64,000 nucleotides of DNA, taken from assembly GCF_000591035.1 (NCBI RefSeq), contig NC_022521.1, forward strand, positions 372,001-436,000, written 5' to 3'. The position numbers were made by a program, and so were the translations under genes. This stretch comes from Aeropyrum camini SY1 = JCM 12091 (GTDB taxonomy: Archaea; Thermoproteota; Thermoprotei_A; Sulfolobales; Acidilobaceae). Below, one piece after another: positions 1 to 64,000 of this stretch. Positions within the stretch are counted from its first letter, which is position 1; each line of letters begins with the position of its first letter. The notes under the pieces are model-generated. The model was not told the DNA's origin, ran no database searches, and worked only from the letters and a program-made list of their open reading frames with translations.

Positions 1-409
1 CCCTCCACCAAACCTCCCCGTAGAGGCCTGGATCGCCTCCCAGGTACGGCTCAACCAGGATGGCAGCCTTCAGCCCGTGATCCCCAAGCCTCTGGAACAA
101 TAGCCTAGCAGCATAGTCCTCAAAGCTCCCAGGACCCCACCATGAGACTAGGAGGCAGTCGATACCCGCTTCCCCCATGAGCCCGAGCTGCCAGTCAATA
201 ACCATGGGGTCCCTACTGTCGTAGTATCCAGGCAACGGCACGTCAACAACCGGAGTCTGAGGAGAGTCCCCCCAGTGCCTACTATCGCCAGAGTACCACG
301 GGTAGAAGTAGAAGCACACTAGCCTTGAATCACCGCCAGCATGCCCAGCCAGCAGAGAGAAGAAGAGAGAGATTATGATGATAACATAGAATCTTACACC
401 CGCCACCAA
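1..409 (-). CDS. Secreted GH99-like glycoside hydrolase, N-terminal part (truncated by window edge)
   Basis: The frame is open from the window edge to a TTG/GTG pair at 409/406; I chose the outer codon because an AGGGAG ribosome-binding site lies 5 nt before it. The first ~22 residues form a hydrophobic signal peptide (VRFYVIIIISLFFSLLAG). The mature part reads FYFYPWYSG, then HWGD, PGYYDSRDP, and AGIDCLLVSWWGPGS. This is the order seen at the start of GH99-like (endo-alpha-mannosidase type) domains: an FYYPWY strand, a PxxGxYxSxD segment, and AGID...SWWG. It is probably an exported glycan hydrolase. The catalytic region lies outside the window, so activity cannot be judged. Confidence 0.7.
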   Translation of the reverse strand, partial: MVAGVRFYVIIIISLFFSLLAGHAGGDSRLVCFYFYPWYSGDSRHWGDSPQTPVVDVPLPGYYDSRDPMVIDWQLGLMGEAGIDCLLVSWWGPGSFEDYAARLLFQRLGDHGLKAAILVEPYLGGDPGLYGEVWWR

Positions 410-450
410 CCCAACTCCCTTTACCGACTAACACACATACACTAGGCAAA

Positions 451-460
451 TCTATTTAAT
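451..460 (-). promoter_or_regulatory. TATA box of the GH99-like gene
   Basis: ATTAAATAGA on the minus strand. Transcription would begin about 25 bp downstream, near 429, giving a leader of about 20 nt that carries the AGGGAG site. Confidence 0.45.
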
Positions 461-732
461 CTAGGCCAGCATCCCCATTCGATAAGCCAATTTTTATTGA
501 TAGATACTGATAGATACTTGCCCTGAGATCGTATATAACGCTAACTGGAGCCACCATATCCCTAAAGCTGTCAGAGCGCGTCAACCAACCAGCCCACATT
601 AGAACTTAAAGCCCGTATGGAAAGCCTCCCCGGCATATGACACACCAGGAATTCCCGGGGACCGCCTCACTGTGGAGATGCTATACATGGGCATAGCATA
701 TGAATGGGTGGAGACCAGGATAGAGAGCCCTA
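461..732. other. Intergenic stretch without a recognisable gene
   Basis: I see no convincing gene in this part of the 323-bp gap. It has a short direct repeat (GATAGATACT twice in tandem near 499-518). A 32-codon plus-strand frame that runs into the tRNA gene has no coding character. Confidence 0.5.
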
Positions 733-820
733 TGGTGCGGGGGGTGGGATTTGAACCCACGCAGGCCTACGCCATCGGGTCCTAAGCCCGACCCCTTTGG
801 CCAGGCTCGGGCACCCCCGC
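733..820 (-). tRNA. tRNA-Leu(UAG), CCA encoded
   Basis: The acceptor stem GCGGGGG pairs with CCCCCGC. The anticodon arm is TCGGG-CTTAGGA-CCCGA with anticodon TAG. A class II long variable arm precedes the T arm GTGGG-TTCAAAT-CCCAC. The discriminator is A and the CCA end is encoded at 733-735. No intron is present. Confidence 0.95.
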
Positions 821-841
821 ACCGTGTAGTGATTAGGTTTG

Positions 842-851
842 GCTTTTAGGG
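842..851 (-). promoter_or_regulatory. TATA-like box of tRNA-Leu
   Basis: CCTAAAAGCC on the minus strand, centred about 26 bp before the tRNA 5' end, the normal archaeal distance. Confidence 0.45.
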
Positions 852-1119
852 TTAAAACGGTTTAACACTTATGAATAAACCAGCGGGCTGGCTGTGACTG
901 GGCTCTGCATTCCCGAGGCCCTGCTGCCAGTGAGGAATAACGGGTCTGAGGAGCCGTCAACCGGATTCTTCCTAGAGCTTATGACCACCCCTCTGGACAG
1001 CCCCCTCCCGCTCTCCAGTCTAAGGCTTTAAGGGGTTGGCTGGATATTGTTTTGGGGGCGTGCATGGGGTTATGGTAGCGGGAGTGTTGAGGTCCTTAGT
1101 AGAGGGTCTGTAGGGTGGC
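852..1119. other. Intergenic stretch, possible plus-strand promoter only
   Basis: GGCTTTAAGG at 1024-1033 could be the TATA box for the gene starting at 1120. I found no open frame of note and no complete C/D-box or H/ACA RNA. Confidence 0.35.
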
Positions 1120-2142
1120 GTGGGGTTGGCTTCTGTAGTCTGCGATGCCTGCGGTGTTAGGAGGGCTGTGGTGCTGCAGCGCCACACTGGGAGGAGGCTC
1201 TGCAGGGAGTGCTTCAGGGAGGATATTGTTAGGAGGGTTAGGAGGGAGGTTGAGAGGTGGGGTATGATAGGTCCTGGGGAGACTGTGCTCCTGGGGCTGA
1301 GCGGGGGTAAGGACAGCTACGTGCTGCTCGACGCCCTCTCAGAGATAGTGGGGCCCTCTAGGCTTGTGGCTGTCTCCATAGTGGAGGGTATACCTGGCTA
1401 TAACAGGGAGGGTGACGTGGATGAGATTAGGAGGGTGGCCGCGGCTAGGGGTGTCGACGTGATAGTCACCAGCATAAGGGAGTACGTTGGCGCCAGCCTC
1501 TACGAGGTGTACGCCAGGGCCCGCTCCCGGGGAGCGGCCCACGCCGCCTGCACGTACTGCGGTATAAGCAGGAGGAGGATACTAGCCCTCTACGCTCGCC
1601 TCTACGGAGCCCATAAGGTGGCTACAGCTCACAACCTCGACGACGAGGCTCAGACGGCTATAGTGAACTTCCTCCGGGGCGACTGGGTCGGCATGCTGAA
1701 AACCCACCCGCTATACAGGAGTGGAGGGGAGGACCTGGTGCCGAGGATAAAGCCGCTCAGGAAGGTGTACGAGTGGGAGACGGCAAGCTACGTTGTCATC
1801 CACCGCTACCCGGTGCAGGAGGCAGAGTGCCCCTTCATAAACATGAACCCCACCCTAAGGGCCAGGGTGAGGGCCGCCCTGAGGGTTCTGGAGGAGGAGA
1901 GGCCGGGCACCCTGCTCAGGATGATGGAGAGGCTCGACGTGACGCTGGAACAGCTAGCCCAGGCCATGAAGCCCTCATCCCTCGGGAGGTGCGAGAGGTG
2001 CGGGGAGCCGACCAGCCCGAAGAGGAGGCTCTGCAAACTCTGCGAGCTCCTAGAGGAGGCGGGGTTCTATGAGCCGATATACGCCATAGCAGGCGGAGGC
2101 AAGAGATTAAGGCTCCAGAGCCCCACCGCTAGGCCTGGGTGA
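1120..2142 (+). CDS. tRNA 2-thiolation ATPase, TtuA/Ncs6 (TtcA) family
   Basis: This 340-residue protein is an adenylating PP-loop ATPase that thiolates a tRNA uridine, either U54 (TtuA) or wobble U34 (Ncs6). An N-terminal zinc knuckle (C8-x2-C11, C28-x2-C31) is followed by the PP-loop SGGKDS at 61-66. C144-x2-C147 (CTYCG) and C237 (ECPF) match the three cysteines that hold the catalytic iron-sulfur cluster in this family. A second zinc knuckle, CERCG...CKLC, lies near the C terminus. Length and cysteine layout fit the family throughout. The start is GTG after GGGTGG; a TTG two codons on is an alternative. The eL13 gene follows after 7 bp and may be co-transcribed. Target position, U54 or U34, cannot be told from the sequence. 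Confidence 0.88.
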   Translation: MGLASVVCDACGVRRAVVLQRHTGRRLCRECFREDIVRRVRREVERWGMIGPGETVLLGLSGGKDSYVLLDALSEIVGPSRLVAVSIVEGIPGYNREGDVDEIRRVAAARGVDVIVTSIREYVGASLYEVYARARSRGAAHAACTYCGISRRRILALYARLYGAHKVATAHNLDDEAQTAIVNFLRGDWVGMLKTHPLYRSGGEDLVPRIKPLRKVYEWETASYVVIHRYPVQEAECPFINMNPTLRARVRAALRVLEEERPGTLLRMMERLDVTLEQLAQAMKPSSLGRCERCGEPTSPKRRLCKLCELLEEAGFYEPIYAIAGGGKRLRLQSPTARPG

Positions 2143-2149
2143 CTAAGTA

Positions 2150-2425
2150 ATGGCCAGGCCCAGGGTAAGCCTGCCAGAGGGTGTGGAGCCGCCTAAGGCT
2201 ATAGTCAAGAAGCCGAGGCTCGTGAAGCACGGCCCCATAGACCCCGGTGTCAGGAAGGGCAGGGGCTTCAGCCTCGGCGAGCTCGCGGAGGCGGGGCTAG
2301 ACGCTAAAAAGGCTATGAGACTGGGCCTCCACGTTGACAAGAGGAGGAAGACTGTCCACCCGTGGAACGTGGAGGCCCTCAAGAACTATCTAGAGAGGCT
2401 TAGGGAGGCGGGGGTAGAGGTCTAG
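2150..2425 (+). CDS. rpl13e: Large-subunit ribosomal protein eL13 (L13e)
   Basis: This 91-residue basic protein carries the archaeal L13e signature: RKGRGFSLGELAEAGL, then ARRLG-type KAMRLGLHVDKRRKT, then NVEALKNYL. It is a large-subunit protein found in eukaryotes and part of the Crenarchaeota, and absent from most Euryarchaeota, which supports the crenarchaeal origin. It starts at ATG 7 bp after the tRNA thiolase gene, so the two are probably one transcript. It ends 28 bp before the convergent Clp1/Grc3 gene. Confidence 0.92.
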   Translation: MARPRVSLPEGVEPPKAIVKKPRLVKHGPIDPGVRKGRGFSLGELAEAGLDAKKAMRLGLHVDKRRKTVHPWNVEALKNYLERLREAGVEV

Positions 2426-2452
2426 GACCCTTCTGGAGGCTCGCCCAGCCTC

Positions 2453-3622
2453 CTACCACTTCGCCCTCCCCATTAAACTGTCCACATCCACCCTAGACCT
2501 CCCCACCTCCAGAACAGCTATATCCCCCTCAGCCCTTGTGTACACGCTCACCCACGGCTCCCTGTACGAGGCCCTTGTAACCACGCCAACATAGGTCCCG
2601 CTGCCCGTGTGCACGGCGGCTATGAGCCCCTTCTCCCAGCCCTCCCTCAGAACCCGCAGACCCGGGCTGGCGCCGGGCCTCCCTCCCCTCCTAGCCACGA
2701 CCACTATATCCCCGTCAACCTTCTCCCCGTAGATGGCGGTGGGGTGTAGAGTTCTAAGTGTGTCGGGCGGGAGGGGCTCGCCCCTGAATATGGGGGCTCC
2801 AACTATCTCGGCCTCCCCAGGCCTGACTCGCCTCTCCCTACCGCCCGAGGTCCTCAGGGCGATGAGCCTCTCCCTATGGAGCGCCCTCTCACCCCGGGTT
2901 TTACCTCCCTGGCTGGCCAGCCTCTCCACCGCCACCGCGTCTAGCCCCCAAACTCTCTCGAGCAGCCTGGCGCTCCGGGGTGGTAGGCCTACCGCCAGGA
3001 CTAGCTTGGCTCTAGATGCTATGGCCAGGGCCGCCTTTGACTCGAGCCCCTCCCAGAGGGATATCCAGCCGTCCGTGTCGATGACCACCTGGCCTGCCAT
3101 CGACGCCAGTCTCGAGGCACAGGCTAGGTAGCGGGACTCAACACCCCGGGGTGTGAAGCTCCCTACGAAGCAGGGTTCCACGCTCGAGAACGAGTCGTCT
3201 AGACCGGGGATGACTATGCTCCGCGGGGAAGCGAGGGCCACAAACCCGGGGGCGTAGACCTCGTTCTGGCCTATATCCGTCGAGAGCAGCCTGTAGCCCC
3301 CTCCACTCTTGTTAACTATCCAGGCGGCCAGCGTGCTCTTGCCCGAGTCGCTCGGCCCCACAATAGCAACGCGCCCCAGCGGCAGAGCTTCTCTGGCTAT
3401 AGAGTCGAACCTCTCGTACGAAGCATCAGCACCCGCTGTGGAGACGGCGCCGGAGAGTAGAGCCCTCCCCTCTACCCTGGCCAGCACCGCCCTACCCGCC
3501 GGGACCACCAGCCCAGACCCCTCATCCACTCTCCCCCCCAAAACCTCGGCGGCCCCTTCAACAACCTCTATCCTCCCCGGGCCCCGGATCAGCGCCGAGC
3601 CGCCGGCAACCTCCACAGGCAA
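2453..3622 (-). CDS. Polynucleotide 5'-hydroxyl kinase, Clp1/Grc3 family
   Basis: The 389-residue protein has a Walker A motif GPSDSGKST near residues 90-98, then YRLLSTDIGQNEVYAPG. This is the Clp1/Grc3 arrangement in which the P-loop is followed by a DxGQ strand and lid region. Flanking beta-rich segments match the N- and C-terminal domains of the family. Archaeal members phosphorylate RNA or DNA 5'-OH ends and may act on cleaved tRNA introns or exons; the split tRNA-Asp gene next door is suggestive but proves no link. The start is TTG at 3622; a GTG at 3616 is possible. GGTATAAAG lies only a few bases upstream, too close to drive a leaderless start, so the N terminus is uncertain. Confidence 0.82.
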   Translation of the reverse strand: MPVEVAGGSALIRGPGRIEVVEGAAEVLGGRVDEGSGLVVPAGRAVLARVEGRALLSGAVSTAGADASYERFDSIAREALPLGRVAIVGPSDSGKSTLAAWIVNKSGGGYRLLSTDIGQNEVYAPGFVALASPRSIVIPGLDDSFSSVEPCFVGSFTPRGVESRYLACASRLASMAGQVVIDTDGWISLWEGLESKAALAIASRAKLVLAVGLPPRSARLLERVWGLDAVAVERLASQGGKTRGERALHRERLIALRTSGGRERRVRPGEAEIVGAPIFRGEPLPPDTLRTLHPTAIYGEKVDGDIVVVARRGGRPGASPGLRVLREGWEKGLIAAVHTGSGTYVGVVTRASYREPWVSVYTRAEGDIAVLEVGRSRVDVDSLMGRAKW

Positions 3623-3623
3623 A

Positions 3624-3632
3624 GCTTTATAC
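3624..3632 (+). promoter_or_regulatory. TATA box for the 5' half of tRNA-Asp
   Basis: CTTTATACC, centred about 30 bp before the first base of the tRNA at 3659, fits the standard archaeal TATA-to-start spacing. Confidence 0.5.
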
Positions 3633-3658
3633 CCCCTGTGGTTAGATATGTGAAGCGG

Positions 3659-3698
3659 GCCGCGGTAGTATAGCCTGGACTAGTATGCGGGCCTGTCA
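3659..3698 (+). tRNA. tRNA-Asp(GUC), 5' half
   Basis: The acceptor strand GCCGCGG (3659-3665) is followed by TA, a D arm GTAT...GTAT, G26, CGGGC (27-31) and CTGTCA with anticodon GTC at 3695-3697. The half ends at A37 (3698). Next comes GGGCCCGCCTCCGCCCC, which pairs over 16 bp with GGGGCGGAGGCGGGCC just before the 3' half. The splice sites form a canonical bulge-helix-bulge: helix CUGU/GCGG, bulges CA|A and AG|A, and outer stem CGGGC/GCCCG. The two halves join precisely into a normal tRNA. Confidence 0.9.
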
Positions 3699-3816
3699 AG
3701 GGCCCGCCTCCGCCCCTCTTCCTCCGGCACGCGCCTTAGAGGATAAACGGGTGGGCAAACGTTTTTAACCCCGACGAAATTTATACTCTTCCCGGGGCGG
3801 AGGCGGGCCTGCGGAG
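3699..3816 (+). other. 118-bp segment between tRNA-Asp halves: very long intron or split-gene spacer
   Basis: The ends are complementary over 16 bp (about 3702-3717 with 3795-3810). The middle has a T-run (GTTTTTAACC, 3761-3770) that could end the first transcript or serve as TATA box for the second: its centre is about 26 bp before the start of the complementary leader at 3791-3795. A second TATA-like string, AATTTATACT, lies at 3778-3787. These signals favour two separately transcribed halves joined in trans. A single cis-spliced precursor cannot be excluded from sequence alone. Confidence 0.6.
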
Positions 3817-3854
3817 AGCCCGTGACCCGGGTTCAAATCCCGGCCGCGGCGCCA
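3817..3854 (+). tRNA. tRNA-Asp(GUC), 3' half with CCA
   Basis: It begins with A38, then the anticodon strand GCCCG (3818-3822) that pairs with CGGGC of the 5' half. The T arm is CCGGG-TTCAAAT-CCCGG, the acceptor strand CCGCGGC pairs with GCCGCGG, then discriminator G and encoded CCA (3852-3854). Confidence 0.9.
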
Positions 3855-3946
3855 ATAATCCTCGCGGGCTCCCGCCTCGAAACTCTCCAAAACCAGTTAA
3901 GCCTCAACCGGCTCTAGACCGAGGACTAGACTATAGTTGGCCTGGC

Positions 3947-4336
3947 GTGGGGGGATGGGCTTTGGCGGGGCCTGTTGAGGCTGTGAGGCGGCTGCTGGGA
4001 AAGTGGCTTGAGGGTAGGAGGAGGGGCTATGTGCTAACGCTAGTAGCCCTTAGAAGGCTCGAGGAGAGGGGTGAGGAGGCTACAGTAGAGAGGATTAGGG
4101 AGGAGGGGCTTAGGATACTTGAGAGGACTGGAGACAGGGTGGACTGGGGGGTCACTAGGGAGGAGTATACTGTGGGCATGGTCTCCAGCATACTCAGAGA
4201 GCTGGCGGAGAGCGGTGTTGTCGACGTTGTCGACGGCGGGAGAAGCGCCAGCAGGTATAGGATCTCAAAGGATGCGGAGGAGGAGTTCCTCTCAAGCTTC
4301 GGCCATCTCCTGCAGCTCGCGAGGATGCCTAAATAA
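3947..4336 (+). CDS. Small uncharacterised winged-helix-like protein
   Basis: A 129-residue basic-acidic helical protein. Residues ~25-115 read as helices followed by a turn (SSILRELAESGVVDVVDGG then SRYRIS), the pattern of a winged-helix DNA- or RNA-binding fold. There are no enzyme motifs and no signal peptide, and I do not recognise a named family. It starts at GTG 3947, about 90 bp after tRNA-Asp, and ends 39 bp before the MFS gene, so the two could share a transcript. Confidence 0.6.
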   Translation: MGGWALAGPVEAVRRLLGKWLEGRRRGYVLTLVALRRLEERGEEATVERIREEGLRILERTGDRVDWGVTREEYTVGMVSSILRELAESGVVDVVDGGRSASRYRISKDAEEEFLSSFGHLLQLARMPK

Positions 4337-4375
4337 CATTAGAGCTGGCAGGGGCGCCGGAGGCTTAGAAGGCCG

Positions 4376-5533
4376 ATGAAGGCTGTAAGAGGGCGGGCCG
4401 CCAGACTATCCCTCGCCCTCCTCCTCTTCTGGGCCGGCTACTCGATCTACTACACTATAACTCGGCGCGCCGTGGAGGAGGGGGCTGGCGGCGGCTCCTA
4501 CTTCCTCGGCGTCCTCATGTCTGGGGCTGAGGAAGCGCCTCTAGCGGCGTCAATAGTCCTAGGCTACCTGGCGGACAGGACCGGCTACCGCATACCACTA
4601 GCCCTAGGCCTCCTGGAGGCGGGTATAGTGGCGTCAATGGCCTTCTCACCTATAGAGGCCTACCCCCTCCTGGCCGGGGCTGCATCCCTGGTCTACGCCC
4701 TCTCATATTCCGCCCTGATGGGCCTCGTCCTCGGGGAGAGCGGGGGAAGCGGCTTTAGGTACAGCGTCATAGCCGCCTTCGGCAGCCTGGGCTGGGCTCT
4801 AGGGGGCTTCGCCGGCGGGGCCGTCTACTCCCGCCTCGGAACCCTTGGGCTGGCGGTGGCTGCAGCCCTTATGGCCCTCTCATATACCGTAGCCCTCTCA
4901 GCCTCGCCCTCCCGCGGCGGAGCGGCTCCCGGGGTTAGGGATACTGTAGCTGCGCTGAGAGGAGTTGCAAGCATCTTCGCAAGCCTTTCAACAGGCTGGG
5001 CGGCCCTCGGCTTCTTCTTCGGGGCGGCCAGCATAAGGCTGAGCGAGGCGCTTGAGAGCCCTGTCGCCTATGGCCTTGTTCTAACCACTCTGCCAGCGCT
5101 ACTAGGCTTCCTGGCCAGGCCTGCTGCGGGCAGGCTGGTAGACAGGGTTGGGGCCGTCGCCGTCCTCGCCCTGACTAACTCTGCATACTCTATCCTCGCC
5201 CTCGCTTTCGGGATCTCAACCAGCCCGGTGCTGCTGGCTCTGGCGTGGAGCCTGCCGCTATACCCCTTCAGGGACGCTGCTGCAGCCGTGGCTGTGAGCA
5301 GCAGGCTGGAGAGGAGGCTGCAGGCTACGGCGGCCGGGCTTCTATCCGCCAGCGAGAGCGTGGGGGGTGCTGCAACCCTGGCTATAGCCCTTCTCATCGA
5401 CGGGAGGTTTGGGGAGATGATGCTGGCCTCGATAGCCCTCATGCTAGCCTCAACACTGCTCCTGGCGCTAGACTCTCCTAGGGCTCCACACCGAGGGCCC
5501 TGTCCCCCGCGTCGCCAAGCCCCGGGACTATGA
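4376..5533 (+). CDS. Major facilitator superfamily (MFS) transporter
   Basis: A 385-residue integral membrane protein with about 12 hydrophobic segments in two halves. The loop after the second segment has LADRTGYRIPLALG, and the equivalent second-half loop has GRLVDRVGAVAVLAL. These are the paired G-x3-D-R-x-G motif A variants of MFS carriers. The substrate is unknown. The start is ATG 4376. The 3' end overlaps the convergent upp gene by 56 bp (5478-5533), so the C-terminal tail is coded antisense to upp; read-through antisense RNA is possible. Confidence 0.85.
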   Translation: MKAVRGRAARLSLALLLFWAGYSIYYTITRRAVEEGAGGGSYFLGVLMSGAEEAPLAASIVLGYLADRTGYRIPLALGLLEAGIVASMAFSPIEAYPLLAGAASLVYALSYSALMGLVLGESGGSGFRYSVIAAFGSLGWALGGFAGGAVYSRLGTLGLAVAAALMALSYTVALSASPSRGGAAPGVRDTVAALRGVASIFASLSTGWAALGFFFGAASIRLSEALESPVAYGLVLTTLPALLGFLARPAAGRLVDRVGAVAVLALTNSAYSILALAFGISTSPVLLALAWSLPLYPFRDAAAAVAVSSRLERRLQATAAGLLSASESVGGAATLAIALLIDGRFGEMMLASIALMLASTLLLALDSPRAPHRGPCPPRRQAPGL

Positions 5534-6119
5534 AGTAGTTGTCGTCCAGCTCAGGGTCTAGGGCGAGCGTGTATATGGGCGTGTCGCCGTAGAGGGATGA
5601 TATGTACTCTACGCCCTGCCTAGACGCTATTATAGAGCCTATGATAACCTTTACAGCACCCCTGTCCCGGGCCAGCCGTACAGCCTCGGCCACAGTCTTC
5701 CCGGTGGCCAGCATCGGGTCGAGTATCACCGCCGGCCCGTCGAACCTGCGGGGCAGCCTAGAGTAGTAGACCTCTATCTTGAGCCTCCCAGGCTCTTCAA
5801 CCCTCCTGGCGGCTACTAGGGCTATCCTAGCCTCCGGTATCATAGAGGCGAAACCTTCAACCATGGGCAGGCTGGCGCCGAGGATGCCCACCACGTATAC
5901 AGGCCCAGCCGGGGCAAGCTCCCTTGCCTTAGCGCCGAGAGGCGTCTCCACCTCCTCCTCCACCCAGCCGAGCTCCCCGGCTATGTAGACGGCAAGTATT
6001 GAGCCGGCGATTCTGACGTAACTCCTGAACTCCGGAAACCCGGTAGACCTATCCCTGAGAACCCTTAGGACGTAGCGTGCCAGGGGCGTCTCGCCGCCGA
6101 GAACCCTTACGGCCGCCAC
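5478..6119 (-). CDS. upp: Uracil phosphoribosyltransferase
   Basis: This 213-residue enzyme makes UMP from uracil and PRPP (pyrimidine salvage). The PRPP loop reads VILDPMLATGKT, the UPRT form of the type I phosphoribosyltransferase motif. The C terminus has the family tail DNYFIVPGLGDAGDRALG, which contacts uracil. The N-terminal TPLARYVLRVLRDRSTG matches the usual start. The length is typical. The start is GTG 6119. It is divergent from pus10 across a palindromic promoter and convergent with the MFS gene. Confidence 0.95.
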   Translation of the reverse strand: MAAVRVLGGETPLARYVLRVLRDRSTGFPEFRSYVRIAGSILAVYIAGELGWVEEEVETPLGAKARELAPAGPVYVVGILGASLPMVEGFASMIPEARIALVAARRVEEPGRLKIEVYYSRLPRRFDGPAVILDPMLATGKTVAEAVRLARDRGAVKVIIGSIIASRQGVEYISSLYGDTPIYTLALDPELDDNYFIVPGLGDAGDRALGVEP

Positions 6120-6151
6120 TACAGCAACCTCTAGGTAGTGGTTGAGCCTCC

Positions 6152-6174
6152 GGAGTTTAAGAGGGTTAAACTCC
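6152..6174. promoter_or_regulatory. Palindromic bidirectional promoter between upp and pus10
   Basis: GGAGTTTAA, 5 bp, TTAAACTCC: perfect 9-bp arms. Each arm supplies a TTTAA/TTAAAC TATA-like box, one for each direction, at normal distances from the upp start (6119) and the pus10 start (6203). Confidence 0.5.
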
Positions 6175-6202
6175 AGGATGGCCTCCTGGGTGCCGGGGGG
6201 TC

Positions 6203-7516
6203 TTGGATAGCAGGGTTCTAGATTCAGCCTTGAAAGCCCTATCCCGCTACCCGCTCTGCGACCGCTGCCTGGGTAGGCTGTTCGCTAGGCTGGGGAGAGG
6301 CTGGAGCAACAGGGAGCGGGGTGAGGCTGTCAAGAGAGTTCTGGTTATGGAGCTTCACAGGATGGCCCTCGAGGGTGAGGAGGGGGCTCTGGAGAAGCTA
6401 GTCTCTATAGCGCCCAACGTAGGGGAAGTGGCGAGGGGGGTCGTCGAGAGCCTATCCCCCGGGTCCTACAGGGAGGGCGGCCCCTGCGCAGTCTGCGGGG
6501 GGCTGCTCGAGAATGCGATCGCCTCCGCCGTGGAAGAGGGCTACAGGCTGCTCAAGGCTTATGACGTGGAGAGGTTTGTCGTCGGCGTAAGGCTCGGGGG
6601 GGATGTGGCTAGGGCTGAGGAGGAGGTTAAGCGTGTAGCAGGAGCCGGGTACGGGGAGTCTATAAAGGCTGAGATCAGGAGGGAGGTTGGAAAGCTCCTG
6701 CTAGGCCGGGGGGGTGTTAAGGTGGATTTTGACAACCCGGAGGCGACGCTCCTGGTGGAGTTTCCGGGGGGCGGGGTTGAGATACAGGTGAACAGCCTTC
6801 TATACAGGGGTAGGTATTGGAAGCTGGGCAGGAACATAAGCCAGGCCTACTGGCCCACCCCAGAGGGGCCTAGGTACTTCAGCGTCGAGCAGGCCCTATG
6901 GCCCATGCTCAAGCTGACCGGGGGGGAGAGGCTTGTTGTCCATGCGGCTGGAAGGGAGGATGTGGATGCGAGGATGCTGGGCAGCGGGAGGCCAATGATA
7001 GTCGAGGTGAAGAGCCCCCGGCGTAGGAGGATACCTCTAGAGAAGCTGGAGGAGGCGGCGAACAAGGGGGGCAGGGGTGTTGTTAGGTTTAGGTTCGAAT
7101 CTGCGGCCAGGCGGGCCGAGGTCGCCCTTTACAAGGAAGAGGCTGCCAGGGTCAGGAAGGTCTACCGAGCCCTCGTCGCCGTGGAGGGGGGTTTGGGGGT
7201 GGGCGATGTGGACAGGCTGAGGAGGGCTCTCGAGGGGGCGGTTATAATGCAGAGGACGCCGTCTAGAGTCCTCCACAGGAGGCCAGACATACTGAGGAGG
7301 CGGAGGCTCTACAGCCTGGACTGCAGCCCCCTCGAGGAGGGGGTGCTTATGGAGTGCGTCATAGAGGCGGAGGGGGGCCTCTATATCAAGGAGCTTGTAA
7401 GCGGGGACAGAGGCAGGACCAGGCCCAGCTTCGCCGAGGTCCTAGGCAGGGAGGCGCTGTGCATAGAGCTCGACGTTGTGTGGGTGGAGCACGAGGCCCC
7501 CGGCGCGCCGGGCTAA
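6203..7516 (+). CDS. pus10: tRNA pseudouridine synthase Pus10
   Basis: This 437-residue enzyme makes pseudouridine 54 and/or 55 in the T loop of archaeal tRNAs, replacing bacterial TruB. The N-terminal zinc module has C19-x2-C22 (LCDRC) and a later CAVCGG pair, followed by a THUMP-like region. The catalytic domain has REDVDARMLGSGRP at about 251-264, with D255 the expected catalytic aspartate. The C-terminal YIKELVSGDRGRTRPS is also typical. The start is TTG 6203. It stands 45 bp before eL21, which has its own TATA-like box. Confidence 0.93.
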   Translation: MDSRVLDSALKALSRYPLCDRCLGRLFARLGRGWSNRERGEAVKRVLVMELHRMALEGEEGALEKLVSIAPNVGEVARGVVESLSPGSYREGGPCAVCGGLLENAIASAVEEGYRLLKAYDVERFVVGVRLGGDVARAEEEVKRVAGAGYGESIKAEIRREVGKLLLGRGGVKVDFDNPEATLLVEFPGGGVEIQVNSLLYRGRYWKLGRNISQAYWPTPEGPRYFSVEQALWPMLKLTGGERLVVHAAGREDVDARMLGSGRPMIVEVKSPRRRRIPLEKLEEAANKGGRGVVRFRFESAARRAEVALYKEEAARVRKVYRALVAVEGGLGVGDVDRLRRALEGAVIMQRTPSRVLHRRPDILRRRRLYSLDCSPLEEGVLMECVIEAEGGLYIKELVSGDRGRTRPSFAEVLGREALCIELDVVWVEHEAPGAPG

Positions 7517-7518
7517 AG

Positions 7519-7528
7519 CTAAATTAAG
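7519..7528 (+). promoter_or_regulatory. TATA box of the eL21-rpoF genes
   Basis: CTAAATTAAG, about 27 bp before the likely transcription start near 7550, which leaves a short leader to the TTG at 7562. Confidence 0.45.
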
Positions 7529-7561
7529 CCGCGCTGAGCAAAATACCGGGGGGAGCGCAGG

Positions 7562-7885
7562 TTGGTCAAGGCGCCCAGAGGATATAGGAACAGGACTAGG
7601 AAGCTGCTGAGGAAGCCCGTGAGGGAGAAGGGTAGCGTACCAAGGCTCAGCACCTACCTGAGGGAGTATGAAGCTGGCGATAAGGTGGCTATAGTCATAA
7701 ACCCCTCCTTCCCCGACTGGGGTATGCCCCATAGGAGGTTCCACGGCCTCACAGGGACAATCATCGGCAGGAGGGGCGAAGCATACGAGGTGGAGGTCTA
7801 CCTGGGCAGGAAGAGGAAGACGATATTCGTACCCCCCGTCCACCTAAAGCCCCTAACCACGGCGGCTGAGAAGGGCAGCGGCTAG
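7562..7885 (+). CDS. rpl21e: Large-subunit ribosomal protein eL21 (L21e)
   Basis: A 107-residue basic protein with archaeal/eukaryotic L21e hallmarks: MVKAPRGYRNRTRKLLRK, then YEAGDKVAIVINPS, then MPHRRFHGLTGTIIGRRG. The start is TTG preceded by GGGGGAG. It heads the widespread archaeal order eL21-rpoF-DUF655-ksgA. Confidence 0.95.
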   Translation: MVKAPRGYRNRTRKLLRKPVREKGSVPRLSTYLREYEAGDKVAIVINPSFPDWGMPHRRFHGLTGTIIGRRGEAYEVEVYLGRKRKTIFVPPVHLKPLTTAAEKGSG

Positions 7886-7929
7886 GCTGGCCGGGCCCGC
7901 CCCGGGGTAACGCTGTGGGGGTGTAGCCG

Positions 7930-8271
7930 TTGGAGAGGAGGATTCTAGAGTCTAAAGCCGTCCCCTATCAGGTTGCCAAGAAGTATATGTACGAGAGGGT
8001 TAAGGAGGGAGATATAATATCCATACAGGAGTCCACCTGGGAGTACTTCAGGAGGGTGGTCCTCTGGGACGATCCAGAGGCTGCCATCGAACTAGTCGAG
8101 GAGATCGTGAGGGAGGGTGTAAGCCGGGAGGCCGCCGCGAACATAGCGAGCATCTGCCCCAGGACCGAGGGCGAGCTGAGGAGCATTCTCGAGATGGACA
8201 GGAGTATAACCTCGGTCCACGAGATGGCGAGCAAGCTATACCCCATAGTCTCCAAGTATTGCAGGGGGTAG
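7930..8271 (+). CDS. rpoF: DNA-directed RNA polymerase subunit F (Rpo4)
   Basis: A 113-residue small acidic helical protein: KAVPYQVAKKYMYER, then ASICPRTEGELRSIL. The latter matches the HRDC-like part of Rpb4/RpoF (NI.P..EDEVRAIL). With Rpo7 it forms the polymerase stalk. The gene order with eL21 upstream and DUF655/ksgA downstream is the conserved archaeal context. The start is TTG 7930. Confidence 0.88.
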   Translation: MERRILESKAVPYQVAKKYMYERVKEGDIISIQESTWEYFRRVVLWDDPEAAIELVEEIVREGVSREAAANIASICPRTEGELRSILEMDRSITSVHEMASKLYPIVSKYCRG

Positions 8272-8363
8272 CCTCCGCCCCCTCTTTAGCCAGGGATTAA
8301 CAGTTTAATCTCCGCGTCTCAACCATATTATGTTGATAGCGGCTGTATGGAGAGTGTTGAGAA

Positions 8364-9344
8364 GTGTCTAGACAGCCCCGCCCCCGCGACAGGAAGCCGT
8401 CCCTCCAGGGGAGGCCGCAGCCACATATAGCCGCCCTGGAGGTCGAGGCTATAGTTCTCGACTACATACCGGAGGGCAATCCGAGGGACCCCCATAGGGA
8501 GCATCGCAGCAAGCCCGTTGTCCAGGGGCTGGGCGTTAGGAGGCTGCACCTCGTAGACGGCGTCCCTCTCCACGAGGTGGATATACTGGAGCGTGTCACC
8601 CTGGCGCGGGAGGTGGTGTACAACGTCCCCATAATAGCCCGCCTCCCCGGGGGGGTGGAGAGGAGGGTGAAGAGCGTTAGCGTCGCGGTTACATGCCTCC
8701 CGGGCCAGGCGCGGGAGGGCGGGGTTAGGGAGATATACTGCTACCCACTCTCCTACGCGGACCAGGCGACGCTGGAGGCGCTGCAGCAGCTGCTGGGTGA
8801 GGGGGATGAGAGGCACAGGTATATACTGGTCGACTCGCCGGACAAGCTGTCGGAGGTGGCCAGGGGCCACGGGCTCTCGGGGAAGATTGTGAGCACGCCC
8901 AGGGACCCCATATCCTACCAGGACCTCACCGACGTGGCCAGGGCTACCCTTCCGGACGCTGTTAGGAAGCTCGTCAGGGAGAGGGAGGAGTTTTTCGTGG
9001 AGTTCTTCAACGTGGCCGAGCCTATAAACATCAGGATACACGCGCTCGAAGCCCTCAAGGGGGTGGGCAAGAAGATGGCCAGGCACCTCCTACTCGAGAG
9101 GGAGAGGAGGAGGTTCACGAGTTTTGAGGAGGTTAAGAAGATTCTCAAGATAGACCCTGCGGAGGCTCTCGCCGAGAAGATATTGGAGGAGATAGAGTGT
9201 AGGGACACCGTCAAGTACTACTTCTTCGTGGAGCCCTGCGACCCCTCCAAGCCCTACCTAGGCTATACTGAGAGGATGTGGAAGTCCTATGCAGCCAGGG
9301 TTAGGGCGAGGAGGGAGGCGGCGGGCGGAGAGTCTGGTTCGTAG
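8364..9344 (+). CDS. DUF655 protein (OB-like plus helix-hairpin-helix), long form
   Basis: A nucleic-acid-binding protein of unknown role, always found near rpoF and ksgA in archaea. The N-terminal EAIVLDYIPEGN and KPVVQGLGVRRLHLVD belong to an OB-like domain. The C-terminal FVEFFNVAEPINIRIHALEALKG then GKKMARHLL is the DUF655 helix-hairpin-helix. The two halves are usually adjacent in ~190-residue relatives (recalled). Here about 90 residues lie between them, including REIYCYPLSYADQATLEALQ and GDERHRYILVDSPDKL. The start is GTG 8364, with TATA candidates at 8302-8309 and 8326-8334. Confidence 0.8.
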   Translation: MSRQPRPRDRKPSLQGRPQPHIAALEVEAIVLDYIPEGNPRDPHREHRSKPVVQGLGVRRLHLVDGVPLHEVDILERVTLAREVVYNVPIIARLPGGVERRVKSVSVAVTCLPGQAREGGVREIYCYPLSYADQATLEALQQLLGEGDERHRYILVDSPDKLSEVARGHGLSGKIVSTPRDPISYQDLTDVARATLPDAVRKLVREREEFFVEFFNVAEPINIRIHALEALKGVGKKMARHLLLERERRRFTSFEEVKKILKIDPAEALAEKILEEIECRDTVKYYFFVEPCDPSKPYLGYTERMWKSYAARVRARREAAGGESGS

Positions 9345-10122
9345 GGTCCTAGGGCTCGCCGGCCTCAGGCCCAGCGACAGGCTGGGCCAGCACTTCATAA
9401 TAGACGATAGGGCGGTGGGCGAGTTCCTAAAGCCTATAACGCGGGCCGCGGAGGGAGGCCTCCGGGAAGCCCTTGAGATAGGGCCGGGGGCGGGCTCTAT
9501 AACCCTGCCAGCGGCCGGCGTCCTCGACAGGATAGTCGCGGTGGAGCTGGACCGCAGGCTAGCCTCAGCCCTCTCCACCCTGGCACCCCCCTCCGTGGCT
9601 GTTGTTGTGGGCGACGGGTTGAAGTATGCGGCCGTATCGAGGGCGCCGCTGGTCTACTCCAACACGCCCTTCAACCTCTCCCCCGCTATAGTGGAGGCCC
9701 TGGCCTCCAACAACAGGGTGTCGGCGGCCGTTCTGGGCGTCCAGTACGAGGTGGCGAGGAGGATGGTGGCCAGGCCGGGTAGCAGGGACTACAGCAGGCT
9801 CTCAGTGCTAGTCTCCCTAGTGTTCGAGGCGGAGTTGACGGGGGTTGTCAAGCCTCAGGCCTACTACCCCAGGCCCCAGGTCCTCACCGCCGTGGTGGTC
9901 GTCAGGAGGCTTAGGAGGTGGAGGAGCCTCTACTCCGTGGCGATGGAGCTGGCGGGCTGCGCGTTCACCCAGAGAAACAAGAAGGCCTCTAAGGTGCTGA
10001 GAAGATGCTTGGAGGCGGCGGGGTGCACCCCGCCCCGGTGGCTCGAGACGCTGGGTGACGCTAGGGTATGGATGCTGGAGCCCTGGGATTTCGTGAGGCT
10101 TGCGGAGGCCTGCAGAGGGTAG
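9289..10122 (+). CDS. ksgA: 16S rRNA (adenine-N6)-dimethyltransferase KsgA/Dim1
   Basis: A 277-residue enzyme that dimethylates two adenosines at the 3' end of 16S rRNA. The SAM-binding motifs are LGQHFIIDD, ALEIGPGAGSITL and VAVELDRRL. The catalytic motif is SNTPFNLS (the N-x-P-[YF] motif), followed by QYEVARRMVARPGSRDYSR. The start is ATG 9289, the only start before the conserved N terminus, giving a 56-bp overlap with DUF655. It is probably one operon with the genes either side. Confidence 0.94.
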   Translation: MQPGLGRGGRRRAESLVRRVLGLAGLRPSDRLGQHFIIDDRAVGEFLKPITRAAEGGLREALEIGPGAGSITLPAAGVLDRIVAVELDRRLASALSTLAPPSVAVVVGDGLKYAAVSRAPLVYSNTPFNLSPAIVEALASNNRVSAAVLGVQYEVARRMVARPGSRDYSRLSVLVSLVFEAELTGVVKPQAYYPRPQVLTAVVVVRRLRRWRSLYSVAMELAGCAFTQRNKKASKVLRRCLEAAGCTPPRWLETLGDARVWMLEPWDFVRLAEACRG

Positions 10123-10145
10123 AGGTGTCCTGGAGCGGCGGCTCG

Positions 10146-10715
10146 ATGAGGGTCTACATAAACAGGTGCACCTACCCGCCCTCCGACGACACGGTGCTGG
10201 CGCTGGAGGCTATGGAGGCCTTGAGGAGGGAGGGGAGAGTCTATAGGAGCGCGCTAGACCTCGGCACGGGCAGCGGAGCCCTAGCCCTCGCAGCCCTCAG
10301 AGTGCTAGGGGCGTGGAGGGTTGTGGCGGTAGACGCCTATCCCTGCCCCGCCCTAGCTGCGAGGGCCACGCTACCCCCCCAGGCTCTAGTGGCCCTCTGC
10401 CCCTACGCCTCCTGCGTCAGCGGCGGCTTCGACATAGCCCTGGTGAACCCGCCGTACCTACCCGAGAAGCCGCCTCTCCCCGGTGGACAAGGGTGCAGCC
10501 CCACACTGGCGGAGGCCTGGGCTGGCGAGGGTGTTATGAGGGGGATGCTGGAGGCCGCTGGGAGGCTGGCAAGGGAGGTCCTCGCCGTCTACTCCAGCCT
10601 CTCAGGCGTCACACCCCAGGAGGTCCTGGGTGCCATGGGCTTCGCCTCCAGGGTGCTCGCCTCAGAGAGGTTCTTCATGGAGAGGCTTGAGGTGGTGCAC
10701 GCTTGGAGAGGTTGA
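10146..10715 (+). CDS. HemK/PrmC-like methyltransferase
   Basis: A class I SAM methyltransferase: LDLGTGSGALALAAL (motif I), VAVDAYP, and VNPPYLP, the NPPY signature of N5-glutamine methyltransferases. The archaeal ksgA neighbour of this type resembles the release-factor methylase HemK/Mtq2 but can also modify other substrates. I chose ATG 10146 (after GGAG) because MRVYINRCTYPPSDD begins the conserved part. An ATG at 10068 would extend the protein to 215 residues and overlap ksgA by 55 bp. It overlaps trmJ by 13 bp. Confidence 0.82.
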   Translation: MRVYINRCTYPPSDDTVLALEAMEALRREGRVYRSALDLGTGSGALALAALRVLGAWRVVAVDAYPCPALAARATLPPQALVALCPYASCVSGGFDIALVNPPYLPEKPPLPGGQGCSPTLAEAWAGEGVMRGMLEAAGRLAREVLAVYSSLSGVTPQEVLGAMGFASRVLASERFFMERLEVVHAWRG

Positions 10716-11434
10716 GGATAGTCCTCGTTGAGACTGAGGGCGCGGTTAACCTGGGGTTCGTGGCTAGGCTGGCCGAGAACTTCGAGGCCGACGAGCTCTA
10801 CCTCGTCTCCCCCCGGGCTAGCCTGGAGGAGGCGAGGAGGTATGCGGCCAGGGCTGCCTGGAGGCTTGACGCTGCAGTGGTTGTCGGCAGCCTGGAGGAG
10901 GCTCTCAAGGGGGTCTCAGCCAGCCTGTGCACCAGCTCGCACACGAGCGAGAGGGACGCCCTCAGGGCCCCGCTAGCCCCCTGGGAGGCTGCTGAGGTCC
11001 TAGCAGCCACCCCAGGCACCGTGGCCCTCGTTTTCGGCAGGGAGAGCGTGGGCCTGACCCGCGGCGAGATAGCTCTCTGCAGCCTCTACTCCTCCATCCC
11101 CGCTAGCCCCAGATATCCCTCCCTCAACCTCTCGAACGCGGCCGCGATATACCTGTACGAGGTTTACAGGGCTAGGAGGGCTGGGGCTGTTGCAAGGGGT
11201 GCGGTTGACGAGAGGCTTCTAGCGCTGCTCAGGGCCTACGCCTCCGCGCTGGCCTCGAGGCTCGTGCATAGGGAGAGGGCGTCGGAGGTGGCGGTCTCCC
11301 TTGTCAGGATGGCGTCCAAGAGCGTTATGGCGCGGAGGGAGGTTGAAAACCTGATATATCTCCTCTCCAAGGCGTGTAGGGCTGTGGAGGGGTGTATGGA
11401 TGAGGTTCCTCGCTACCTGCAACCCGGGGACTGA
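10703..11434 (+). CDS. trmJ: tRNA 2'-O-methyltransferase TrmJ (SPOUT family)
   Basis: The SPOUT (SpoU) knot is clear: RIVLVETEGAVNLGFVAR at the N terminus, TVALVFGRESVGLTRGEI, then SIPASPRYPSLNLSNAAAI. This set is typical of TrmJ, which methylates the ribose of residue 32 in tRNA. The C-terminal ~80 residues are helical as in archaeal TrmJ. The start is TTG 10703 overlapping the HemK-like gene. It overlaps the next methyltransferase by 35 bp. Confidence 0.85.
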   Translation: MERLRIVLVETEGAVNLGFVARLAENFEADELYLVSPRASLEEARRYAARAAWRLDAAVVVGSLEEALKGVSASLCTSSHTSERDALRAPLAPWEAAEVLAATPGTVALVFGRESVGLTRGEIALCSLYSSIPASPRYPSLNLSNAAAIYLYEVYRARRAGAVARGAVDERLLALLRAYASALASRLVHRERASEVAVSLVRMASKSVMARREVENLIYLLSKACRAVEGCMDEVPRYLQPGD

Positions 11435-12464
11435 GGATGTTGTGGCCAGGGAGATAGTGGAGGAGGTTGAGTCGGCGGAGGTGGAGGAGGTCGGCGAGTA
11501 TAGGGGGAGGATAGTCTTCAGCACCTCGGGGGAGCCCTGGCTGGTATTGGAGCAGCTATACGGTCTGAGGAGCATCCACTCAGCCTCCCTCCTCCTGGCC
11601 GAGTCGGAGGTGCCCACGGGTAGGGAGGGGCTCCGGGAAATCTGGAGGGCCGCATACAGCAGCGGCGCCCACCTCCACATACCCCCGGGGGCTACATTCG
11701 CGGTTAGGGGGGAGAGGATTGGGGAGGGCCACGGCTACACGAGCGTGGAGATAGCCTCAACCGTGGGCGACGCCGTCCAGAGGGCGGCTGAGGAGGAGCT
11801 GGGGTGGAGGCCTCTGGTTAGGCTTAACAGCCCCCAGGTGGTGATACACGCCGAGGTCGACGTCTCCACTTTCAGGCTCGGCGTCCTCGTCACGGGGGAG
11901 AGGAGCAGGCACAGGAGGAGGTACAGGGTCTACGACCACCCGGCCGCCCTGAAGGCCAGCCTCGCGTACGTTATGCTCAGGCTTGCCGGGGCTAGGGATG
12001 GAGAAGTTATACTCGACCCCATGTGCGGGGGCGGCACGGTGGCGGTGGAGGCCGCCCTCCTCTTCGAGGACTCCAAGGTGTACTGTGTAGACCTTAACCC
12101 CCGCCACACCTGGGGAGCCCGGCTCAACGCCGAGACGGCTAGGGTAGGCGGGAGGGTTGAAGTCTACACATGGGACGCGCGGCGGGTGCACGAGATACTT
12201 GGGGAGGAGAGCGTCGACAGGATAGTGAGCAACCCGCCCTACGGTATAAGGCTCGGGGACCCTGTTGACGTCAGGGTACTCTACAGGGAGTTCATGCCCT
12301 CGGCGGCCAGGGTTCTCAGGAGGGGTGGGAGGGCGGCTATAATAACGGCTGAGACAAAAGCCCTCTCCACAGCGGCGAGGGCCTCGGGGATGAGGATAGT
12401 TGGGGTGAGGAGGGTGAGGCACGGGGACCTCTGGGTCGACATCGTCGTCATGGAAAAACCATGA
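11400..12464 (+). CDS. THUMP-domain tRNA (guanine-N2)-methyltransferase, Trm14-like
   Basis: A 354-residue protein with an N-terminal ferredoxin-like/THUMP region (MRFLATCNPGTEDVVARE; FAVRGERIGEGHGYTSVEIA) and a C-terminal Rossmann methyltransferase: ILDPMCGGGTVAVEAAL, YCVDLNPRHTWGA, and catalytic SNPPYGIRLGD. This is the architecture of archaeal Trm14 (m2G6) and Trm11 (m2G10). The DPMCGGGT form and length favour Trm14. It is the last gene of a run of three methyltransferases after ksgA. Confidence 0.82.
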   Translation: MRFLATCNPGTEDVVAREIVEEVESAEVEEVGEYRGRIVFSTSGEPWLVLEQLYGLRSIHSASLLLAESEVPTGREGLREIWRAAYSSGAHLHIPPGATFAVRGERIGEGHGYTSVEIASTVGDAVQRAAEEELGWRPLVRLNSPQVVIHAEVDVSTFRLGVLVTGERSRHRRRYRVYDHPAALKASLAYVMLRLAGARDGEVILDPMCGGGTVAVEAALLFEDSKVYCVDLNPRHTWGARLNAETARVGGRVEVYTWDARRVHEILGEESVDRIVSNPPYGIRLGDPVDVRVLYREFMPSAARVLRRGGRAAIITAETKALSTAARASGMRIVGVRRVRHGDLWVDIVVMEKP

Positions 12465-12485
12465 GTCTTGGAAGGCTCAGAGACC

Positions 12486-13781
12486 CTAACCTGGCCACCC
12501 TGGATGCGGGTAGACGGGGGTTGCATACGCCTGGCCCACGGGCCAGACGGTAAATCTCCTCCCGTTTATCCACTGGCCCACGAGGACCTCCCTCTCATTC
12601 TGGAGCCCCGTCTGGGGGTCTAGGTCGAAGGGGCCTGCGAACGTCATTATCTTTATGTTCTTCAGGGACTCGTAGATGGCGTCTGGATCTAGGCTGCCAG
12701 CGTCTTCTGCAGCCTTAGCCACTGCAAGCACTGCCAGCGCTGCCATGGCGGCATGGTAGCCTGGCTCTGATACTGGGTGTCCTAGGCTCTCCATCGCCTC
12801 CCTGAAGAGACTATAGAACTCCTCCCTGCTCGGGCCGAACCATTCGTAGCCTTCTGCGGCGGTGTAGGGTTTCGAGGCGAGCTCCCAGAGCGTGGGGTAG
12901 AGTATGGCTTGGGATAGGGCGCCTAGCTCGTCGTAGAACTCGGGTACCGAGGGGGCTACAGCCATTGCTATGAACTTCGCCTCCACTCCATAGCTGCTCA
13001 TAGCCCTTACTAGCTCTACTCCATCCCTGAATCCGCCTATGGCTATTATCACATCTGGATTAGAAGCCTGCAGCCTGAGGGCGAGGGCGCCCAGGTCCTC
13101 CTCACTAGCCTGGGGTGGGTATGCCGAGTAGAGCACTACCACAAAACCCTGCTCGACTGCCCTGTTTCTCGTGGCCTCAGCCACTGCAGCCGCGAACTCG
13201 GTGTCCTGATAAACTATAGCCAGGTTCCTCGACTGAATGTCGAGTATGCTCACCATCTCCAGGACAGGGGTAAAGTATTCTTCCGCGGGAGCCCCCACAA
13301 GCAGTGTCTTACCCTCAGGATTCGCCACGCCGGCTGGGGCATCGCCATAGACTACGGAGACCACCCCGTACTCCCTGGCAGCCTCCACAGCATCAACCAG
13401 GATGCCCGGATCGCATGGTGCAAGCATGATCCCTACACCCCTTTGCCTCGCCATGTACTCGATTAGCCTCACAGCGTTGGCCGGATCCCCCTTGTCGTCC
13501 TCCTGGAGCAGTTTTACGGTGACTTTTGACCCTCCTACATTGACGCCGCCATTGCTATTCAGCCACTCCACAGCAGCCATGGCGCCCGCCAGAGCCTGCT
13601 CGCAAGTCTCTACCGATGTTCCACTGGATAGTGAGAAAACGCCGCCGATCAAAAGTTCCTCAGGCTCCCCGCCGCCCAGCCCCGTTATAAGAAGGGCGGC
13701 TGCCCCTAGTACCAGTAGTGCCGCCGCGCCAGCCACGACTGCTAGAGTCCGCGAGACCGGTAGCCTAGCAGGGGCTGCCAA
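12486..13781 (-). CDS. Membrane-anchored ABC solute-binding protein, Leu/Ile/Val (LivK) family
   Basis: Residues ~11-34 are a signal/anchor helix (RTLAVVAGAAALLVLGAAAL). The rest fits the Peripla_BP_6 fold: LIGGVFSLSSGTSVETCEQ, AAVEWLNSNGG, DDKGDPANAVRLIEYM, and GYHAAMAALAVLAVA. Such proteins bind amino acids, amides or related ligands outside the membrane. No permease or ATPase gene lies nearby, so it is an orphan in this window. The start is TTG 13781, and a TATA box (CATATTTTTAAGG, ~13793-13804) lies just upstream. It is divergent from the next gene. Confidence 0.85.
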   Translation of the reverse strand: MAAPARLPVSRTLAVVAGAAALLVLGAAALLITGLGGGEPEELLIGGVFSLSSGTSVETCEQALAGAMAAVEWLNSNGGVNVGGSKVTVKLLQEDDKGDPANAVRLIEYMARQRGVGIMLAPCDPGILVDAVEAAREYGVVSVVYGDAPAGVANPEGKTLLVGAPAEEYFTPVLEMVSILDIQSRNLAIVYQDTEFAAAVAEATRNRAVEQGFVVVLYSAYPPQASEEDLGALALRLQASNPDVIIAIGGFRDGVELVRAMSSYGVEAKFIAMAVAPSVPEFYDELGALSQAILYPTLWELASKPYTAAEGYEWFGPSREEFYSLFREAMESLGHPVSEPGYHAAMAALAVLAVAKAAEDAGSLDPDAIYESLKNIKIMTFAGPFDLDPQTGLQNEREVLVGQWINGRRFTVWPVGQAYATPVYPHPGWPG

Positions 13782-13865
13782 GCCGGTGCACCCTTAAAAA
13801 TATGGTTAGTCTCCAGATTAAAGGGTTGGTGATAAGGCCTGGGCCGGCTAGAGTGCCTCCTGTCA

Positions 13866-15317
13866 ATGCTAGAGAGGGTTAAGCCGGGGAGAGGGCCCGA
13901 GTGGGGTGGAGGGGGGATATACTCCCTGAGGCTCCACAGGGGGAGCCTCTTCTACACTCTAGCCTTCGAAGCCGTCTCCACCCTCCTCAGGGGCGACTGC
14001 AGCTGGGACTCCTACGACTACAGCCTGGTAGGGCCTCCCCCCAGGAGCGGGGGCGACACTTACAACGCGGTGGAGGCAGTCGACGGCAAGATCTACTTCG
14101 GCGGCTGGGCCCACGCCCCCGCGGTTCTCGAGAGGAAGGGCCGGGGGAGGCTGGCTGAGGTCCTCTTCACGAACAAGTACAGCATACTCCACGAGATGGA
14201 TGTTGACACGGGTGAGGTGAAGCTCCTGTGGAAGGAGGGGGCGGGGGATAGGAGGCTCTGGGCCTGCGAGGTGTCCGAGGTCCTCTACAACCCGCTCCGC
14301 GACACCCTACTGCTCGCCCGGGGCGACGGCCATATAAACTGTGGGGTGTTCGAGGCGGGGAGGCGTGGGGGTGTGAGGAAGCTCTCCCCAACCCCGGTCT
14401 TGAAGGGGGAGGTTTTCATGGATATGGCCTGCTTCTCGATACACCACGGCTGGGGCGGCAACCCGGGTCTCACGTGCGTCGACCTAGAGAGCGGCGAGAC
14501 CGTCTACACCGGGGAGGCGGTCCCGGAGGAGGCGGGGCTGGACGGAGGAGGTCTCGACCATTATAGGGAGGGGGCTGTGTTCCAGCTCCACACGAGGGTT
14601 TACGTGGCCCACAAGGGAGGCTTTACAGTGTTCGACCCGGAGGGCGGCGGGGAGCCCCGGTTCTACAGGGTTCTAGACTTCGGGGACAACCCCTACAGCC
14701 CCACAAGGACTAACGCACTCTACCTCGGCGGAGGGGTTCTCGTGCCTTTCAACACGCCCACGGCGGCGACAGTCAGGGGTACAGACGAGCTGCACAGCAG
14801 TGTGCAGAGGTCCTCGAGGCGCTCCCCCGCGCCCACACTACTGGTCTACGTGACCCCCAGTGACATGCGGATTGTGGGGAGCCTCGGGGCTAGGGTCACC
14901 TCTATGGAGGCTCTGGGGGACAAGGTGCTCCTAGCCTGGTCGACGCAGCCCAACTTCGAGAGGTATGACGCCACAGCGGCGGACGCCTCTGTACGGGGGG
15001 TCGCCGTGCTCAGCCAAGACGCCCTCCTGGCTGGCAGGCCGCCGCCGCTCAGCATAAGAGTTGACCCGGGCTGGGTGGGTGATAGGGTCTTCGGGGGGAT
15101 ACCGCTCTACGGCTACAGGGAGCTCCATGTCGACCCGCGGGGGGGTAGTGTAGCTCTCGAGGCCTACGAGGTCTCCGACGAGGCCCCCGTGAAGTACGGA
15201 CGCGAGGTCGTCGAGGGCGGGGGGTGGGTGGACGCCTCGAACCTCACTGACAGCCTGGTTGTGATGAGGATTGTGAAGCCGCCCCGCGAGGGCATGGTTA
15301 GGGTGAGGGCCCTCTAG
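13866..15317 (+). CDS. Uncharacterised archaeal protein, probably DUF2139-like beta-propeller
   Basis: A 483-residue protein without signal peptide or membrane helix. Repeated short strands with Gly-Gly turns (GGDTYNAVEAVDGKIYFGGW; GEVFMDMACFSIHHGWGG; ALYLGGGVLVPF) suggest a propeller. The GDTYNAVEA/FGGW segment recalls the archaeal DUF2139 family, an attribution from memory. The function is unknown. The start is ATG 13866, with GATTAAAGGG (13828-13837) as the likely TATA box. It converges with tyrA, overlapping by 4 bp. Confidence 0.6.
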   Translation: MLERVKPGRGPEWGGGGIYSLRLHRGSLFYTLAFEAVSTLLRGDCSWDSYDYSLVGPPPRSGGDTYNAVEAVDGKIYFGGWAHAPAVLERKGRGRLAEVLFTNKYSILHEMDVDTGEVKLLWKEGAGDRRLWACEVSEVLYNPLRDTLLLARGDGHINCGVFEAGRRGGVRKLSPTPVLKGEVFMDMACFSIHHGWGGNPGLTCVDLESGETVYTGEAVPEEAGLDGGGLDHYREGAVFQLHTRVYVAHKGGFTVFDPEGGGEPRFYRVLDFGDNPYSPTRTNALYLGGGVLVPFNTPTAATVRGTDELHSSVQRSSRRSPAPTLLVYVTPSDMRIVGSLGARVTSMEALGDKVLLAWSTQPNFERYDATAADASVRGVAVLSQDALLAGRPPPLSIRVDPGWVGDRVFGGIPLYGYRELHVDPRGGSVALEAYEVSDEAPVKYGREVVEGGGWVDASNLTDSLVVMRIVKPPREGMVRVRAL

Positions 15318-16123
15318 CACTCCTCCAGCAGCCTGTAGAGCAGGCTGTACCTCGGTCTCCCCCGCCCCCTAGGCCCCGCCCCCCGGGCTACCTCCAGGAG
15401 GGCCGAAGCTAGCCTGGCCGCCGCCTCCCTGGTGTGGGGGCTTGAAAGTATCTCCCCCCTCAGCTCAGGGGTGTCGGAGAGGACGGACTCGGCAAGCATG
15501 CTCAAGACCCTGTAGGTTGTTGAGGGTAGGGGCGAGTCAAGGGCTAGCCCCTCACCCTTGAGGGCGGCGTGCAGCGCCTCGGCCAGGGCGTAGACCAGGC
15601 CTATAGAGTAGCCCGCCAGCCTGTCGTGCTCCTCCCAGCTGCCGATCCTTACGGTGTTGAAGCCCATCTCCCTGTAGAGCCTCTCAGCCTCCTCGACGCC
15701 CTCCCGCCCGGGGAAGGGCATGACTGCCACGTAGTGCTTCTCAGGCCTCGACATCCTCCCCCCGAATAGGGGGTGGGTGAGCGCTGCAAGCGCCCCCGGA
15801 GGCATACCTCTAGCCCCGGCCACCACATCCCTCTTGAACGTGGCCGTGTCCACCACTAGCGTGCCCGGGCGCGAGGACTCCGCGGCCTCCACCATAACCC
15901 TCCCGGCGGTGGGGCCCGGGACGGCGACAACTATGGCCTCGCTCTCCGCGGCCAGGCCCTCCATGCTGCCGAAGCTCAGACCACCGTAGTGTGAGGCCGC
16001 CTCCACGGCCTTACCACCGTCTATGTCGTAGAAGCAGACCCTCCACCCACGGGCCGCCGCAGCCCTTGCTAGGGCCCTTGCAACGCTCCCCGCGCCCACG
16101 AACCCGATTCCACACAGCGCCAA
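15314..16123 (-). CDS. tyrA: Prephenate dehydrogenase-family protein
   Basis: Eleventh gene of the aromatic operon; it should oxidise prephenate (or arogenate) towards tyrosine. The Rossmann motif GIGFVGAGSVARALARA is at the N terminus. Later come VVDTATFKRDV and ALTHPLFGGRMSRPEKHYV, with the active-site histidine and arginine region of TyrA. I chose TTG 16123 (269 residues), 6 bp after the mutase stop. An ATG at 16192 would add 23 residues that overlap chorismate mutase. No ACT domain is visible, so feedback control by that route is unlikely. Confidence 0.85.
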   Translation of the reverse strand: MALCGIGFVGAGSVARALARAAAARGWRVCFYDIDGGKAVEAASHYGGLSFGSMEGLAAESEAIVVAVPGPTAGRVMVEAAESSRPGTLVVDTATFKRDVVAGARGMPPGALAALTHPLFGGRMSRPEKHYVAVMPFPGREGVEEAERLYREMGFNTVRIGSWEEHDRLAGYSIGLVYALAEALHAALKGEGLALDSPLPSTTYRVLSMLAESVLSDTPELRGEILSSPHTREAAARLASALLEVARGAGPRGRGRPRYSLLYRLLEEC

Positions 16124-16128
16124 CCCCG

Positions 16129-16377
16129 CTAACCCCCCCTCGCCTGCTCTCTGAGACACTCCTCTATAACCATCCTGTATAGGGGTCTCCACCTGTGGGG
16201 CAACCTAGCCAGGACCTCGGCCTCCCTGGCCTCGTCCCTCAGCCCCATGCCAGCCCTCCTCTTCTCCTCACCCACCCTCCTGCACAGCTCCAGCCTCTCC
16301 TCCAGCAGCTCGACTATCCTTGAGTCAAGCTCGTCTATCCGCCTCCTCGCCTCGTCAATCCTCCCCACCGGAGACAC
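16129..16377 (-). CDS. aroQ: Chorismate mutase, AroQ type
   Basis: An 82-residue all-helical protein: RIDELDSRIVELLEERLELC, then VGEEKRRAG and LRDEAREAEVLARL. This is the minimal AroQ chorismate mutase, which converts chorismate to prephenate as a dimer. Here it is a separate chain instead of being fused to TyrA or PheA. The start is GTG 16377, overlapping aroC by 23 bp. Confidence 0.92.
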   Translation of the reverse strand: MSPVGRIDEARRRIDELDSRIVELLEERLELCRRVGEEKRRAGMGLRDEAREAEVLARLPHRWRPLYRMVIEECLREQARGG

Positions 16378-17506
16378 CCCGCCTCCACGGCCTGAGGTCC
16401 TCGACCCAGCCTGGGAGGAGGGCCTCCCGGAGTAGGAGGAGGTCTGCTAGGACTATGGCTGTGACAGCCTCGACCACGGGCGCCGCCCTGGGGCCTATAA
16501 CCGGGTCGTGCCTCCCCCTGCCCGAGACCAGGGTGTCTTGTAGGCTCCTGAGGTCGACCGTCCTGCGGGGCTTTGGTATGCTCGAGGGTGGTTTGAAGGC
16601 GACTCTGAAGACTATGGGCATGCCGTTGGTGAGCCCCCCAACTATACCCCCGCTCCTGTTAGACTCGTGCACTATCCTACCCCCGGCGGCCCTGGGGCTG
16701 TCGTGGGCCTCGCTCCCCCTCATCCTGGCGAGGGCGAATCCGTCCCCGAACTCTATAGCCTTCGCCGCGGGTATGGCTATCACGGCCCTCGCGAGGAGGG
16801 AGTCGACGCCGCCGAGAGGGGGGTCCCCTAGGCCTGGGGGGACGTTGAAGGCGGCTGCCTCCACAACGCTGCCTAGGCTGTCCCCCTCCCTCCTGGCCTC
16901 CTCCACCAGCCTCCTCATCCTCTCCGAGGCCTCGGGGTCTGGGCACTTGAGGGGGTCGCTGTCTATGGCTCTCCTAAACTCCTCACTATCCCTGGGCTCC
17001 ACCCTGGCCTCCACGCCCCCTATGGACTTGACGTAAGCGTAGACCCTGACCCCGTACTTTGAGAGCACCAGCTTGGCTATCGCCCCCGCGGCTACGAGGG
17101 CGGCGGTCCTCCTCCCGCTGAATACGCCGCCGCCCCGGTAGTCTTGGTGGCCCAGGTACCTCTCGTAGGCGACGTAGTCTGCGTGGCCGGGCCTAGGCTT
17201 GTACCTGAACTCCTCGTAGAACCCGGGCTTAACGTCCACGTTCCTTATGAACAGCAGTATGGGGGCGCCGGTGGTCCTCCCCCTGAAGACGCCGCTCAGT
17301 ATCTCAACCCTATCCGCCTCCCTCCTCGGGCTGGCGTAAGGGCCTCCTGGCCTCCTCCTCTCCAGCTCCCTGTTTATATACTCCTCGTCCACCTCGAGCC
17401 CCGGAGGGGCCCCTGTGACCAGCGCCCCCACCCCGGGGCCGTGGCTCTCGCCGAATATGGAGACTCTGAACACCTCGCCCAGGCTATCCCTAGACGCCAC
17501 CCCCAT
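16355..17506 (-). CDS. aroC: Chorismate synthase
   Basis: A 383-residue FMN-dependent enzyme converting EPSP to chorismate. The signatures are GESHGPGVGALVTGAPPGL, RPGHADYVAYERYLGHQDYR and GGGVFSGRRTAALVAAGAIA, then RRTVDLRSLQ. The start is ATG 17506, overlapping the aroA end by 17 bp. Confidence 0.97.
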   Translation of the reverse strand: MGVASRDSLGEVFRVSIFGESHGPGVGALVTGAPPGLEVDEEYINRELERRRPGGPYASPRREADRVEILSGVFRGRTTGAPILLFIRNVDVKPGFYEEFRYKPRPGHADYVAYERYLGHQDYRGGGVFSGRRTAALVAAGAIAKLVLSKYGVRVYAYVKSIGGVEARVEPRDSEEFRRAIDSDPLKCPDPEASERMRRLVEEARREGDSLGSVVEAAAFNVPPGLGDPPLGGVDSLLARAVIAIPAAKAIEFGDGFALARMRGSEAHDSPRAAGGRIVHESNRSGGIVGGLTNGMPIVFRVAFKPPSSIPKPRRTVDLRSLQDTLVSGRGRHDPVIGPRAAPVVEAVTAIVLADLLLLREALLPGWVEDLRPWRRGVSGGED

Positions 17507-18773
17507 TCACCACCTCAACCCTAGCCCCAATCCCCTCCAGGTCCTCGAGGAAGCTCGGGTACGAGTCTGGGACCCTGGAGAACCCCTCCACCACTACAGG
17601 CCTCCTGGCGCCTAGGCCTGCGACGGCCATGGCCATCGCTATCCTATGGTCTCCCCAGGACCTCGCGACCCCGCCCTCCACACCCCCTCCCCTGATCTCT
17701 AGGCCACCGCCCACCACCCTGGCCTCCACCCCCAGTCTTGAGAGGTTCCAGGCTATGGCCGAGAGCCTGTCGCTCTCCTTATACCTTAGCCTCTCGAGGC
17801 CCCTCAGCCTGCTCACCCCCCGGGCGTAGGCGGCTAGGACTGCGACAACGGGGGCCAGGTCTGGGGAGTCGTCGAGATCTATGTCCACAGGCTCCAGCTG
17901 CCCAGGCGACTCCACCTCAACAACCCCGCCCCCAACCCTCACCCTGGCCCCCATGGCCATCAGGACCTCGACTATCCTCCTATCCGGCTGGGGGTCGCCC
18001 GGCCTCAGACCACCCACCGCCACTCTACCCGCTATGGCCCCGGCGGCGAGCATGAAGGAGGCGGAGCTGTAGTCGCCGGGGACCTCCGCCTCCACAGGCC
18101 TCGGGACCCCCTTCAGCCTGAAGAGCCTGTAGCCCTCCCTCTCCACCCTAACCCCGAATATGGAGAGGCTCTCCAGCGTTATGTCGACATAACCCCTGCT
18201 CGATAGCCTCGCCGCGTAGAGCTGGAACTCGCCTAGGAGGGCCCCGGCTATTAGTAGGCTCGTGGCGAACTGGCTGCTCAGAGCCGCGTCAACCTCAACG
18301 CTATCCCCCTTTAGGGGGCCCGAGACCTTCACAGGCGGTCTACCACCGGTGTCGCAGACCCGGGCTCCCAAGCTCCTCAGAGCCTGGGAGAGGGGTTTCA
18401 CCGGCCTCCTGTTCAGGCTCTCGTCCCCGTATAGCAGGGTGGCCTCGCCGCTGTGGGCCGCCACCCCCATAGCTATCCTAATGGTGGTCCCGCTGCCCGC
18501 CGCATAAATCACGGCACCCCCCCTCACCTCGCCGCCCTCAACCTCGGCCACACCCCCCTTGACCCGGGTTGAGCCCCCGAGTAGGGAGACCGCGTTCAGA
18601 GTCGCTAGGGTGTCGTTGGATATGAGGGGCCTCCTGACCACGCTCCTCCCCCGGGCGAGAAGGGCTAGGAATAGCATCCTGTGGGTGTAGCTTTTAGACG
18701 GCGGGGCCTCCACCCTGCCGTCGACGCTGGAGGGGTGGATGACAACCTTGTCTGGAGCCTTCAGCCACACCAT
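17490..18773 (-). CDS. aroA: 3-phosphoshikimate 1-carboxyvinyltransferase (EPSP synthase)
   Basis: A 427-residue enzyme joining PEP and shikimate-3-phosphate. Motifs in order: PPSKSYTHRMLFLALLARG, GSGTTIRIAMG, LSSQFATSLLIAG, DYSSASFMLAAGA, YKESDRLSAI and SWGDHRIAMAMAVAG. I chose ATG 18773 (MVWLKAPDKVVIHP). The frame is open further to 18980, but that part is the shadow of shikimate kinase. It overlaps shikimate kinase by 13 bp. Confidence 0.97.
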   Translation of the reverse strand: MVWLKAPDKVVIHPSSVDGRVEAPPSKSYTHRMLFLALLARGRSVVRRPLISNDTLATLNAVSLLGGSTRVKGGVAEVEGGEVRGGAVIYAAGSGTTIRIAMGVAAHSGEATLLYGDESLNRRPVKPLSQALRSLGARVCDTGGRPPVKVSGPLKGDSVEVDAALSSQFATSLLIAGALLGEFQLYAARLSSRGYVDITLESLSIFGVRVEREGYRLFRLKGVPRPVEAEVPGDYSSASFMLAAGAIAGRVAVGGLRPGDPQPDRRIVEVLMAMGARVRVGGGVVEVESPGQLEPVDIDLDDSPDLAPVVAVLAAYARGVSRLRGLERLRYKESDRLSAIAWNLSRLGVEARVVGGGLEIRGGGVEGGVARSWGDHRIAMAMAVAGLGARRPVVVEGFSRVPDSYPSFLEDLEGIGARVEVVNGGGV

Positions 18774-19612
18774 TTGAACCTCGCCTCCAACACCCCATAA
18801 CCCGCGCCTCTGAGGACCTCGGCAGCCTCGCCACGCCTCTCTGCCAGGGCGAAGACCGCAGGCCCCTTCCCGGTTACCCCGGCCGCCGCAGCCCCGGCCT
18901 CGTAGAGCCTTGACACCAAGCTGGCGACGCCGAGGGCCATAGCCCCCGCAGCCCCGCTGACTGCCATGGCTGGGAGCCAATCGCCCGCGAGCGCCAGCCT
19001 AGCGGCAGCGTCGTAGAGCCTGGAGTGCCTCCTGAATGGGGCGGGGTCTAGAGCTTCAACCGGGTTCTCGCCGCCGGGCACTCCTACGACGGCTGTGAGG
19101 CGGCAGCCGCCGCGTGGGAGAAGCCTTAGTATAGCCATCCCCCTGTTGTCTGTGACCACTGGAGCCTCCAGCAGGCTGGCCGCGTGGTCGTCGAGAGCCC
19201 CGGTCAGGCTGAGCCCGGCCCCCCTGCTGACCTTGGCTGCGGCCAGGGCCACCCTCCAGGCAGGCGCTCTAACCCCCTTCAGGGCCAGCGCCGCCTCGAC
19301 CAGCGACGCCAGGAGGGCGGCGCTCCCCTTCAGCCCCACACCTGGTGGGAAGCCGGTGTGGACCTCTGCCTCAAGCCCCTCCACGCACGCCCCCAGACTG
19401 CAGGCGGCCTGTGAGGCGGCCTCTAGCACCCTCGGGGGCAGCCTCCTCTCCCCCCACGGGGTCCTGCTCACACCTGTCCAGAGGCCGGGCGCCTCCCTGA
19501 CCCGGCTCTCAACCCACAGCCCCAGCCCGGCTGCGCCGCCGAGCCTGCCGTGGCCTATCGCGTTAACTATGGTGAGCCCCCCGCTGGCCCTCCCCCGCGG
19601 CAAACCATTCAC
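18761..19612 (-). CDS. aroK: Shikimate kinase, archaeal GHMP type
   Basis: A 283-residue kinase unrelated to bacterial AroK. The GHMP phosphate-binding loop is GFPPGVGLKGSAALLASLVE. The N-terminal TIVNAIGHGRLGGAAGLGL and the C-terminal GVTGKGPAVFAL motif also fit. The start is GTG 19612, overlapping the aroE stop (GTGA). An open frame to 19678 is aroE shadow. Confidence 0.92.
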   Translation of the reverse strand: MNGLPRGRASGGLTIVNAIGHGRLGGAAGLGLWVESRVREAPGLWTGVSRTPWGERRLPPRVLEAASQAACSLGACVEGLEAEVHTGFPPGVGLKGSAALLASLVEAALALKGVRAPAWRVALAAAKVSRGAGLSLTGALDDHAASLLEAPVVTDNRGMAILRLLPRGGCRLTAVVGVPGGENPVEALDPAPFRRHSRLYDAAARLALAGDWLPAMAVSGAAGAMALGVASLVSRLYEAGAAAAGVTGKGPAVFALAERRGEAAEVLRGAGYGVLEARFKWCG

Positions 19613-20424
19613 CCCCGGGACAGCGCCTCCAGGGCGTGCATCCTGAGCTCCATGGGGTCGGCCTCCGCGCCCAGCCATATGGCTATGTTCTCCCTAGCCT
19701 GCAGCACCAGCATCCAGAGGCCGTCCACGGGGGTGCAGCCGCTTGCCGCCGCGAGCCTGAGGAAGGGTGTTGTGAGGGGCCTGTAGACCATGTCCACGGC
19801 TATACAACCCTCCCTAAACCCCCTGGTAATAGGTGTGGACACTCCATCCCAGCCTAGGGGGGTGGCGTTCACAACCACCTCCGCCTCAGAGGCAGCGGCC
19901 TCCAGGCCTCCCGGGGAGACGGCCTCAACCTCGGCCCCCAGCCCCCCCAGGTCCTCGGCGGCCTTCCTGGCGGTCGCCCCTGTCCTGCTAGCTATGAGAA
20001 CCCTGCCCGCGCCCCAGGTGGCGAGGGCGTAGGCCGCGGCCCTGCCCGCGCCCCCGGCGCCTATGACTAGGGCCTTGTCGGGGGGTGAGGCGGTGTATAG
20101 CCTGAGCGAGTCTAGGAAGCCCCTCCAGTCCGTGTTGAACCCCTCCCAGCCCTCTTCCCCCGCGACCATAGTGTTCACAGCCCCTATAGCCCTGGCGTGC
20201 TGGTCTAGCCGGGCGGCGAGGCGGAGGGCCTCCCTCTTCAGGGGCTTTGTAACGTTGAAGCCGTGCAGGTCTCCGGCGGCCTCTAGGGCTGGGGCTAGCC
20301 CCCCCGGGCCGGCCTCGTAGACCCTATACTCCAGCCTGAGCCCCCTCCCCCTGGCGAACCCGGTGTAGATAGCCGGGCTCAGGCTGGAGCCGACTCCCGA
20401 GCCGAATAGAGCTAGCCTGATCAA
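19609..20424 (-). CDS. aroE: Shikimate dehydrogenase
   Basis: A 271-residue NADP-dependent enzyme. SLSPAIYTGFA (shikimate binding), GFNVTKPLKREAL (catalytic Lys), the Rossmann motif VIGAGGAGRAAAYALATWGA, the NADP selector IASRTG, and NATPLGWDG are present. I chose TTG 20424, overlapping the aroD stop (TTGA); the frame extends to 20637 only as a shadow of aroD. Confidence 0.95.
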   Translation of the reverse strand: MIRLALFGSGVGSSLSPAIYTGFARGRGLRLEYRVYEAGPGGLAPALEAAGDLHGFNVTKPLKREALRLAARLDQHARAIGAVNTMVAGEEGWEGFNTDWRGFLDSLRLYTASPPDKALVIGAGGAGRAAAYALATWGAGRVLIASRTGATARKAAEDLGGLGAEVEAVSPGGLEAAASEAEVVVNATPLGWDGVSTPITRGFREGCIAVDMVYRPLTTPFLRLAAASGCTPVDGLWMLVLQARENIAIWLGAEADPMELRMHALEALSRG

Positions 20425-21098
20425 GACCCGCCCAACCCCATCTTCAGGTACATCCCCAGTATCTCCGGGCTCGGCGGCACCCCCTCTAGGGGGGCCTGGG
20501 GGTGGGAGCCGAAGACTAGGGGGGCTCCGAGGGCGAGGGCTGTGAGCCTCGAAGCCAGCGTCCCCGGGCCTAGGGTGAAGGAGGTGGCGAACCCCCGGGC
20601 CTCGGCCACTATCCAGGCCGACGCAGCCTGCTCCCAAGGCTCTAGGCCGGGGTATACCAGCTTGTATATGGAGGCCCCCCGCCTCTCGGCCTCGGCAGAG
20701 GCTTCGAGAGCCTCGGAGGGGGTTGGAGGCCTTTGGGGGTGGCTGCTGGCTATGCAGCCCGAGCAGCCGCCGGAGGCGGCGAGGTCCTCAACCTCAAAAT
20801 CCACGAGCCACCCCTTGGGGGCGAGGTCCTCGAGCCTGGAGAGCAGGGAGGCCCTCTCCCCCCTCGGCCTCCTGTCGAGCCCCCCGTGGCCCCTGCTCCT
20901 GAGTGTGGCCACCACCCTTGCCGGCCTGTTGAGAATGGTGGAGAGCTCCATATAAGCCTCCCTAGGGTCTCCCCGGTAGAAGTCGAGCCTCAGCTCTACG
21001 CAGCCTGTGGGGAGTGAGAGGGCTAGCCTGGCGGCCTCCCCCACGCTCTCCACGGGGACCACGGTGCATATCCTCCCGTCCACAGCCACCCCTCTCAC
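20421..21098 (-). CDS. aroD: 3-dehydroquinate dehydratase, type I
   Basis: A type I, Schiff-base enzyme of about 225 residues. CVELRLDFYRGD holds the strand-2 Glu. IASSHPQRPPTP carries the catalytic His, and ASIYKLVYPG the Schiff-base Lys. SFTLGPGTLASRL and VFGSHPQAPL close the barrel. I chose GTG 21098, which shares GTGA with the aroB stop as other junctions here do; GTG 21110 would add four residues. Confidence 0.94.
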   Translation of the reverse strand: MRGVAVDGRICTVVPVESVGEAARLALSLPTGCVELRLDFYRGDPREAYMELSTILNRPARVVATLRSRGHGGLDRRPRGERASLLSRLEDLAPKGWLVDFEVEDLAASGGCSGCIASSHPQRPPTPSEALEASAEAERRGASIYKLVYPGLEPWEQAASAWIVAEARGFATSFTLGPGTLASRLTALALGAPLVFGSHPQAPLEGVPPSPEILGMYLKMGLGGS

Positions 21099-22174
21099 CC
21101 CCCGCCCCACAGCTCGACCATGAGGCGCGAGACCGTCTCCACGGGGACCCTGGAGAGTCTGGGCCTGCCGAGCCGCTCGAGGATGGGCATGATAACGCCG
21201 CCCCCCTCCCTCTTCTTGTCAAGCCCAACTAGCCCCGCTGCCTCCCTGGCGAGGCCGGGGGGAGGCTCTAGCGGTAGGCCTATGGTGGACAGCATGCCCA
21301 GGACCTCCTCAGCCTCCCGGCGGGGTAGGCCTGCCAGCCTCCTGCTGAGCTCCAGCTCCCCGGCTAGTCCTATGGACACAGACTTGCCGTGGCTCAGCGT
21401 GTAGAGTGAGGCCGCCTCCAGGGCGTGGCCTATTGTGTGGCCGAGGTTTAGTATCCTCCTCAGACCCCCCTCCCTGGGGTCCCTGGCCACCACCTGCATC
21501 TTGTAGCCGAGGCTCCAGAGGGCTAGCCTGGCTAGGGGGCCTGGCCTCCTGTCGAGGGCTTGGATGAGGAGGCTCGCCGCCAGCTCCCTTTCACCCGATA
21601 GGGCTACGTGCTTCACCAGCTCTGCGAAGCCGTCTCTATAGCCTTCGCCCGGCTGGCCCGCCACTATGCCCGGCTCAACTATAACCGCCCTGGGGTTGTG
21701 GAAGGTGCCCACCATGTTCTTGCCAACCAGGTTCACCCCCGTCTTGCCGCCCACAGCCGCGTCGAAGGCTGCGAGGGTTGTTGACGGTATGTTGACCGTG
21801 GGGAGGCCTCTCATGAACGTTGAGGCGGCGAAGCCCGCGGCGTCCAGCAGCGCGCCCCCGCCCATTATGTACACCGTGGTGGACCTCTCCACCCCGGCCT
21901 CCAGCATGCTGAGCCAGAGCCTCTCCACCCAGCCGAGACTCTTGACAGGCTCCCCGCCCCCCGCCGTGGAGCCGAGGACCTCGACACCCCCGCTCTCCAG
22001 TATCCGGGCTAGCCTCGACGCCTCCGCGGCGAGGGCCTCCTCGCGCACTATGTAGGCTGTGGCCCCCTCCGCCGCCTTTGGGGCCTCGGCGAGGGCGCCC
22101 TCGCCCGCGGCCACAGCGGTCTCCTCCACTGTGGAGAGCCTGAACCTCCTCCACTCTACAGCAGCCTGTGCCAC
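21095..22174 (-). CDS. aroB: 3-dehydroquinate synthase
   Basis: A 359-residue NAD- and metal-dependent enzyme. [20 protein letters not shown] binds [36 protein letters not shown] and [10 protein letters not shown] follow. The metal ligands lie in [12 protein letters not shown] and the following [10 protein letters not shown]. The start is GTG 22174, overlapping the DAHP synthase gene by 19 bp. Confidence 0.96.
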
Positions 22175-22989
22175 CTAAGCTCACCCATGAGCCTGGCTAA
22201 CTCCTCGGGCGTGAGCTGCTGTTTAGCGTCGCTCAGAGCCTCCTCAGGGTTCGGGTGGACCTCGACTATCAGCCCGTCAGCCCCGGCGGCCAGACCGGCT
22301 TTGGCGAGGGCTGGCACCAGGCTTCTCCTCCCGGCGGGGTGGCTCGGATCCACTATAACGGGGAGGTGGGTGGCCTCCTTCAGCACCGCTACTGCGGCCA
22401 CGTCTAGGGTGAACCTTGTGGACGTCTCGAACGTCCTTATACCCCTCTCGACTAGGACCACCTGCCAGTTGCCCTCGAGCAGGATGTACTCCGCAGCCGC
22501 CAGGAGCTCCTCGAGAGTGTTGCCGAACCCCCTCTTCAGCAGCACCGGCTTCCCAGACCTGCCCACCTCCCTGAGTAGGGGGAAGTTCTGCATGTTCCTA
22601 GCCCCTATCTGCAGCATGTCCGCGTAGCGGGCGACGGTCTCGACGTGCCTCGGGTCGAGGACCTCGGTCACAACCGGGAGCCCGGCCTCGTCTCCGGCCC
22701 TCCTCAGTAGCTTGAGGCCCTCCACCCCGAGGCCCTGGAAGCTGTAGGGGCTTGTCCTCGGCTTGAAGGCGCCCCCCCTGAGCATGTGGGCGCCAGCCTC
22801 CTTCACGGCGAGCGCCGCCTCCCTAACCTGCTCCCAGGACTCGACGCTGCAGGGCCCCGCTATAACAGCCTTGGCGCCCCCGCCTATCCTTACACCCCCC
22901 ACCTCTACAACTGTCTCCCTGCGCTCCTCACTCTTGAGGGCTAGCTTTACACCCTTGAAACCGGCCACTGAGAGTCCACCTCCACACAC
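22156..22989 (-). CDS. DAHP synthase (3-deoxy-7-phosphoheptulonate synthase), type I-beta
   Basis: The first committed step: PEP plus erythrose-4-phosphate. [54 protein letters not shown] and [10 protein letters not shown] are the I-beta/KDO8PS signatures with metal and PEP ligands. Only ~40 residues precede the barrel. There is no complete N-terminal ferredoxin-like or C-terminal mutase domain, so allosteric control through a fused domain is unlikely. The start is GTG 22989, sharing G with the TAG of the transketolase gene. Confidence 0.95.
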
Positions 22990-23957
22990 TAGAGGGCGGC
23001 CGCGAGCCTTCTAACCCTCCTAGCCACGCTCTCCGGGTCGAGCCCCAGGTGCTTGAGGAGCGACATGTAGTCCCTGGAGGAGGAGCCGTAGACGCCCGGG
23101 GGCACCCCTATCCTGGCCTGCCGGGCACAGGCCCCCTCCTCGGCTAGGATTGATGAGACCACATCGCCAAGCCCGCCCGCCGTTCTATGCTCCTCCACAG
23201 TCACGAGCAGCCTAGACCTCTCGGCAGCCTCGAGCACCAGCCTCTTGGGCGCGGGTTTTATGCTGTAGACGTCCACAACGCCGACCCTGAGCCCCTCAGA
23301 CCTCAGCAGGGCGGCCGCGGCCAGGGAGACCCCCACCATAGGCCCTGTAGCCAGCAGTGTGACCGCCTCCCCAGGCTCCACGAGGACCTCGCCCCCTCCA
23401 GGCCGGAAGGCGAACCCTCCTTCTCCGTAGACTCTGAAGGCGTTGTCCCTCCCCAGCCTTACGTAGGCCGGCCCCCTATACCTCCTAACAAGCCACTCCA
23501 CAGTCTCGACTGTGGCCACGTCGTCGGCTGGGGAGAAGACGGCGGTGCGCGCGAGGCTCCGCATGAGGGCTAGGTCCTCGAGTACCTGGTGGCTCGACCC
23601 GTCTAGGTGGGGGGATAGGCCTGTGTGGGTGGCCACTATCTTAACGTTGAGCCCGTCCCTGTCCACCGTGTTCCTTATCTGCTCCCAACCCCTCATGAGG
23701 AAGGCGCCGAAACCGGTAACCACGGGCCTGAGGCCTGCTAGGGCTATCCCCGCGGCTGTTCCAATAAGGTCCTGCTCGCTGATACCCATGTTCAAAACCC
23801 TCCCCGGCGCAGACCCATACACCTCAATAGCCCCAGTGCTCCGCAGCGTGTCAGCGTCGAGCACCACCAGGTCCTCCAGCTCGGAGGCGAGCCTAGCCAG
23901 GAGCCTGCCCAGGGCTCTCCTATAGCTCGCCATCTGGAGGGCGGGAGCGCCAGCCAC
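22989..23957 (-). CDS. Transketolase, C-terminal (Pyr) subunit
   Basis: A 322-residue protein with the transketolase/DXS middle and C domains. [34 protein letters not shown] and [20 protein letters not shown] form the thiamine-diphosphate face. [16 protein letters not shown] belongs to the C domain. Archaeal transketolases are often split like this. In this operon the enzyme can make erythrose-4-phosphate for DAHP synthase. The start is GTG 23957; an ATG at 23933 is possible. Confidence 0.93.
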
Positions 23958-23995
23958 TCTACCACACCCTCTCCACAGGGCCCGGGGGGCTACCT

Positions 23996-24754
23996 TTAGG
24001 CGTCTACAGCCTCAACTATTATGGCGGTGGGCCTGTCCCCCGCCCTGGAGTCTAGGGCCCCCGCTATCTCCTCCACCCTCCCCCCAACCGTAACAGCCTT
24101 CCACCCGAAGCTCCTCCACCTGTCCTCCAGAGGCTCCTTAGGCTTGATAGCCTCCGTCTCCCCAGTATGCTGAACCCTGTTCCTATCCACTATAGCCACC
24201 ACCTCCCAGAGCCTCATGGCCGCGGCTGTGGCGGCAGCCTCCCACACCTGCCCCTCATCAAGCTCCCCATCGCCAAGCACCACGGCCACCTCAACCCTCC
24301 TCCCCTTAAGCCTCGACCCTATCACGAGGCCGTTGGAAACGCTCAACGCCTGTCCCAGGCTGCCGTTGGACACTATGGTGAGCGGCGTCCTCCCCGCCTC
24401 GGGGTGGGCTTGGAGGGGTGAGCCGGGCTTTGCGAACAGCTCCTCAACAGAGCCCTCCTCCAACACCCCCATCTCCTCGAGAAGGGTGTAGAAGCCTAGG
24501 CTGGCGTGGCCTTTGCTGAGTATCACCTGCCTGTCAACACCCTCCACACGGCCCCGGGGGACCCAATATGCGTATAGCACGGCCAGTATAGGCAGGGCCG
24601 TGAGGCTCGAGTGGAGGTGCCACCCGAGCCCGCGCCCGGCGAGGATATGGAGCCTCCTACGGGCAGCCTCCACGAGGGAGGAGACTGCGCTGAGGCTAGG
24701 AGACGAGAGGTCCGGAGAAGCTAGAGGTATTGGCGCTCCATCACCAACCACCAC
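23996..24754 (-). CDS. Transketolase, N-terminal (TPP-binding) subunit
   Basis: A 252-residue subunit with ILSKGHASLGFYTLLEEMG, SNGSLGQALSVSNGL, and the TPP motif VVLGDGELDEGQVWEAA...AIVDRNRVQ (GDG-x~25-N). It pairs with the C subunit 38 bp downstream. It is the first gene of the 9.4-kb aromatic operon. The start is GTG 24754 with a TATA box about 45 bp upstream. Confidence 0.93.
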   Translation of the reverse strand: MVVGDGAPIPLASPDLSSPSLSAVSSLVEAARRRLHILAGRGLGWHLHSSLTALPILAVLYAYWVPRGRVEGVDRQVILSKGHASLGFYTLLEEMGVLEEGSVEELFAKPGSPLQAHPEAGRTPLTIVSNGSLGQALSVSNGLVIGSRLKGRRVEVAVVLGDGELDEGQVWEAAATAAAMRLWEVVAIVDRNRVQHTGETEAIKPKEPLEDRWRSFGWKAVTVGGRVEEIAGALDSRAGDRPTAIIVEAVDA

Positions 24755-24796
24755 ACGATACTACACAGGCCAACCCTAGAACGTAATACTCAGCAG

Positions 24797-24805
24797 AATT
24801 TAAGC
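24797..24805 (-). promoter_or_regulatory. TATA box of the transketolase-aro operon
   Basis: GCTTAAATT on the minus strand. The predicted transcription start near 24775 leaves a ~20-nt leader before GTG 24754. The tight overlaps downstream suggest that this is the main promoter for all eleven genes. Confidence 0.5.
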
Positions 24806-24908
24806 TTTCACACTTACAGCAGGCCTCAAACCCAGGCTAGAGTACGGGGAAACAGTTTAATGGAACTTGGGATAGAAGGCATACTGCTATATCAAATCCT
24901 GCGTGGCC

Positions 24909-24919
24909 TAATATATAGT
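24909..24919 (+). promoter_or_regulatory. TATA box of the 906-residue secreted protein gene
   Basis: CTAATATATAG. Transcription would begin near 24941. This leaves a ~57-nt leader that contains GGGGATCCCC and a strong GGAGGT at 24979-24984. Leaders of this length are unusual among the genes here. Confidence 0.45.
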
Positions 24920-24997
24920 GGATGGGGACGGGCGGCACACCATTAGCCGGGGGATCCCCAAGCTCCGAAGCCCGCCTAGGAGGTAGGGTGTGGGGAC

Positions 24998-27718
24998 GTG
25001 GAGCCTAGGTTTATCCTGCTCGCAGCACTTGCAACAGTCCTCGCCCCGGCTATTATTGCGGCTGGCGCGGGGGATTCAGCCGTGTCCTGGGACGTCATCG
25101 ACGCCTCCCCCCACCTCTGGTATAGGATGGCCGAGACCCTGGTGCAGAGGCTCTACGACCCCAGCCTGGGGCTGTTCAGGGAGACCTGGGGGACCCCGGA
25201 GGGCCAGTGTTGGTACTGGAACACGGAGCAGGGGGAGGCGGCTCAGATAGCGGTGTACCTCAACGACTCCACCCTCCTCTCTAACCTGTTGGCGGCCTAC
25301 AAGCAGTATCTTACGTACGATAATGGAACCAACGTCTACCTGTTCTCCCGGTACACGCCGTGCAGCATGATAAGGCAGCTCAGCCTAGACCCCCAGAACT
25401 TCAGCCTCGGCAACCTTATTGTGAACGTTGGGGGAGACCTGGCGGGCGCCAGGACGGATATACCAGATTATCATAGAGCTATAGCCCTTAGCCTGGACAT
25501 CTATAAGGACCTCACTAACATCTACGAGCAGGATAAGGCGTGGCCCAACATGTGGTACACCGCTAACCTGAAGAGCCACGAGGTCTGGTACCTGGCTCCC
25601 GGCGACACCAGCGACTACAAGGGGATATGGGATACCTCGGACGGAAGCCTGGGCACAGGCAGGATAACCGGCTACAGCGTGAGGGTCGACCAGGTCACGG
25701 ACCCCGCCACCAACACCACCTATGAGGTGGGTGTTGCGGAGAGGACTATGGAGGACGCCAACCTAAGCTACACCCAGCGCTTCATACTCGAGCCCGGGAA
25801 GCCCTATCTCAAGGTGGAGCTAACGGTCACTAACAAAAGCCAGGATACTCTCAGCAACGTGAGGGTGACCCTGGCGTTCGACAACCTGGACTGGTGGCTA
25901 TACAGGCACTGCTACATACCGGGCCTGGGCTACTTCGATGCATCTAGAGGCGGAGCCCTGATTAGCCCTCGCGAGAAGGAGTATGTCATCGCCTCTACGA
26001 GGGGTGGGGAGTGGCGGAGTATAGTTGACTCTAACGGTGGTGTATGGTGGCCGAGCATAATCTACGCCGATGCACCCCTAGGTGTTAACAGGGCCCTTCT
26101 AGTCTTAGTCCAGGGGGGCTACGACGTCCGCTTATGGGGGTACGGAAACCTGCAGACCCCCCATAAGGAGTTCTACGGCGACTCGGCCCAGCCGGGCTGG
26201 TACTACCGGTGGCTGAAGTACGAGATTTTCGTCGGCGACCTAGCCCCAGGCGAGTCTAAGACTGTGAAAGTGCTGATCATCCCGATGGCAAGCTACGCCC
26301 CGGGCCTCGAGGACCTCTATATGGAGATGGCTTCTAAGCTGGACCAGCTGGGGGGCCGGGACTTCAGCTACGCGGTCAACACGGGCACCGGCGCGTTCAA
26401 GGGGCTCTCCATGATCTACGGCTCCGTTGACCGGGACGGCCGCGAGTTCGTGTCCAGGGTCGTCGAGGGTGCTGGCTACGTTATGGAGGGGTGGGGGTGG
26501 AGGGTATCCACAAGGACGCTCGCCAACTACATACTTGCCCTAGCCCTGCTATACGACCACACAGGTGATAGGGTGTATCTTGACAGGGCGGTGGAGGCCG
26601 CCCAGAATCTACTCAAGGCCCAGGTCAGGGATCCCAGCGACCCCAGGAACGGGGGGTTCCTGGAGGCCGTCATCCCCTTCGGAACTGCTACATATCTCGA
26701 CGCCAACGCCGAGGCTGCCCACGCCCTCCTGGCCCTCTGGGAGAGGACGGGGGATGATGCTTACAGGGAGGCGGTTGACTACTGGCTCCAGAACTGGTTC
26801 CACAGGGAACCTGGTACGGGGCGTTGGTACCACTATACCCGGCTGGCCAGCGGGGAGGAGGGTTGGAGCCTCGAGAGGGTATACCTTGACGAGGAGCAGC
26901 CGTACTCCCTCGGCTACCTCCTGCAAGCCCTCTCTAGACACTACTGGAGCGACGGGAGGCTGCTAGCCTCGGCCAACAGGATCTGGAGCCTGCTGAGCAG
27001 CGAGTACTGGGTGCCTACGCGGGAGGGGGCTGGCGAGGCTAACGTTGAAACCCAGAGCAGCGTGGCCGCGGGGTTGAGGGAGTATCTGCTGGCTCAAGCG
27101 AGGAGTGCTGGCGCCGCTCTCGAGTATGTTAGGGGAGGGATAGTACACACTATAGCCTTCCAAACCCTAGGGGCCTCCCCCCACTCTAGCGCAGGGTTGC
27201 GGCTGGTGGAGGTTAGAAGTCTTATAGGCGTCTCAAAAACCGTTGACTCCCCCTCTGTCACGCTAGCCGTCTACATACCCTCAGGCCTTGTGACCGAGGT
27301 TCGAGCCGGCGGCGCCCCTGCAACTAGGGTTTACAGCCTCCAGGAGCTCTCCGCGACGCCGGAGTCGTACTATGTGGACGGCGGGATAGTTTATGTGAAC
27401 CTTGCCAACGCCCAGGAGGCAGCCATAACATACCAGCTAGTTAGGCTCGAGACGCCGCCTATAGAGCGTTATAAAACAATTATGGCTGCAGGGGCTCTGG
27501 CCGCGGCATCCTACATAGCGGCCGAGGCCTCAGCCCCACTCCTGCTCCTGGCCGCCGCCGCGGTAGGCCTCTCACTCTCGTCTGAAGGCCTGCTCCAACT
27601 ACACCTGATCATCCTCATAATGGCGGTGTCAACGGGCCTGGGGGCAATAGCCTCGAGGAGGAAGGGCTGGCGGCGGCCTCCCGCCGAAAAACGCTCCCAC
27701 GCTACTCTCCACCTATAA
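24998..27718 (+). CDS. Large secreted alpha/alpha-barrel protein with C-terminal membrane segments, function unknown
   Basis: A 906-residue protein with a signal peptide (FILLAALATVLAPAIIAAGA, ~residues 4-23). Residues ~30-460 are beta-rich and contain many aromatic residues. Residues ~470-690 hold helix pairs of the six-hairpin type (YILALALLYDHTGDRVYLDRA; LDANAEAAHALLALWERTGD; EQPYSLGYLLQALSRHYW), as in glycoside hydrolases, lyases and glucuronyl C5-epimerases. Two hydrophobic segments (~825-875) and a basic tail anchor it. I do not recognise a specific family. The GTG start at 24998 follows GGAGGT by 13 bp, and an exposed polysaccharide-modifying role is an inference. Confidence 0.7.
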   Translation: MEPRFILLAALATVLAPAIIAAGAGDSAVSWDVIDASPHLWYRMAETLVQRLYDPSLGLFRETWGTPEGQCWYWNTEQGEAAQIAVYLNDSTLLSNLLAAYKQYLTYDNGTNVYLFSRYTPCSMIRQLSLDPQNFSLGNLIVNVGGDLAGARTDIPDYHRAIALSLDIYKDLTNIYEQDKAWPNMWYTANLKSHEVWYLAPGDTSDYKGIWDTSDGSLGTGRITGYSVRVDQVTDPATNTTYEVGVAERTMEDANLSYTQRFILEPGKPYLKVELTVTNKSQDTLSNVRVTLAFDNLDWWLYRHCYIPGLGYFDASRGGALISPREKEYVIASTRGGEWRSIVDSNGGVWWPSIIYADAPLGVNRALLVLVQGGYDVRLWGYGNLQTPHKEFYGDSAQPGWYYRWLKYEIFVGDLAPGESKTVKVLIIPMASYAPGLEDLYMEMASKLDQLGGRDFSYAVNTGTGAFKGLSMIYGSVDRDGREFVSRVVEGAGYVMEGWGWRVSTRTLANYILALALLYDHTGDRVYLDRAVEAAQNLLKAQVRDPSDPRNGGFLEAVIPFGTATYLDANAEAAHALLALWERTGDDAYREAVDYWLQNWFHREPGTGRWYHYTRLASGEEGWSLERVYLDEEQPYSLGYLLQALSRHYWSDGRLLASANRIWSLLSSEYWVPTREGAGEANVETQSSVAAGLREYLLAQARSAGAALEYVRGGIVHTIAFQTLGASPHSSAGLRLVEVRSLIGVSKTVDSPSVTLAVYIPSGLVTEVRAGGAPATRVYSLQELSATPESYYVDGGIVYVNLANAQEAAITYQLVRLETPPIERYKTIMAAGALAAASYIAAEASAPLLLLAAAAVGLSLSSEGLLQLHLIILIMAVSTGLGAIASRRKGWRRPPAEKRSHATLHL

Positions 27719-27792
27719 CCCTCACACCGCCACCGTGTATATACGCGGCTAGACGTAGGGTCTAGAAGGCGAGGAGCTATTGCGAAAACCAT

Positions 27793-27942
27793 TTACCCCC
27801 CTATTGTAACCATGGCGCTCTCAAAGCCGTGCTTGTAGCCCAGAGCATAGCCCGCCGCCAGCCCTGAGATAAGCAGCAGTAGCCCGTACACAGTGAACCT
27901 CCATCCACACCTACTATATAGGGCCCTCCTTAGGGCACGCAT
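27793..27942 (-). CDS. 49-residue single-pass membrane protein, probably leaderless
   Basis: MRALRRALYSRCGWRF is followed by a hydrophobic helix (VYGLLLLISGLAAGYALGY) and a short tail. A TATA box (TTTATAAA, 27971-27978) lies about 30 bp before ATG 27942/TTG 27945, so translation probably starts at the mRNA 5' end. The frame is open upstream to 28137, but that part has no coding character. The function is unknown. Confidence 0.55.
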   Translation of the reverse strand: MRALRRALYSRCGWRFTVYGLLLLISGLAAGYALGYKHGFESAMVTIGG

Positions 27943-27969
27943 CAACCATGCCCACCCCCAAACCCGGCG

Positions 27970-27979
27970 GTTTATAAAG
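27970..27979 (-). promoter_or_regulatory. TATA box of the small membrane protein gene
   Basis: CTTTATAAAC on the minus strand, near-consensus, ~30 bp before ATG 27942. Confidence 0.55.
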
Positions 27980-28115
27980 CTGCATACCAGCCTACTCCCA
28001 TTACCAGGCCGTGGACCCTGCCCCAGGCCCCCTAGGACTGGGCCTCTCAACTCGCCGTGGCCACCGCAACCGCGGCTTTGGTCTATACGTCGCAGCGTTC
28101 TACAGTACAGGGTAT

Positions 28116-28946
28116 CTACCGTCTGCCTCCCCTCCATAGCCTGGTGTAGTCTGGCGGTTTTTTCGTGTCTCTGAAGCTCCTGGCGGCCTCTAGTGCTGTT
28201 GTGTCTTTCGAGAGCCTCTTCAGCTCAGCTACTCCCAGCTGGGTGTGCCAGCCCTTCTTCCCCGCCCTAAGCATAGCCACTATAGACTCTACGGCGGCGG
28301 GCGGGGATGCCATTATCTTCCCCACAACCCGCCGGACGGCGTCTCCGAGCTCTCCAGGATCGTCTACAAGCAGGGAGACGAGGCCCATCCTATATGCCTC
28401 CTCCGCGGTTATGCTCTCGGCGGTTAACGCCAGGTATGCGGCCCTCGCCGGCCCGAGGACCAGGGAGCCTATGGTGGGTAGGAACGGTGGTGCCAGGTTC
28501 CAGAGGGACTCGGGCCAGGCTATCTTGGCTGTCCTCACCGCAACAACTATGTCGCCAGCCCAGAGGAGCTCGGCGCCTCCCCCTATCGCGTGGCCGTTGA
28601 CAGCCATTATCACAGGCTTGGTGAGGCCTAATATCCTGTCCACCACTGTAGCCAGAGTGGAGAACAGCTTTTCAGCCTCCTCGGGTCTGCTAGCCTCAGC
28701 CAGCTCGCCGAGGTCTATACCGGCTGAGAACGCCTTGCCCTCACCCGTTATAGCCACAAACCTGACATCGCCCTCCCCCTCCAGCTCGTCCAGGGCCGCC
28801 AGGACCTCGCGCATCATGGCTGTGTTGAACGCGTTAAGCCTCTCGGGCCTGTTGAAAACGAGCCAGCCCAGGGGAGGATCCACCTCCACCTTCACAAGGC
28901 TATACCTCCCAGACAAACACGCCCAGCCCCCGTGTTCACTGCACAC
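28116..28946 (-). CDS. Enoyl-CoA hydratase/isomerase (crotonase) family protein
   Basis: A 276-residue protein with FNRPERLNAFNTAMMREVLAAL, ITGEGKAFSAGIDLGELA (first oxyanion loop) and MAVNGHAIGGGAELLWAGDI (second loop). Glutamates in GGGAEL and AWPESLW match both catalytic Glu of hydratases. The usual GAGGTQRL loop is replaced by PFLPTIGSLVLG, so the exact reaction (hydratase, isomerase or thioesterase-like) is open. No other acyl-CoA genes are near. The GTG at 28946 starts the frame; a start a few codons later is possible. A TTAAAAG box (28981-28987) lies upstream. Confidence 0.82.
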   Translation of the reverse strand: MCSEHGGWACLSGRYSLVKVEVDPPLGWLVFNRPERLNAFNTAMMREVLAALDELEGEGDVRFVAITGEGKAFSAGIDLGELAEASRPEEAEKLFSTLATVVDRILGLTKPVIMAVNGHAIGGGAELLWAGDIVVAVRTAKIAWPESLWNLAPPFLPTIGSLVLGPARAAYLALTAESITAEEAYRMGLVSLLVDDPGELGDAVRRVVGKIMASPPAAVESIVAMLRAGKKGWHTQLGVAELKRLSKDTTALEAARSFRDTKKPPDYTRLWRGGRR

Positions 28947-28989
28947 AATAAATCAATAGCTCCTAGGGATGGAAAATAGGGCTTTTAAC

Positions 28990-29143
28990 ACGCAGTGTAT
29001 AAACAGCTCATAGCCAGTGGGAGAGTTTAGGCCCGACCGCAGCCCGGGGCGGTCGCAGGCTGGAACTATCCATAGATTCCGCGGCTTGATGCATGAGGCA
29101 ACCGAGTATACCCTACACCCGCCGTGTTGAGTATGGGAGGCGT
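28990..29143. other. Intergenic segment with a GC-rich hairpin
   Basis: GACCGC...GCGGTC (29035-29054) can fold into a 6-bp hairpin, and TGTATAAACAG (~28997-29007) is a plus-strand TATA-like box about 30 bp before it. A small RNA is conceivable, but no family motif is visible. Confidence 0.25.
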
Positions 29144-29845
29144 CTAGGGTGTGGGGCTCGCAGTCCCGCTGGAACTCCAGCCTCCCCAGCCTCCCGGCAT
29201 TCCGCCGTGAGGCATGCCTCCCCCGCCCATGGGCATCATCGGCGTGCAGTCGATCCTCTCAAGAGTTATACCGTTGACCACGACCTCACCCGCTATTATA
29301 AGGGGCCCCATACCTGTTTTCATAAGCACCCCCCTCACGTAAACATCCCTCCCCACGAGAAGGGAGGCTAGCTGGTGGCCCATCAGCATCTCCCCGCTGC
29401 TGGCCTGCCAGCAGCCAGGTAGGGCCAGCATCACCGTCCTCCCCTCCACCACCAGGTAGACCAGGTGGTGGTGCATCATAGCCGGATTCCCTGCTGGCGC
29501 CTCCACTACACCACTGACCTCCACAGGCCCCTGTAACCCCCTAGCAGTCTCCAGCCCCCTCCCCAGGGAGCTTGAGCTACTGTAGACGGGGAGGCCAGCG
29601 GTGAGGGGTTCGGCCTCGGCAGGGTAGAAGTAGTAGGCTATGGCTGGAGCTAGAAGTGCTAGTATGGTGGCTGCTACTGCAAACCTTATTACACTAGCCA
29701 AGGCTGGAGACCACCTCCCAGGGCCCATCCTGCCTGGGGCTTGGGGCTTGCCAGCTGGCATGCCAGCATAGTCCTGGGAATCCAAGGTAAAATCTGCTAG
29801 GCCGCATCGACAGCCCGTCCCCCACGGCTTGAGCCACACACTCAT
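29144..29845 (-). CDS. Membrane-anchored Met/His-rich protein, possible metal-binding
   Basis: A 233-residue protein with a membrane helix at ~51-73 (SVIRFAVAATILALLAPAIA). The external domain contains NPAMMHHHLVYLV. The C-terminal tail is rich in Met, Gly and His (CTPMMPMGGGGMPHGGMPGG). Strands such as DVYVRGVLMKTGMGPLIIAGEVVVNG suggest an OB-like fold of the cytochrome-maturation (CcmE) kind, but no CcmE histidine motif is certain. The start is ATG 29845; ATATATAG at 29870-29877 sits at the right distance for a leaderless message. Metal binding is inferred. Confidence 0.65.
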   Translation of the reverse strand: MSVWLKPWGTGCRCGLADFTLDSQDYAGMPAGKPQAPGRMGPGRWSPALASVIRFAVAATILALLAPAIAYYFYPAEAEPLTAGLPVYSSSSSLGRGLETARGLQGPVEVSGVVEAPAGNPAMMHHHLVYLVVEGRTVMLALPGCWQASSGEMLMGHQLASLLVGRDVYVRGVLMKTGMGPLIIAGEVVVNGITLERIDCTPMMPMGGGGMPHGGMPGGWGGWSSSGTASPTP

Positions 29846-29901
29846 TTCTACCGTTATGGGCGCTGGGGTCTATATATTGGATTAACATGTGATGAGTAAA
29901 T

Positions 29902-29911
29902 CTTAAAAACC
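29902..29911 (+). promoter_or_regulatory. TATA box of the membrane-protein/regulator pair
   Basis: TCTTAAAAAC, about 40 bp before the TTG start at 29946, with GGGGAG between them as ribosome-binding site. Confidence 0.45.
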
Positions 29912-29945
29912 CGCCGCTACCGGGGATTCCTGGGGAGCATTTATT

Positions 29946-30509
29946 TTGGTAGAGGGTGTTCTAGCCGCTCTCTACAGCGCATCGGCGGCGCTCTTCATGA
30001 TGATAGCCGCCGTGCTGGCCCGGGCCTACCTCAGGCTTGGCCTTCAGGAGCTGGCTGGCGTGGCCTGGGGCTTCTCTCTCCTCTCAGCATCCTCGGCAAT
30101 GGGTGCTGCCGAGATGCTTGTCAGCTCCCCGAGGATGGCTGTGAGCCTGTACGTTGGATCCGCCTCTCTGGCGGCCGCGGGGCTCGCTATAATACTCTTA
30201 GCCAGCCTAGAGTCCAGGAGGTCTATACCCCCCGTGGCCGCAGCCGCCCCGCTCGTGATGGCCCTATCCATAGACTCTGTAGCCGGCGTCCTGGGCCTCC
30301 TAACCGGGTACACCAGCCGCGGCCTAGCCAGGCTCGGGTTCGCCCTGCTAGGAGTCTCCCACCTGGGTAGGGCTGTTAGCGTGTACCTCATGCCTGGGAA
30401 AGAAGCTGTGGCGCTCCTACTAGCCTCCGAGCTCCTTAGGTCGCTGGCAGCGTTCATAATGTCCCTCTACTATAGCGGCAGGGTTGTTAGAAGTGGCGAG
30501 GAGGAGTAG
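29946..30509 (+). CDS. Multi-pass membrane protein of unknown function
   Basis: A 187-residue protein with about five or six hydrophobic helices (LYSASAALFMMIAAVLARAY; VGSASLAAAGLAIILLA; VALLLASELLRSLAAFIMSL). There are few charged residues in the membrane and no transporter signature. The start is TTG 29946. Its end overlaps the wHTH regulator gene, implying co-transcription; the regulator may respond to the state of this protein. Confidence 0.65.
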   Translation: MVEGVLAALYSASAALFMMIAAVLARAYLRLGLQELAGVAWGFSLLSASSAMGAAEMLVSSPRMAVSLYVGSASLAAAGLAIILLASLESRRSIPPVAAAAPLVMALSIDSVAGVLGLLTGYTSRGLARLGFALLGVSHLGRAVSVYLMPGKEAVALLLASELLRSLAAFIMSLYYSGRVVRSGEEE

Positions 30510-30762
30510 GGTAGAGATAATAATAGACGTGCTTGAGGCCCTCCAGGCTGAGGGGCCTATGACGCCTACTAGGCTGGCGACAGTAGCCAATATGCCCTAC
30601 GATAGGCTGCAGACTGTTCTAGAACCCCTTGAGGCTAAGGGGCTTATACGCGTCAAGGACATGGGGCGTTCGAAGCAGGTGGAGATAACGAGGGAGGGGG
30701 TTAGAGCCCTAAACGATCTGAAGCGTGTTAGACGGTTGCTTAACGATCTCGGGTTTGCATAG
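30493..30762 (+). CDS. Winged-helix transcriptional regulator (HTH_45-like)
   Basis: An ~89-residue protein: RVEIIIDVLEALQAEGPMTP then TRLATVANMPYDRLQTVLEP and LEAKGLIRVKD...KQVEITREGV. This is the compact archaeal winged helix seen in the Sso7c4/HTH_45 regulators. I prefer GTG 30493; TTG 30484 would add three residues. It overlaps the membrane protein gene by 17 bp. Confidence 0.78.
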   Translation: MARRSRVEIIIDVLEALQAEGPMTPTRLATVANMPYDRLQTVLEPLEAKGLIRVKDMGRSKQVEITREGVRALNDLKRVRRLLNDLGFA

Positions 30763-30847
30763 CCCTCCCCTGTTTTGAACCTGTCAAATACATCCTCCTA
30801 AACAACAGCTCCCCAGGATACTATGGATAAGCCTGAGGGCGGTAAAG

Positions 30848-31999
30848 ATGAAGCCGAGGATAGCTATCTTGGGAGGCGGCTTCGGAGGCCTCCAGGCTGC
30901 ACGCTACCTCTCGAGACTCCTAGGCGAGAAGGCCGATATCACGGTTGTCAACGATGCTGACAAGATCGTTTTCAAACCGGCCCTAACCTACCTGGCGGCT
31001 GGCCTGAGGTCCTCGGCGGAGGAGCTTTACATACCTCTCAAGGAGAAGTTTACTGGGAGCAGGGTTAGGTTGGAGGTGGCTAGCGTAAGGGAGATCTCTC
31101 CCGGTGATAACAGGGTTAAGCTAGACTCCGGCTCCGCCATAGAGTATGATTACCTCGTTATAGCCCTCGGCGCCGTTCCCGACGATAACGCGCTCCCCGG
31201 CCTGGCGGAGGCTAACGCAAACCCGTGGACGCTCGAGGGCGCCCTAAAGTTGAGGAGGGCTCTTGAGGCTGGTGCCAGGAAGGTTATAGTCGGCTCCTTT
31301 AAGCCCCCCTACCCATGCCCGCCTGCACCCATAGAGCTGGCGGGCCTCGTGGCTAAGAGCCCCCTGGCTGGCGGCGGAGGGCTGGAGGTAACCCTGGGGT
31401 TCCCCGGCCCCAGGCCTCTGCCTCCACTGGGTGAGGAGGTGTCCTCCAAGCTGGAGGCCCTTATAGAATTCTCCCCTATCAGGTATGTGAGGGACTTCAA
31501 GCCCATCGAGGTGGACCCTGGGAGAAGGGTGCTGAGGCACGGGGGAGGGGAGGAGAGTTTCGACGTCCTAGCCCTTGTACCCCCCTACAAGGTCCACCCC
31601 CTGATCAGGGAGGCTGGCCTCGCCGGCGAGGGAGGATGGCCTAGAGTGTCTTTCGACAAGGGGTTCAGGCACACTAGCTACGACAACATCTACGTTATAG
31701 GGGATTCAAGCGTCGCCCAGTACGGAGCACCTATGGCCGGGTTCCTGGCTGGCTTTATGGCTTGGAGGGCCGCTAGGGCTATAGCACAGGACCTGGGCGA
31801 GGCTGTGGAGGGCGGCGATAAGAAGGCGTATGCCAAGTGCTTCGTAGACTATATTGACGACGGGGCAGCAGTATTCTGCGACTTCACAGGCCTCTTCACA
31901 GGCGAGGGAGGTCCTCACTGCCACGTTATAGCGGAGGGAGGGCTGGTTGGAGAGTACAAGAGGGCGCTAGAGAGGTACTGGAGGGCCTTCAAGCTCTGA
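30848..31999 (+). CDS. FAD-dependent oxidoreductase, sulfide:quinone reductase/NDH-2 family
   Basis: A 383-residue flavoprotein. The N-terminal FAD fold is ILGGGFGGLQAARYLSRLL. KIVFKPALTYLAAG, YDYLVIALGAVPDD and the C-terminal IYVIGDSSVAQYGAPMAG complete the SQR/FCC/NDH-2 pattern. C157 in KPPYPCPPAP matches the cysteine region of SQR-like enzymes; further cysteines are near the C terminus (FCDF, PHCHV). The substrate could be sulfide or NADH. The C-terminal amphipathic part could bind the inner membrane face. The start is ATG 30848. The neighbours are Met-rich secreted or membrane proteins. Confidence 0.82.
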   Translation: MKPRIAILGGGFGGLQAARYLSRLLGEKADITVVNDADKIVFKPALTYLAAGLRSSAEELYIPLKEKFTGSRVRLEVASVREISPGDNRVKLDSGSAIEYDYLVIALGAVPDDNALPGLAEANANPWTLEGALKLRRALEAGARKVIVGSFKPPYPCPPAPIELAGLVAKSPLAGGGGLEVTLGFPGPRPLPPLGEEVSSKLEALIEFSPIRYVRDFKPIEVDPGRRVLRHGGGEESFDVLALVPPYKVHPLIREAGLAGEGGWPRVSFDKGFRHTSYDNIYVIGDSSVAQYGAPMAGFLAGFMAWRAARAIAQDLGEAVEGGDKKAYAKCFVDYIDDGAAVFCDFTGLFTGEGGPHCHVIAEGGLVGEYKRALERYWRAFKL

Positions 32000-32084
32000 A
32001 ACAGCCGCGAGAGGCTACATAATGAGGCTAAAAAATAAAGGTTGGGGCTGGCGGCCTTCACGAAAAACCTTTTTACACTGGTGT

Positions 32085-32720
32085 CTAGTTGAGAGCGTCG
32101 TATAGAGCTGGGAAGACGAAGGTTCCTATCCCCTCAACCTCTATGGCCACCGCGGCGCCTCCCATTCCTCCCCTGAATATTGTGAGCTTCACGTTTACCT
32201 CCTCGCCCCTGTCCTCAACAGCCTTTTCTATGTTCTCGAATATCCAAGCCCCGCTCACCATGTATCCGTTCTCAGCGTCTATGTATACCGGGAGTATCTT
32301 AGCCCTAACCGTCCTCTCCCCCGTGTCTACCACTATCGCGTTGTACCTGTCCAGGGCGTTGACCACAACACCCTCAACCTCGGCAAGAGCCTCCTCCATG
32401 CTGTCCTGGTCCATGAAACCGTAGCCCATACCCCAGGGCATCCCGGGGCCGCCGTGCCATGGGCCTTGCATGCCCATCATATCCTCCATGTACTCCATCA
32501 TGGGACAGCCCTCACCATGCTCGTCTCCATAGGGCTCGTCATGATCGTCCATACCACCCATACCAGGAGAGGCCATGGGCTGGCCGCCGTAGCCGCCCAT
32601 CATGCCTCCCATGCCCTGGCCTCCTCCATGGGCTAGCGCTGAGGCTGCGTATAGGCCTCCGCCCACAAGTATCGTGGAGAGGGCGAGGGCCACAGCAAGT
32701 ATCCTTAGATCCACACCCAT
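32085..32720 (-). CDS. Secreted Met/Gly/His-rich protein, likely metal-binding
   Basis: A 211-residue protein with a signal peptide (LRILAVALALSTILVGGGLY then ALA, ~5-30). Residues 31-108 contain 16 Met, 4 His and many Gly and Asp (GQGMGGMMGGYGG; CPMMEYMEDMMGMQG), the composition of copper- or silver-binding Met-motif proteins. Residues ~110-211 form a folded alpha/beta domain (AEVEGVVVNALDRYNAIVVD; VNVKLTIFRGG). The start is ATG 32720 after GAGGTGA. The gene has a TATA box with a large palindrome directly behind it. Confidence 0.7.
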   Translation of the reverse strand: MGVDLRILAVALALSTILVGGGLYAASALAHGGGQGMGGMMGGYGGQPMASPGMGGMDDHDEPYGDEHGEGCPMMEYMEDMMGMQGPWHGGPGMPWGMGYGFMDQDSMEEALAEVEGVVVNALDRYNAIVVDTGERTVRAKILPVYIDAENGYMVSGAWIFENIEKAVEDRGEEVNVKLTIFRGGMGGAAVAIEVEGIGTFVFPALYDALN

Positions 32721-32762
32721 GCCGCTTCACCTCGCGTGTCCACCCTAGGTTATTCAAGGGTG

Positions 32763-32772
32763 CTTTAAAAAC
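32763..32772 (-). promoter_or_regulatory. TATA box of the secreted Met-rich protein gene
   Basis: GTTTTTAAAG on the minus strand, predicted start of transcription near 32741, leader with GAGGTGA before ATG 32720. Confidence 0.5.
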
Positions 32773-32797
32773 GGAGACTCACAAATTGTGAGTCTCC
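32773..32797. promoter_or_regulatory. 25-bp perfect palindrome, operator candidate
   Basis: Arms GGAGACTCACAA and TTGTGAGTCTCC around a single central A. It abuts the TATA box of the Met-rich gene on its upstream side, where it would cover the TFB recognition element. This position suits a repressor or an activator that recruits TFB. It is also ~140 bp upstream of the plus-strand Met-rich membrane gene. Confidence 0.65.
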
Positions 32798-32937
32798 AGC
32801 AAAGCTGTCTTAATAGTTAGATACTTCTCCTTCATGGCTTGCCATAACCTGTGCTTCGGGCTGTGGCCGCGTAAGTTTCGGCATATAATATCCTTCATAC
32901 TAAAATATCTTTAATGATATATGAGGTGGGATGAGCG

Positions 32938-33285
32938 GTGATGGCATATAGCCTTGTCGAAATAGCCTCGAAACCCCTCCTACTAGACGCGGGAGACATG
33001 GACACCATGATGGGTGACGGGAGCATGCACTCGGGCATGATGGGATGGGGATGGGGCTTCATGGGAGGAATCTTCGGTCTCTTCTGGATGCTAATATTCA
33101 TACTCATACTAGGCGCAGTGATCTACGCCATAATAGCCCTCATAAGAGGGCTCTCCACAGGACAGCAGACACAACAGCCCACGCAGATACCCGGCGAGAA
33201 GCAGCGTCTGGAAGATGAGATTAGAAGCCTCAAAAACGAGATAGAAGAGCTTAAAAGAATGTTAAGGGAGAAAGAGCAGAAATAG
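32938..33285 (+). CDS. Small membrane protein with Met-rich N terminus and coiled-coil tail
   Basis: A 115-residue protein. Residues 21-42 hold seven Met and one His (MDTMMGDGSMHSGMMGWGWG). One strong membrane helix (~44-69, IFGLFWMLIFILILGAVIYA) follows, then a charged coiled coil (~86-114, KQRLEDEIRSLKNEIEELKR). The layout resembles SHOCT-like small proteins but the SHOCT motif is not clear. The start is GTG 32938 immediately before an ATG, after GAGGTG. TATA candidate: ACTAAAATA near 32899-32907. Confidence 0.65.
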   Translation: MMAYSLVEIASKPLLLDAGDMDTMMGDGSMHSGMMGWGWGFMGGIFGLFWMLIFILILGAVIYAIIALIRGLSTGQQTQQPTQIPGEKQRLEDEIRSLKNEIEELKRMLREKEQK

Positions 33286-33345
33286 AGCAACCGCCGGAGG
33301 CCATAGCTACACTACATTACCCGGGCTGATATAGTGCTGATATAG

Positions 33346-33532
33346 TTATGCTACACTTCTGGCTTTCACCGTCCTAAACCTAACGAGCTTCAGCATCTCG
33401 TTGTAAAGCTTAGTATACACTTAACCTGGCCAAGGCTACCTTAGCCCCGCTTTCCCGATATATCTCAGCTATGCCCGAGATGTTCTGCTACCCTTCAAGT
33501 GCTCGGGTTAACCCTCGACTACCAGTCGACAT
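33346..33532 (-). pseudogene. Decayed small gene at the edge of the element
   Basis: Reading from ATG 33532: STGSRGLTRALEG, an in-frame TAG, then QNISGIAEIYRESGAKVALA and RLSVY, then TAA. A one-base shift there continues as TKLYNEMLKLVRFRTVKARS and VA before a stop. The pieces look coding and line up end to end, as in a gene broken by one nonsense and one frameshift mutation. I do not recognise the family. It lies just left of the integrated element. Confidence 0.35.
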
Positions 33533-33543
33533 GTCGCGCTACC

Positions 33544-33891
33544 CTAGGGAGGCAGCATGCTCAATAAGAAGGCGTTGACAACAACCACGATGCCCCCCGC
33601 CAGCACCGGCACCAGGAGGGCCAGAGGGCCGAGCTTCCTGTCGAGAAACCACGATACCAGGGAGAGGAAGCCCCATACAAGCATAGAAGGGGGGAGCAGA
33701 AGGGCCAGCTCCACTATAAAGATATAAAATTCTAAATCGGGGGAAAGGCTGAGGTCCCTCAGGTCGAGCAGGAAGAAGGCCAGAGCTGTGCCTAGCACGT
33801 AGAGGATGGGGGTGTTGTACCAGGTAAGCCTCAAGAGCCCCAAGCCAGAGGCCCCGAAAAATGTTATCCAAAGCCGTCCTAGATATACCAT
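33544..33891 (-). CDS. Small multi-pass membrane protein
   Basis: A 115-residue protein with about four hydrophobic segments (LGTALAFFLLDL; EFYIFIVELALLLPPSMLVW; GPLALLVPVLAGGIVVVVNA). Function unknown. It overlaps the end of the upstream gene by 13 bp, so the two form an operon. Element gene. Confidence 0.6.
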   Translation of the reverse strand: MVYLGRLWITFFGASGLGLLRLTWYNTPILYVLGTALAFFLLDLRDLSLSPDLEFYIFIVELALLLPPSMLVWGFLSLVSWFLDRKLGPLALLVPVLAGGIVVVVNAFLLSMLPP

Positions 33892-34385
33892 TCATAATAA
33901 CCATTAATACAGACCAGCACAGCAGCCAGCATGATCTCCCCGCTAGTTGGAAGCAACTCCACATACTCGAGGAGCCGCCGGGCCTCCACAACCTTAATGT
34001 AATCCTCAACCCGGGCGAACCTCTCTGGAGGCGGGGTCTGGGAGTTCAGCGCCATCTCTATCTTAGTAGCAATGGCCTCGATCTTCCAGAACAGGTACTC
34101 CTCATCCCTCTCCGTAAAGTAGGTGAGCTTCGTATCCCTCGCCACAAAACCCAGAATATAGGGCCACAGCTCCCTCCCAACCTTCTCATCCTCCAGGAGA
34201 GTATAGAGGTCCAGCGGCGGCCCCCCACCCTCACCACCAGCCTCCCCAGCAAAAGGCAGCAGACCCAGCAGCTCCCTGGGATCAGGCTTCTCCCTAGCCC
34301 CGGTAAGACGCCTAACAAACTCCAGCAAACCCAAACACACCCACAAACAAATATGCGCCCAAACATGCGGCGGAGGGGAAGACAA
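33879..34385 (-). CDS. Uncharacterised element protein
   Basis: A 168-residue protein with a hydrophobic N terminus (HVWAHICLWVCLGLLEFVRR) and an acidic helical body (LYTLLEDEKVGRELWPYILG; YLFWKIEAIATKIEMALNS; VEDYIKVVEARRLLEYVELL). No family is recognised. The start is TTG 34385, with TATTATATT (~34410-34418) as TATA box and an inverted-repeat copy directly behind it. Confidence 0.6.
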   Translation of the reverse strand: MSSPPPHVWAHICLWVCLGLLEFVRRLTGAREKPDPRELLGLLPFAGEAGGEGGGPPLDLYTLLEDEKVGRELWPYILGFVARDTKLTYFTERDEEYLFWKIEAIATKIEMALNSQTPPPERFARVEDYIKVVEARRLLEYVELLPTSGEIMLAAVLVCINGYYEWYI

Positions 34386-34432
34386 GGAGCACCGCGAACA
34401 GGAGGATAAGTAATATAATACTTTACTTTACT

Positions 34433-34480
34433 GTTAGAGAACGCATAGTCCAAACAATACAATTAAACACGTTCTCTAAC
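34433..34480. repeat. Element inverted repeat, copy 1
   Basis: GTTAGAGAACG (34433-34443) and CGTTCTCTAAC (34470-34480), perfect 11-bp arms, 26-bp spacer. It lies just upstream of the TATA box of the gene starting at 34385. Confidence 0.75.
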
Positions 34481-34508
34481 ACAGCTTCAGACTCTAGACT
34501 CCGAACCG

Positions 34509-34556
34509 GTGTTAGAGAACAGTCAACCCGGGTTGCCAGGCCTATTCTCTAACACC
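34509..34556. repeat. Element inverted repeat, copy 2
   Basis: GGTGTTAGAGAA (34509-34520 region) and TTCTCTAACACC (34545-34556), perfect 12-bp arms. The spacer contains CAACCCGGGTTG, itself a palindrome. It overlaps the 3' end of the gene ending at 34523. Confidence 0.75.
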
Positions 34557-34750
34557 CGGTCACCGAGCCTACGCACAACCGGGTCCGCCGCCAGAGAGTC
34601 CAGCACAGCTTCAGCCTCCTCCAAGGCCCTGGCCAGGGCCTCCCTCACATCGCCCGGCAACCTATCCCTGTAAAACACTAGCAACGCCCTTAGCAGCCTA
34701 ACCTGAGCCAGCAGCTCAACCTCAGCCAGGCAAGCAGCCAAAACCTCCAT
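34523..34750 (-). CDS. Small helical element protein
   Basis: A 75-residue, almost wholly helical protein (MEVLAACLAEVELLAQVRLL; DVREALARALEEAEAVLDSL). I chose ATG 34750; the frame is open to 34792, but that part is covered by an inverted-repeat copy. No family is recognised. Confidence 0.5.
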   Translation of the reverse strand: MEVLAACLAEVELLAQVRLLRALLVFYRDRLPGDVREALARALEEAEAVLDSLAADPVVRRLGDRVLENRPGNPG

Positions 34751-34762
34751 ATCCCGCCCAGA

Positions 34763-34806
34763 GTTAGAGAAGCAAACCCACAGCACCGCCAACCACCTTC
34801 TCTAAC
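34763..34806. repeat. Element inverted repeat, copy 3
   Basis: GTTAGAGAAG (34763-34772) and CTTCTCTAAC (34797-34806), perfect 10-bp arms, 24-bp spacer. It sits between the gene starting at 34750 and the large palindrome at 34807. Confidence 0.75.
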
Positions 34807-34830
34807 GCTCACTCAGTATACTGAGTGAGC
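34807..34830. promoter_or_regulatory. 24-bp perfect palindrome, operator 1 of the small RHH-like gene
   Basis: Arms GCTCACTCAGTA and TACTGAGTGAGC. It lies directly upstream of the TATA box (GGTTATAAACC, 34835-34845) of the gene at 34883. The core TATACTGAG-TGAGCCAA recurs at 34863-34879. Confidence 0.7.
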
Positions 34831-34834
34831 CAAC

Positions 34835-34845
34835 GGTTATAAACC
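34835..34845 (+). promoter_or_regulatory. TATA box of the RHH-like gene
   Basis: GGTTATAAACC, palindromic, ~27 bp before the predicted transcription start near 34866. Both operator copies flank it. Confidence 0.6.
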
Positions 34846-34861
34846 TCACTATAATCAGACA

Positions 34862-34880
34862 CTATACTGAGGTGAGCCAA
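34862..34880. promoter_or_regulatory. Operator 2 of the RHH-like gene
   Basis: TATACTGAGGTGAGCCAA repeats one half of operator 1 with a single inserted G. It covers the predicted start of transcription just before ATG 34883, a position suited to autorepression. Confidence 0.5.
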
Positions 34881-34882
34881 AC

Positions 34883-35026
34883 ATGGTAAAAAGGGTCTAT
34901 ATAATATTCGACAACGAGGAATTCCAATACCTAAAGAAAATAAAGGAACAACTAGGCCTCTCATGGCCAGAAGCAGTCAAACAAGGTCTAGAGTGCCTCA
35001 GTAAAGAGAAACGGAAGGAAAACTAG
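34883..35026 (+). CDS. 47-residue ribbon-helix-helix-like protein
   Basis: KRVYIIFDNEEFQYLKKIKE then LGLSWPEAVKQGLECLS: a beta strand followed by two helices, as in CopG/Arc-type repressors encoded by archaeal plasmids and viruses. The length of 47 residues is normal for that class. The start is ATG 34883. Two copies of a palindromic operator flank its TATA box, so it probably represses its own gene. The next gene begins 33 bp downstream on the same strand. Confidence 0.68.
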   Translation: MVKRVYIIFDNEEFQYLKKIKEQLGLSWPEAVKQGLECLSKEKRKEN

Positions 35027-35059
35027 CTTAAATAGAAAGGGAGAGAGGGTTCTCTTGAA

Positions 35060-36100
35060 ATGAAAGTGGAGAACATAACTGTGAAGCCTTGCAGAGAGGC
35101 CTTGCAACCATGTATCGAGTTTGATTTAAACCTCGATACAAGCGGTTCCATAATCGCTAGTGAGGAAATCCCGCACATAGTTGGAGTTACTCTCTATATC
35201 GCGGATGGCGGAAGGAAAACGCTATTAGCCCCATGCATAATAGAATATTTGAATATATACGGCCCGGAGATAATGCCTCAACAGCCGAGATCGCCAGCGA
35301 TAATGATCAGCGCCAGAAATTATGTTATACAGAAGTCTGTAGAGGGAAGAACGCCAGGTTATAACCTACAGTTGAAGTGCAAAACTCTACTCACCAGGGG
35401 CGCCCTAAGGTTTATAGAAAATAAGAGGAGGCTAAGGGAAGACCGATCCGTCGAGTTAGTGTTGACACTTAGGTATTACACCCTAACTAGTATAGCTACT
35501 CAAGGGGCCGACTCATTGAGGATGCCGAGACACTTCTTGCTAATGACTCAACCGCTCAGAGAAGAAACCATAACCATAACCATAGATGGATACAGGTGGG
35601 TTAAAGAATTCCTATCAACATTTTTGCTCGCCGAATACGACGTCGTAGAACTCCCCATACCCAAGCTGAACGAAGCCAACCAGATAGCCCAGGAACACCT
35701 AAGAAGATCTATAGAGGCCCTTAGAACCGCTAGAACAGCCATATACGAGACACTCATGATAGGCCCGGCATTCACAGCCCTAAGAAACGCCATAAACGAG
35801 CTATGCGAGGGCCTCATACCACTGGGCCTGGCAGAACGTGTCAGCACAGTAGGCTGTAAGTTCAGCGAAGACGCAATAAAACAGCACATGGGAGACGAGG
35901 AGCTAGCTAAGCTAATCACGGAAACACTAACCAAACTTAAAAGTATCACCCAAAAAGCCCCAGAACCAACAGCACCACACATCTCAACAGAAAGACAAAT
36001 ACAACTACACCAAATAGAATCCCTAATCGGAATAGCCACATACCTAACAAACCTCATACTAAAAACAATAACCGAAAAACAATTCCAAATCGAGAGTTAG
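35060..36100 (+). CDS. Uncharacterised 346-residue element protein
   Basis: There is no signal peptide or membrane helix. Residues 1-180 are beta-rich (IIASEEIPHIVGVTLYIADG; RSVELVLTLRYYTLTSIATQ), residues ~185-346 helical (NQIAQEHLRRSIEALRTART; IESLIGIATYLTNLILKTIT). The A/T-ending codon use (ATA, AGA, CTA) differs from chromosomal genes, indicating foreign origin. No family recognised. The start is ATG 35060 after GGGAGAGAGGG. Its stop codon lies inside an inverted-repeat copy. Confidence 0.6.
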   Translation: MKVENITVKPCREALQPCIEFDLNLDTSGSIIASEEIPHIVGVTLYIADGGRKTLLAPCIIEYLNIYGPEIMPQQPRSPAIMISARNYVIQKSVEGRTPGYNLQLKCKTLLTRGALRFIENKRRLREDRSVELVLTLRYYTLTSIATQGADSLRMPRHFLLMTQPLREETITITIDGYRWVKEFLSTFLLAEYDVVELPIPKLNEANQIAQEHLRRSIEALRTARTAIYETLMIGPAFTALRNAINELCEGLIPLGLAERVSTVGCKFSEDAIKQHMGDEELAKLITETLTKLKSITQKAPEPTAPHISTERQIQLHQIESLIGIATYLTNLILKTITEKQFQIES

Positions 36101-36139
36101 AGAACAGGCTGGTAAGCACACACCAACATATTCTCTTAC
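36096..36139. repeat. Element inverted repeat, copy 4 (imperfect)
   Basis: GTTAGAGAAC (36096-36105) and TTCTCTTAC (36131-36139), one mismatch in the right arm. It overlaps the TAG of the preceding gene. The spacer has TGGT...ACCA. Confidence 0.65.
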
Positions 36140-36260
36140 CCAAACTCTAAAGCCTTCAAGCCCAATACGCACCTTTATCATGCCTACCTGAAATCGCTTA
36201 ACGGTTAAAGCGGTCAGTCGGCCCCCGGAATAAAATGATAAAATATTATTTCATACTAGC

Positions 36261-36950
36261 TCAGCTGGGATTTATAAGCTCGCCTATATTCCTTTTCACC
36301 TCTTTGAGTATACTATTTATACATTGATTTAGATCGCCTAATACTTTTTTTGCCTCTGACTCGTCAGCTTCGTGGAAGATCCTATTTCGAGCATTATATA
36401 TTTTATAGAATTTAGTATTTTTGTCTACGCAGGAATCACTTGAGATTGCTCCTTCGAAGAGTTCTTGGCATAAATCTTTTATCGAGAGGCAGATACACTC
36501 TTTGTGACTGACTCTCTGTTTAGAGCCACATACACAGTTGGGATTAGCCTTTAACCCATGATGATATCCATAAAAGCATTTCCACGCCTCTAACATGATC
36601 CAGGCATGGATAAATTTGTCCACATCATCATAAGCCTTTATGAAATAACCATAAAATCTAGCAGCTCGTTTGAGGTGCTCAAGCAATTTTTTATCGCCAG
36701 GCATAACCATGCTCGAGAGTGCCTTCCTGATCGAACCACTAATCCTAACATTGACATTATCCGATTTAATAGCAAACTTAGCTTCACCAGATGCAGAAAC
36801 AGAATCATATACATTCCAATATACATGCTTCTTTACAGGCTTCCTACCGTTCTTCACAATTTTTTCAGTAATACTCACATTCACATTATATGTGTCTGGG
36901 TAGTACCCTAGTATACCATCTGCTAACAACCGCAGCACAATCTTCTCCAA
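36261..36950 (-). CDS. HEPN-domain protein with CxC...CxC insert (putative RNase)
   Basis: A 229-residue, strongly A+T-rich gene. The C-terminal helical part carries R188-N-R-I-F-H193, the R-x4-H motif of HEPN ribonucleases, after an upstream helical segment (KFIHAWIMLEAWKCFYGYHH). Between them is C139-x-C141...C152-x-C154, which could bind zinc. The N-terminal ~80 residues are beta-rich. HEPN proteins often act in toxin-antitoxin or antiviral systems by cutting RNA, or as nonspecific RNA binders. The start is TTG 36950, 20 bp after the partner gene. The motif and fold call is mine; the biological role is inferred. Confidence 0.6.
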   Translation of the reverse strand: MEKIVLRLLADGILGYYPDTYNVNVSITEKIVKNGRKPVKKHVYWNVYDSVSASGEAKFAIKSDNVNVRISGSIRKALSSMVMPGDKKLLEHLKRAARFYGYFIKAYDDVDKFIHAWIMLEAWKCFYGYHHGLKANPNCVCGSKQRVSHKECICLSIKDLCQELFEGAISSDSCVDKNTKFYKIYNARNRIFHEADESEAKKVLGDLNQCINSILKEVKRNIGELINPS

Positions 36951-36970
36951 TACCCCTTTTAATTGCTCCT

Positions 36971-37231
36971 CTACCTTTTTTCATCAAATTTATTCAAATC
37001 CTTATCCTCAAACTCACAGGCAAACACCAATATTAACCGCGGCGGACCTTTCTCGTAAGAGGGCGTAATCTTACACAAAAACTCCCCTATCTTAACATCC
37101 TTTAAAACATCCTCATCCGTAAACTTAATCTCCTCATACTCATTTGTCAACGGTATATACGCTCTAGCCTCAAACCTAGGCAAACAAACCACCCAAAACA
37201 ACCTAATACCTAAACCCCGGTTTAAATCCAA
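36971..37231 (-). CDS. Small partner protein of the HEPN gene
   Basis: An 86-residue protein: FWVVCLPRFEARAYIPLTNE, then KFTDEDVLKDVKIGEFLCKI and PPRLILVFACEFEDKDL. It is mixed beta with an acidic C terminus, with no family recognised. It precedes the HEPN gene by 20 bp on the same strand and shares its A+T-rich codon use. The start is TTG 37231, leaderless from the TATA box GTTTTAAAAC at 37252-37261. An antitoxin role is a guess from gene order. Confidence 0.55.
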   Translation of the reverse strand: MDLNRGLGIRLFWVVCLPRFEARAYIPLTNEYEEIKFTDEDVLKDVKIGEFLCKITPSYEKGPPRLILVFACEFEDKDLNKFDEKR

Positions 37232-37242
37232 AACAACCCCAG

Positions 37243-37281
37243 TGAGACGGGGTTTTAAAACCCGTGGTGTCTCAGTCTGAG
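37243..37281. promoter_or_regulatory. Promoter of the HEPN pair within nested palindromes
   Basis: GGGTTTTAAAACCC is palindromic and holds the TATA box of the gene at 37231. It is enclosed by TGAGAC (37243-37248) and GTCTCA (37269-37274), and followed by CTCAGTCTGAG (37271-37281). The same GAGAC element recurs in the neighbouring gene. Confidence 0.5.
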
Positions 37282-38198
37282 GCTAGTCGTTTTGCCGCCT
37301 TCTTTATTTGCTGCCAGGCTTTGAGCCATGTGTCTACGTCTTCTAGCCTCGGTTTTAGTGGCGGGTTTGATAGGGTTGCCTCTATCTTCCACCTGTTGTT
37401 GTGTGGGTGGTGCTTGTCCCTGTACATTTTAACTATGGACACTCCTAGGCGGTCTAGGCCGGGCTCGTCCCCCCGGGTCTCCGCCAGCTCTATCTGGCTT
37501 ACCCTCTCCACGCCTCTGAGGGTCGCTATTATGAGGGCCTCCGTCAGGGGTATGGCCCTGCCGTGGTCCTTCTTACTCCAGACTGTAATGTGCTTGCCGA
37601 GGCTGTTGTAGCCCTTGAAGTTCTCCACAACCACATTACTCCGGGCCAGGGGGCCGGAGAGCCAGTAAACCCCGCCCTCAAACCCTACGAGACCCCTGGC
37701 GGCCAGGCGCCGGAGGGCCTGCCACACCCGGTTCTTATACCTCTCCCTATTCGCCAGCGAGGGCTCAAGCCCAGCCAAGGTAAGGTACTCGTTCACTATA
37801 GAGGAGAACCGGGCCCTACCGCTCAAGCTGTTCAAAGCAGCCAAGACCAGAAGCTGGGTTCTCCCCAGCTTCACAACCCTCCCCTCCAAGACAGGCTCGG
37901 GCAGGAACAGGAGCCCCCCCGGGGGAGCGGGCCTAAGACCCAACACGGTATCGTCTTCACCCGTTGAGACGCGTCTTCGGCTTGTCTCAAATTGAGACAC
38001 GCTAACTGAGACAACCCGGCGACGCCGAGAGCATAGAGACGCAAGCCTCTCCCACCTATCCAGGAGCCTCTGAACCCTCTTCTGAGCAGTCCTAGGATCG
38101 AGACTAGGCCAGAGCATCCTCCCAATCCTGTAGGAGCCCAAACCCCTGAGTGCATACCTCGCGATCTCACCTAGAAGAAACCTCTCTTCACTGCTCAA
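37272..38198 (-). CDS. Two-domain winged-helix-like DNA-binding protein of the element
   Basis: A protein of about 308 residues. The first helical domain (SEERFLLGEIARYALRGLGS; AQKRVQRLLDRWERLASL) is followed by a basic linker (RRRRVVSVSVSQFETSRRR). The second has a winged-helix look (VLAALNSLSG; RYKNRVWQALRRLAARGLVG; FEGGVYWLSG). It could be a regulator or replication initiator. The frame is open to 38387, but I chose TTG 38198 because inverted-repeat copy 5 lies just before it. Four GAGAC elements sit inside the linker-coding part (37964-38012). Confidence 0.55.
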   Translation of the reverse strand: MSSEERFLLGEIARYALRGLGSYRIGRMLWPSLDPRTAQKRVQRLLDRWERLASLCSRRRRVVSVSVSQFETSRRRVSTGEDDTVLGLRPAPPGGLLFLPEPVLEGRVVKLGRTQLLVLAALNSLSGRARFSSIVNEYLTLAGLEPSLANRERYKNRVWQALRRLAARGLVGFEGGVYWLSGPLARSNVVVENFKGYNSLGKHITVWSKKDHGRAIPLTEALIIATLRGVERVSQIELAETRGDEPGLDRLGVSIVKMYRDKHHPHNNRWKIEATLSNPPLKPRLEDVDTWLKAWQQIKKAAKRLASD

Positions 38199-38208
38199 AG
38201 GCAGCCGC

Positions 38209-38252
38209 GTTAGAGAACAGGTATTGAGAAGCCTCTCAACACGTTCTCTAAC
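38209..38252. repeat. Element inverted repeat, copy 5
   Basis: GTTAGAGAAC (38209-38218) and GTTCTCTAAC (38243-38252), perfect 10-bp arms, 24-bp spacer containing the inner repeat TTGAGA...TCTCAA. It lies just upstream of the gene starting at 38198. Confidence 0.78.
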
Positions 38253-38261
38253 TCTCTCCCC

Positions 38262-38301
38262 GGCCCGCCCCCGAACCTTCGAGGCTACCCGGGGGCGGGC
38301 C
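38262..38301 (-). terminator. Strong GC hairpin after the gene ending at 38311
   Basis: GGCCCGCCCCCG and CGGGGGCGGGCC form a perfect 12-bp stem with a 16-nt loop, starting 10 bp after the stop. There is no long T-run behind it, so it could end transcription, protect the 3' end or control the next gene. Confidence 0.5.
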
Positions 38302-38310
38302 ACAGCCACT

Positions 38311-38637
38311 CTAGCCCACCTTCCCGCGCTTCTCGTATATGCTGACGTGGCCGTTCTCGTTGGCGAACAGCTCCACCACAGTGTCATCCTCGAGGATTAT
38401 GGTTATGTGGTAGCCGTCGCAGAGGAACATGTGCTTCAGATCCTCGAGGATATCGGCGGTACGGTGCTCCTCGTTATCACACCAGTTCAGCCTGACGCGC
38501 CTGATCCTCCTCCCAGACAGGCTGGAGAGCCTATCGCCAAGAGAACTCCCCCATACCTCACCCCTCCTCGTGCTCGTCTGTCTCCTCCACGATCTCCGCC
38601 CAGCAGTCCGGGTCGTCCGGCCGCCAGACCCTCGCAA
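38311..38637 (-). CDS. Small uncharacterised element protein
   Basis: The convincing part is the C-terminal ~75 residues: GRRIRRVRLNWCDNEEHRT, LKHMFLCDGYHITIILEDDT and VVELFANENGHVSIYEK, an alpha/beta pattern. The N terminus is doubtful. The only ATG/GTG/TTG upstream is TTG 38637, inside the preceding gene (80-bp overlap), and the early residues look like a shadow frame. A non-standard start near 38560 is possible. Family unknown. Confidence 0.45.
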   Translation of the reverse strand: MRGSGGRTTRTAGRRSWRRQTSTRRGEVWGSSLGDRLSSLSGRRIRRVRLNWCDNEEHRTADILEDLKHMFLCDGYHITIILEDDTVVELFANENGHVSIYEKRGKVG

Positions 38638-38923
38638 ACCAGCCTCTCCCGTAAAGCCGGATTAGGAGATCGACGTCCTCTCCGTCGAGCACGCAGCTCC
38701 GCCTGATTTTATAGTCGAGCCCGCACATCCTGGCGATGCCCAGCCCGTACCCCACATCGAAGCTACGCGGCGTGTGCAGGCCAGGCAGTAGCTCCCCCTC
38801 TACCTCCAGCCACTCGAAGCCATACCCAGGCAGGCCAGGCACGTCAACAGCCTTACCAGGCTCTTTGAGGGCCCTCCTAGCAGCCTCACACAACCTATCT
38901 AGCAGCTCCTCAATCTCCAACAA
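38558..38923 (-). CDS. Uncharacterised acidic element protein
   Basis: A 121-residue acidic protein: IEELLDRLCEAARRALKEPG, YGFEWLEVEGELLPGLHTPR, SFDVGYGLGIARMCGLDYK, then WFARVWRPDDPDCWAEIVEE. Helix then alternating strands. No family recognised. It begins 4 bp after the integrase stop, so it is probably translated from the same message. Confidence 0.55.
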   Translation of the reverse strand: MLEIEELLDRLCEAARRALKEPGKAVDVPGLPGYGFEWLEVEGELLPGLHTPRSFDVGYGLGIARMCGLDYKIRRSCVLDGEDVDLLIRLYGRGWFARVWRPDDPDCWAEIVEETDEHEEG

Positions 38924-38926
38924 CCC

Positions 38927-40273
38927 TCAGTCACCCTCCGAGGAGAGGCACGAAATCCTACTCATAGCAGCGTCGTACTTACGGCGTAGATCCTCTAGTA
39001 TGTCGAGCTGTAGGTAGTGGGCCTGCACCACGTCTCTCGAGGCGTGGCCAGTCAGGACGTCGACCTCAAGTTTGCTCAGGTGCAGGGCCAGATGCGTCGT
39101 CACCCTGTGCCGTATAGTTCTCAGCTGGAACCTGCGGCCTAGAGCCCGGTCCATCACGTTGTAGATGTGCTCTCGCAGCCTCTTCGGCTTCACAGGTATG
39201 AAGCGCCGCCTTAGCTCCTCCTGACCCTTGACCTGGGTTTCCAGCCATACCTCCCTCCAGGGGAGATAAACCTCCCTCAGGTAGGCCGCCGCGGCCTCCG
39301 GTATAAACGAGAAGAAGTCCCTCTTGTACTTCCTGTCGCTCCACGGAGCCACAACCCTCCTATCAAGGTCGACCTTATCGAAGGGTATAGTGTAAAGCGT
39401 CTCAATCCTCAGCCCGCTGAGCGTGAGGTAGAGGAGGGCCTTGGCCGGGGGCCACTCGGCTGCCTCGAGCACCCTGCATACCACATCCCACCCCGGCGCC
39501 TCCGTCCTCCTACTCCGGGCCCTGAACCTGGGAAGCCTCTGGTAGAGATCGTGATCCTGAAGTATCTCCCTAGTGAATAATCTAACGCTCTCAGCCATCT
39601 TCTGAGCAGCCTTAGGGCTCCTGGAAGCCTCATCCAGCAACGCCCTCCTAACGAGCCCCGGAGACAGGACCCAACCAGTAGAGTCTAGCAGCCTCCTGAG
39701 GTAGATCCTGTGGCTCTGCCACTGCTTGTAGCTTAGGGTGCCAGCCTCCCGCCTAGAATCCAGGTATGCAAGCCACTCCTCCAAATGCGCCTCAGTCACC
39801 TTCACAGCCCTACCAGCCAGCCCCAGCCTCTCAAGCTCCGACTCCAGCGTGTCTAAAAGAACCTTCGCGCTGGCTGGGTTTGCCTTCGCCCATTCCAATA
39901 CCAGCCTTACAATCCTGTCAACATCATAGGCTCGAATCCTCGAGTAGTCCACAAACTGGGCGAAATAGCCCACTTGACCCAGGTCATCGTCGCTGGCAGC
40001 CTCTAATAGCTTTTCGAGTATCTGGTCTGGTACTGGGCGTAAGCCCCTCCGCATCTGGTAGAAGTAGGCCCTGGAGACCCCCAGGTCTCTCGGCTTCACC
40101 CTTCCCTTCTCGGCGAGAAGGTTAAGGAGCGCCCTTCTAGCCTCCTGTGGCACGTCCTTGGGCTCGGGGAGCACCTCTACTCCCTCACTGCCCTCTGGCT
40201 CAGAGGTAGTGGCCCTCTCGCCAGCGAGAATACTGCTTGGAGCGCCGGTACTATTCTTGCTATACGCTTCCAT
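38927..40273 (-). CDS. Tyrosine recombinase (integrase) of the element
   Basis: About 448 residues from ATG 40273. The catalytic domain has the first arginine in LTLSGLRIETLYTI and a lysine-rich hairpin region (SDRKYKRDFFSF). LRTIRHRVTTHLAL carries the box II H-x-x-R-like pair, then LTGHASRDVVQAHYL has the histidine and the nucleophilic tyrosine. The N-terminal part includes a helix-turn-helix-like stretch (PRDLGVSRAYFYQMRRGLRP) and a core-binding domain. It is full length, so it is not the split SSV type. The frame stays open upstream to 40426, inside tRNA-Asn, as expected if integration placed the gene next to the tRNA 3' end. TTG 40294 is an alternative start. Confidence 0.85.
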   Translation of the reverse strand: MEAYSKNSTGAPSSILAGERATTSEPEGSEGVEVLPEPKDVPQEARRALLNLLAEKGRVKPRDLGVSRAYFYQMRRGLRPVPDQILEKLLEAASDDDLGQVGYFAQFVDYSRIRAYDVDRIVRLVLEWAKANPASAKVLLDTLESELERLGLAGRAVKVTEAHLEEWLAYLDSRREAGTLSYKQWQSHRIYLRRLLDSTGWVLSPGLVRRALLDEASRSPKAAQKMAESVRLFTREILQDHDLYQRLPRFRARSRRTEAPGWDVVCRVLEAAEWPPAKALLYLTLSGLRIETLYTIPFDKVDLDRRVVAPWSDRKYKRDFFSFIPEAAAAYLREVYLPWREVWLETQVKGQEELRRRFIPVKPKRLREHIYNVMDRALGRRFQLRTIRHRVTTHLALHLSKLEVDVLTGHASRDVVQAHYLQLDILEDLRRKYDAAMSRISCLSSEGD

Positions 40274-40392
40274 GAGGCCGAGGGCGTATAACAACCGTAT
40301 AGCAGATTGAGTTTCCGATTGACTCTCTGGAGTTTGAGGTGGTTGAGGATGTGGTCGAATTTGATTAGTTGAGATGTTTCCAGGATGGTTTC

Positions 40393-40469
40393 TGGCGCCG
40401 GGGAGGGGACTTGAACCCCCGACCACCGGGTTAACAGCCCGGCGCTCTACCTAGCTGAGCTACCCCGGC
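40393..40469 (-). tRNA. tRNA-Asn(GUU), CCA encoded; likely integration target
   Basis: Acceptor GCCGGGG pairs with CCCCGGC; D arm GCTC...GAGC; anticodon arm with loop CTGTTAA (anticodon GTT, 40433-40435); T loop TTCAAGT; discriminator G and encoded CCA. There is no intron. Its 3' end faces the integrase gene, the usual orientation for archaeal tyrosine-recombinase integration. Confidence 0.95.
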
Positions 40470-40518
40470 ACCCGCCTTATCTCTATCTCATCTCGTGGCT
40501 TTAACGGTTTCCGCCTGG

Positions 40519-40911
40519 CTAGCCGCTGGCTAGGGAGAGGGCGTTCATCACGAACTCGTACATGCCATCCTTCTTCAGCCCCCTCTCCATCCTGTAGAGC
40601 TGCTCCGGGGCGACTCCGTATCTCCTGGCAACCTTGTATGGGGGCTCGCCGCGGCCCCGGGCGTAGAGGAGTAGTATCAGGCTCCTTATAGCGCCTGGGT
40701 GGGAGAGCCTTCTCCTGAAGCTATAGTGGTTTATGGCCTCCTCCAGGATCCTGGTTATAGGGTAGCTGTCCACCATCCACTCCACGACCTCCCTGGGGAG
40801 ACGTATCTCCTTAGGCTTTCCCAGCCCGTAGACGACGATAACCTCTTCAGACTTTACCTCAAAAATCCTGGTGACAAAGTTGCCCCGCCCCAACAGCAGG
40901 CCCACCTCCAT
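40519..40911 (-). CDS. Uncharacterised small helix-turn-helix-like protein
   Basis: A 130-residue protein from ATG 40911: beta-rich start (EVGLLLGRGNFVTRIFEVKS; VIVVYGLGKPKEIRLP), then helices ending in PPYKVARRYGVAPEQLYRME, a likely helix-turn-helix. The frame is open to 40986, but the ATG fits better. It lies between tRNA-Asn and tRNA-Trp on the same strand. Function unknown. Confidence 0.55.
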   Translation of the reverse strand: MEVGLLLGRGNFVTRIFEVKSEEVIVVYGLGKPKEIRLPREVVEWMVDSYPITRILEEAINHYSFRRRLSHPGAIRSLILLLYARGRGEPPYKVARRYGVAPEQLYRMERGLKKDGMYEFVMNALSLASG

Positions 40912-40997
40912 GTTAGAAGCCCACTCCCAAGAGGAATATCTATGTGGGGGCCACCCGCGAGGGTGGCTGGGTAGGAGCCCCTCCACACGGGGGGGTG

Positions 40998-41108
40998 TGG
41001 TGGGCCCGGGGGGATTTGAACCCCCGACCTACGGGTCTGGAGCCTCGGCCTCCCGCTAGTGGGGGCCTATGCGGGGTCCGCCGCTCTGCCTGGCTGAGCT
41101 ACGGGCCC
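40998..41108 (-). tRNA. tRNA-Trp(CCA) with a 34-bp intron at position 30/31
   Basis: The acceptor GGGCCCG pairs with CGGGCCC, with A and encoded CCA at the 3' end. The anticodon loop is CTCCAGA (anticodon CCA, 41038-41040) and the 3' anticodon strand is CCCGT. The matching 5' strand GCGGG is interrupted after its fourth base by 41044-41077. The junctions form a bulge-helix-bulge: helix CGGC/GCCG, bulges GG|A and AG|G. Removing 34 nt gives a normal cloverleaf. Confidence 0.9.
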
Positions 41109-41297
41109 TCCCCCAGTGGTTTATAGTTTGTTTCCTGCTGCGGCTTAAAATCGATTGGCATAGCCTCTACATGCAGTGTCCGGGGTGGGCCTTGGCCTGC
41201 GGGCCTTGTCATCACAGCCCCCAGGCTTGTGGGGGCTCGTGACCCGGGTTCTCCGTCTACGCCTCTGTAGGGCGTTTTGGCCATCGGCCCCGGTTTC

Positions 41298-41825
41298 CTA
41301 TGTTTGGTGTTGTGGGGTGTTGAGCTTTACCTCTCCATCCTGTATCATTGCTAGGAGGCGTCTTAGGATCCTGTAGGTTGCACCCCATAGTATGAGGCCT
41401 CCGGGTAGTCTGAGGCCCTCGACTATCCCCCTGTATGGGTGTCTGACTGGGGTTGGTGTTGCTGCTGCTATGTGTAGCGGGGCCCATATGGCGGCGTCTA
41501 CCTCCTCCTCCCCGGGCCTGGGCTCCGCGGGGCCCCGGAGCTCAGCTATGACTATGTATATCCTCCTCCCCGCTGTTAGCGTTTTCTCGCAGCAGTAGGA
41601 TGCCAGGGGTTTCGCGGCTGCGGGGGGTATGCGGGCCTCCTCCCAGGCCTCCCTCAGGGCGGTCTCCAGGGGCGTCTCACCCGCCTCCACACCGCCACCC
41701 GGGAGGGCTAGGTCGCATGCCCAGGGGCTGCCTGGGGCGCACCTCTTCCTAACAAGCAACACCCTCGTGGGCCTGCCCCAGAGTAGGGCTAGCACTGAGG
41801 AGTCCGCCCTTCCCACCGTAGCCAC
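41298..41825 (-). CDS. Nudix hydrolase, CoA-pyrophosphatase-like
   Basis: A 175-residue protein. The Nudix box spans 44-66: G44, E50, R58, E59, E62 and E63 are in place, while the usual Gly before the last hydrophobic residue is Arg65. The preceding RVLLVRKRCAPGSPWACDLA then LPGGG resembles the CoA/ADP-ribose pyrophosphatase subgroup. It splits nucleoside diphosphate-linked compounds; the substrate is not certain. The start is GTG 41825, overlapping the HAD gene by 37 bp. Confidence 0.83.
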   Translation of the reverse strand: MATVGRADSSVLALLWGRPTRVLLVRKRCAPGSPWACDLALPGGGVEAGETPLETALREAWEEARIPPAAAKPLASYCCEKTLTAGRRIYIVIAELRGPAEPRPGEEEVDAAIWAPLHIAAATPTPVRHPYRGIVEGLRLPGGLILWGATYRILRRLLAMIQDGEVKLNTPQHQT

Positions 41826-42325
41826 CCGGCGTCTAGTGTGCAGGGCTCCGCTGGCCTGCCCTTGAGGACCTCGCAGCCCTGGGGGGTGTGTAGCACTAGG
41901 GTCTCGGCCCGCCTCCTCAGCGCCTCAAGGACGTAGGGGTTGTCGTCGTGCACCTCCCCCACACACCCCTCCCTGGCCTCAATCTGCATTATGCTCTCCA
42001 GCTTGTGGTCCACCTCCCCGACGCCACTCCTCCTGAGGAGTATCCCCCTGACGCCGGCGAGGGGGATGCACCACTCCCTCAGCAGCCTCTTTATGAGCCC
42101 CTCCTCCCTATCCGGCCTGCCAGAAACTATATACACCCTGTAGCCCCTCCCGATAAGCCTCCTAGCAAGCACGACCCCCAGGGGCCTCTGCCTAACCTCC
42201 CCCCCGCTGGTCTCGGCGAGGACTCCGTCGAAGTCGAATACAACGACCCCACAACCCCCGGGGGGCGGCCCTCCGTGGAGTAACCTCTCCCCATGCACAT
42301 CGTCGGGTGAAACCAGAGACTTCAC
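41789..42325 (-). CDS. HAD-superfamily hydrolase
   Basis: A 178-residue protein with motif I VVVFDFDGVLAET (D31, D33), motif II in YIVSGRPDRE, a lysine in VDHKLESIM (motif III) and the acidic pair HDDNPYVLEAL (motif IV). It is a small phosphatase without a large cap. The substrate is unknown. The start is ATG 42325. It is translationally coupled to the Nudix gene, which suggests related nucleotide or metabolite clean-up. Confidence 0.78.
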   Translation of the reverse strand: MKSLVSPDDVHGERLLHGGPPPGGCGVVVFDFDGVLAETSGGEVRQRPLGVVLARRLIGRGYRVYIVSGRPDREEGLIKRLLREWCIPLAGVRGILLRRSGVGEVDHKLESIMQIEAREGCVGEVHDDNPYVLEALRRRAETLVLHTPQGCEVLKGRPAEPCTLDAGWLRWEGRTPQC

Positions 42326-42439
42326 AGGAGCCGCCCCCTGTTAACGTTGATGGCAGGCGGCGGGCTTAGATAATCCCCCGCCGGGGCTATATGCCCCATG
42401 TTAATAGCGCCGGGGCGCAATTATAGTGTTATGGCCTAG

Positions 42440-42694
42440 ATGCTTCGGCGGGTGCTCGGCCCTATGCCCAAGTGTATTGTGTGCGGCAGGTTCTTCCACG
42501 AGGGGCAGGGCGTCACTATAAAGATTCCTGGCGGGCTCCTCGAGTTCCATAGTTCTAGGTGTGCTCAGAGGTTTCTCAGGATGCTTCTTGAGGATAGGGG
42601 GTCGGAGTGTGTGGTGAGGGAGGCTCTGGAGCTGGCTAGGGATTTGAGGTCCTCGCTAGAGAGGCTTGAGGAGGGGAGGGCGAAGGCGATATGA
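42440..42694 (+). CDS. Small zinc-ribbon/TRASH-like protein
   Basis: An 84-residue protein with C-x2-C (CIVCGRFFHEGQG) and a later HSSRC, a TRASH-like treble-clef zinc site. The C-terminal helix (REALELARDLRSSLERLEEG) is highly charged. The start is ATG 42440, with ATG 42464 (MPKCIVCG) also possible. It overlaps the MoaD-MoaE gene by 4 bp (ATGA), so the two are coupled. Confidence 0.65.
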   Translation: MLRRVLGPMPKCIVCGRFFHEGQGVTIKIPGGLLEFHSSRCAQRFLRMLLEDRGSECVVREALELARDLRSSLERLEEGRAKAI

Positions 42695-43446
42695 GCGGGG
42701 GTTGGGTGGAGCTTAGGCTCTACACTATACTCAGGGACGCTGCGGGTTCGGAGGCGGTAAGGATACCTTGTCCCCCGGGTGGTTTGACCCTGGGGGAGGC
42801 CCTGAGGGAGGCTGCCAGAGCCTCTGGGGGGCTTGGCAGGGCTCTGGAGACCATTTCCTGGGAGGTCTACGGTCTGCTGGACGATGGGTCGAGGCTCTCG
42901 CTGGAGGATAGGGTGGGCTGCGGCTCCAGGGTTCACGTCATACCCCCTCCGAGCGGTGGGGAGGGGGGTGTGGTTGTTGAGGCGAGGCTGCTGAAGCCCG
43001 GTGAGAGTGTTGATATAGCGGGGCTGGTGGCTAGGGCGGCCTCCGCCTCGCCCGCCAACGGTGCTGTGGCGGTTTTCGTGGGCACGGTGAAGGCCGTTGT
43101 AGGGGGTGTCAGGGTCGAGAAGCTCTTCTACGAGGCGGCTGAGGATGTTGCGGCCAGGGTTATAGAGTCTATACTTAGAGAGGAGGCAGCCGCCAACGGG
43201 CTTTCGGCAGCGATAGTGTACCACTACACGGGGGAGAGGAGGCCGGGGGAGACTACTATAGTTGCGGTTGTGGCCGGCGCCTCCCGGGGGAACGTCTATC
43301 CGGGGCTCCAGAGGGTTGTGGACAGGGTTAAGAGGGAGGCCCCCATCTGGAAGGTCGAGTACAGGGAGAGGGGTGTCAAGGCCTATATACTGGGGGATAG
43401 GGTGGTCACCCTCTCCGGCCCCGAGCCCCGGTCTCGAGCATCTTAG
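42691..43446 (+). CDS. MoaD-MoaE fusion, molybdopterin synthase in one chain
   Basis: A 251-residue protein. Residues 1-90 are MoaD-like: beta-grasp start VELRLYTILRDAAGSEAVRI and end in VHVIPPPSGG (81-90), the natural C-terminal tail that becomes a thiocarboxylate. Residues ~94-251 are MoaE: NGAVAVFVGTVKAVVGGVRV, LFYEAAEDVA, IVYHYTGERRPGETTIVAVV and APIWKVEYRERG, with lysines K214 and K221 at the catalytic positions. To work as a sulfur carrier, the chain would need cleavage after G90, as described for mycobacterial MoaX. Product: molybdopterin for Mo/W cofactor. Confidence 0.9.
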   Translation: MSGGWVELRLYTILRDAAGSEAVRIPCPPGGLTLGEALREAARASGGLGRALETISWEVYGLLDDGSRLSLEDRVGCGSRVHVIPPPSGGEGGVVVEARLLKPGESVDIAGLVARAASASPANGAVAVFVGTVKAVVGGVRVEKLFYEAAEDVAARVIESILREEAAANGLSAAIVYHYTGERRPGETTIVAVVAGASRGNVYPGLQRVVDRVKREAPIWKVEYRERGVKAYILGDRVVTLSGPEPRSRAS

Positions 43447-43831
43447 CCAGCATCCTGCCAACGTTCATCTGAGGCCTGTAGAGCAGCACACCATCCTCCT
43501 CCACGCCCACCTGCCCCGCCCACCCGGGGAGCTTGGCCTTTGAGACGGCCAGCACACTCTCGAGGCCGGCGGACCGGAGTAGGTTGAACGCTATGGACAG
43601 GGGGGTTTTGGGCCTTGCAGCCGCCGTCCAGAGTATGAGGACGAGGGGCCTGTAGAGCACGTCCCTGTACTCCGACGCCATGTGGAACGCCTCCGCCGCG
43701 CCCAGCACTGGCTCGGGCCGGCCGGGGAGGCTGGGTATCTCTTCGAAGCTGGCCAGAGCCCCCTGGGGGCGGGGTGTGGGGTCTAGGAGTGGGGTTGACC
43801 ATTCGTGGTAGAACACCACGCCGACGAGCAC
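43406..43831 (-). CDS. Downstream part of a vWA-associated gene, start unclear
   Basis: The 141-residue frame from GTG 43831 is VGVVFYHEWSTPLLDPTPRP and VLGAAEAFHMASEYRDVLYR, then PLVLILWTAAARPKTPLSIA. Coding-like sequence continues upstream in the same frame (LREARLRDLIIALDKPRRGD; RLHRAVLAAAEDLPGDVLVG) to 43939, without an ATG, GTG or TTG, before a TGA. So the gene either uses an unusual start (CTG 43939), is made by frameshift from the vWA gene, or is damaged. The content looks like a Rossmann-type second half. The 3' end overlaps the MoaD-MoaE gene by 41 bp. Confidence 0.5.
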   Translation of the reverse strand: MLVGVVFYHEWSTPLLDPTPRPQGALASFEEIPSLPGRPEPVLGAAEAFHMASEYRDVLYRPLVLILWTAAARPKTPLSIAFNLLRSAGLESVLAVSKAKLPGWAGQVGVEEDGVLLYRPQMNVGRMLAKMLETGARGRRG

Positions 43832-43922
43832 GTCCCCGGGGAGGTCCTCTGCGGCTGCCAGAACGGCCCTGTGGAGCCTGGTGTCGCCCCTCCTGGGCTT
43901 GTCCAGGGCTATTATGAGGTCT

Positions 43923-44492
43923 CTAAGCCTGGCCTCCCGCAGCCCTGGCCACCCCCACGGCGGCCCTCATATCCTCCCCCTCCCCCGTCACTATGTAGAC
44001 GCGGCCACCCGTCCTGGAGGCAGCCTCCTCCACGCTCCTCCTAACCACATCCCCGGGCTGGCCGCCAACTATTATGAAGTGGAGCCTCACACCCATGTTC
44101 AGGGCGTATATGGCGGCTAGGGGTATCGGTATGCCCGTGTTGAAGCCGCCGTCGCTCACCAGAACCACATGCCTCTCCCTTCCGCTTCCCCTGAGCATCT
44201 TGACAGACTCCACTATCCCATCCCCCCCGGCTGACCCCTCCCCGATGGCCTTCAGCAGGGTTAGGGAGTCGAGAACCCTCCTGTAGTTGTCGGTGGAGGG
44301 TAGTATGGGGAAGGCCCTGTCGTGGAAGCCCACTATGCCTACTCTGGAGCCGGGCCTCGAGAGTATGCGGGAGCTTGCCATGGCTATTATGCCGCTGGAA
44401 ACCTTAAGCTTGCTCCCGCCCAGGTTGCCCGCCGCCCTGGCCATGCTCTTAGAGAGGTCTACAGCCCAGACCACGTCGTAGCCCCTAATCAA
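43923..44492 (-). CDS. von Willebrand factor A domain protein
   Basis: A 189-residue vWA domain with the MIDAS motif D12-L-S-K-S16 (VVWAVDLSKSMARA), SRVGIVGFHDRAFPILP, ILPSTDNYRRVLDSLTLL, and RHVVLVSDGGFNTGIPIP. It binds a divalent metal and, through it, a partner protein. There is no signal peptide, so it acts inside the cell. It begins at ATG 44492, overlapping the RHH-PIN gene by 8 bp. The following frame is out of phase by one base. Confidence 0.82.
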   Translation of the reverse strand: MIRGYDVVWAVDLSKSMARAAGNLGGSKLKVSSGIIAMASSRILSRPGSRVGIVGFHDRAFPILPSTDNYRRVLDSLTLLKAIGEGSAGGDGIVESVKMLRGSGRERHVVLVSDGGFNTGIPIPLAAIYALNMGVRLHFIIVGGQPGDVVRRSVEEAASRTGGRVYIVTGEGEDMRAAVGVARAAGGQA

Positions 44493-45261
44493 CCCCCCAC
44501 GCCTCTAGGGCACTCCTTGGTATGAGGAGTGGTATGGCCCTGGCGGACATTACTATTTCGGGCAGGCTAGCGGGGGGCTCTCCCACGCTCCTGATGTACA
44601 TGGTCACCAGGCTTAGGCTGCTCCTCGCCTCCACACCCATCTCCCTCGCCTTCTGCCTCAGCCTGTAGTCGTCGGAGAGGAGGACGGCGCCCTCCCTGGC
44701 GGAGTATGACAGGACCGCGGCCTCGAGAGGCGTGGCTAGCATGTCCCTCGGCTCCTCCTCCGGCACCCTTATATCGGCCAGCGCCAGCCCGTCCACCGGC
44801 CTGAACCCCCTCCTTATCCTCCACGCGTCGAGGAGGTGGAGCTGGCTCTCTATAGCGGAGGGCGCCTCGAAGACATAGCCCTCGGAGGAGAGGTGGCTGA
44901 GGAGGTCTGCGAGGCCGCTGGAGTAGAGTGTGTACGCCGTGAGGGCGTCGACCACCAGCACCCCCGACCTGGGGGCCTCGTAGTCCTCGGGCACCACAGC
45001 CCCTATGCTCGGGGTCACCCCCCTCTCGAGCAGGTAGTCTATGAAGCCCCTGAAAGTCTCGTCGGCGAACTCAGCGGCGTAGTGGAGGGTTGAGCCCCTT
45101 GAGACGTAGAGCTCGAGGGCCAGGCTCCTGAGGTCCAGGCTCTGGAGCATGCTCCTCACAGCCTCCCTCACAGCCTCGGCGACGCTGGCGTACAGCCCCA
45201 TCTCCGCAAGCCTCCTCAGCTTCCTCTCCAGGATGCCGCCTATCTCTATGGTAACCACCAA
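44485..45261 (-). CDS. Single-chain RHH-PIN protein (VapB-VapC-like fusion)
   Basis: A 258-residue protein. Residues 1-40 look like a ribbon-helix-helix (VVTIEIGGILERKLRRLAEM then YASVAEAVREAVRSMLQ). Residues ~100-225 form a PIN nuclease fold: VLVVDALTAYTLYSSGLADL with D105, PSAIESQLHLLDAW with E138, LATPLEAAVLSYSARE with E180, and VLLSDDYRLRQKARE with D197/D198. In VapBC systems these are two proteins. Here both are one chain coupled to a vWA gene, so it may be a housekeeping RNase or regulator and not a toxin. The GTG start is at 45261. Confidence 0.7.
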   Translation of the reverse strand: MVVTIEIGGILERKLRRLAEMGLYASVAEAVREAVRSMLQSLDLRSLALELYVSRGSTLHYAAEFADETFRGFIDYLLERGVTPSIGAVVPEDYEAPRSGVLVVDALTAYTLYSSGLADLLSHLSSEGYVFEAPSAIESQLHLLDAWRIRRGFRPVDGLALADIRVPEEEPRDMLATPLEAAVLSYSAREGAVLLSDDYRLRQKAREMGVEARSSLSLVTMYIRSVGEPPASLPEIVMSARAIPLLIPRSALEAWGVD

Positions 45262-45388
45262 GCCGGCAACCCCCCAGGAGGGGCCTCCACTAGCCTGTTG
45301 AACCTGGGCGGGTTAAAAAGAGAGTTCCTGTATGGAGCGGGGGTATTCGTTAAAAAAGCATTGTAATAAAGGATTTCCCCCGTGTCGG

Positions 45389-48300
45389 CTAGCCTAGGGG
45401 TGCTGTTGCTGTGAACGCCCCCGGCACCCTCATGATAATGAACTTGTATGGGCCGTAGTCGAAGCCTATGTCGTAGCTTCTGGCGAGCGGTGTGAAGAGG
45501 GCTATGGAGACCTCGGTCTCACCCTGGTAGGTGAACGTAACCTCCACCACGTGGGTGTTGCCGAAGCCCAGCCTCTGCGGTGTTACTGTGGCGCCCTCGA
45601 TGCTGGCGTAGACCTGGGCGTAGCTTACCAGGGCTGTGCCTGTTATTGTAAACCTTACTGTTACCTCCTCCCCCTCCTGAGGCTCTCCGAGGACCTCGCT
45701 CACCACCCTGACAGGCCTGAGCTCGACTGTGAAGGTCTCGGGGAACTCTGTTGAGGCGTCTATTATGCTGTTCCTCACTACCACCCAGTATGGCGTTCCG
45801 GCTTCAAACACTGGCGCCAGCACTACTGTCTTGGTCTTGGAGGGGGTCTCGTAGTAGGGGACCAGGCCGCCCCCTCCGAGGGCTCCTCCGTGGTAGGCCA
45901 TCTTCGCCGCTACGACGCTGCCGTAGAGGTACGCAATGTCCTCCTCCGTGTCGGCGGCTAGGTAGTTGTAGCCTGGGCCTCCGACGGCCACGTCTATGGC
46001 CGTGGCGGGGCTCTGCCACTCAACAGCAACCACAACAGCCCTGACTGTTGGGTCTTCGAAGACCACTGGGAACGTCCTCCAGTCGCCGCTCTCGTACCTC
46101 CAGCTCCAGTCGAACTTGCCGCTGACCGCGTACTGCCTGTAGGGTGCCTCCTCGGTGAAGCCTCCGAAGTCTATCACGCCGGACTCGCTGTCAACGACGG
46201 CGGCCACAGGGACTGAGACGGGCACCAGGGTCTTGCCGCCATCGCTGTATACTATCTCGATATAGTACTGGTAGACCCCCGGCGAGGCGTCCTCTGGAAC
46301 CTGTATCGCCACCTCCGCCTCAACACCCTCGGGAGTGACCGTGGTGCTGCTCAGGCTCACGCTCAACTCGCTGGCAGGCAGCCTGTGTAGGAACTCTGTC
46401 TCGAGCCTGAGAGGCAGCTCTATCTGCTGGCCTATGAGGCCGTAGACGTTGAACAGCACCCTTAGGTCCAGCACAGGCACGGCGTCTTCGGGAGCCACCT
46501 CTATGCCCCACCTCTCCGCGAGCCACATAGCAACCTCCTCAGCCTGGGACTCAGGGTTGCCTATCTCGACGTGAAGTGTATTGGCATACCTTATGTCGTA
46601 GTTCACCCTAGCGGTCTCGCCCAGTGTTATAGTGCCGTCGCCGTCCAGGTCGAAGCCCAGGTGGAACTCGGCCCCGAGTATCAGGTAGGGTAGGCCTGGA
46701 GAGGGGCCGTAGGTCCTCTCCGGGTCCATTAGGCTGTAGGGGAAGCTGACTATTATCTCGTTCTCGTATTCGAGGGGCTTTGCCAGGCCCTGGAGGTACT
46801 CCTGCTTCATAGGCACTATTATCCTCCTCTCGTCGCCCTGGAGTAGGAGGGTTAGTGTGGAGCCGTCCTCGCCCACGCCCGCCAGCCTCTCCGAGAGCGG
46901 CACCGTGGAGCCGTCGGCCAGTATGACGTAGGCATTATCCAGGTCGAGGTAGTCTAGCAGCCCTTTCCTGACAACGTGGAACCAGTAAGCTTTTACAGCG
47001 GCGACCTCAGCCTCTCCCGATAGGGTCTTCAGCGTTAGGCTCTCAACCGCTGTCTCGCCAGGCTTCACCACTCCGGTGTATATCTGGGTGTCTTCAACCG
47101 GGTTTGGCGCCAGGAACTGGTAGCTGTAGCCGGAGAGGAGGCCGTAGACGTTGTCGTAGACGCTTGTCGAGAGGGCTATGGGCACTCCACCCTCGAGGAC
47201 CGCCTTCACAGCCCTGTAGACGTCGACCTGTCCAGAGCCCTGTGTGAAGGCGTCTGCCCCCGTGTCCCTGGCCGTGCTCTTGAGTATAGCCTTGACCAGG
47301 CCCGGGCTGGGCTTGGATCCGAAGGCCTGCTGGTAGGCGCTTATCACCAGGGCGACGCTGCCCGAGGTCATGGGTGTAGCCTCGCTGGTTCCGCCGAAGA
47401 GGTCGTAGGCCCAGGAGCCGTCTCCCAGCCCGACCAGCACTGGGGCGCCCGCCCAGGCGAAGCTGCCTATGTTGACTACGTCTGGCTTGGCAACCCCCAT
47501 CTGGCTGGGCCCCCTGTCGCTCCAGCTGACAACGTCGCCTCCAGGCGATGGTAGGTAGCCGTAGAGGGGTCTGTAGTCGAAGAGGGTGCTGGCGCCAACG
47601 CTTATTACTAGGCTTGCTGCTCCTGGGGTGGTTGCAGTTCCATAGCCGGGGCCTCCGTTGCCCATGGCGTGTACTATCACCGTGCCGCTGGCGGATACTA
47701 TGTAGTCCTCTATTGTGGCGTAGTCGTCGGCACCGGTTATGAAGCCCCTCAGGGCTATGTAGCTGTTGCCCCAGCTGTTGTTTATAACGTCCACCTGGTG
47801 CTCCCCGGTGTAGACCCAGTTCAGCGGGCTGTCCTGGGGCTCGAAGCCGGAGAGGAATAGCTGGGCGACGAACACGTTTATGAGGAAGCTGCCTCCAGCA
47901 GCTATGGTAGCCCCGGGTGCCACGCCCCTAAGGCTAGTCTCCATGTATCCCAGGTTGAACTCCACGTTGCCCCTCGAAGCTATGACCGTCGCTACGCTTG
48001 TGCCGTGGGCGTAGGTGTCGTAGAGTATCGACACCCACCTGCCCTGGGGGTCAAGGCCGGGTAGCACCAGGCCAGCGTAGTCGAAGCCGAGCCTCCAGCC
48101 GAGGTTCACGCTCTCTCCCGTTAGAAGCCCTACCCAGTCGAACGTCCAGCCTGCCAGGGCGCCTGCGCTGAAGTCGTTCACACCATCGCCGTTGAAGTCT
48201 CTAGCCAGGACCTCGTTGCCGTAGTATGCTGGCGCCTCGTCGGCGAAGCTTAGGTCGAAGAGGCTATCGTCGGGCTCCCCGCTTATCATGCCTGTGTCGC

Positions 48301-49384
48301 TGAGGGCCTTGAGGAATAGGTAGTAGGCTGTGCTGAGGTCTGCGTAGACGGTGTCGTAGCTGCCGTCGCCATCCCCGTCCGCCAGCAGGACGGGAAGGGA
48401 GTAGTTTAGTATGCCCAGGGAGCCGTAGAGTATGAAGGTGGTCTGGACGGCGAGGCCGAACTTGAACACTCCGTTAGCCGACTCTACGTCTCCCACGTAG
48501 AACCTGTCTATGGGGAACTCATAGTAGGCCACCGCCCCGTCGGGGCTTATGTAGAGTAGCCAGCCCGCCTCCGCCTCCCCGGCACCCATGAAGAAGAGGT
48601 CTATGAAGGGTACTGGGGTGGAGACGTTGACATAGCCCTCCTCATCCTTCACAGCCTCGGCCAGGGTAAGGGCGAAGCCCAGCTGGTCCGCATCGAATAT
48701 AAGCGGCATGCCGTCGCTATCCCTAGCTATAGCCTCGACCCCCAGATCGCTGTGGCCGTAGTCCACACCGGTATCTACAACACCTACTTTCACACCCTCC
48801 CCTGTGACGCCGAACTCCTCCCAAACCCTCGAGGCTCCTATAACGTCGACAGCAGCGTAGAGCGTGGGCTCGACCCCCGGCTCTGGCTGGAGCCTTTCGA
48901 GAAGCTCCTTCTCCCTCAATATGCTCGACACTGGGCTCCTCGACTTGACAACCGCCGCCACGCCCTCCATGCCGGCCAACTTCTCTACGCTCTCCCTGTC
49001 GGCCCACGCCTCTATTACCCACTTGCCACCCACGTTAAGCCCGAATATGGCGCCGTCTGTTAGGGCTGCCACCTCCTCAGGGTTCGTGCCGAGATATATG
49101 ATAGTGACCTTCGCCTGCCCCTCTCTGAGGGGCTCGAGCCCAGAGGCGAGCCTGTGCTCCCTAAGCTTGGCAATCATGCTGGAAAGCTCTGGGGTGTAGG
49201 CTACATCAACCGGCGTTTCATAGCCCTCCTGCGTTAGCAGCACCGGGTCTACGTAGGCCTTAGGCTCCGGTGCTGTAGGCGAGGAGGCGAGGGCAGGTGA
49301 AGGTGCTAGGGGGATTACCATTATCAGGATCAGAATTGCGGCGGCCAGCCGGAAGGCCAGCCTCCCAGGTTTATAGGTGTACAC
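45389..49384 (-). CDS. Giant secreted subtilisin-like protease (STABLE/pyrolysin-like)
   Basis: A 1331-residue exported protease. Signal peptide ~11-34. An inhibitor-type prodomain (~90-150, AKVTIIYLGTNPEEVAALTD) follows. The triad is D204 (VVDTG), H460 (YAHGTS) and S667 (GGTSEATP), with oxyanion N576 (GNGG). About 250 residues are inserted between Asp and His, as in STABLE and pyrolysin. They include calcium-type loops DGDGDGSYD (~337-345) and DFNGDGVND (~396-404). Residues ~750-1331 are beta-sandwich domains. It has no membrane anchor, so it may attach to the S-layer protein encoded immediately upstream. The start is GTG 49384; TATA CTTTAAAATC at 49434-49443. Confidence 0.92.
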   Translation of the reverse strand: MYTYKPGRLAFRLAAAILILIMVIPLAPSPALASSPTAPEPKAYVDPVLLTQEGYETPVDVAYTPELSSMIAKLREHRLASGLEPLREGQAKVTIIYLGTNPEEVAALTDGAIFGLNVGGKWVIEAWADRESVEKLAGMEGVAAVVKSRSPVSSILREKELLERLQPEPGVEPTLYAAVDVIGASRVWEEFGVTGEGVKVGVVDTGVDYGHSDLGVEAIARDSDGMPLIFDADQLGFALTLAEAVKDEEGYVNVSTPVPFIDLFFMGAGEAEAGWLLYISPDGAVAYYEFPIDRFYVGDVESANGVFKFGLAVQTTFILYGSLGILNYSLPVLLADGDGDGSYDTVYADLSTAYYLFLKALSDTGMISGEPDDSLFDLSFADEAPAYYGNEVLARDFNGDGVNDFSAGALAGWTFDWVGLLTGESVNLGWRLGFDYAGLVLPGLDPQGRWVSILYDTYAHGTSVATVIASRGNVEFNLGYMETSLRGVAPGATIAAGGSFLINVFVAQLFLSGFEPQDSPLNWVYTGEHQVDVINNSWGNSYIALRGFITGADDYATIEDYIVSASGTVIVHAMGNGGPGYGTATTPGAASLVISVGASTLFDYRPLYGYLPSPGGDVVSWSDRGPSQMGVAKPDVVNIGSFAWAGAPVLVGLGDGSWAYDLFGGTSEATPMTSGSVALVISAYQQAFGSKPSPGLVKAILKSTARDTGADAFTQGSGQVDVYRAVKAVLEGGVPIALSTSVYDNVYGLLSGYSYQFLAPNPVEDTQIYTGVVKPGETAVESLTLKTLSGEAEVAAVKAYWFHVVRKGLLDYLDLDNAYVILADGSTVPLSERLAGVGEDGSTLTLLLQGDERRIIVPMKQEYLQGLAKPLEYENEIIVSFPYSLMDPERTYGPSPGLPYLILGAEFHLGFDLDGDGTITLGETARVNYDIRYANTLHVEIGNPESQAEEVAMWLAERWGIEVAPEDAVPVLDLRVLFNVYGLIGQQIELPLRLETEFLHRLPASELSVSLSSTTVTPEGVEAEVAIQVPEDASPGVYQYYIEIVYSDGGKTLVPVSVPVAAVVDSESGVIDFGGFTEEAPYRQYAVSGKFDWSWRYESGDWRTFPVVFEDPTVRAVVVAVEWQSPATAIDVAVGGPGYNYLAADTEEDIAYLYGSVVAAKMAYHGGALGGGGLVPYYETPSKTKTVVLAPVFEAGTPYWVVVRNSIIDASTEFPETFTVELRPVRVVSEVLGEPQEGEEVTVRFTITGTALVSYAQVYASIEGATVTPQRLGFGNTHVVEVTFTYQGETEVSIALFTPLARSYDIGFDYGPYKFIIMRVPGAFTATAPLG

Positions 49385-49433
49385 GTCAACCCACCCTAGA
49401 ATAGTTGGCTGTGATAATAAGTCTAGCCAGAAG

Positions 49434-49443
49434 GATTTTAAAG
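49434..49443 (-). promoter_or_regulatory. TATA box of the giant protease gene
   Basis: CTTTAAAATC, predicted start near 49412, so the protease can be transcribed separately from the S-layer gene. Confidence 0.5.
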
Positions 49444-49493
49444 ATTACCCGAAGTTTATAACGTATATACTATTCTCCTAAAGATAAGTATAA

Positions 49494-49630
49494 TCAAAAA
49501 CCCGCTCCCACGGTTCGGTAGGGAGTTCCTATTGTAGGGTAAACTGGGTAAACTATAGAGGAAGAAACGGGTTTAGAGGTTTAAAAAGAAGGTGGGGAAA
49601 TGTTTTGGGTGGCGCTCTAGCCTACCCTGG
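49494..49630 (-). terminator. T-rich stretches after the S-layer gene
   Basis: CTTCTTTTTAAACC (about 49580-49593) and GGGTTTTTGATT (49493-49504) follow the stop at 49631 on the minus strand. T-runs like these end archaeal transcription. They separate the S-layer and protease messages at least in part. Confidence 0.4.
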
Positions 49631-52600
49631 CTATTCTCTCCTTGTTAGCTGCAGCACTAGGTAGCCCGCTACCCCTAGGACTGCTAGGGAGAGGACTGCG
49701 TTGATTATGCCCCAGGTCTGTGCTCTGCCGCTCGCGCTCTCGGCCGTGTCTCCTACCTGTCCTAGCTGCTCCTGTATGTCTGCGACCGCGCTGCTCACGC
49801 TGTCCACCTTGCTGGATATGCTGTCTAGCTTGCCGTTTGCATCGTCTAGCTTGCTGGATATCGTGCTGGTGTCCTGCTTCACGCTGGCCACATCTCCAGC
49901 CACGCTGGCTAGGGTTGACTGTATGTCGGTTATCTTCGAGGTGTCGTCCTGCACTGCTGCCAGGGTCTGGGCTATCGCCTCAGCCTGGGCCGCGAGCTGT
50001 GCGTTCTGGTCGGATATTGTTAATAGGTCCTCCATAACCTGGTCTAGCTTGACGTTCACGCCGTTCTCTATCAGGTCCTTGATTGTGGAGACGTCGGCCG
50101 TCAGGGTGCCGAAGGACGTTGTTATGGTTGCGAGTAGCTGGTTGTTCTCCTGTACTATACCAGTTATCTCGGCGTTAGCCTGCACCAGGTCCTCCACGTT
50201 TGCGCTAACCGTTCCGAGAACTGTCTGTATCTCGGCCACGCCCTCCGAGACGCTGGTTATCTTGGCGTCCAGCATGTCGAGACTCTCCAGTATCATGGCC
50301 TGCCCGTCGAGCACTAGGGCCACGTTGTCCTCGACAGCCTGTATCACCGCGTCCGTGCTATCGGCCACCAGCGTCTGGAGGTCCTGGACGCTCACCAGTA
50401 TGGTGCCCGCGATGGTCTTTATCTCCGCCACATCGCCCTGGATCGTTGTCAGCGTCGCGTTCATGCTCTCAAGCAGCTCCAGTATCGTCGCCACATCGCC
50501 CTGGATAGTGGCGACGCCGTTGGATATCTCGGCCAGTCCGCTGTCTATGTCGTCGAGCCTCATAGTTATCTCCTCACCGGTCTCCTGCAGCAGCTCGGCT
50601 AGGCTGTCCACGCTGGCCTGGAGCTGGCCCACGCTTGTCAGCAGCTCGGCCACTCCGTTCTCGATGTTCTCTAGAGTCATGCTCATGTCCTCTAGCTGAA
50701 GCATTATCGTCGAGACGTCGTCACTCACAGCCAGCAGTATATCTCTAACCTCCGCCACATCATCTCCCAGCTCGGCTATAGCCTCCAGCACCTGCATATT
50801 CCCGAGGGCCACGCTAGCCTTTACAAAGCCAAGATCGTAGAACACTTCACTTTCGTAGTCGCTTCTTATTGGGAATACAAACTGTATATCAGTTATATTG
50901 TCAGAGTCACTGTCAGCAGCCTCACTCATCTGAACTACTATCTTGTCTATAGTCATGATTAGATACTCGCCTGAGAGCCTGTCGTCGTAGTTGGGTATTG
51001 GTACCCTGAATGTTGCCCCAACTAGATTGCTGCCTTCGAATTCGAATGCAGTAGCCACCCCCACTGTCGCGAATTCGAAGTTCTTCTCTCCCTCTTCATC
51101 CACACTCCAGAACGATACTTCTATGCCAATGCTAGTCACAGTCCATCCTGCCACATTTATCGGGTCCCAGCCGCTAACGGTAATGGTCATGCTGGAAGCT
51201 GGTATTAGTGTTGAGGGGAATATGCCTATCGACAACCCTTCATCCGTAGTTACTGGTATAACACCTCCTAAGTATGTCGTGGATCCAGATGCCGGGACTA
51301 GCAGGACGTAGTTGTCTGAGATGGCCCTTAGCTCTCCGGTCTCTACATCAAATATGCCGACAATGGCGAGGGTGTATACAGGGAGGTATATAGTGGTTGG
51401 TATGCTGTAGCTACCTCCTCCTATGTAGCCCTCAAGGTCCGCCTGGAAGGGTTCTGATTCGAACGTCTGGCCGAACACAAGATCTGTTAGCGGCTCGAGG
51501 GTTGCCGGGTCTAGAAGGACCGCCTTATACCATCCCCTATCTCTCAGGCCGTACGCCTCTATAGCAACCTCAACCTCTGTTCCAAGAGGTACTGCCTCTA
51601 TAATACTCCCTCCGCCGATCTCAACTTCTTCCCAGTTCTCCATTAGCACGACGTTGAAAGTCTCAAGGTATTCTGGGTCGTTGCTGAATATGTGTAGGGT
51701 GTGGGTTGTCGCTGGTGTCATAAACTCGTCTACCACGAACATCATTGCACCCGTGTCGTCTGTCTCACTAAGCTCGTAGACACCCGTGTCGGGGTCTGGA
51801 GTAACCGATATACTTGTGTCTGTGTCGACGTCGAACCTACCCGGATAGGATGTTGGTGAAGTTATAGTTGGAGATGTCACGTATATGTTTGCTAGCGAGT
51901 CGAAGTTTATTGCCGCGAATATAACGCCTCCAGTGCCCGCGTCTATCTCCTCGCTGTCCGGGTATACCCATATTATGTCGGGGCTTCCGTCTGGGTCGCT
52001 CACAACCAGGAAGTAGAAGTCATAGTTGGGGAACACCTCGTCGTTGAACGGGTCAACTAGCGTCGGGTAGTATGGATACAGGAAGTACAGTATATCCTCG
52101 AATGGCCTGTCGAAGGTTTCGAGGAAGTTGAAGCCCTGGGCCTCTATGCCCAGCGGGTATACTCCCGTCCTCCTGGGTGCCTTCTCCTCCACCTCATAGC
52201 TCACTCCTCCTCCGAAGTCTTCCTTGGTAAACGTCACCACCTCGTCTCCGATCAGGAGCTCGTACTCTAGGTTGGGCACTATACCGTCGTTGTCCTCCGC
52301 AACTATGACTAGCTTCGACGTGGAATCGGGGTCGAGGTTGTCTCCCGGTAGGACGGTGCTGTAGCCCACGTCGCCTACGTCCGAGCCGGAGCTGATCTCA
52401 TAGTATAGCTCTATGTCCAGCAGCTCAGGAACCCTGTACATTAGCTCGAAGTCGGCTCCCGTGGAGTCTTTCACCACTCCGCTGTCAGCTCCTGTTATTG
52501 TGAGGGTTATGTCCTGGTAGATGCTCTCGAGCTCGGGGGCGCTGTGGACGTAGACTGCCTGGCCTAGGGCGTCAGCCACACCGAAGTCGGAGTCGGTGTA

Positions 52601-54496
52601 GAGAGTTACACCATCGTTCTCCGCCTCAATGTCTACCGTGAACACCTCCTCAGGCTCGAGGCCACATATACTTATGACAAACTGGGTGCCGTTTGCAGCC
52701 CACTCCATACCACCGGCCCTGAAGTAGAAGCCGGTGCCCATGCTAACCTCGTAGCTAGCCCATGGCACTATGTTAACATAGTCCTCTGAGTCGAAGTTTA
52801 TGTTATCGTAGAAGCTTCCTCTGTTGGCGACAGCCGTGAAGGTATAGTCTTCGGTGGTTCCTCCTACTCCTGGTATCGGGGGTGATATTATTTCGAGGAC
52901 TCCCACGCCGAAGCTGTTGGTCTCTACCGTGCCCAGCTTGAACGGGCCTAGGTAGATGTCTACGTCAGCCCTCGCCATAGTGTTGAATATGATAACCGTT
53001 ATTGTGCTGAGGCACGGGTATAGGTCTAGCGGCGCAGTGTCGCTTGTTAGAGGCTGGCCGTCAATATAGACTGCTATCCCGCTGTCTCCGTAGAGGACGT
53101 CGCCAGGGGGTACGTCAGCCCTGCTGGCTATGAGGGATGCCACGAATCTTATATCGTTATAGCCGTCACCGTCGCTGTCGAGCGGTACTTCAGTATCCGG
53201 CTCGAGATCGTGCTCCCACGCTATAGTGCTGGCATCGTCTTCCTCCCAGAGGTAGATGTCCATCGCGCCCCTGTCCAGAGGCATTATAGAGTCTTCGAGC
53301 TCCACAGGCAACTCTATGCTGCCAAGGCTGCTGGTGAACTCGGGGCCGCCTACCAGGTGGTAGGCGTCCTCAGGATCGACAGTCGGGTCTACGAACTGGT
53401 TCACGAGCCACGCAGCCTCCACGTTATCGTCTCCGTCGAAGTCTACTCCAATCCTAGTATCCATCGGCAGGCCGGTTATCTCGAGAGTAATATCCTCGCC
53501 CGCAACACCCTCCACTATGAACGGGCCGTTAACCAGCTTCGGCTCTATGAATATCGGCATGAAAGTCAGTGTCACCCAATCCTCGCCCGCGTATGTGAAG
53601 TAGATTGCAGCTATAACCAGGTGAATCCCCATGGGCAGCTCGTCGGGCAGCTCTATCTCGCCCAGGTAGACTCCGCCGAAGGGCTCCGCGGAGCCCCTGT
53701 ATGGAGAGCTTACCCAGTCCAGGAAGATATCTACCCTATCAACATTAGGCGGCAGGTTGTCGACTACGAAATCGACAGTGTCTCCTGGCTGGTAGACGGG
53801 AATGTACCTGTCTACAGAGCTTACAGTTACCGTTGCTATGTCTATCGTTAGCGTGTCGAAATCAACGTCTATGAACTTGGTCGTGTCTATAACAGGCAGG
53901 GTTCCGAGCGTGTAGACTACCGGGTGAGCATCGCCAGCTACTATATCCTCCACCCTAAAGGGCACCGCAATACCGTCAGTGGCGCCAGCCTCCCTTACCA
54001 CCAGGTTATACCATCCCTCGGTTACATTACTCGTGTCTATGTTCGAATCATCCAGAACCACCGTGGGCGGGGTCTCTATGCTGGGGTTCTCAGCCCAGCC
54101 CCCCCTAATGGGCTTCAGCCCGTCGTTCTCGGCGTAGAGGTTTATCGGGCTCGCCGCCGTCAGATAGCTCGGATCCCCGTCCTTCAACGTTATTATATCT
54201 CCCGTGCTGGCTACCTCGCCCTTAACCAGGGCGAACTCTAGGGTGGCCGTGTCATCGAATCCTTCCCCGAGGATGGTGAACACCACGGCAAGGCCAACCA
54301 TTCCTAAGAAGGGACCGGATGGGCCAGCAATCTGGTTTATGTCTATCATCAGGGTCTCCCTGACACCGAGATCCACTGTCTGCGTGGGCATTATGTCCTG
54401 CGCAGCCTGGGCTATCGGCAGGAGCGTTGGCAGTGTGAAGAGCGCCACCATCAAAACCGCTATAGCCATGTTTACGAGTCTCACGTCTATACTCAC
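49631..54496 (-). CDS. Giant S-layer protein with coiled-coil stalk and C-terminal membrane anchor (tetrabrachion-like)
   Basis: A 1621-residue exported protein. Signal peptide ~9-31 (MAIAVLMVALFTLPTLLPIA). Residues ~35-1215 are acidic, beta-rich sandwich repeats with few lysines and almost no cysteine. Residues ~1225-1590 are nearly pure helix with hydrophobic, Ser/Thr and Asp spacing typical of a long coiled coil (ISNGVATIQGDVATILELLE; ISSKLDDANGKLDSISSKVD). A hydrophobic helix (~1596-1616, INAVLSLAVLGVAGYLVLQL) and TRRE anchor it. This is the order of Staphylothermus tetrabrachion: canopy, stalk, anchor, with a protease gene next to it. It is probably the main surface lattice protein. The start is GTG 54496, nearly leaderless. 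Confidence 0.88.
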   Translation of the reverse strand: MSIDVRLVNMAIAVLMVALFTLPTLLPIAQAAQDIMPTQTVDLGVRETLMIDINQIAGPSGPFLGMVGLAVVFTILGEGFDDTATLEFALVKGEVASTGDIITLKDGDPSYLTAASPINLYAENDGLKPIRGGWAENPSIETPPTVVLDDSNIDTSNVTEGWYNLVVREAGATDGIAVPFRVEDIVAGDAHPVVYTLGTLPVIDTTKFIDVDFDTLTIDIATVTVSSVDRYIPVYQPGDTVDFVVDNLPPNVDRVDIFLDWVSSPYRGSAEPFGGVYLGEIELPDELPMGIHLVIAAIYFTYAGEDWVTLTFMPIFIEPKLVNGPFIVEGVAGEDITLEITGLPMDTRIGVDFDGDDNVEAAWLVNQFVDPTVDPEDAYHLVGGPEFTSSLGSIELPVELEDSIMPLDRGAMDIYLWEEDDASTIAWEHDLEPDTEVPLDSDGDGYNDIRFVASLIASRADVPPGDVLYGDSGIAVYIDGQPLTSDTAPLDLYPCLSTITVIIFNTMARADVDIYLGPFKLGTVETNSFGVGVLEIISPPIPGVGGTTEDYTFTAVANRGSFYDNINFDSEDYVNIVPWASYEVSMGTGFYFRAGGMEWAANGTQFVISICGLEPEEVFTVDIEAENDGVTLYTDSDFGVADALGQAVYVHSAPELESIYQDITLTITGADSGVVKDSTGADFELMYRVPELLDIELYYEISSGSDVGDVGYSTVLPGDNLDPDSTSKLVIVAEDNDGIVPNLEYELLIGDEVVTFTKEDFGGGVSYEVEEKAPRRTGVYPLGIEAQGFNFLETFDRPFEDILYFLYPYYPTLVDPFNDEVFPNYDFYFLVVSDPDGSPDIIWVYPDSEEIDAGTGGVIFAAINFDSLANIYVTSPTITSPTSYPGRFDVDTDTSISVTPDPDTGVYELSETDDTGAMMFVVDEFMTPATTHTLHIFSNDPEYLETFNVVLMENWEEVEIGGGSIIEAVPLGTEVEVAIEAYGLRDRGWYKAVLLDPATLEPLTDLVFGQTFESEPFQADLEGYIGGGSYSIPTTIYLPVYTLAIVGIFDVETGELRAISDNYVLLVPASGSTTYLGGVIPVTTDEGLSIGIFPSTLIPASSMTITVSGWDPINVAGWTVTSIGIEVSFWSVDEEGEKNFEFATVGVATAFEFEGSNLVGATFRVPIPNYDDRLSGEYLIMTIDKIVVQMSEAADSDSDNITDIQFVFPIRSDYESEVFYDLGFVKASVALGNMQVLEAIAELGDDVAEVRDILLAVSDDVSTIMLQLEDMSMTLENIENGVAELLTSVGQLQASVDSLAELLQETGEEITMRLDDIDSGLAEISNGVATIQGDVATILELLESMNATLTTIQGDVAEIKTIAGTILVSVQDLQTLVADSTDAVIQAVEDNVALVLDGQAMILESLDMLDAKITSVSEGVAEIQTVLGTVSANVEDLVQANAEITGIVQENNQLLATITTSFGTLTADVSTIKDLIENGVNVKLDQVMEDLLTISDQNAQLAAQAEAIAQTLAAVQDDTSKITDIQSTLASVAGDVASVKQDTSTISSKLDDANGKLDSISSKVDSVSSAVADIQEQLGQVGDTAESASGRAQTWGIINAVLSLAVLGVAGYLVLQLTRRE

Positions 54497-54530
54497 CCTC
54501 TAAGGGGCCGTGGATATCTGGCCCAGGCCG

Positions 54531-54540
54531 GGTTTATAAG
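54531..54540 (-). promoter_or_regulatory. TATA box of the S-layer gene
   Basis: CTTATAAACC on the minus strand. The predicted start near 54509 leaves ~13 nt before GTG 54496. Confidence 0.6.
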
Positions 54541-54555
54541 GGTTACTGGCCCCCC

Positions 54556-54594
54556 GGAAACCCTTAGACCCCCGGGGAAACCCGGGGGAAACCC
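54556..54594. repeat. Three GGAAACCC repeats upstream of the S-layer promoter
   Basis: GGAAACCC at 54556-54563, 54576-54583 and 54587-54594, within a run of CCCGGG blocks, 15 to 55 bp upstream of the TATA box. Spacings of 20 and 11 bp place the copies on about the same helix face. It could bind an activator of this high-output promoter. Confidence 0.5.
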
Positions 54595-54691
54595 GGGGGG
54601 GCTGGTGTCGCCCAGGCCTCTCCAGGCTTCTCCGGTTTTAGGGTGGGGTTCATATTGGTCGGCTGGCCTCGTGTTTATAACTGTCTCTCGG

Positions 54692-56326
54692 TTATTGCGC
54701 GATCACTATGTCAGCCTCGGCCACGGGTCCTAGGGCTTTTATGGCTGCGTATGCCTGCTGGGGAGTTATCTGGACTTGGCTGCCGTAGACTGTGATCACC
54801 CCTCTCCCGGCGTCTATCCATGCTTTGTACAAGGCTTTGTAGCCCTGGGCGGCCGCCTCCTCCGCCGGGGCTATCACTAGCCTGGCCCCCTGGAGCTGGA
54901 GGTGGGCTAGGGTTCTCGCCTGGTGGGTGTCCTGTATTACTATCAGTGGTTTTGCGGGGGCTCCGCATGGCGAGGGCACGGGTGTTATGGCGGCCCTGTA
55001 CCCCGCCTCCCCCTCCACTGGTTTTACCAAGGGTTTGACGGGGGTTCCCATTGTCTTGGCTGGTGTGATGCTCACCATGGCCTCGAGCCCCGGGGCCCAG
55101 GCCGCCTGGAACGCCTGGCCCGGCTTCAGCTCCCTAGCTACGCCGCCCACCACGGCCTCCAGCCTGGGCGGTGGGTTGAGGAGGCTGTCTACACCCAGGC
55201 TTGGGGCCTGGTCTCGGCAGGCCAGTACGGTTATCTTTGTGGGGGTTGTGTGGGGTAGGGTGGCGGTGTGGGTTGAGAGGGTTAGGGGGGCCGCCTCCTC
55301 CAGAGTTATTGTGGCCTCTATGCTGGCCCTCGCCTCCCCAGGCTCCCTGCTGTGGAGCAGCACTATCAGCCCTGTGGCGGTGGCGAAATCCCCCCGGGCC
55401 TCTGTGGCGCCGTTGGAGTAGCGGGGGCTGACCATCCACGCCTCCACCCAGCCAGCCACAGTCTCCAGCCCGTCGCTGTACACCAAGGCCTCCACGGCCC
55501 CACGGGGCTTGCCGGGGAAGGCTATGCTACCCCGGGCCTCGGCCCAGCCCCTGAGGACCATGTCCCCCGGGGGCTCTAGCCTGACCCCGGCCCATAGGCC
55601 GTCCCCCGTGCATAGGGCGAAGCCGTAGACTTTGAACAGGCCCAGCCCCGTCTCAACCGCCCCAAGAGGCTCCTCGCTGTACCCCCCGCTCCCGTCTGGC
55701 GACGCCTCAGAGCCTAGGGCTGATATGGTGGGGCTGCAGCTCCTGTCCAGGTCTATCTGGATCTGCAGCACGACGTCTACAGGCTCCCAGGATCCCAGGC
55801 TTACGACCCTGGCGGCCCCCAGGCTGGCTAGGCCGAGCCACTGGCCCCCTATGTTTACCGCTGGCTCCGGGCCGGCGCCGCCTTGCTCCCGGGTGTTGCA
55901 CGTGTAGGGGTGGGGGTAGAGCTTGAGGCCGCCCCCAACAGTCTCGACCCCCAGAACCACCGGGCTGCAGTCGTAGGGCTTCAGCGCCTCCACAACGCCC
56001 TCCACAGCAGGCTCGGGCAGCTGCTGCCTGGCCACCACACCCTCACCCGGCTTCAACACAACCACGCTCTCGACAGGAGCGCCTGGGGAGTAGAACCTGG
56101 CCTTAAGGCCTCCCGCCTCAACCCACGCCTCCATGATGAGGGGGCTGGAGGCCGCCTCTATAGACTGGGAGGCCGCCTCACCCGCGCCCACTATAAGGCC
56201 CGCCGTCCTACCTCCCACCGACATGAGGGCCGCCGTCACAGCTACGGCAACGGCAACCGCTACAAGGGCCCCGTAGACCTCGCTCAAACCCCTCCTCCGC
56301 AGCGCCAAGGCCGAGGTACACCACAA
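54692..56326 (-). CDS. Large pilin-like surface protein
   Basis: A 544-residue protein. The N terminus ALRRRGLSEVYGALVAVAVA then VAVTAALMSVGG is a type IV pilin/archaellin-type (class III) signal: a basic run, a G/L cleavage point and a hydrophobic helix that would polymerise. The rest is beta-rich, Pro/Gly-rich, with many strands and few motifs (VEPVDVVLQIQIDLDRSC region). It is far longer than a typical pilin, so it may be a minor pilin or adhesin. The start is TTG 56326 or TTG 56308. No pilin secretion genes lie in the window. Confidence 0.65.
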   Translation of the reverse strand: MWCTSALALRRRGLSEVYGALVAVAVAVAVTAALMSVGGRTAGLIVGAGEAASQSIEAASSPLIMEAWVEAGGLKARFYSPGAPVESVVVLKPGEGVVARQQLPEPAVEGVVEALKPYDCSPVVLGVETVGGGLKLYPHPYTCNTREQGGAGPEPAVNIGGQWLGLASLGAARVVSLGSWEPVDVVLQIQIDLDRSCSPTISALGSEASPDGSGGYSEEPLGAVETGLGLFKVYGFALCTGDGLWAGVRLEPPGDMVLRGWAEARGSIAFPGKPRGAVEALVYSDGLETVAGWVEAWMVSPRYSNGATEARGDFATATGLIVLLHSREPGEARASIEATITLEEAAPLTLSTHTATLPHTTPTKITVLACRDQAPSLGVDSLLNPPPRLEAVVGGVARELKPGQAFQAAWAPGLEAMVSITPAKTMGTPVKPLVKPVEGEAGYRAAITPVPSPCGAPAKPLIVIQDTHQARTLAHLQLQGARLVIAPAEEAAAQGYKALYKAWIDAGRGVITVYGSQVQITPQQAYAAIKALGPVAEADIVIAQ

Positions 56327-56423
56327 CAGAACGCTGCCGCGGAGGAGGGGGAGGGGGGCTTGGAATGTTTACTATTCCGAGCCTCATATACACCCCGTTG
56401 AATCCCCGGGGGGTCTCGCGGGT

Positions 56424-57707
56424 CTAGCCGCCGGTTCTCCTTGCTGTGGCGTATGCCGCGGCTAGGCCTAGGGTTATTGCGAGGGCTGCTAGGGCGGCTG
56501 TGAGCCTCTTGTCGGATAGCGTCTCTAGGAGGCTGTCAACAGCACGTGCTGTGGTAGCGGTCTCCAGGGTCTGTGTCTCTCCTGTTGCCGTTGCGGTCTG
56601 CCCCCCCGTCTCGCCCGGGGGCTTGACCTCTATCTTGTAGACGGCCAGCGCCTGCTGGCTGCCTGACACTATTAGGACGGCGGCCTCGCCGCCCCGGGCC
56701 CACACCCCCGCAACGGCGCCAGCGTCGCTCATGAGGCTGTAGGCCCACCAGTCCCCCCCGGAGGCTGGGCATCCCGTGTAGATGGCTAGGGCTGGCCTGC
56801 CGTCGAGGCTACCCCCGGCCACAGCTACCTCCCCGGCCTCAGGATGCTCGGCCACCGCCACCCCATACACCCTGTCCAGCCCAGGCAGCGGCTGGGGCTC
56901 AGCAGAGGGTGGCGGCTGGACCGAGCTCCACCCAGACCCCCCGCTCCACCAGGCTATGCAGCCGTCCCAGGCCTCGGCCCCGGCGGGGAGGCTCCCCTGC
57001 AGGGGGGTCTTGTCCCAGCCGCCCTGGGGTGTCTGGCAGGCCAGCACCCCTCCCCCACTGTCCCCGGTCTCTAGGGCCACCAGGCAGACGCCCGCCCCGG
57101 GTGCCGCGGCAGCGTCTACACCCCTCTGGTCACCCGGCTCCTCGACCACGGTCTCCGAGACGGTCTTACCCGCTATCATGTCTACCCTGAGCACCGCGGC
57201 GTCCCACCCCGTGTCGAGCCCGGTGTAGAGGGAGCCTAGCACGGTCAGCGTGGATCCCTGGAGGCTGGCGGAGTAGGCTCTGAAACCCTCGCCCAGGTTT
57301 ACAGTCCTCTCGTCACCAACGCCCCCGTCCCTCGTGTAGACTGTTATGGCGAGGACCTCGCTCAGCCCCTGCCTCCCCCGGGAGTACAGGTAGATGTAGC
57401 CCCCGGCGGCGTCAACACCTATGGGCTCGTAGGACTCAACGCCCGGGGGTGGTTGGAGGGGTTTGCTCCACTCTATCAACCCCCCGGTTAACAGGGCTAG
57501 CCTGAACTCCTCCCCAGTGTAGAGCAGCGCCGCCACAGAGCCATCGAGCAAGTCGGCATCAACCAGCACATAGCCTTCGGGCAGGTCTACAGCCTGTACA
57601 AGGTCTAGTGTGAAGCCCCCGGCCTCCGCCCGCGAGGCTGCGGGGAGCAGTAGGGCCGGGAGTATTAAGGCTAGGAGGGCTAGGACCTCCGGGCGCAACA
57701 GCCACAC
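56424..57707 (-). CDS. Membrane-anchored extracellular beta-rich protein
   Basis: A 427-residue protein: signal peptide (VLALLALILPALLLPAASRA, ~8-27), then repeated beta units with YIYLYSRG, RAYSASLQGSTLTVLGSLYT and RVYGVAVAEHPEAGEVAVAG, suggestive of a beta-propeller. A Thr-rich linker (GGQTATATGETQTLETATTA) precedes a C-terminal helix (~403-422, LTAALAALAITLGLAAAYAT) and a basic end. No enzymatic motif. It sits between the pilin-like and the 1950-residue protein genes on the same strand. Confidence 0.65.
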   Translation of the reverse strand: MWLLRPEVLALLALILPALLLPAASRAEAGGFTLDLVQAVDLPEGYVLVDADLLDGSVAALLYTGEEFRLALLTGGLIEWSKPLQPPPGVESYEPIGVDAAGGYIYLYSRGRQGLSEVLAITVYTRDGGVGDERTVNLGEGFRAYSASLQGSTLTVLGSLYTGLDTGWDAAVLRVDMIAGKTVSETVVEEPGDQRGVDAAAAPGAGVCLVALETGDSGGGVLACQTPQGGWDKTPLQGSLPAGAEAWDGCIAWWSGGSGWSSVQPPPSAEPQPLPGLDRVYGVAVAEHPEAGEVAVAGGSLDGRPALAIYTGCPASGGDWWAYSLMSDAGAVAGVWARGGEAAVLIVSGSQQALAVYKIEVKPPGETGGQTATATGETQTLETATTARAVDSLLETLSDKRLTAALAALAITLGLAAAYATARRTGG

Positions 57708-57763
57708 ACCCCCGAGTCTAGGCGGGCTGCGCTCGGGAGCCTTAAAGGGTGGGGGCTGGGGGT

Positions 57764-60700
57764 TTAGAAATACTCCTCCTCCTCGAGCAGCCTGCGGGCT
57801 ATCCTCTCCCTTATCCTGTATATCCCGGCGGCCAGGGCGGCTAGGCCTATGAAGCCCACCGCTATCGGGCCGTACCTCTGCAGGAGCACGAGGGGGCCTG
57901 GGTTGAGTGTTATTGTTAGCGTTGTGGACTGGGGGACCTGTATGGTGCCCGTTGACTCCCTGTAGCCCGGCTTCTCGGCGTTCACTATGTAGATGCCGTA
58001 TGGGGCCTGGAAAGTGAAGCTCCCGCTCCCGTCGGTCAGGCCTGAGGCGACTTCAACCCCCTCCTCGGAGAGGACCCTCACCAGCGCGCCCTGCTGCGGC
58101 GAGCCCCTGTCGTCGACCACCAGCACTGTAACGGTGTACATTATGGGGCTTATCCTGAGCTCCACCTTCCCAGGCTTTAGAACGGTGAAGCTGAACGCCG
58201 TGTCTACCCTGTAGTAGGACTGGCCCGCCTCCGGGCTGAGGCTGGCCTTGTAGGTGCCTGGGGGTAGGGATAGGACCGCCTTACCCCTAACAACAGTCTC
58301 GACGCTGTAGCTTAGACCTCCCTCGGGAGCCTGCCTCTCCAGCTCGACTATGTAGGGGAAGCCTATGGGCTCGCCCGTGAGCGCGTCGAGCAGCCATAGC
58401 TCGACCGTGAGCCTCTTGTACTCCACCGTCAGCACCCCCGGCACCACGGCGCCCTCCTGGGTTACCGTGATCCTGAGCTGCGTGTCTGCTAGGAGGGACT
58501 CCTCGGAGACCACGTTAACCTCAGCTATATAGTTGCCGGGCCTCACCCCCTCTAGCCTCAATATCGGCCCCTCACCCCGGGCCCTCAGCTCTAGGGGGAG
58601 GGTTGTGTGCTTCAGAACCAGCTCAACCTCCTCCTCCACCGGGTTGCCGTCGGGGTCTGCAAGGCTCACGGCTATCCCGAATACTATGGGCTCCATCTCC
58701 ACCTCAAGCTCCACATCCCCCGCTATCTCCAGGGACAGGCTGGCTGGCCTGAAGCCCAGAGCCCCGACCTCTAGGGACGCCCGGCCCGGCGGCAGCTGTA
58801 GCACAGCCTCCCCCTTAGCACCCTCAACCACGCCCTCCAGCTGGCCGAAGGGGCCTAGGTAGGTGTAGGAGACCGAGAACTCGGGCAGCCTAACGGAGAA
58901 CTCGCTGTCCAGCGCCGCCACCTTGACAGCGGCCAGCGGCGGTTTTATCACGACCTCCACACCGCCCCCCTCCTCGGGGACTAGTATGTTGCCGGCGTCG
59001 ACCGAGACCTCTACACCCCCAACCTCCACCCTGTACTCAGCCCGGTAGAGGCCGGGCCTCAGCCTCGCCTCGCCGCTGCCCTGCGTTATCTCAACCTCGA
59101 ACGGCTTCTCCTCCTCTATCTCCGTGTGGTCTAGTATGAGGGTCCCCCAGAGGACGGGGACAGCCTCTCCACTAACGTCGGCCGAGACGGTGAAAGCCAC
59201 ATCGACCTTCAGCGGCTCTATGGGCACGTACACGGCTCCGGGTGACTCGACTGTTATCTCCACGGTAGAGACTGGGTAGCCCTCGGCCGAGACTTCCAGT
59301 GTGTACACTCCCTGCGGGAGTATGGCTTTCACCGGTAGGGTGAACTGGAGAGGCTCCTCAAGCTCGACCCCGTTGAACATCCTCAGCACAGCCCTAGCCC
59401 CCTCTATAACCCCCCTCTCCACGCCCAGGTCGGGGTCGAAGCCGGCCAGCTCCACTGGGTGGGCCTTCGGCTTTATAGATATCGATAGGGCGGTTGTCTC
59501 GGCGCCTATGAAGGCTCTGGAGCCAGCGACCGAGCCCCCGGCCTCGGCCTCGACTATATAGGAACCGGCCCTCACACTAACCTCTGCAACCCCTGTCTCG
59601 TCTGCAACGGTGGAGATGGGGTCGACGCCCAGTGCTTTGAGTATGGGGTCGTCGGGCCTTAGGGTGACTGAGGCGAGGCCAGCGGGGGTGGGGGGTAGTG
59701 TTATCTCGGCCGCTCCTATAACCGCTGTTGAGCTGGAGTAGAAAATGTTAACCTTAACGTCAACGACTATGGGGTCTAGGGTTAGGCTGACGAAGACCCT
59801 GTCCTGAGACAGCGTCAAGCTGTGCATCCTCGGGGTGTAGTAGCCGGGCAGCTCCGCCTCCAGGATGTAGCTGCCGAATGGTAGTGTAATCGTGATCGTT
59901 CCACCCTCGACATTTAGGGTCTTCTGGGAGGACTGGCTGTAGCCCTGCCAAACTATGTTAAGTATGGCGGAGGGCAGCTCCACCCCAAGGTCTGAGTCCA
60001 GGAGAGTAATCTCCACCTCGCCGTAGAGGGGCTTCAGCCCCAGCCTAACCTCGACGCCGCTCCTGCTAGCCTTGAACAGGTCTATCTCTAGCACCGCCTC
60101 CTCGGTGTAGGGGTGGGTTACCTCCACCTTGTATACTCCCGGTCTTAGGAGGAAGACGGCCCGGCCCTGGCTGTCGGTGGTCTCCACCTCCTGGCCCACC
60201 TGCACCGGGGTCTCTAGAGGTGTCGCCACTACCAGCGCGCCCCCGACGCCGCCGACGGCCACCCCGATGGGGTCGTTATACACAGCGTTAACTACCAGCG
60301 GAATTTTAACTGGCTCGAGGGAAAGGGTTACGGCCTCCTCCGCACCCGCCTCGAGGGATACGCTGGCCTCGGCCTCCTCGTAGTAGCCCTCGAGCGACGA
60401 TACCAGGATCCTGTAGAGGCCCTCGGGCAGCTCGAGTTCCATGCCGCTGGAGCGGGTTGTGAAGCTCCTGGACTCGCCGGTTAGCAGGTATGTCACCGTT
60501 ACTATGAAGCCCCCAGGCGCCTCGACACCCAGCTCCCCGTCCACCATGCTGATGGACAGCTTCGAAGGCCCAGCCGGGATCGGCATGTCGAGGCTGCCCG
60601 ACGATACTATCTCCACCCCGCTGTACACAACCCTGCCTAGTATGTGGTGCTCCACCTCAACCCTGTAGACACCGCTCCTCAGGGTAACCTGGGCCTCCCC

Positions 60701-63616
60701 CTCCTCCCCCGTGTCAACCTCTACACTATAGCCCAGGTCGGGCTCCTCGAGAGTGAAGACTATCCTAGCCCCCTTGACGCTGCCGATGAAGAGGCCTGTG
60801 GGGTCTTGAAGCACGGCCCGCACCGTCACCTCGTTGTCCGTCGGCTCCATGAGCACGCTCACGGCCGCAGCTGCCTGGCCCAGGGTCACCTGGGCCTCTG
60901 CAGGGCTGTAGCCCGGAGCCTCTACTGTGAGGGTGTAAGTGCCTGGGGGCAGGTAGACCCTGACGGTGTCGCCCGGCCTCTCGACCTGTGTGCTCCTGCC
61001 TGTGGGTGTGGATATCGTTATTGAGCCCGGCTTGATTGTGAACGGCACGCCCGCCTGGTACGCCTCCGCGTCGTAGATCGCTATGTCCAGGGGGTAGACC
61101 CTGAGCGTCGCCTCCACTGTGAAGGGGCCCAGCCCCTCGGCGGCTATGCTACCCTCCACCGACGAGACTATGGGGGAGGAGCCGTCCACGCTATACTCCA
61201 CCCCGCTCCAGACTATGGCAGCGGCCCTGCCATCCTCACCTGTGACAGCCTCAACCTGGAGGGGGCTGGGCCTGTAGCCCAGCGTCTCCGGGGTTGAGCT
61301 GGTGGGGGTTAGTGTGAGCTCCACCCCGCCTATGGGGCCTGAGTAGAGGTCGTAGGCCTCCCTATACTCCGGGGTGGGGGGTGTTTCGGGGACCAGAGCC
61401 TCGACGGCGACCTCCCTCAGCCTGACCTCTATGCTGTCGAGCACCAGGGGCTGGAGGACCTCGACGTCCCTATACAGGCTGCCTAGGCCGGGCAGCTCCA
61501 CCTCTATCGTGTACTCCCCCCGGGGGACGTAGAGGGTTATGGAGCCCCTATCCCAAACCCCCTGGTCGACAGCGAATACCCCGCCGCCGGGGCCTCTTAT
61601 CACGGCTCTCGAACCGCCTGCCTCCACCCCCAGGTCTCCTGGACTCACCTCCCGGGCTCCAGAGACGGTTTCAAGGGTTACCGTGAAGTCCAGTATGACC
61701 GGGTTAAGGTCGAAGGCCGGGCTTTCGAAGGTATACACAGACCCCCCGCCCAGGGATACTATAACCGCCGGCTCCGCGGTGACACTAACTATAACGGGGT
61801 TCGAGAGCCCCGTGTCGACGCCCTTGAAGCCCGGTAGGTTCCTCCATAGGGGCTCCCAACTCTCTACGTCCACCGCCTGCAGTATGCCCTGCTGGCTCGC
61901 GGCTATTATGTGGGTCTCTAGGTTTAGGATGGATGTTATAGGGCTCTCGTCCACGGAGAGGGCGTGGGATATCGTGTAGAGCCCCGTCTCCTGCCTGTAC
62001 TTGAGCATGTAGACGTGGCCGCTTGAGGTCCCCACGTAAATGACGCCGCCCCCGCCAGCGATCTCGACCTCGGTGGGCGCGCCGCCAAGGTATATCGACT
62101 GGGGGGCCGGCTTCCCCCGAGCCGGGTAGCCCTTGTCGTCGAGATAGTATATGTGTAGGAAGCCCTGCCCGCTGCCCACTAACAGCAGCTTGGAGAACCC
62201 GTCGAACACCGGGTTCAGCGGGGTGTAGACCTCCGCTACCGTAGCCCCTGCCAGCCCGTCGGCCTCCAGGTCCTCGGGCAGTGGGAGCCAGGCCATCCAG
62301 GTGTCGTCCACATAGCTGAAGCTAGCCTGGCTGGTCTCCAGCGTGATGTTGAGCAGCGGCTGCAGCGGCTTCACACCCCGCTCCAAACCCAGGACGTCTA
62401 TGCACGTCTCTAGGCTGTCTGCGTCGCTCACGAACTCCATTATCACTATATCAAGGTCTACATGGGAGCCCGGCTCTGGGTCTAGGGGTGTCTCGGCCGC
62501 ATAGCAGGTTGTGCTCAGGAGCTTCTCGTTACCCTGCTCGTCCACTAGGTAAGTAGACTCTGTATACAGGAATAGTAGGGTCTGGTCTGTGGCCGGCACC
62601 AGGGCGTCGAGGACCTCGCTCGGCAGGACGGCGAGGCCTGTGTAATCGTCAACATAACCCTCCTCGACACCAAGCCCTGACCAGCTGGGGGGGACTAGTA
62701 TGCGGAGTCCCTGGCCCGGGGTTGAGGCCATGTAGAGGGTGTACCTAGTCAACACGCCCCTATCGCTGTCGAATATCTCCTGCGGCGTGGCGGGGAGTAT
62801 TGCGCCCGAAGGGGTCTTGTAGAACAGTAAGCCCGAGACCCGGGCGTCGAGGCCCTCGTAGTACGAGTCCGACGTGTTGGATACTGTGGAGCCCTTCTGG
62901 AGGGCGCCGAGGATTAGTGAGGCCGTAGTGCCCAGGCTCCACTGCCCGGTGGGGGAGACGGCCTTGTCCCCCAACACCCCGGCGACAGGCGGGGAGGCGA
63001 AGCCGTGCTCAACCCCGCCGCCCCCCGTGGGGCTGAACTCGACCCAACCGTCGAGAGTCGGGTCTGCAAGGTAAGCCGCCCCCCCGCCATCCACCGCCAC
63101 TATCCTAGGGCTTCCTCCCCCGTCCCACACTAGGAGGCTTGAGACGCCTAGCCTGGAGGCTGTGTAGAAGTCTGCTCTGACGCTAGGGTTATCCAGGTTT
63201 ATAACGGCGACCTCTCCGGAAGAGGTTCCCACAGCCGCCCAGGAGCCTGTTGAACCGTCTATAGCCAGTTCTGTGGGGTCGCCGACGAGGGCCTGGCTCC
63301 ATGAGAGGCTCTTAGACCCCATGTCAACCCCCATAACGAGGCTCCCGAGCCCGGGCGAGGAGCCCGCCGCCACCAGGAGGCCCCTCCCCTCTGAGTATGC
63401 CGACAGCTGAACCGTAACGCCTCCAGGCAGGCTATAGCCCCTCAGCCCGTAAACCCTAGTGTAGAACCCTTCAAGCTCTTCCCCCGCGATCAGCCCCTGC
63501 TGGGGCGCCTCGCCCGGAGAGGCTGATAGGGGGGGCGAGGAGGCTAATGCCAGTATAGCGAGTATTGCTAAGGCTAGAAGGAGCTGTCTCAGGTTAATAA
63601 AGCTATTCTTCGACAA
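57764..63616 (-). CDS. Giant surface protein: N-terminal propeller, a dozen PEGA/CarboxypepD-reg-like repeats, C-terminal anchor
   Basis: A 1950-residue exported protein. Signal peptide ~10-32. Residues ~40-640 look like a PQQ/WD-type propeller (LAIDGSTGSWAAVGTSSGEV; GVIYVGTSSGHVYMLKYRQE). Residues ~660-1900 contain about twelve units of 80-110 residues, each ending in L-x-PG-x-Y-x3-V followed by GY (LPPGTYTLTVEAPGY; LPEGLYRILVSSLEGYY; LPFGSYILEAELPGYY; LPQGVYTLEVSAEGY; APYGIYIVNAEKPGY), the PEGA/carboxypeptidase-regulatory pattern. A final helix (YGPIAVGFIGLAALAAGIYR) and RRLLEEEEYF anchor it. It is a probable long adhesive or scaffold filament. ATG 63616 is the start. Confidence 0.82.
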   Translation of the reverse strand: MSKNSFINLRQLLLALAILAILALASSPPLSASPGEAPQQGLIAGEELEGFYTRVYGLRGYSLPGGVTVQLSAYSEGRGLLVAAGSSPGLGSLVMGVDMGSKSLSWSQALVGDPTELAIDGSTGSWAAVGTSSGEVAVINLDNPSVRADFYTASRLGVSSLLVWDGGGSPRIVAVDGGGAAYLADPTLDGWVEFSPTGGGGVEHGFASPPVAGVLGDKAVSPTGQWSLGTTASLILGALQKGSTVSNTSDSYYEGLDARVSGLLFYKTPSGAILPATPQEIFDSDRGVLTRYTLYMASTPGQGLRILVPPSWSGLGVEEGYVDDYTGLAVLPSEVLDALVPATDQTLLFLYTESTYLVDEQGNEKLLSTTCYAAETPLDPEPGSHVDLDIVIMEFVSDADSLETCIDVLGLERGVKPLQPLLNITLETSQASFSYVDDTWMAWLPLPEDLEADGLAGATVAEVYTPLNPVFDGFSKLLLVGSGQGFLHIYYLDDKGYPARGKPAPQSIYLGGAPTEVEIAGGGGVIYVGTSSGHVYMLKYRQETGLYTISHALSVDESPITSILNLETHIIAASQQGILQAVDVESWEPLWRNLPGFKGVDTGLSNPVIVSVTAEPAVIVSLGGGSVYTFESPAFDLNPVILDFTVTLETVSGAREVSPGDLGVEAGGSRAVIRGPGGGVFAVDQGVWDRGSITLYVPRGEYTIEVELPGLGSLYRDVEVLQPLVLDSIEVRLREVAVEALVPETPPTPEYREAYDLYSGPIGGVELTLTPTSSTPETLGYRPSPLQVEAVTGEDGRAAAIVWSGVEYSVDGSSPIVSSVEGSIAAEGLGPFTVEATLRVYPLDIAIYDAEAYQAGVPFTIKPGSITISTPTGRSTQVERPGDTVRVYLPPGTYTLTVEAPGYSPAEAQVTLGQAAAAVSVLMEPTDNEVTVRAVLQDPTGLFIGSVKGARIVFTLEEPDLGYSVEVDTGEEGEAQVTLRSGVYRVEVEHHILGRVVYSGVEIVSSGSLDMPIPAGPSKLSISMVDGELGVEAPGGFIVTVTYLLTGESRSFTTRSSGMELELPEGLYRILVSSLEGYYEEAEASVSLEAGAEEAVTLSLEPVKIPLVVNAVYNDPIGVAVGGVGGALVVATPLETPVQVGQEVETTDSQGRAVFLLRPGVYKVEVTHPYTEEAVLEIDLFKASRSGVEVRLGLKPLYGEVEITLLDSDLGVELPSAILNIVWQGYSQSSQKTLNVEGGTITITLPFGSYILEAELPGYYTPRMHSLTLSQDRVFVSLTLDPIVVDVKVNIFYSSSTAVIGAAEITLPPTPAGLASVTLRPDDPILKALGVDPISTVADETGVAEVSVRAGSYIVEAEAGGSVAGSRAFIGAETTALSISIKPKAHPVELAGFDPDLGVERGVIEGARAVLRMFNGVELEEPLQFTLPVKAILPQGVYTLEVSAEGYPVSTVEITVESPGAVYVPIEPLKVDVAFTVSADVSGEAVPVLWGTLILDHTEIEEEKPFEVEITQGSGEARLRPGLYRAEYRVEVGGVEVSVDAGNILVPEEGGGVEVVIKPPLAAVKVAALDSEFSVRLPEFSVSYTYLGPFGQLEGVVEGAKGEAVLQLPPGRASLEVGALGFRPASLSLEIAGDVELEVEMEPIVFGIAVSLADPDGNPVEEEVELVLKHTTLPLELRARGEGPILRLEGVRPGNYIAEVNVVSEESLLADTQLRITVTQEGAVVPGVLTVEYKRLTVELWLLDALTGEPIGFPYIVELERQAPEGGLSYSVETVVRGKAVLSLPPGTYKASLSPEAGQSYYRVDTAFSFTVLKPGKVELRISPIMYTVTVLVVDDRGSPQQGALVRVLSEEGVEVASGLTDGSGSFTFQAPYGIYIVNAEKPGYRESTGTIQVPQSTTLTITLNPGPLVLLQRYGPIAVGFIGLAALAAGIYRIRERIARRLLEEEEYF

Positions 63617-63730
63617 CCCAGGGTAACCCCCGGGTATACAGTAGGCCCAAGGGGTTTATGATATTATGCACCTCCCACCTCTTCCCTCGCCGGATTCAAA
63701 GCCCCAGAGCCAGTAGTATCCTGGTGGGGG

Positions 63731-64000
63731 ATGTTGGTGTTGAGGGTTAGCTGTGTTCAGGAGGCTATAAGGAAGGCGTATCTCGAGAGGGACGCGGCCC
63801 GGGGGCTTTTCCAAACCTTCTCGTGGCTTGTGGAGGAGGTTGGAGAGCTCTCAGAGGCCCTTAGAAGGGGTGAAAAGGATGGGATCGCAGAGGAGATAGC
63901 AGACGTTATAGCATGGACAATCAGCATAGCCAACCTGGTTGGGGTGGATGTCGAAGAGGCCCTAAGATCTAAGTACGGCGGCGAACTCTCAGGCTGCACC
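63731..64000 (+). CDS. MazG-like nucleotide pyrophosphohydrolase, N-terminal part (cut by window edge)
   Basis: The frame from ATG 63731 runs off the window. It reads VQEAIRKAYLERDAARGLFQ, FSWLVEEVGELSEALRRGEK, then GIAEEIADVIAWTISIANLV and GVDVEEALRSKYGG. E-x2-E...E-x2-D (EEVGEL and EEIADV) are the metal-binding acids of the MazG fold, which hydrolyses (d)NTPs to monophosphates. The family is usually ~95-110 residues, so only the last few residues are missing. It is divergent from the giant surface protein. Confidence 0.85.
   Translation, partial: MLVLRVSCVQEAIRKAYLERDAARGLFQTFSWLVEEVGELSEALRRGEKDGIAEEIADVIAWTISIANLVGVDVEEALRSKYGGELSGCT

What the first reader, a model, noticed from the sequence alone, without database searches (positions are those of the whole stretch)
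3624..3854. tRNA-Asp(GUC) in two halves with complementary leaders and an internal promoter: a split tRNA gene
Seen: the two halves are separated by 118 bp, whose ends pair over 16 GC-rich bp, with a canonical bulge-helix-bulge at 37/38. Between them lie a T-run and TATA-like boxes at the correct distance for a second transcript. Known: trans-spliced tRNA halves with such leaders occur in Nanoarchaeum and, from memory, split tRNA-Asp genes were reported in Desulfurococcales including Aeropyrum. Inference: this locus is a recent split still close enough to be read as one precursor, an intermediate between intron and split gene.
Basis: partly seen in the sequence, partly recalled or inferred. 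Interest (0 to 1): 0.72.

Follow-up and report, generated by a model that had tools for sequence, protein, structure and literature searches.

The report
Split tRNA-Asp from a mobile intron
A heat-loving archaeon makes its only aspartate tRNA from two adjacent half-genes, each with its own promoter; this is already known in its closest relative, but three archaeal families carry a homing-endonuclease-like gene at exactly the same break, which suggests that mobile introns may be how such split tRNA genes arise.

Summary
The genome's only tRNA-Asp(GUC) lies in two halves (3659-3698, 3817-3854) 118 nt apart, with a 17-bp leader helix and a bulge-helix-bulge at 37/38. An internal promoter (3757-3772) scores like the gene's own upstream promoter.

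The window is the ortholog of the published split tRNA-Asp of Aeropyrum pernix, where northern blots show two half-transcripts and no long precursor (PMC3218864).

What is new, to my knowledge, is in relatives. Ten genomes of three families carry an interruption of 118-567 nt at this position. In three (448, 451, 567 nt) it holds a LAGLIDADG-type ORF with no close homologue elsewhere. One of these differs from its intact sister by a clean 567-nt insertion in about 95% identical flanks. All ten have their best tRNA-promoter match 44-57 nt before the 3' half. All eight interruptions in this family share CCTCCGC/GCGGAGG ends.

I infer that the split descends from a mobile BHB intron carrying its own 3'-half promoter. 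Homing activity, transcription, and descent of the window copy from an ORF-bearing form remain unproven; compact forms keep no convincing ORF remnant.

The parts
3621..3636 (+). BRE/TATA promoter of the 5' half (AAAGCTTTATACCCCC)
   Evidence: 17.5 bits with a 16-position matrix trained on 30 other tRNA upstream regions of this genome; fraction of window positions scoring as high 2e-5
3659..3698 (+). tRNA-Asp(GUC) 5' half, positions 1-37
   Evidence: identical to the A. pernix 5' half; only GUC half in the genome
3700..3716 (+). 5' leader arm GGGCCCGCCTCCGCCCC
   Evidence: pairs with 3794-3810; CCTCCGC present in all 8 interrupted genes of the family
3757..3772 (+). internal BRE/TATA promoter of the 3' half (AAACGTTTTTAACCCC)
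   Evidence: 16.8 bits, 44 nt before the 3' half; identical in A. pernix
3794..3810 (+). 3' leader arm GGGGCGGAGGCGGGCCT; predicted start of the 3'-half transcript lies at its 5' end (promoter end + about 21 nt; the upstream promoter end lies 22 nt before the 5' half)
   Evidence: start site inferred, not measured
3811..3816 (+). intron side of the bulge-helix-bulge; 3' cut after 3816
   Evidence: sequence; same form drawn for A. pernix
3817..3854 (+). tRNA-Asp 3' half, from position 38 to the encoded CCA
   Evidence: identical to the A. pernix 3' half
2453..3622 (-). CLP1_P-domain polynucleotide-kinase-like gene, divergent neighbour that marks the syntenic locus
   Evidence: Pfam CLP1_P 5.1e-19; next to tRNA-Asp in intact and interrupted relatives

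Best explanation
The locus is a split tRNA gene. Two adjacent promoters make a 5' half and a 3' half RNA; their GC-rich leaders pair in trans and create a bulge-helix-bulge, which the tRNA splicing endonuclease cuts after A37 and before A38, and a ligase joins the halves. The two half-transcripts were shown by others in A. pernix; for this species they are inferred from conservation. Read-through into one precursor can occur but is minor (shown by others in A. pernix). Inferred origin: the interruption descends from a mobile BHB intron specific for tRNA-Asp 37/38. Such introns, seen in three families, carry a LAGLIDADG endonuclease-like ORF and, near their 3' end, a promoter positioned to start a new transcript at the 3' leader arm. 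Insertion of such an element would therefore split the gene transcriptionally in one step; later loss of the ORF would leave the compact split seen here. The confidence given is for the split mechanism; I put the mobile-intron origin at about 0.5-0.55.
For: Split: structure and promoters; 62/64 nt identity of promoter plus 3' leader against about 80% for flanks; no other tRNA-Asp; northern blot in A. pernix. Origin: eight interrupted tRNA-Asp genes in family f1, all at 37/38 with CCTCCGC/GCGGAGG arms, in four lineages interleaved with intact ones on an aEF-2 tree. ORF family with close members only inside tRNA-Asp 37/38 interruptions of G037, G067 and G116, three families. LAGLIDADG_3 E 3.5e-4 and 7.5e-4; profile comparison with canonical LAGLIDADG_3 proteins prob 94, E 1.4e-7. 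Codon-position differences 52/30/81, as under purifying selection. Empty site in sister G038: about 94.5% identity over 2.7 kb and 4.1 kb around the 567-nt insertion. Best promoter match 44-57 nt from the 3' half in all ten; stronger than synonymous permutations in G037 (7/2000 reach it) and G067 (18/2000).
Against: No RNA data for this species. No ORF or ORF homologue in this genome. Interiors of the compact interruptions show no convincing homology to the ORF; only G027 has a weak 11-aa resemblance (1 of 200 shuffles, HMM E 0.28). The ORF is just under Pfam's cut-off, and a low-confidence single-sequence fold (pLDDT 63) did not retrieve a LAGLIDADG structure. Promoter strength in the other genomes was scored with a matrix from this genome. 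The 40-60 nt window for the promoter test was chosen after seeing the data.
Confidence: 0.85

Rival explanations
1. An ordinary long cis-spliced intron; the internal promoter is fortuitous or drives something else.
For: Halves are in order, on one strand, 118 nt apart, and fold as one precursor. Cis introns of 14-49 nt sit at the same position in other families, and an RT-PCR product of precursor size exists in A. pernix.
Against: Northern blot in A. pernix shows two half-RNAs and no 199-nt precursor. Internal promoter as strong as the gene's own and conserved above background. Promoter position repeated in all ten interrupted loci.
Confidence: 0.08
2. Independent recent splits by local rearrangement or viral integration without any intron homing; leader similarity is convergent or selected.
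For: This is the published model for A. pernix and T. aggregans. Interiors of the interruptions are unrelated between genera. The T. aggregans group has halves on opposite strands.
Against: Same position and same CCTCCGC/GCGGAGG arms in four lineages. Intact and interrupted alleles occupy the same syntenic locus, so no rearrangement is needed in Aeropyrum. A precise insertion with ORF occurs at the site.
Confidence: 0.25
3. The interrupted gene came first and the endonuclease ORF later invaded an existing intron; the ORF is not the cause of the split.
For: In family f3 short introns of 36 and 49 nt (G066, G062) have the same ends as the ORF-bearing intron of G067. Compact splits lack clear ORF remnants.
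Against: In G037 intron and ORF are present together while the closest sister has neither. The promoter overlaps the ORF's own codons in all three ORF-bearing introns.
Confidence: 0.3

Closest known systems
[quoted passage not shown]
   Same: Orthologous gene and locus, identical halves, same junction 37/38, same internal promoter and 3' leader
   Different: Gap of 118 instead of 121 nt; stretch between 5' arm and promoter diverged; no RNA data for the window species
Split tRNA-Asp of Thermosphaera aggregans and split tRNAs of Nanoarchaeum equitans
   Same: Complementary leaders, bulge-helix-bulge, trans-splicing
   Different: Halves on opposite strands (Thermosphaera; G080-G082 here) or far apart (Nanoarchaeum); different leader sequences
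Archaeal rRNA introns with LAGLIDADG homing endonucleases (a distant relative lies in the 23S rRNA gene of G509)
   Same: Intron with LAGLIDADG-type ORF; presence/absence at a conserved site
   Different: Host gene is a tRNA; these introns carry a promoter for the downstream exon; the window copy has no ORF

Membership tests
Archaeal split (trans-spliced) tRNA genes | Two tRNA parts that meet at a bulge-helix-bulge with complementary leaders | tested here: met
   37/38 junction, 17-bp leader helix, canonical BHB drawable
Archaeal split (trans-spliced) tRNA genes | Own promoter for each part | tested here: met
   17.5 and 16.8 bits with the genome's own tRNA promoter matrix; by sequence only
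Archaeal split (trans-spliced) tRNA genes | No intact copy of the same tRNA | tested here: met
   only contiguous look-alikes are Glu CUC/UUC
Archaeal split (trans-spliced) tRNA genes | Separate half transcripts in RNA | not testable with these tools
   shown by northern blot for the A. pernix ortholog only (PMC3218864)
LAGLIDADG mobile introns | Intron-encoded LAGLIDADG protein (relatives G037, G067, G116) | tested here: inconclusive
   motif AGLIVAEGSFG; Pfam just below cut-off; profile match prob 94 to canonical members; fold model uninformative
LAGLIDADG mobile introns | Clean presence/absence at a conserved target between close relatives | tested here: met
   G037 with 567-nt insertion against G038 empty site
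LAGLIDADG mobile introns | Endonuclease ORF in the window's own copy | tested here: not met
   no homologous ORF in the 118 nt or anywhere in the genome
LAGLIDADG mobile introns | Cleavage of the intronless allele | not testable with these tools
   needs purified protein

The most novel reading that the evidence does not exclude
A homing tRNA intron (LAGLIDADG ORF plus a promoter for the downstream half) inserts at tRNA-Asp 37/38 and makes a split, trans-spliced tRNA gene in one step. The Aeropyrum split genes, including this one, are its descendants after loss of the ORF.
Probability: 0.5. Interest if true: 0.85.

Novelty: new variant of a known kind. Interest (0 to 1): 0.66.

Why it matters
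[quoted passage not shown] The ORF-bearing interruptions at the same nucleotide, with an empty site in a sister species and a built-in promoter, offer a concrete candidate and a testable route from intact gene to split gene. A LAGLIDADG ORF in an archaeal tRNA intron is, to my knowledge and in the open-access papers searched, not described. The window copy alone would only be a new member of a known kind.

Tried and rejected
Nucleotide homology between compact interruptions and ORF-bearing ones: not significant except for shared arms. ORF remnants in compact forms: only a weak hit in G027, seen by eye before the test. Thermosphaera 3'-half leader as an ORF remnant (GAAAACTTTATAAGC): rejected, because it is the tRNA promoter consensus itself and the ORF profile finds nothing there. 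ORF relatives in phages and viral contigs: none. Structure prediction of the G037 ORF: too poor to use; an alignment with loci fetched by the genome search was not handed to that tool because its stated rule does not list them. The second TATA-like box at 3777-3785 as the promoter: rejected.

Full report
What is in the window. The tRNA-Asp(GUC) gene is in two halves, 3659-3698 and 3817-3854, with 118 nt between. Arms at 3700-3716 and 3794-3810 form a 17-bp helix (16 Watson-Crick pairs plus one G-U) and the junction is a bulge-helix-bulge at 37/38. The genome has no other tRNA-Asp. A promoter matrix trained on 30 other tRNAs of this genome gives 17.5 bits at 3621-3636 and 16.8 bits at 3757-3772; nothing else in the 118 nt comes near except the same site shifted by one. 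The upstream promoter ends 22 nt before the 5' half; the internal one ends 21 nt before the first strongly paired base of the 3' leader. The predicted 3' transcript would thus begin with its pairing arm.

It is known in the sister species. G005 has the published A. pernix coordinates 372080 and 372241. There, northern blots show both half-RNAs and no 199-nt precursor (PMC3218864). The window genome length, 1,595,994 bp, is that of A. camini from memory. Between the two species promoter plus 3' leader differ at 2 of 64 positions, while flanks are about 80% identical.

The locus in relatives. In family f1, eight of 48 genomes have tRNA-Asp interrupted at exactly 37/38, by 118 to 567 nt, and none of these has an intact copy. 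Intact alleles sit at the same locus in congeners: in G008 the neighbours on both sides match. On an aEF-2 tree the interrupted genomes form four separate groups inside f1. Yet all eight share CCTCCGC in the 5' arm and GCGGAGG in the 3' arm, which independent splits would not predict.

The ORF. The 567-nt interruption of G037 (an Acidilobaceae MAG, JALVZQ010000008.1) encodes 155 aa with an AGLLMAEGGFG motif. Clear homologues were found in two more genomes, both inside tRNA-Asp 37/38 interruptions: G067 (448 nt, intact ORF, FVAGLIVAEGSFG) and G116 (451 nt, frameshifted), in two other families with their own family-type exons. Profile comparison with canonical LAGLIDADG_3 proteins gives probability 94 and E 1.4e-7, and a weak relative lies in the 23S rRNA gene of G509. 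Codon positions differ 52/30/81 between G037 and G067, as expected for a protein under selection. G037 and its sister G038 are about 94.5% identical over 2.7 kb upstream and 4.1 kb downstream and differ at the site by exactly the 567 nt.

The promoter is part of the element. In all ten interrupted genes the best match to the tRNA promoter matrix ends 44-57 nt before the 3' half. In the ORF-bearing introns it overlaps the codons for IENF/IETF near the ORF's end, and it is stronger than nearly all synonymous permutations (7/2000 reach it in G037, 18/2000 in G067). So these genes too look transcriptionally split, which I infer and did not measure.

Other forms at the site. Short introns of 14-49 nt occur in other families; those of G066 and G062 have the same ends as the ORF-bearing intron of G067. 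Three Thermosphaera-type genomes have convergent halves, as published for T. aggregans.

What is not shown. Compact splits, including the window's, keep no convincing ORF remnant. The resemblance of Thermosphaera's leader to the ORF end is just the promoter motif. The order of events (intron first or ORF first) is open. Homing activity, and all transcription outside A. pernix, are inferred.

Verdict. The new part is the family of ORF-bearing interruptions that makes a mobile-intron origin of split tRNA genes concrete and testable.

Noticed in passing
2453-3622 (-): CLP1_P-domain polynucleotide-kinase-like gene diverges from the split tRNA-Asp in many relatives, intact or interrupted; eukaryotic Clp1 acts in tRNA splicing, so the neighbourhood may be meaningful or chance.
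   Followed up: partly
41001-41108 (-): Rfam finds a tRNA with an insertion here that ARAGORN misses; not examined.
   Followed up: no
L060 (G067), L061 (G116), L014/L059 (G037): LAGLIDADG-type ORFs inside tRNA-Asp(GUC) at 37/38 in three archaeal families; in G067 the reading frame is open from an ATG in the 5' exon, and in all three the frame ends in the 3' exon.
   Followed up: yes
L088 (G062), L089 (G066): Short introns of 49 and 36 nt at the same site with ends like those of the ORF-bearing intron of G067.
   Followed up: partly
L090-L092, L047, L055, L056 (G080-G082): The convergent split tRNA-Asp published for T. aggregans occurs in three genomes of that genus, each with an AAAACTTTATAA promoter-like motif before the 3' half.
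   Followed up: partly
L192 (G509) 1381-1995 (-): A LAGLIDADG-type ORF inside the 23S rRNA gene is a distant relative of the tRNA-intron ORF.
   Followed up: partly
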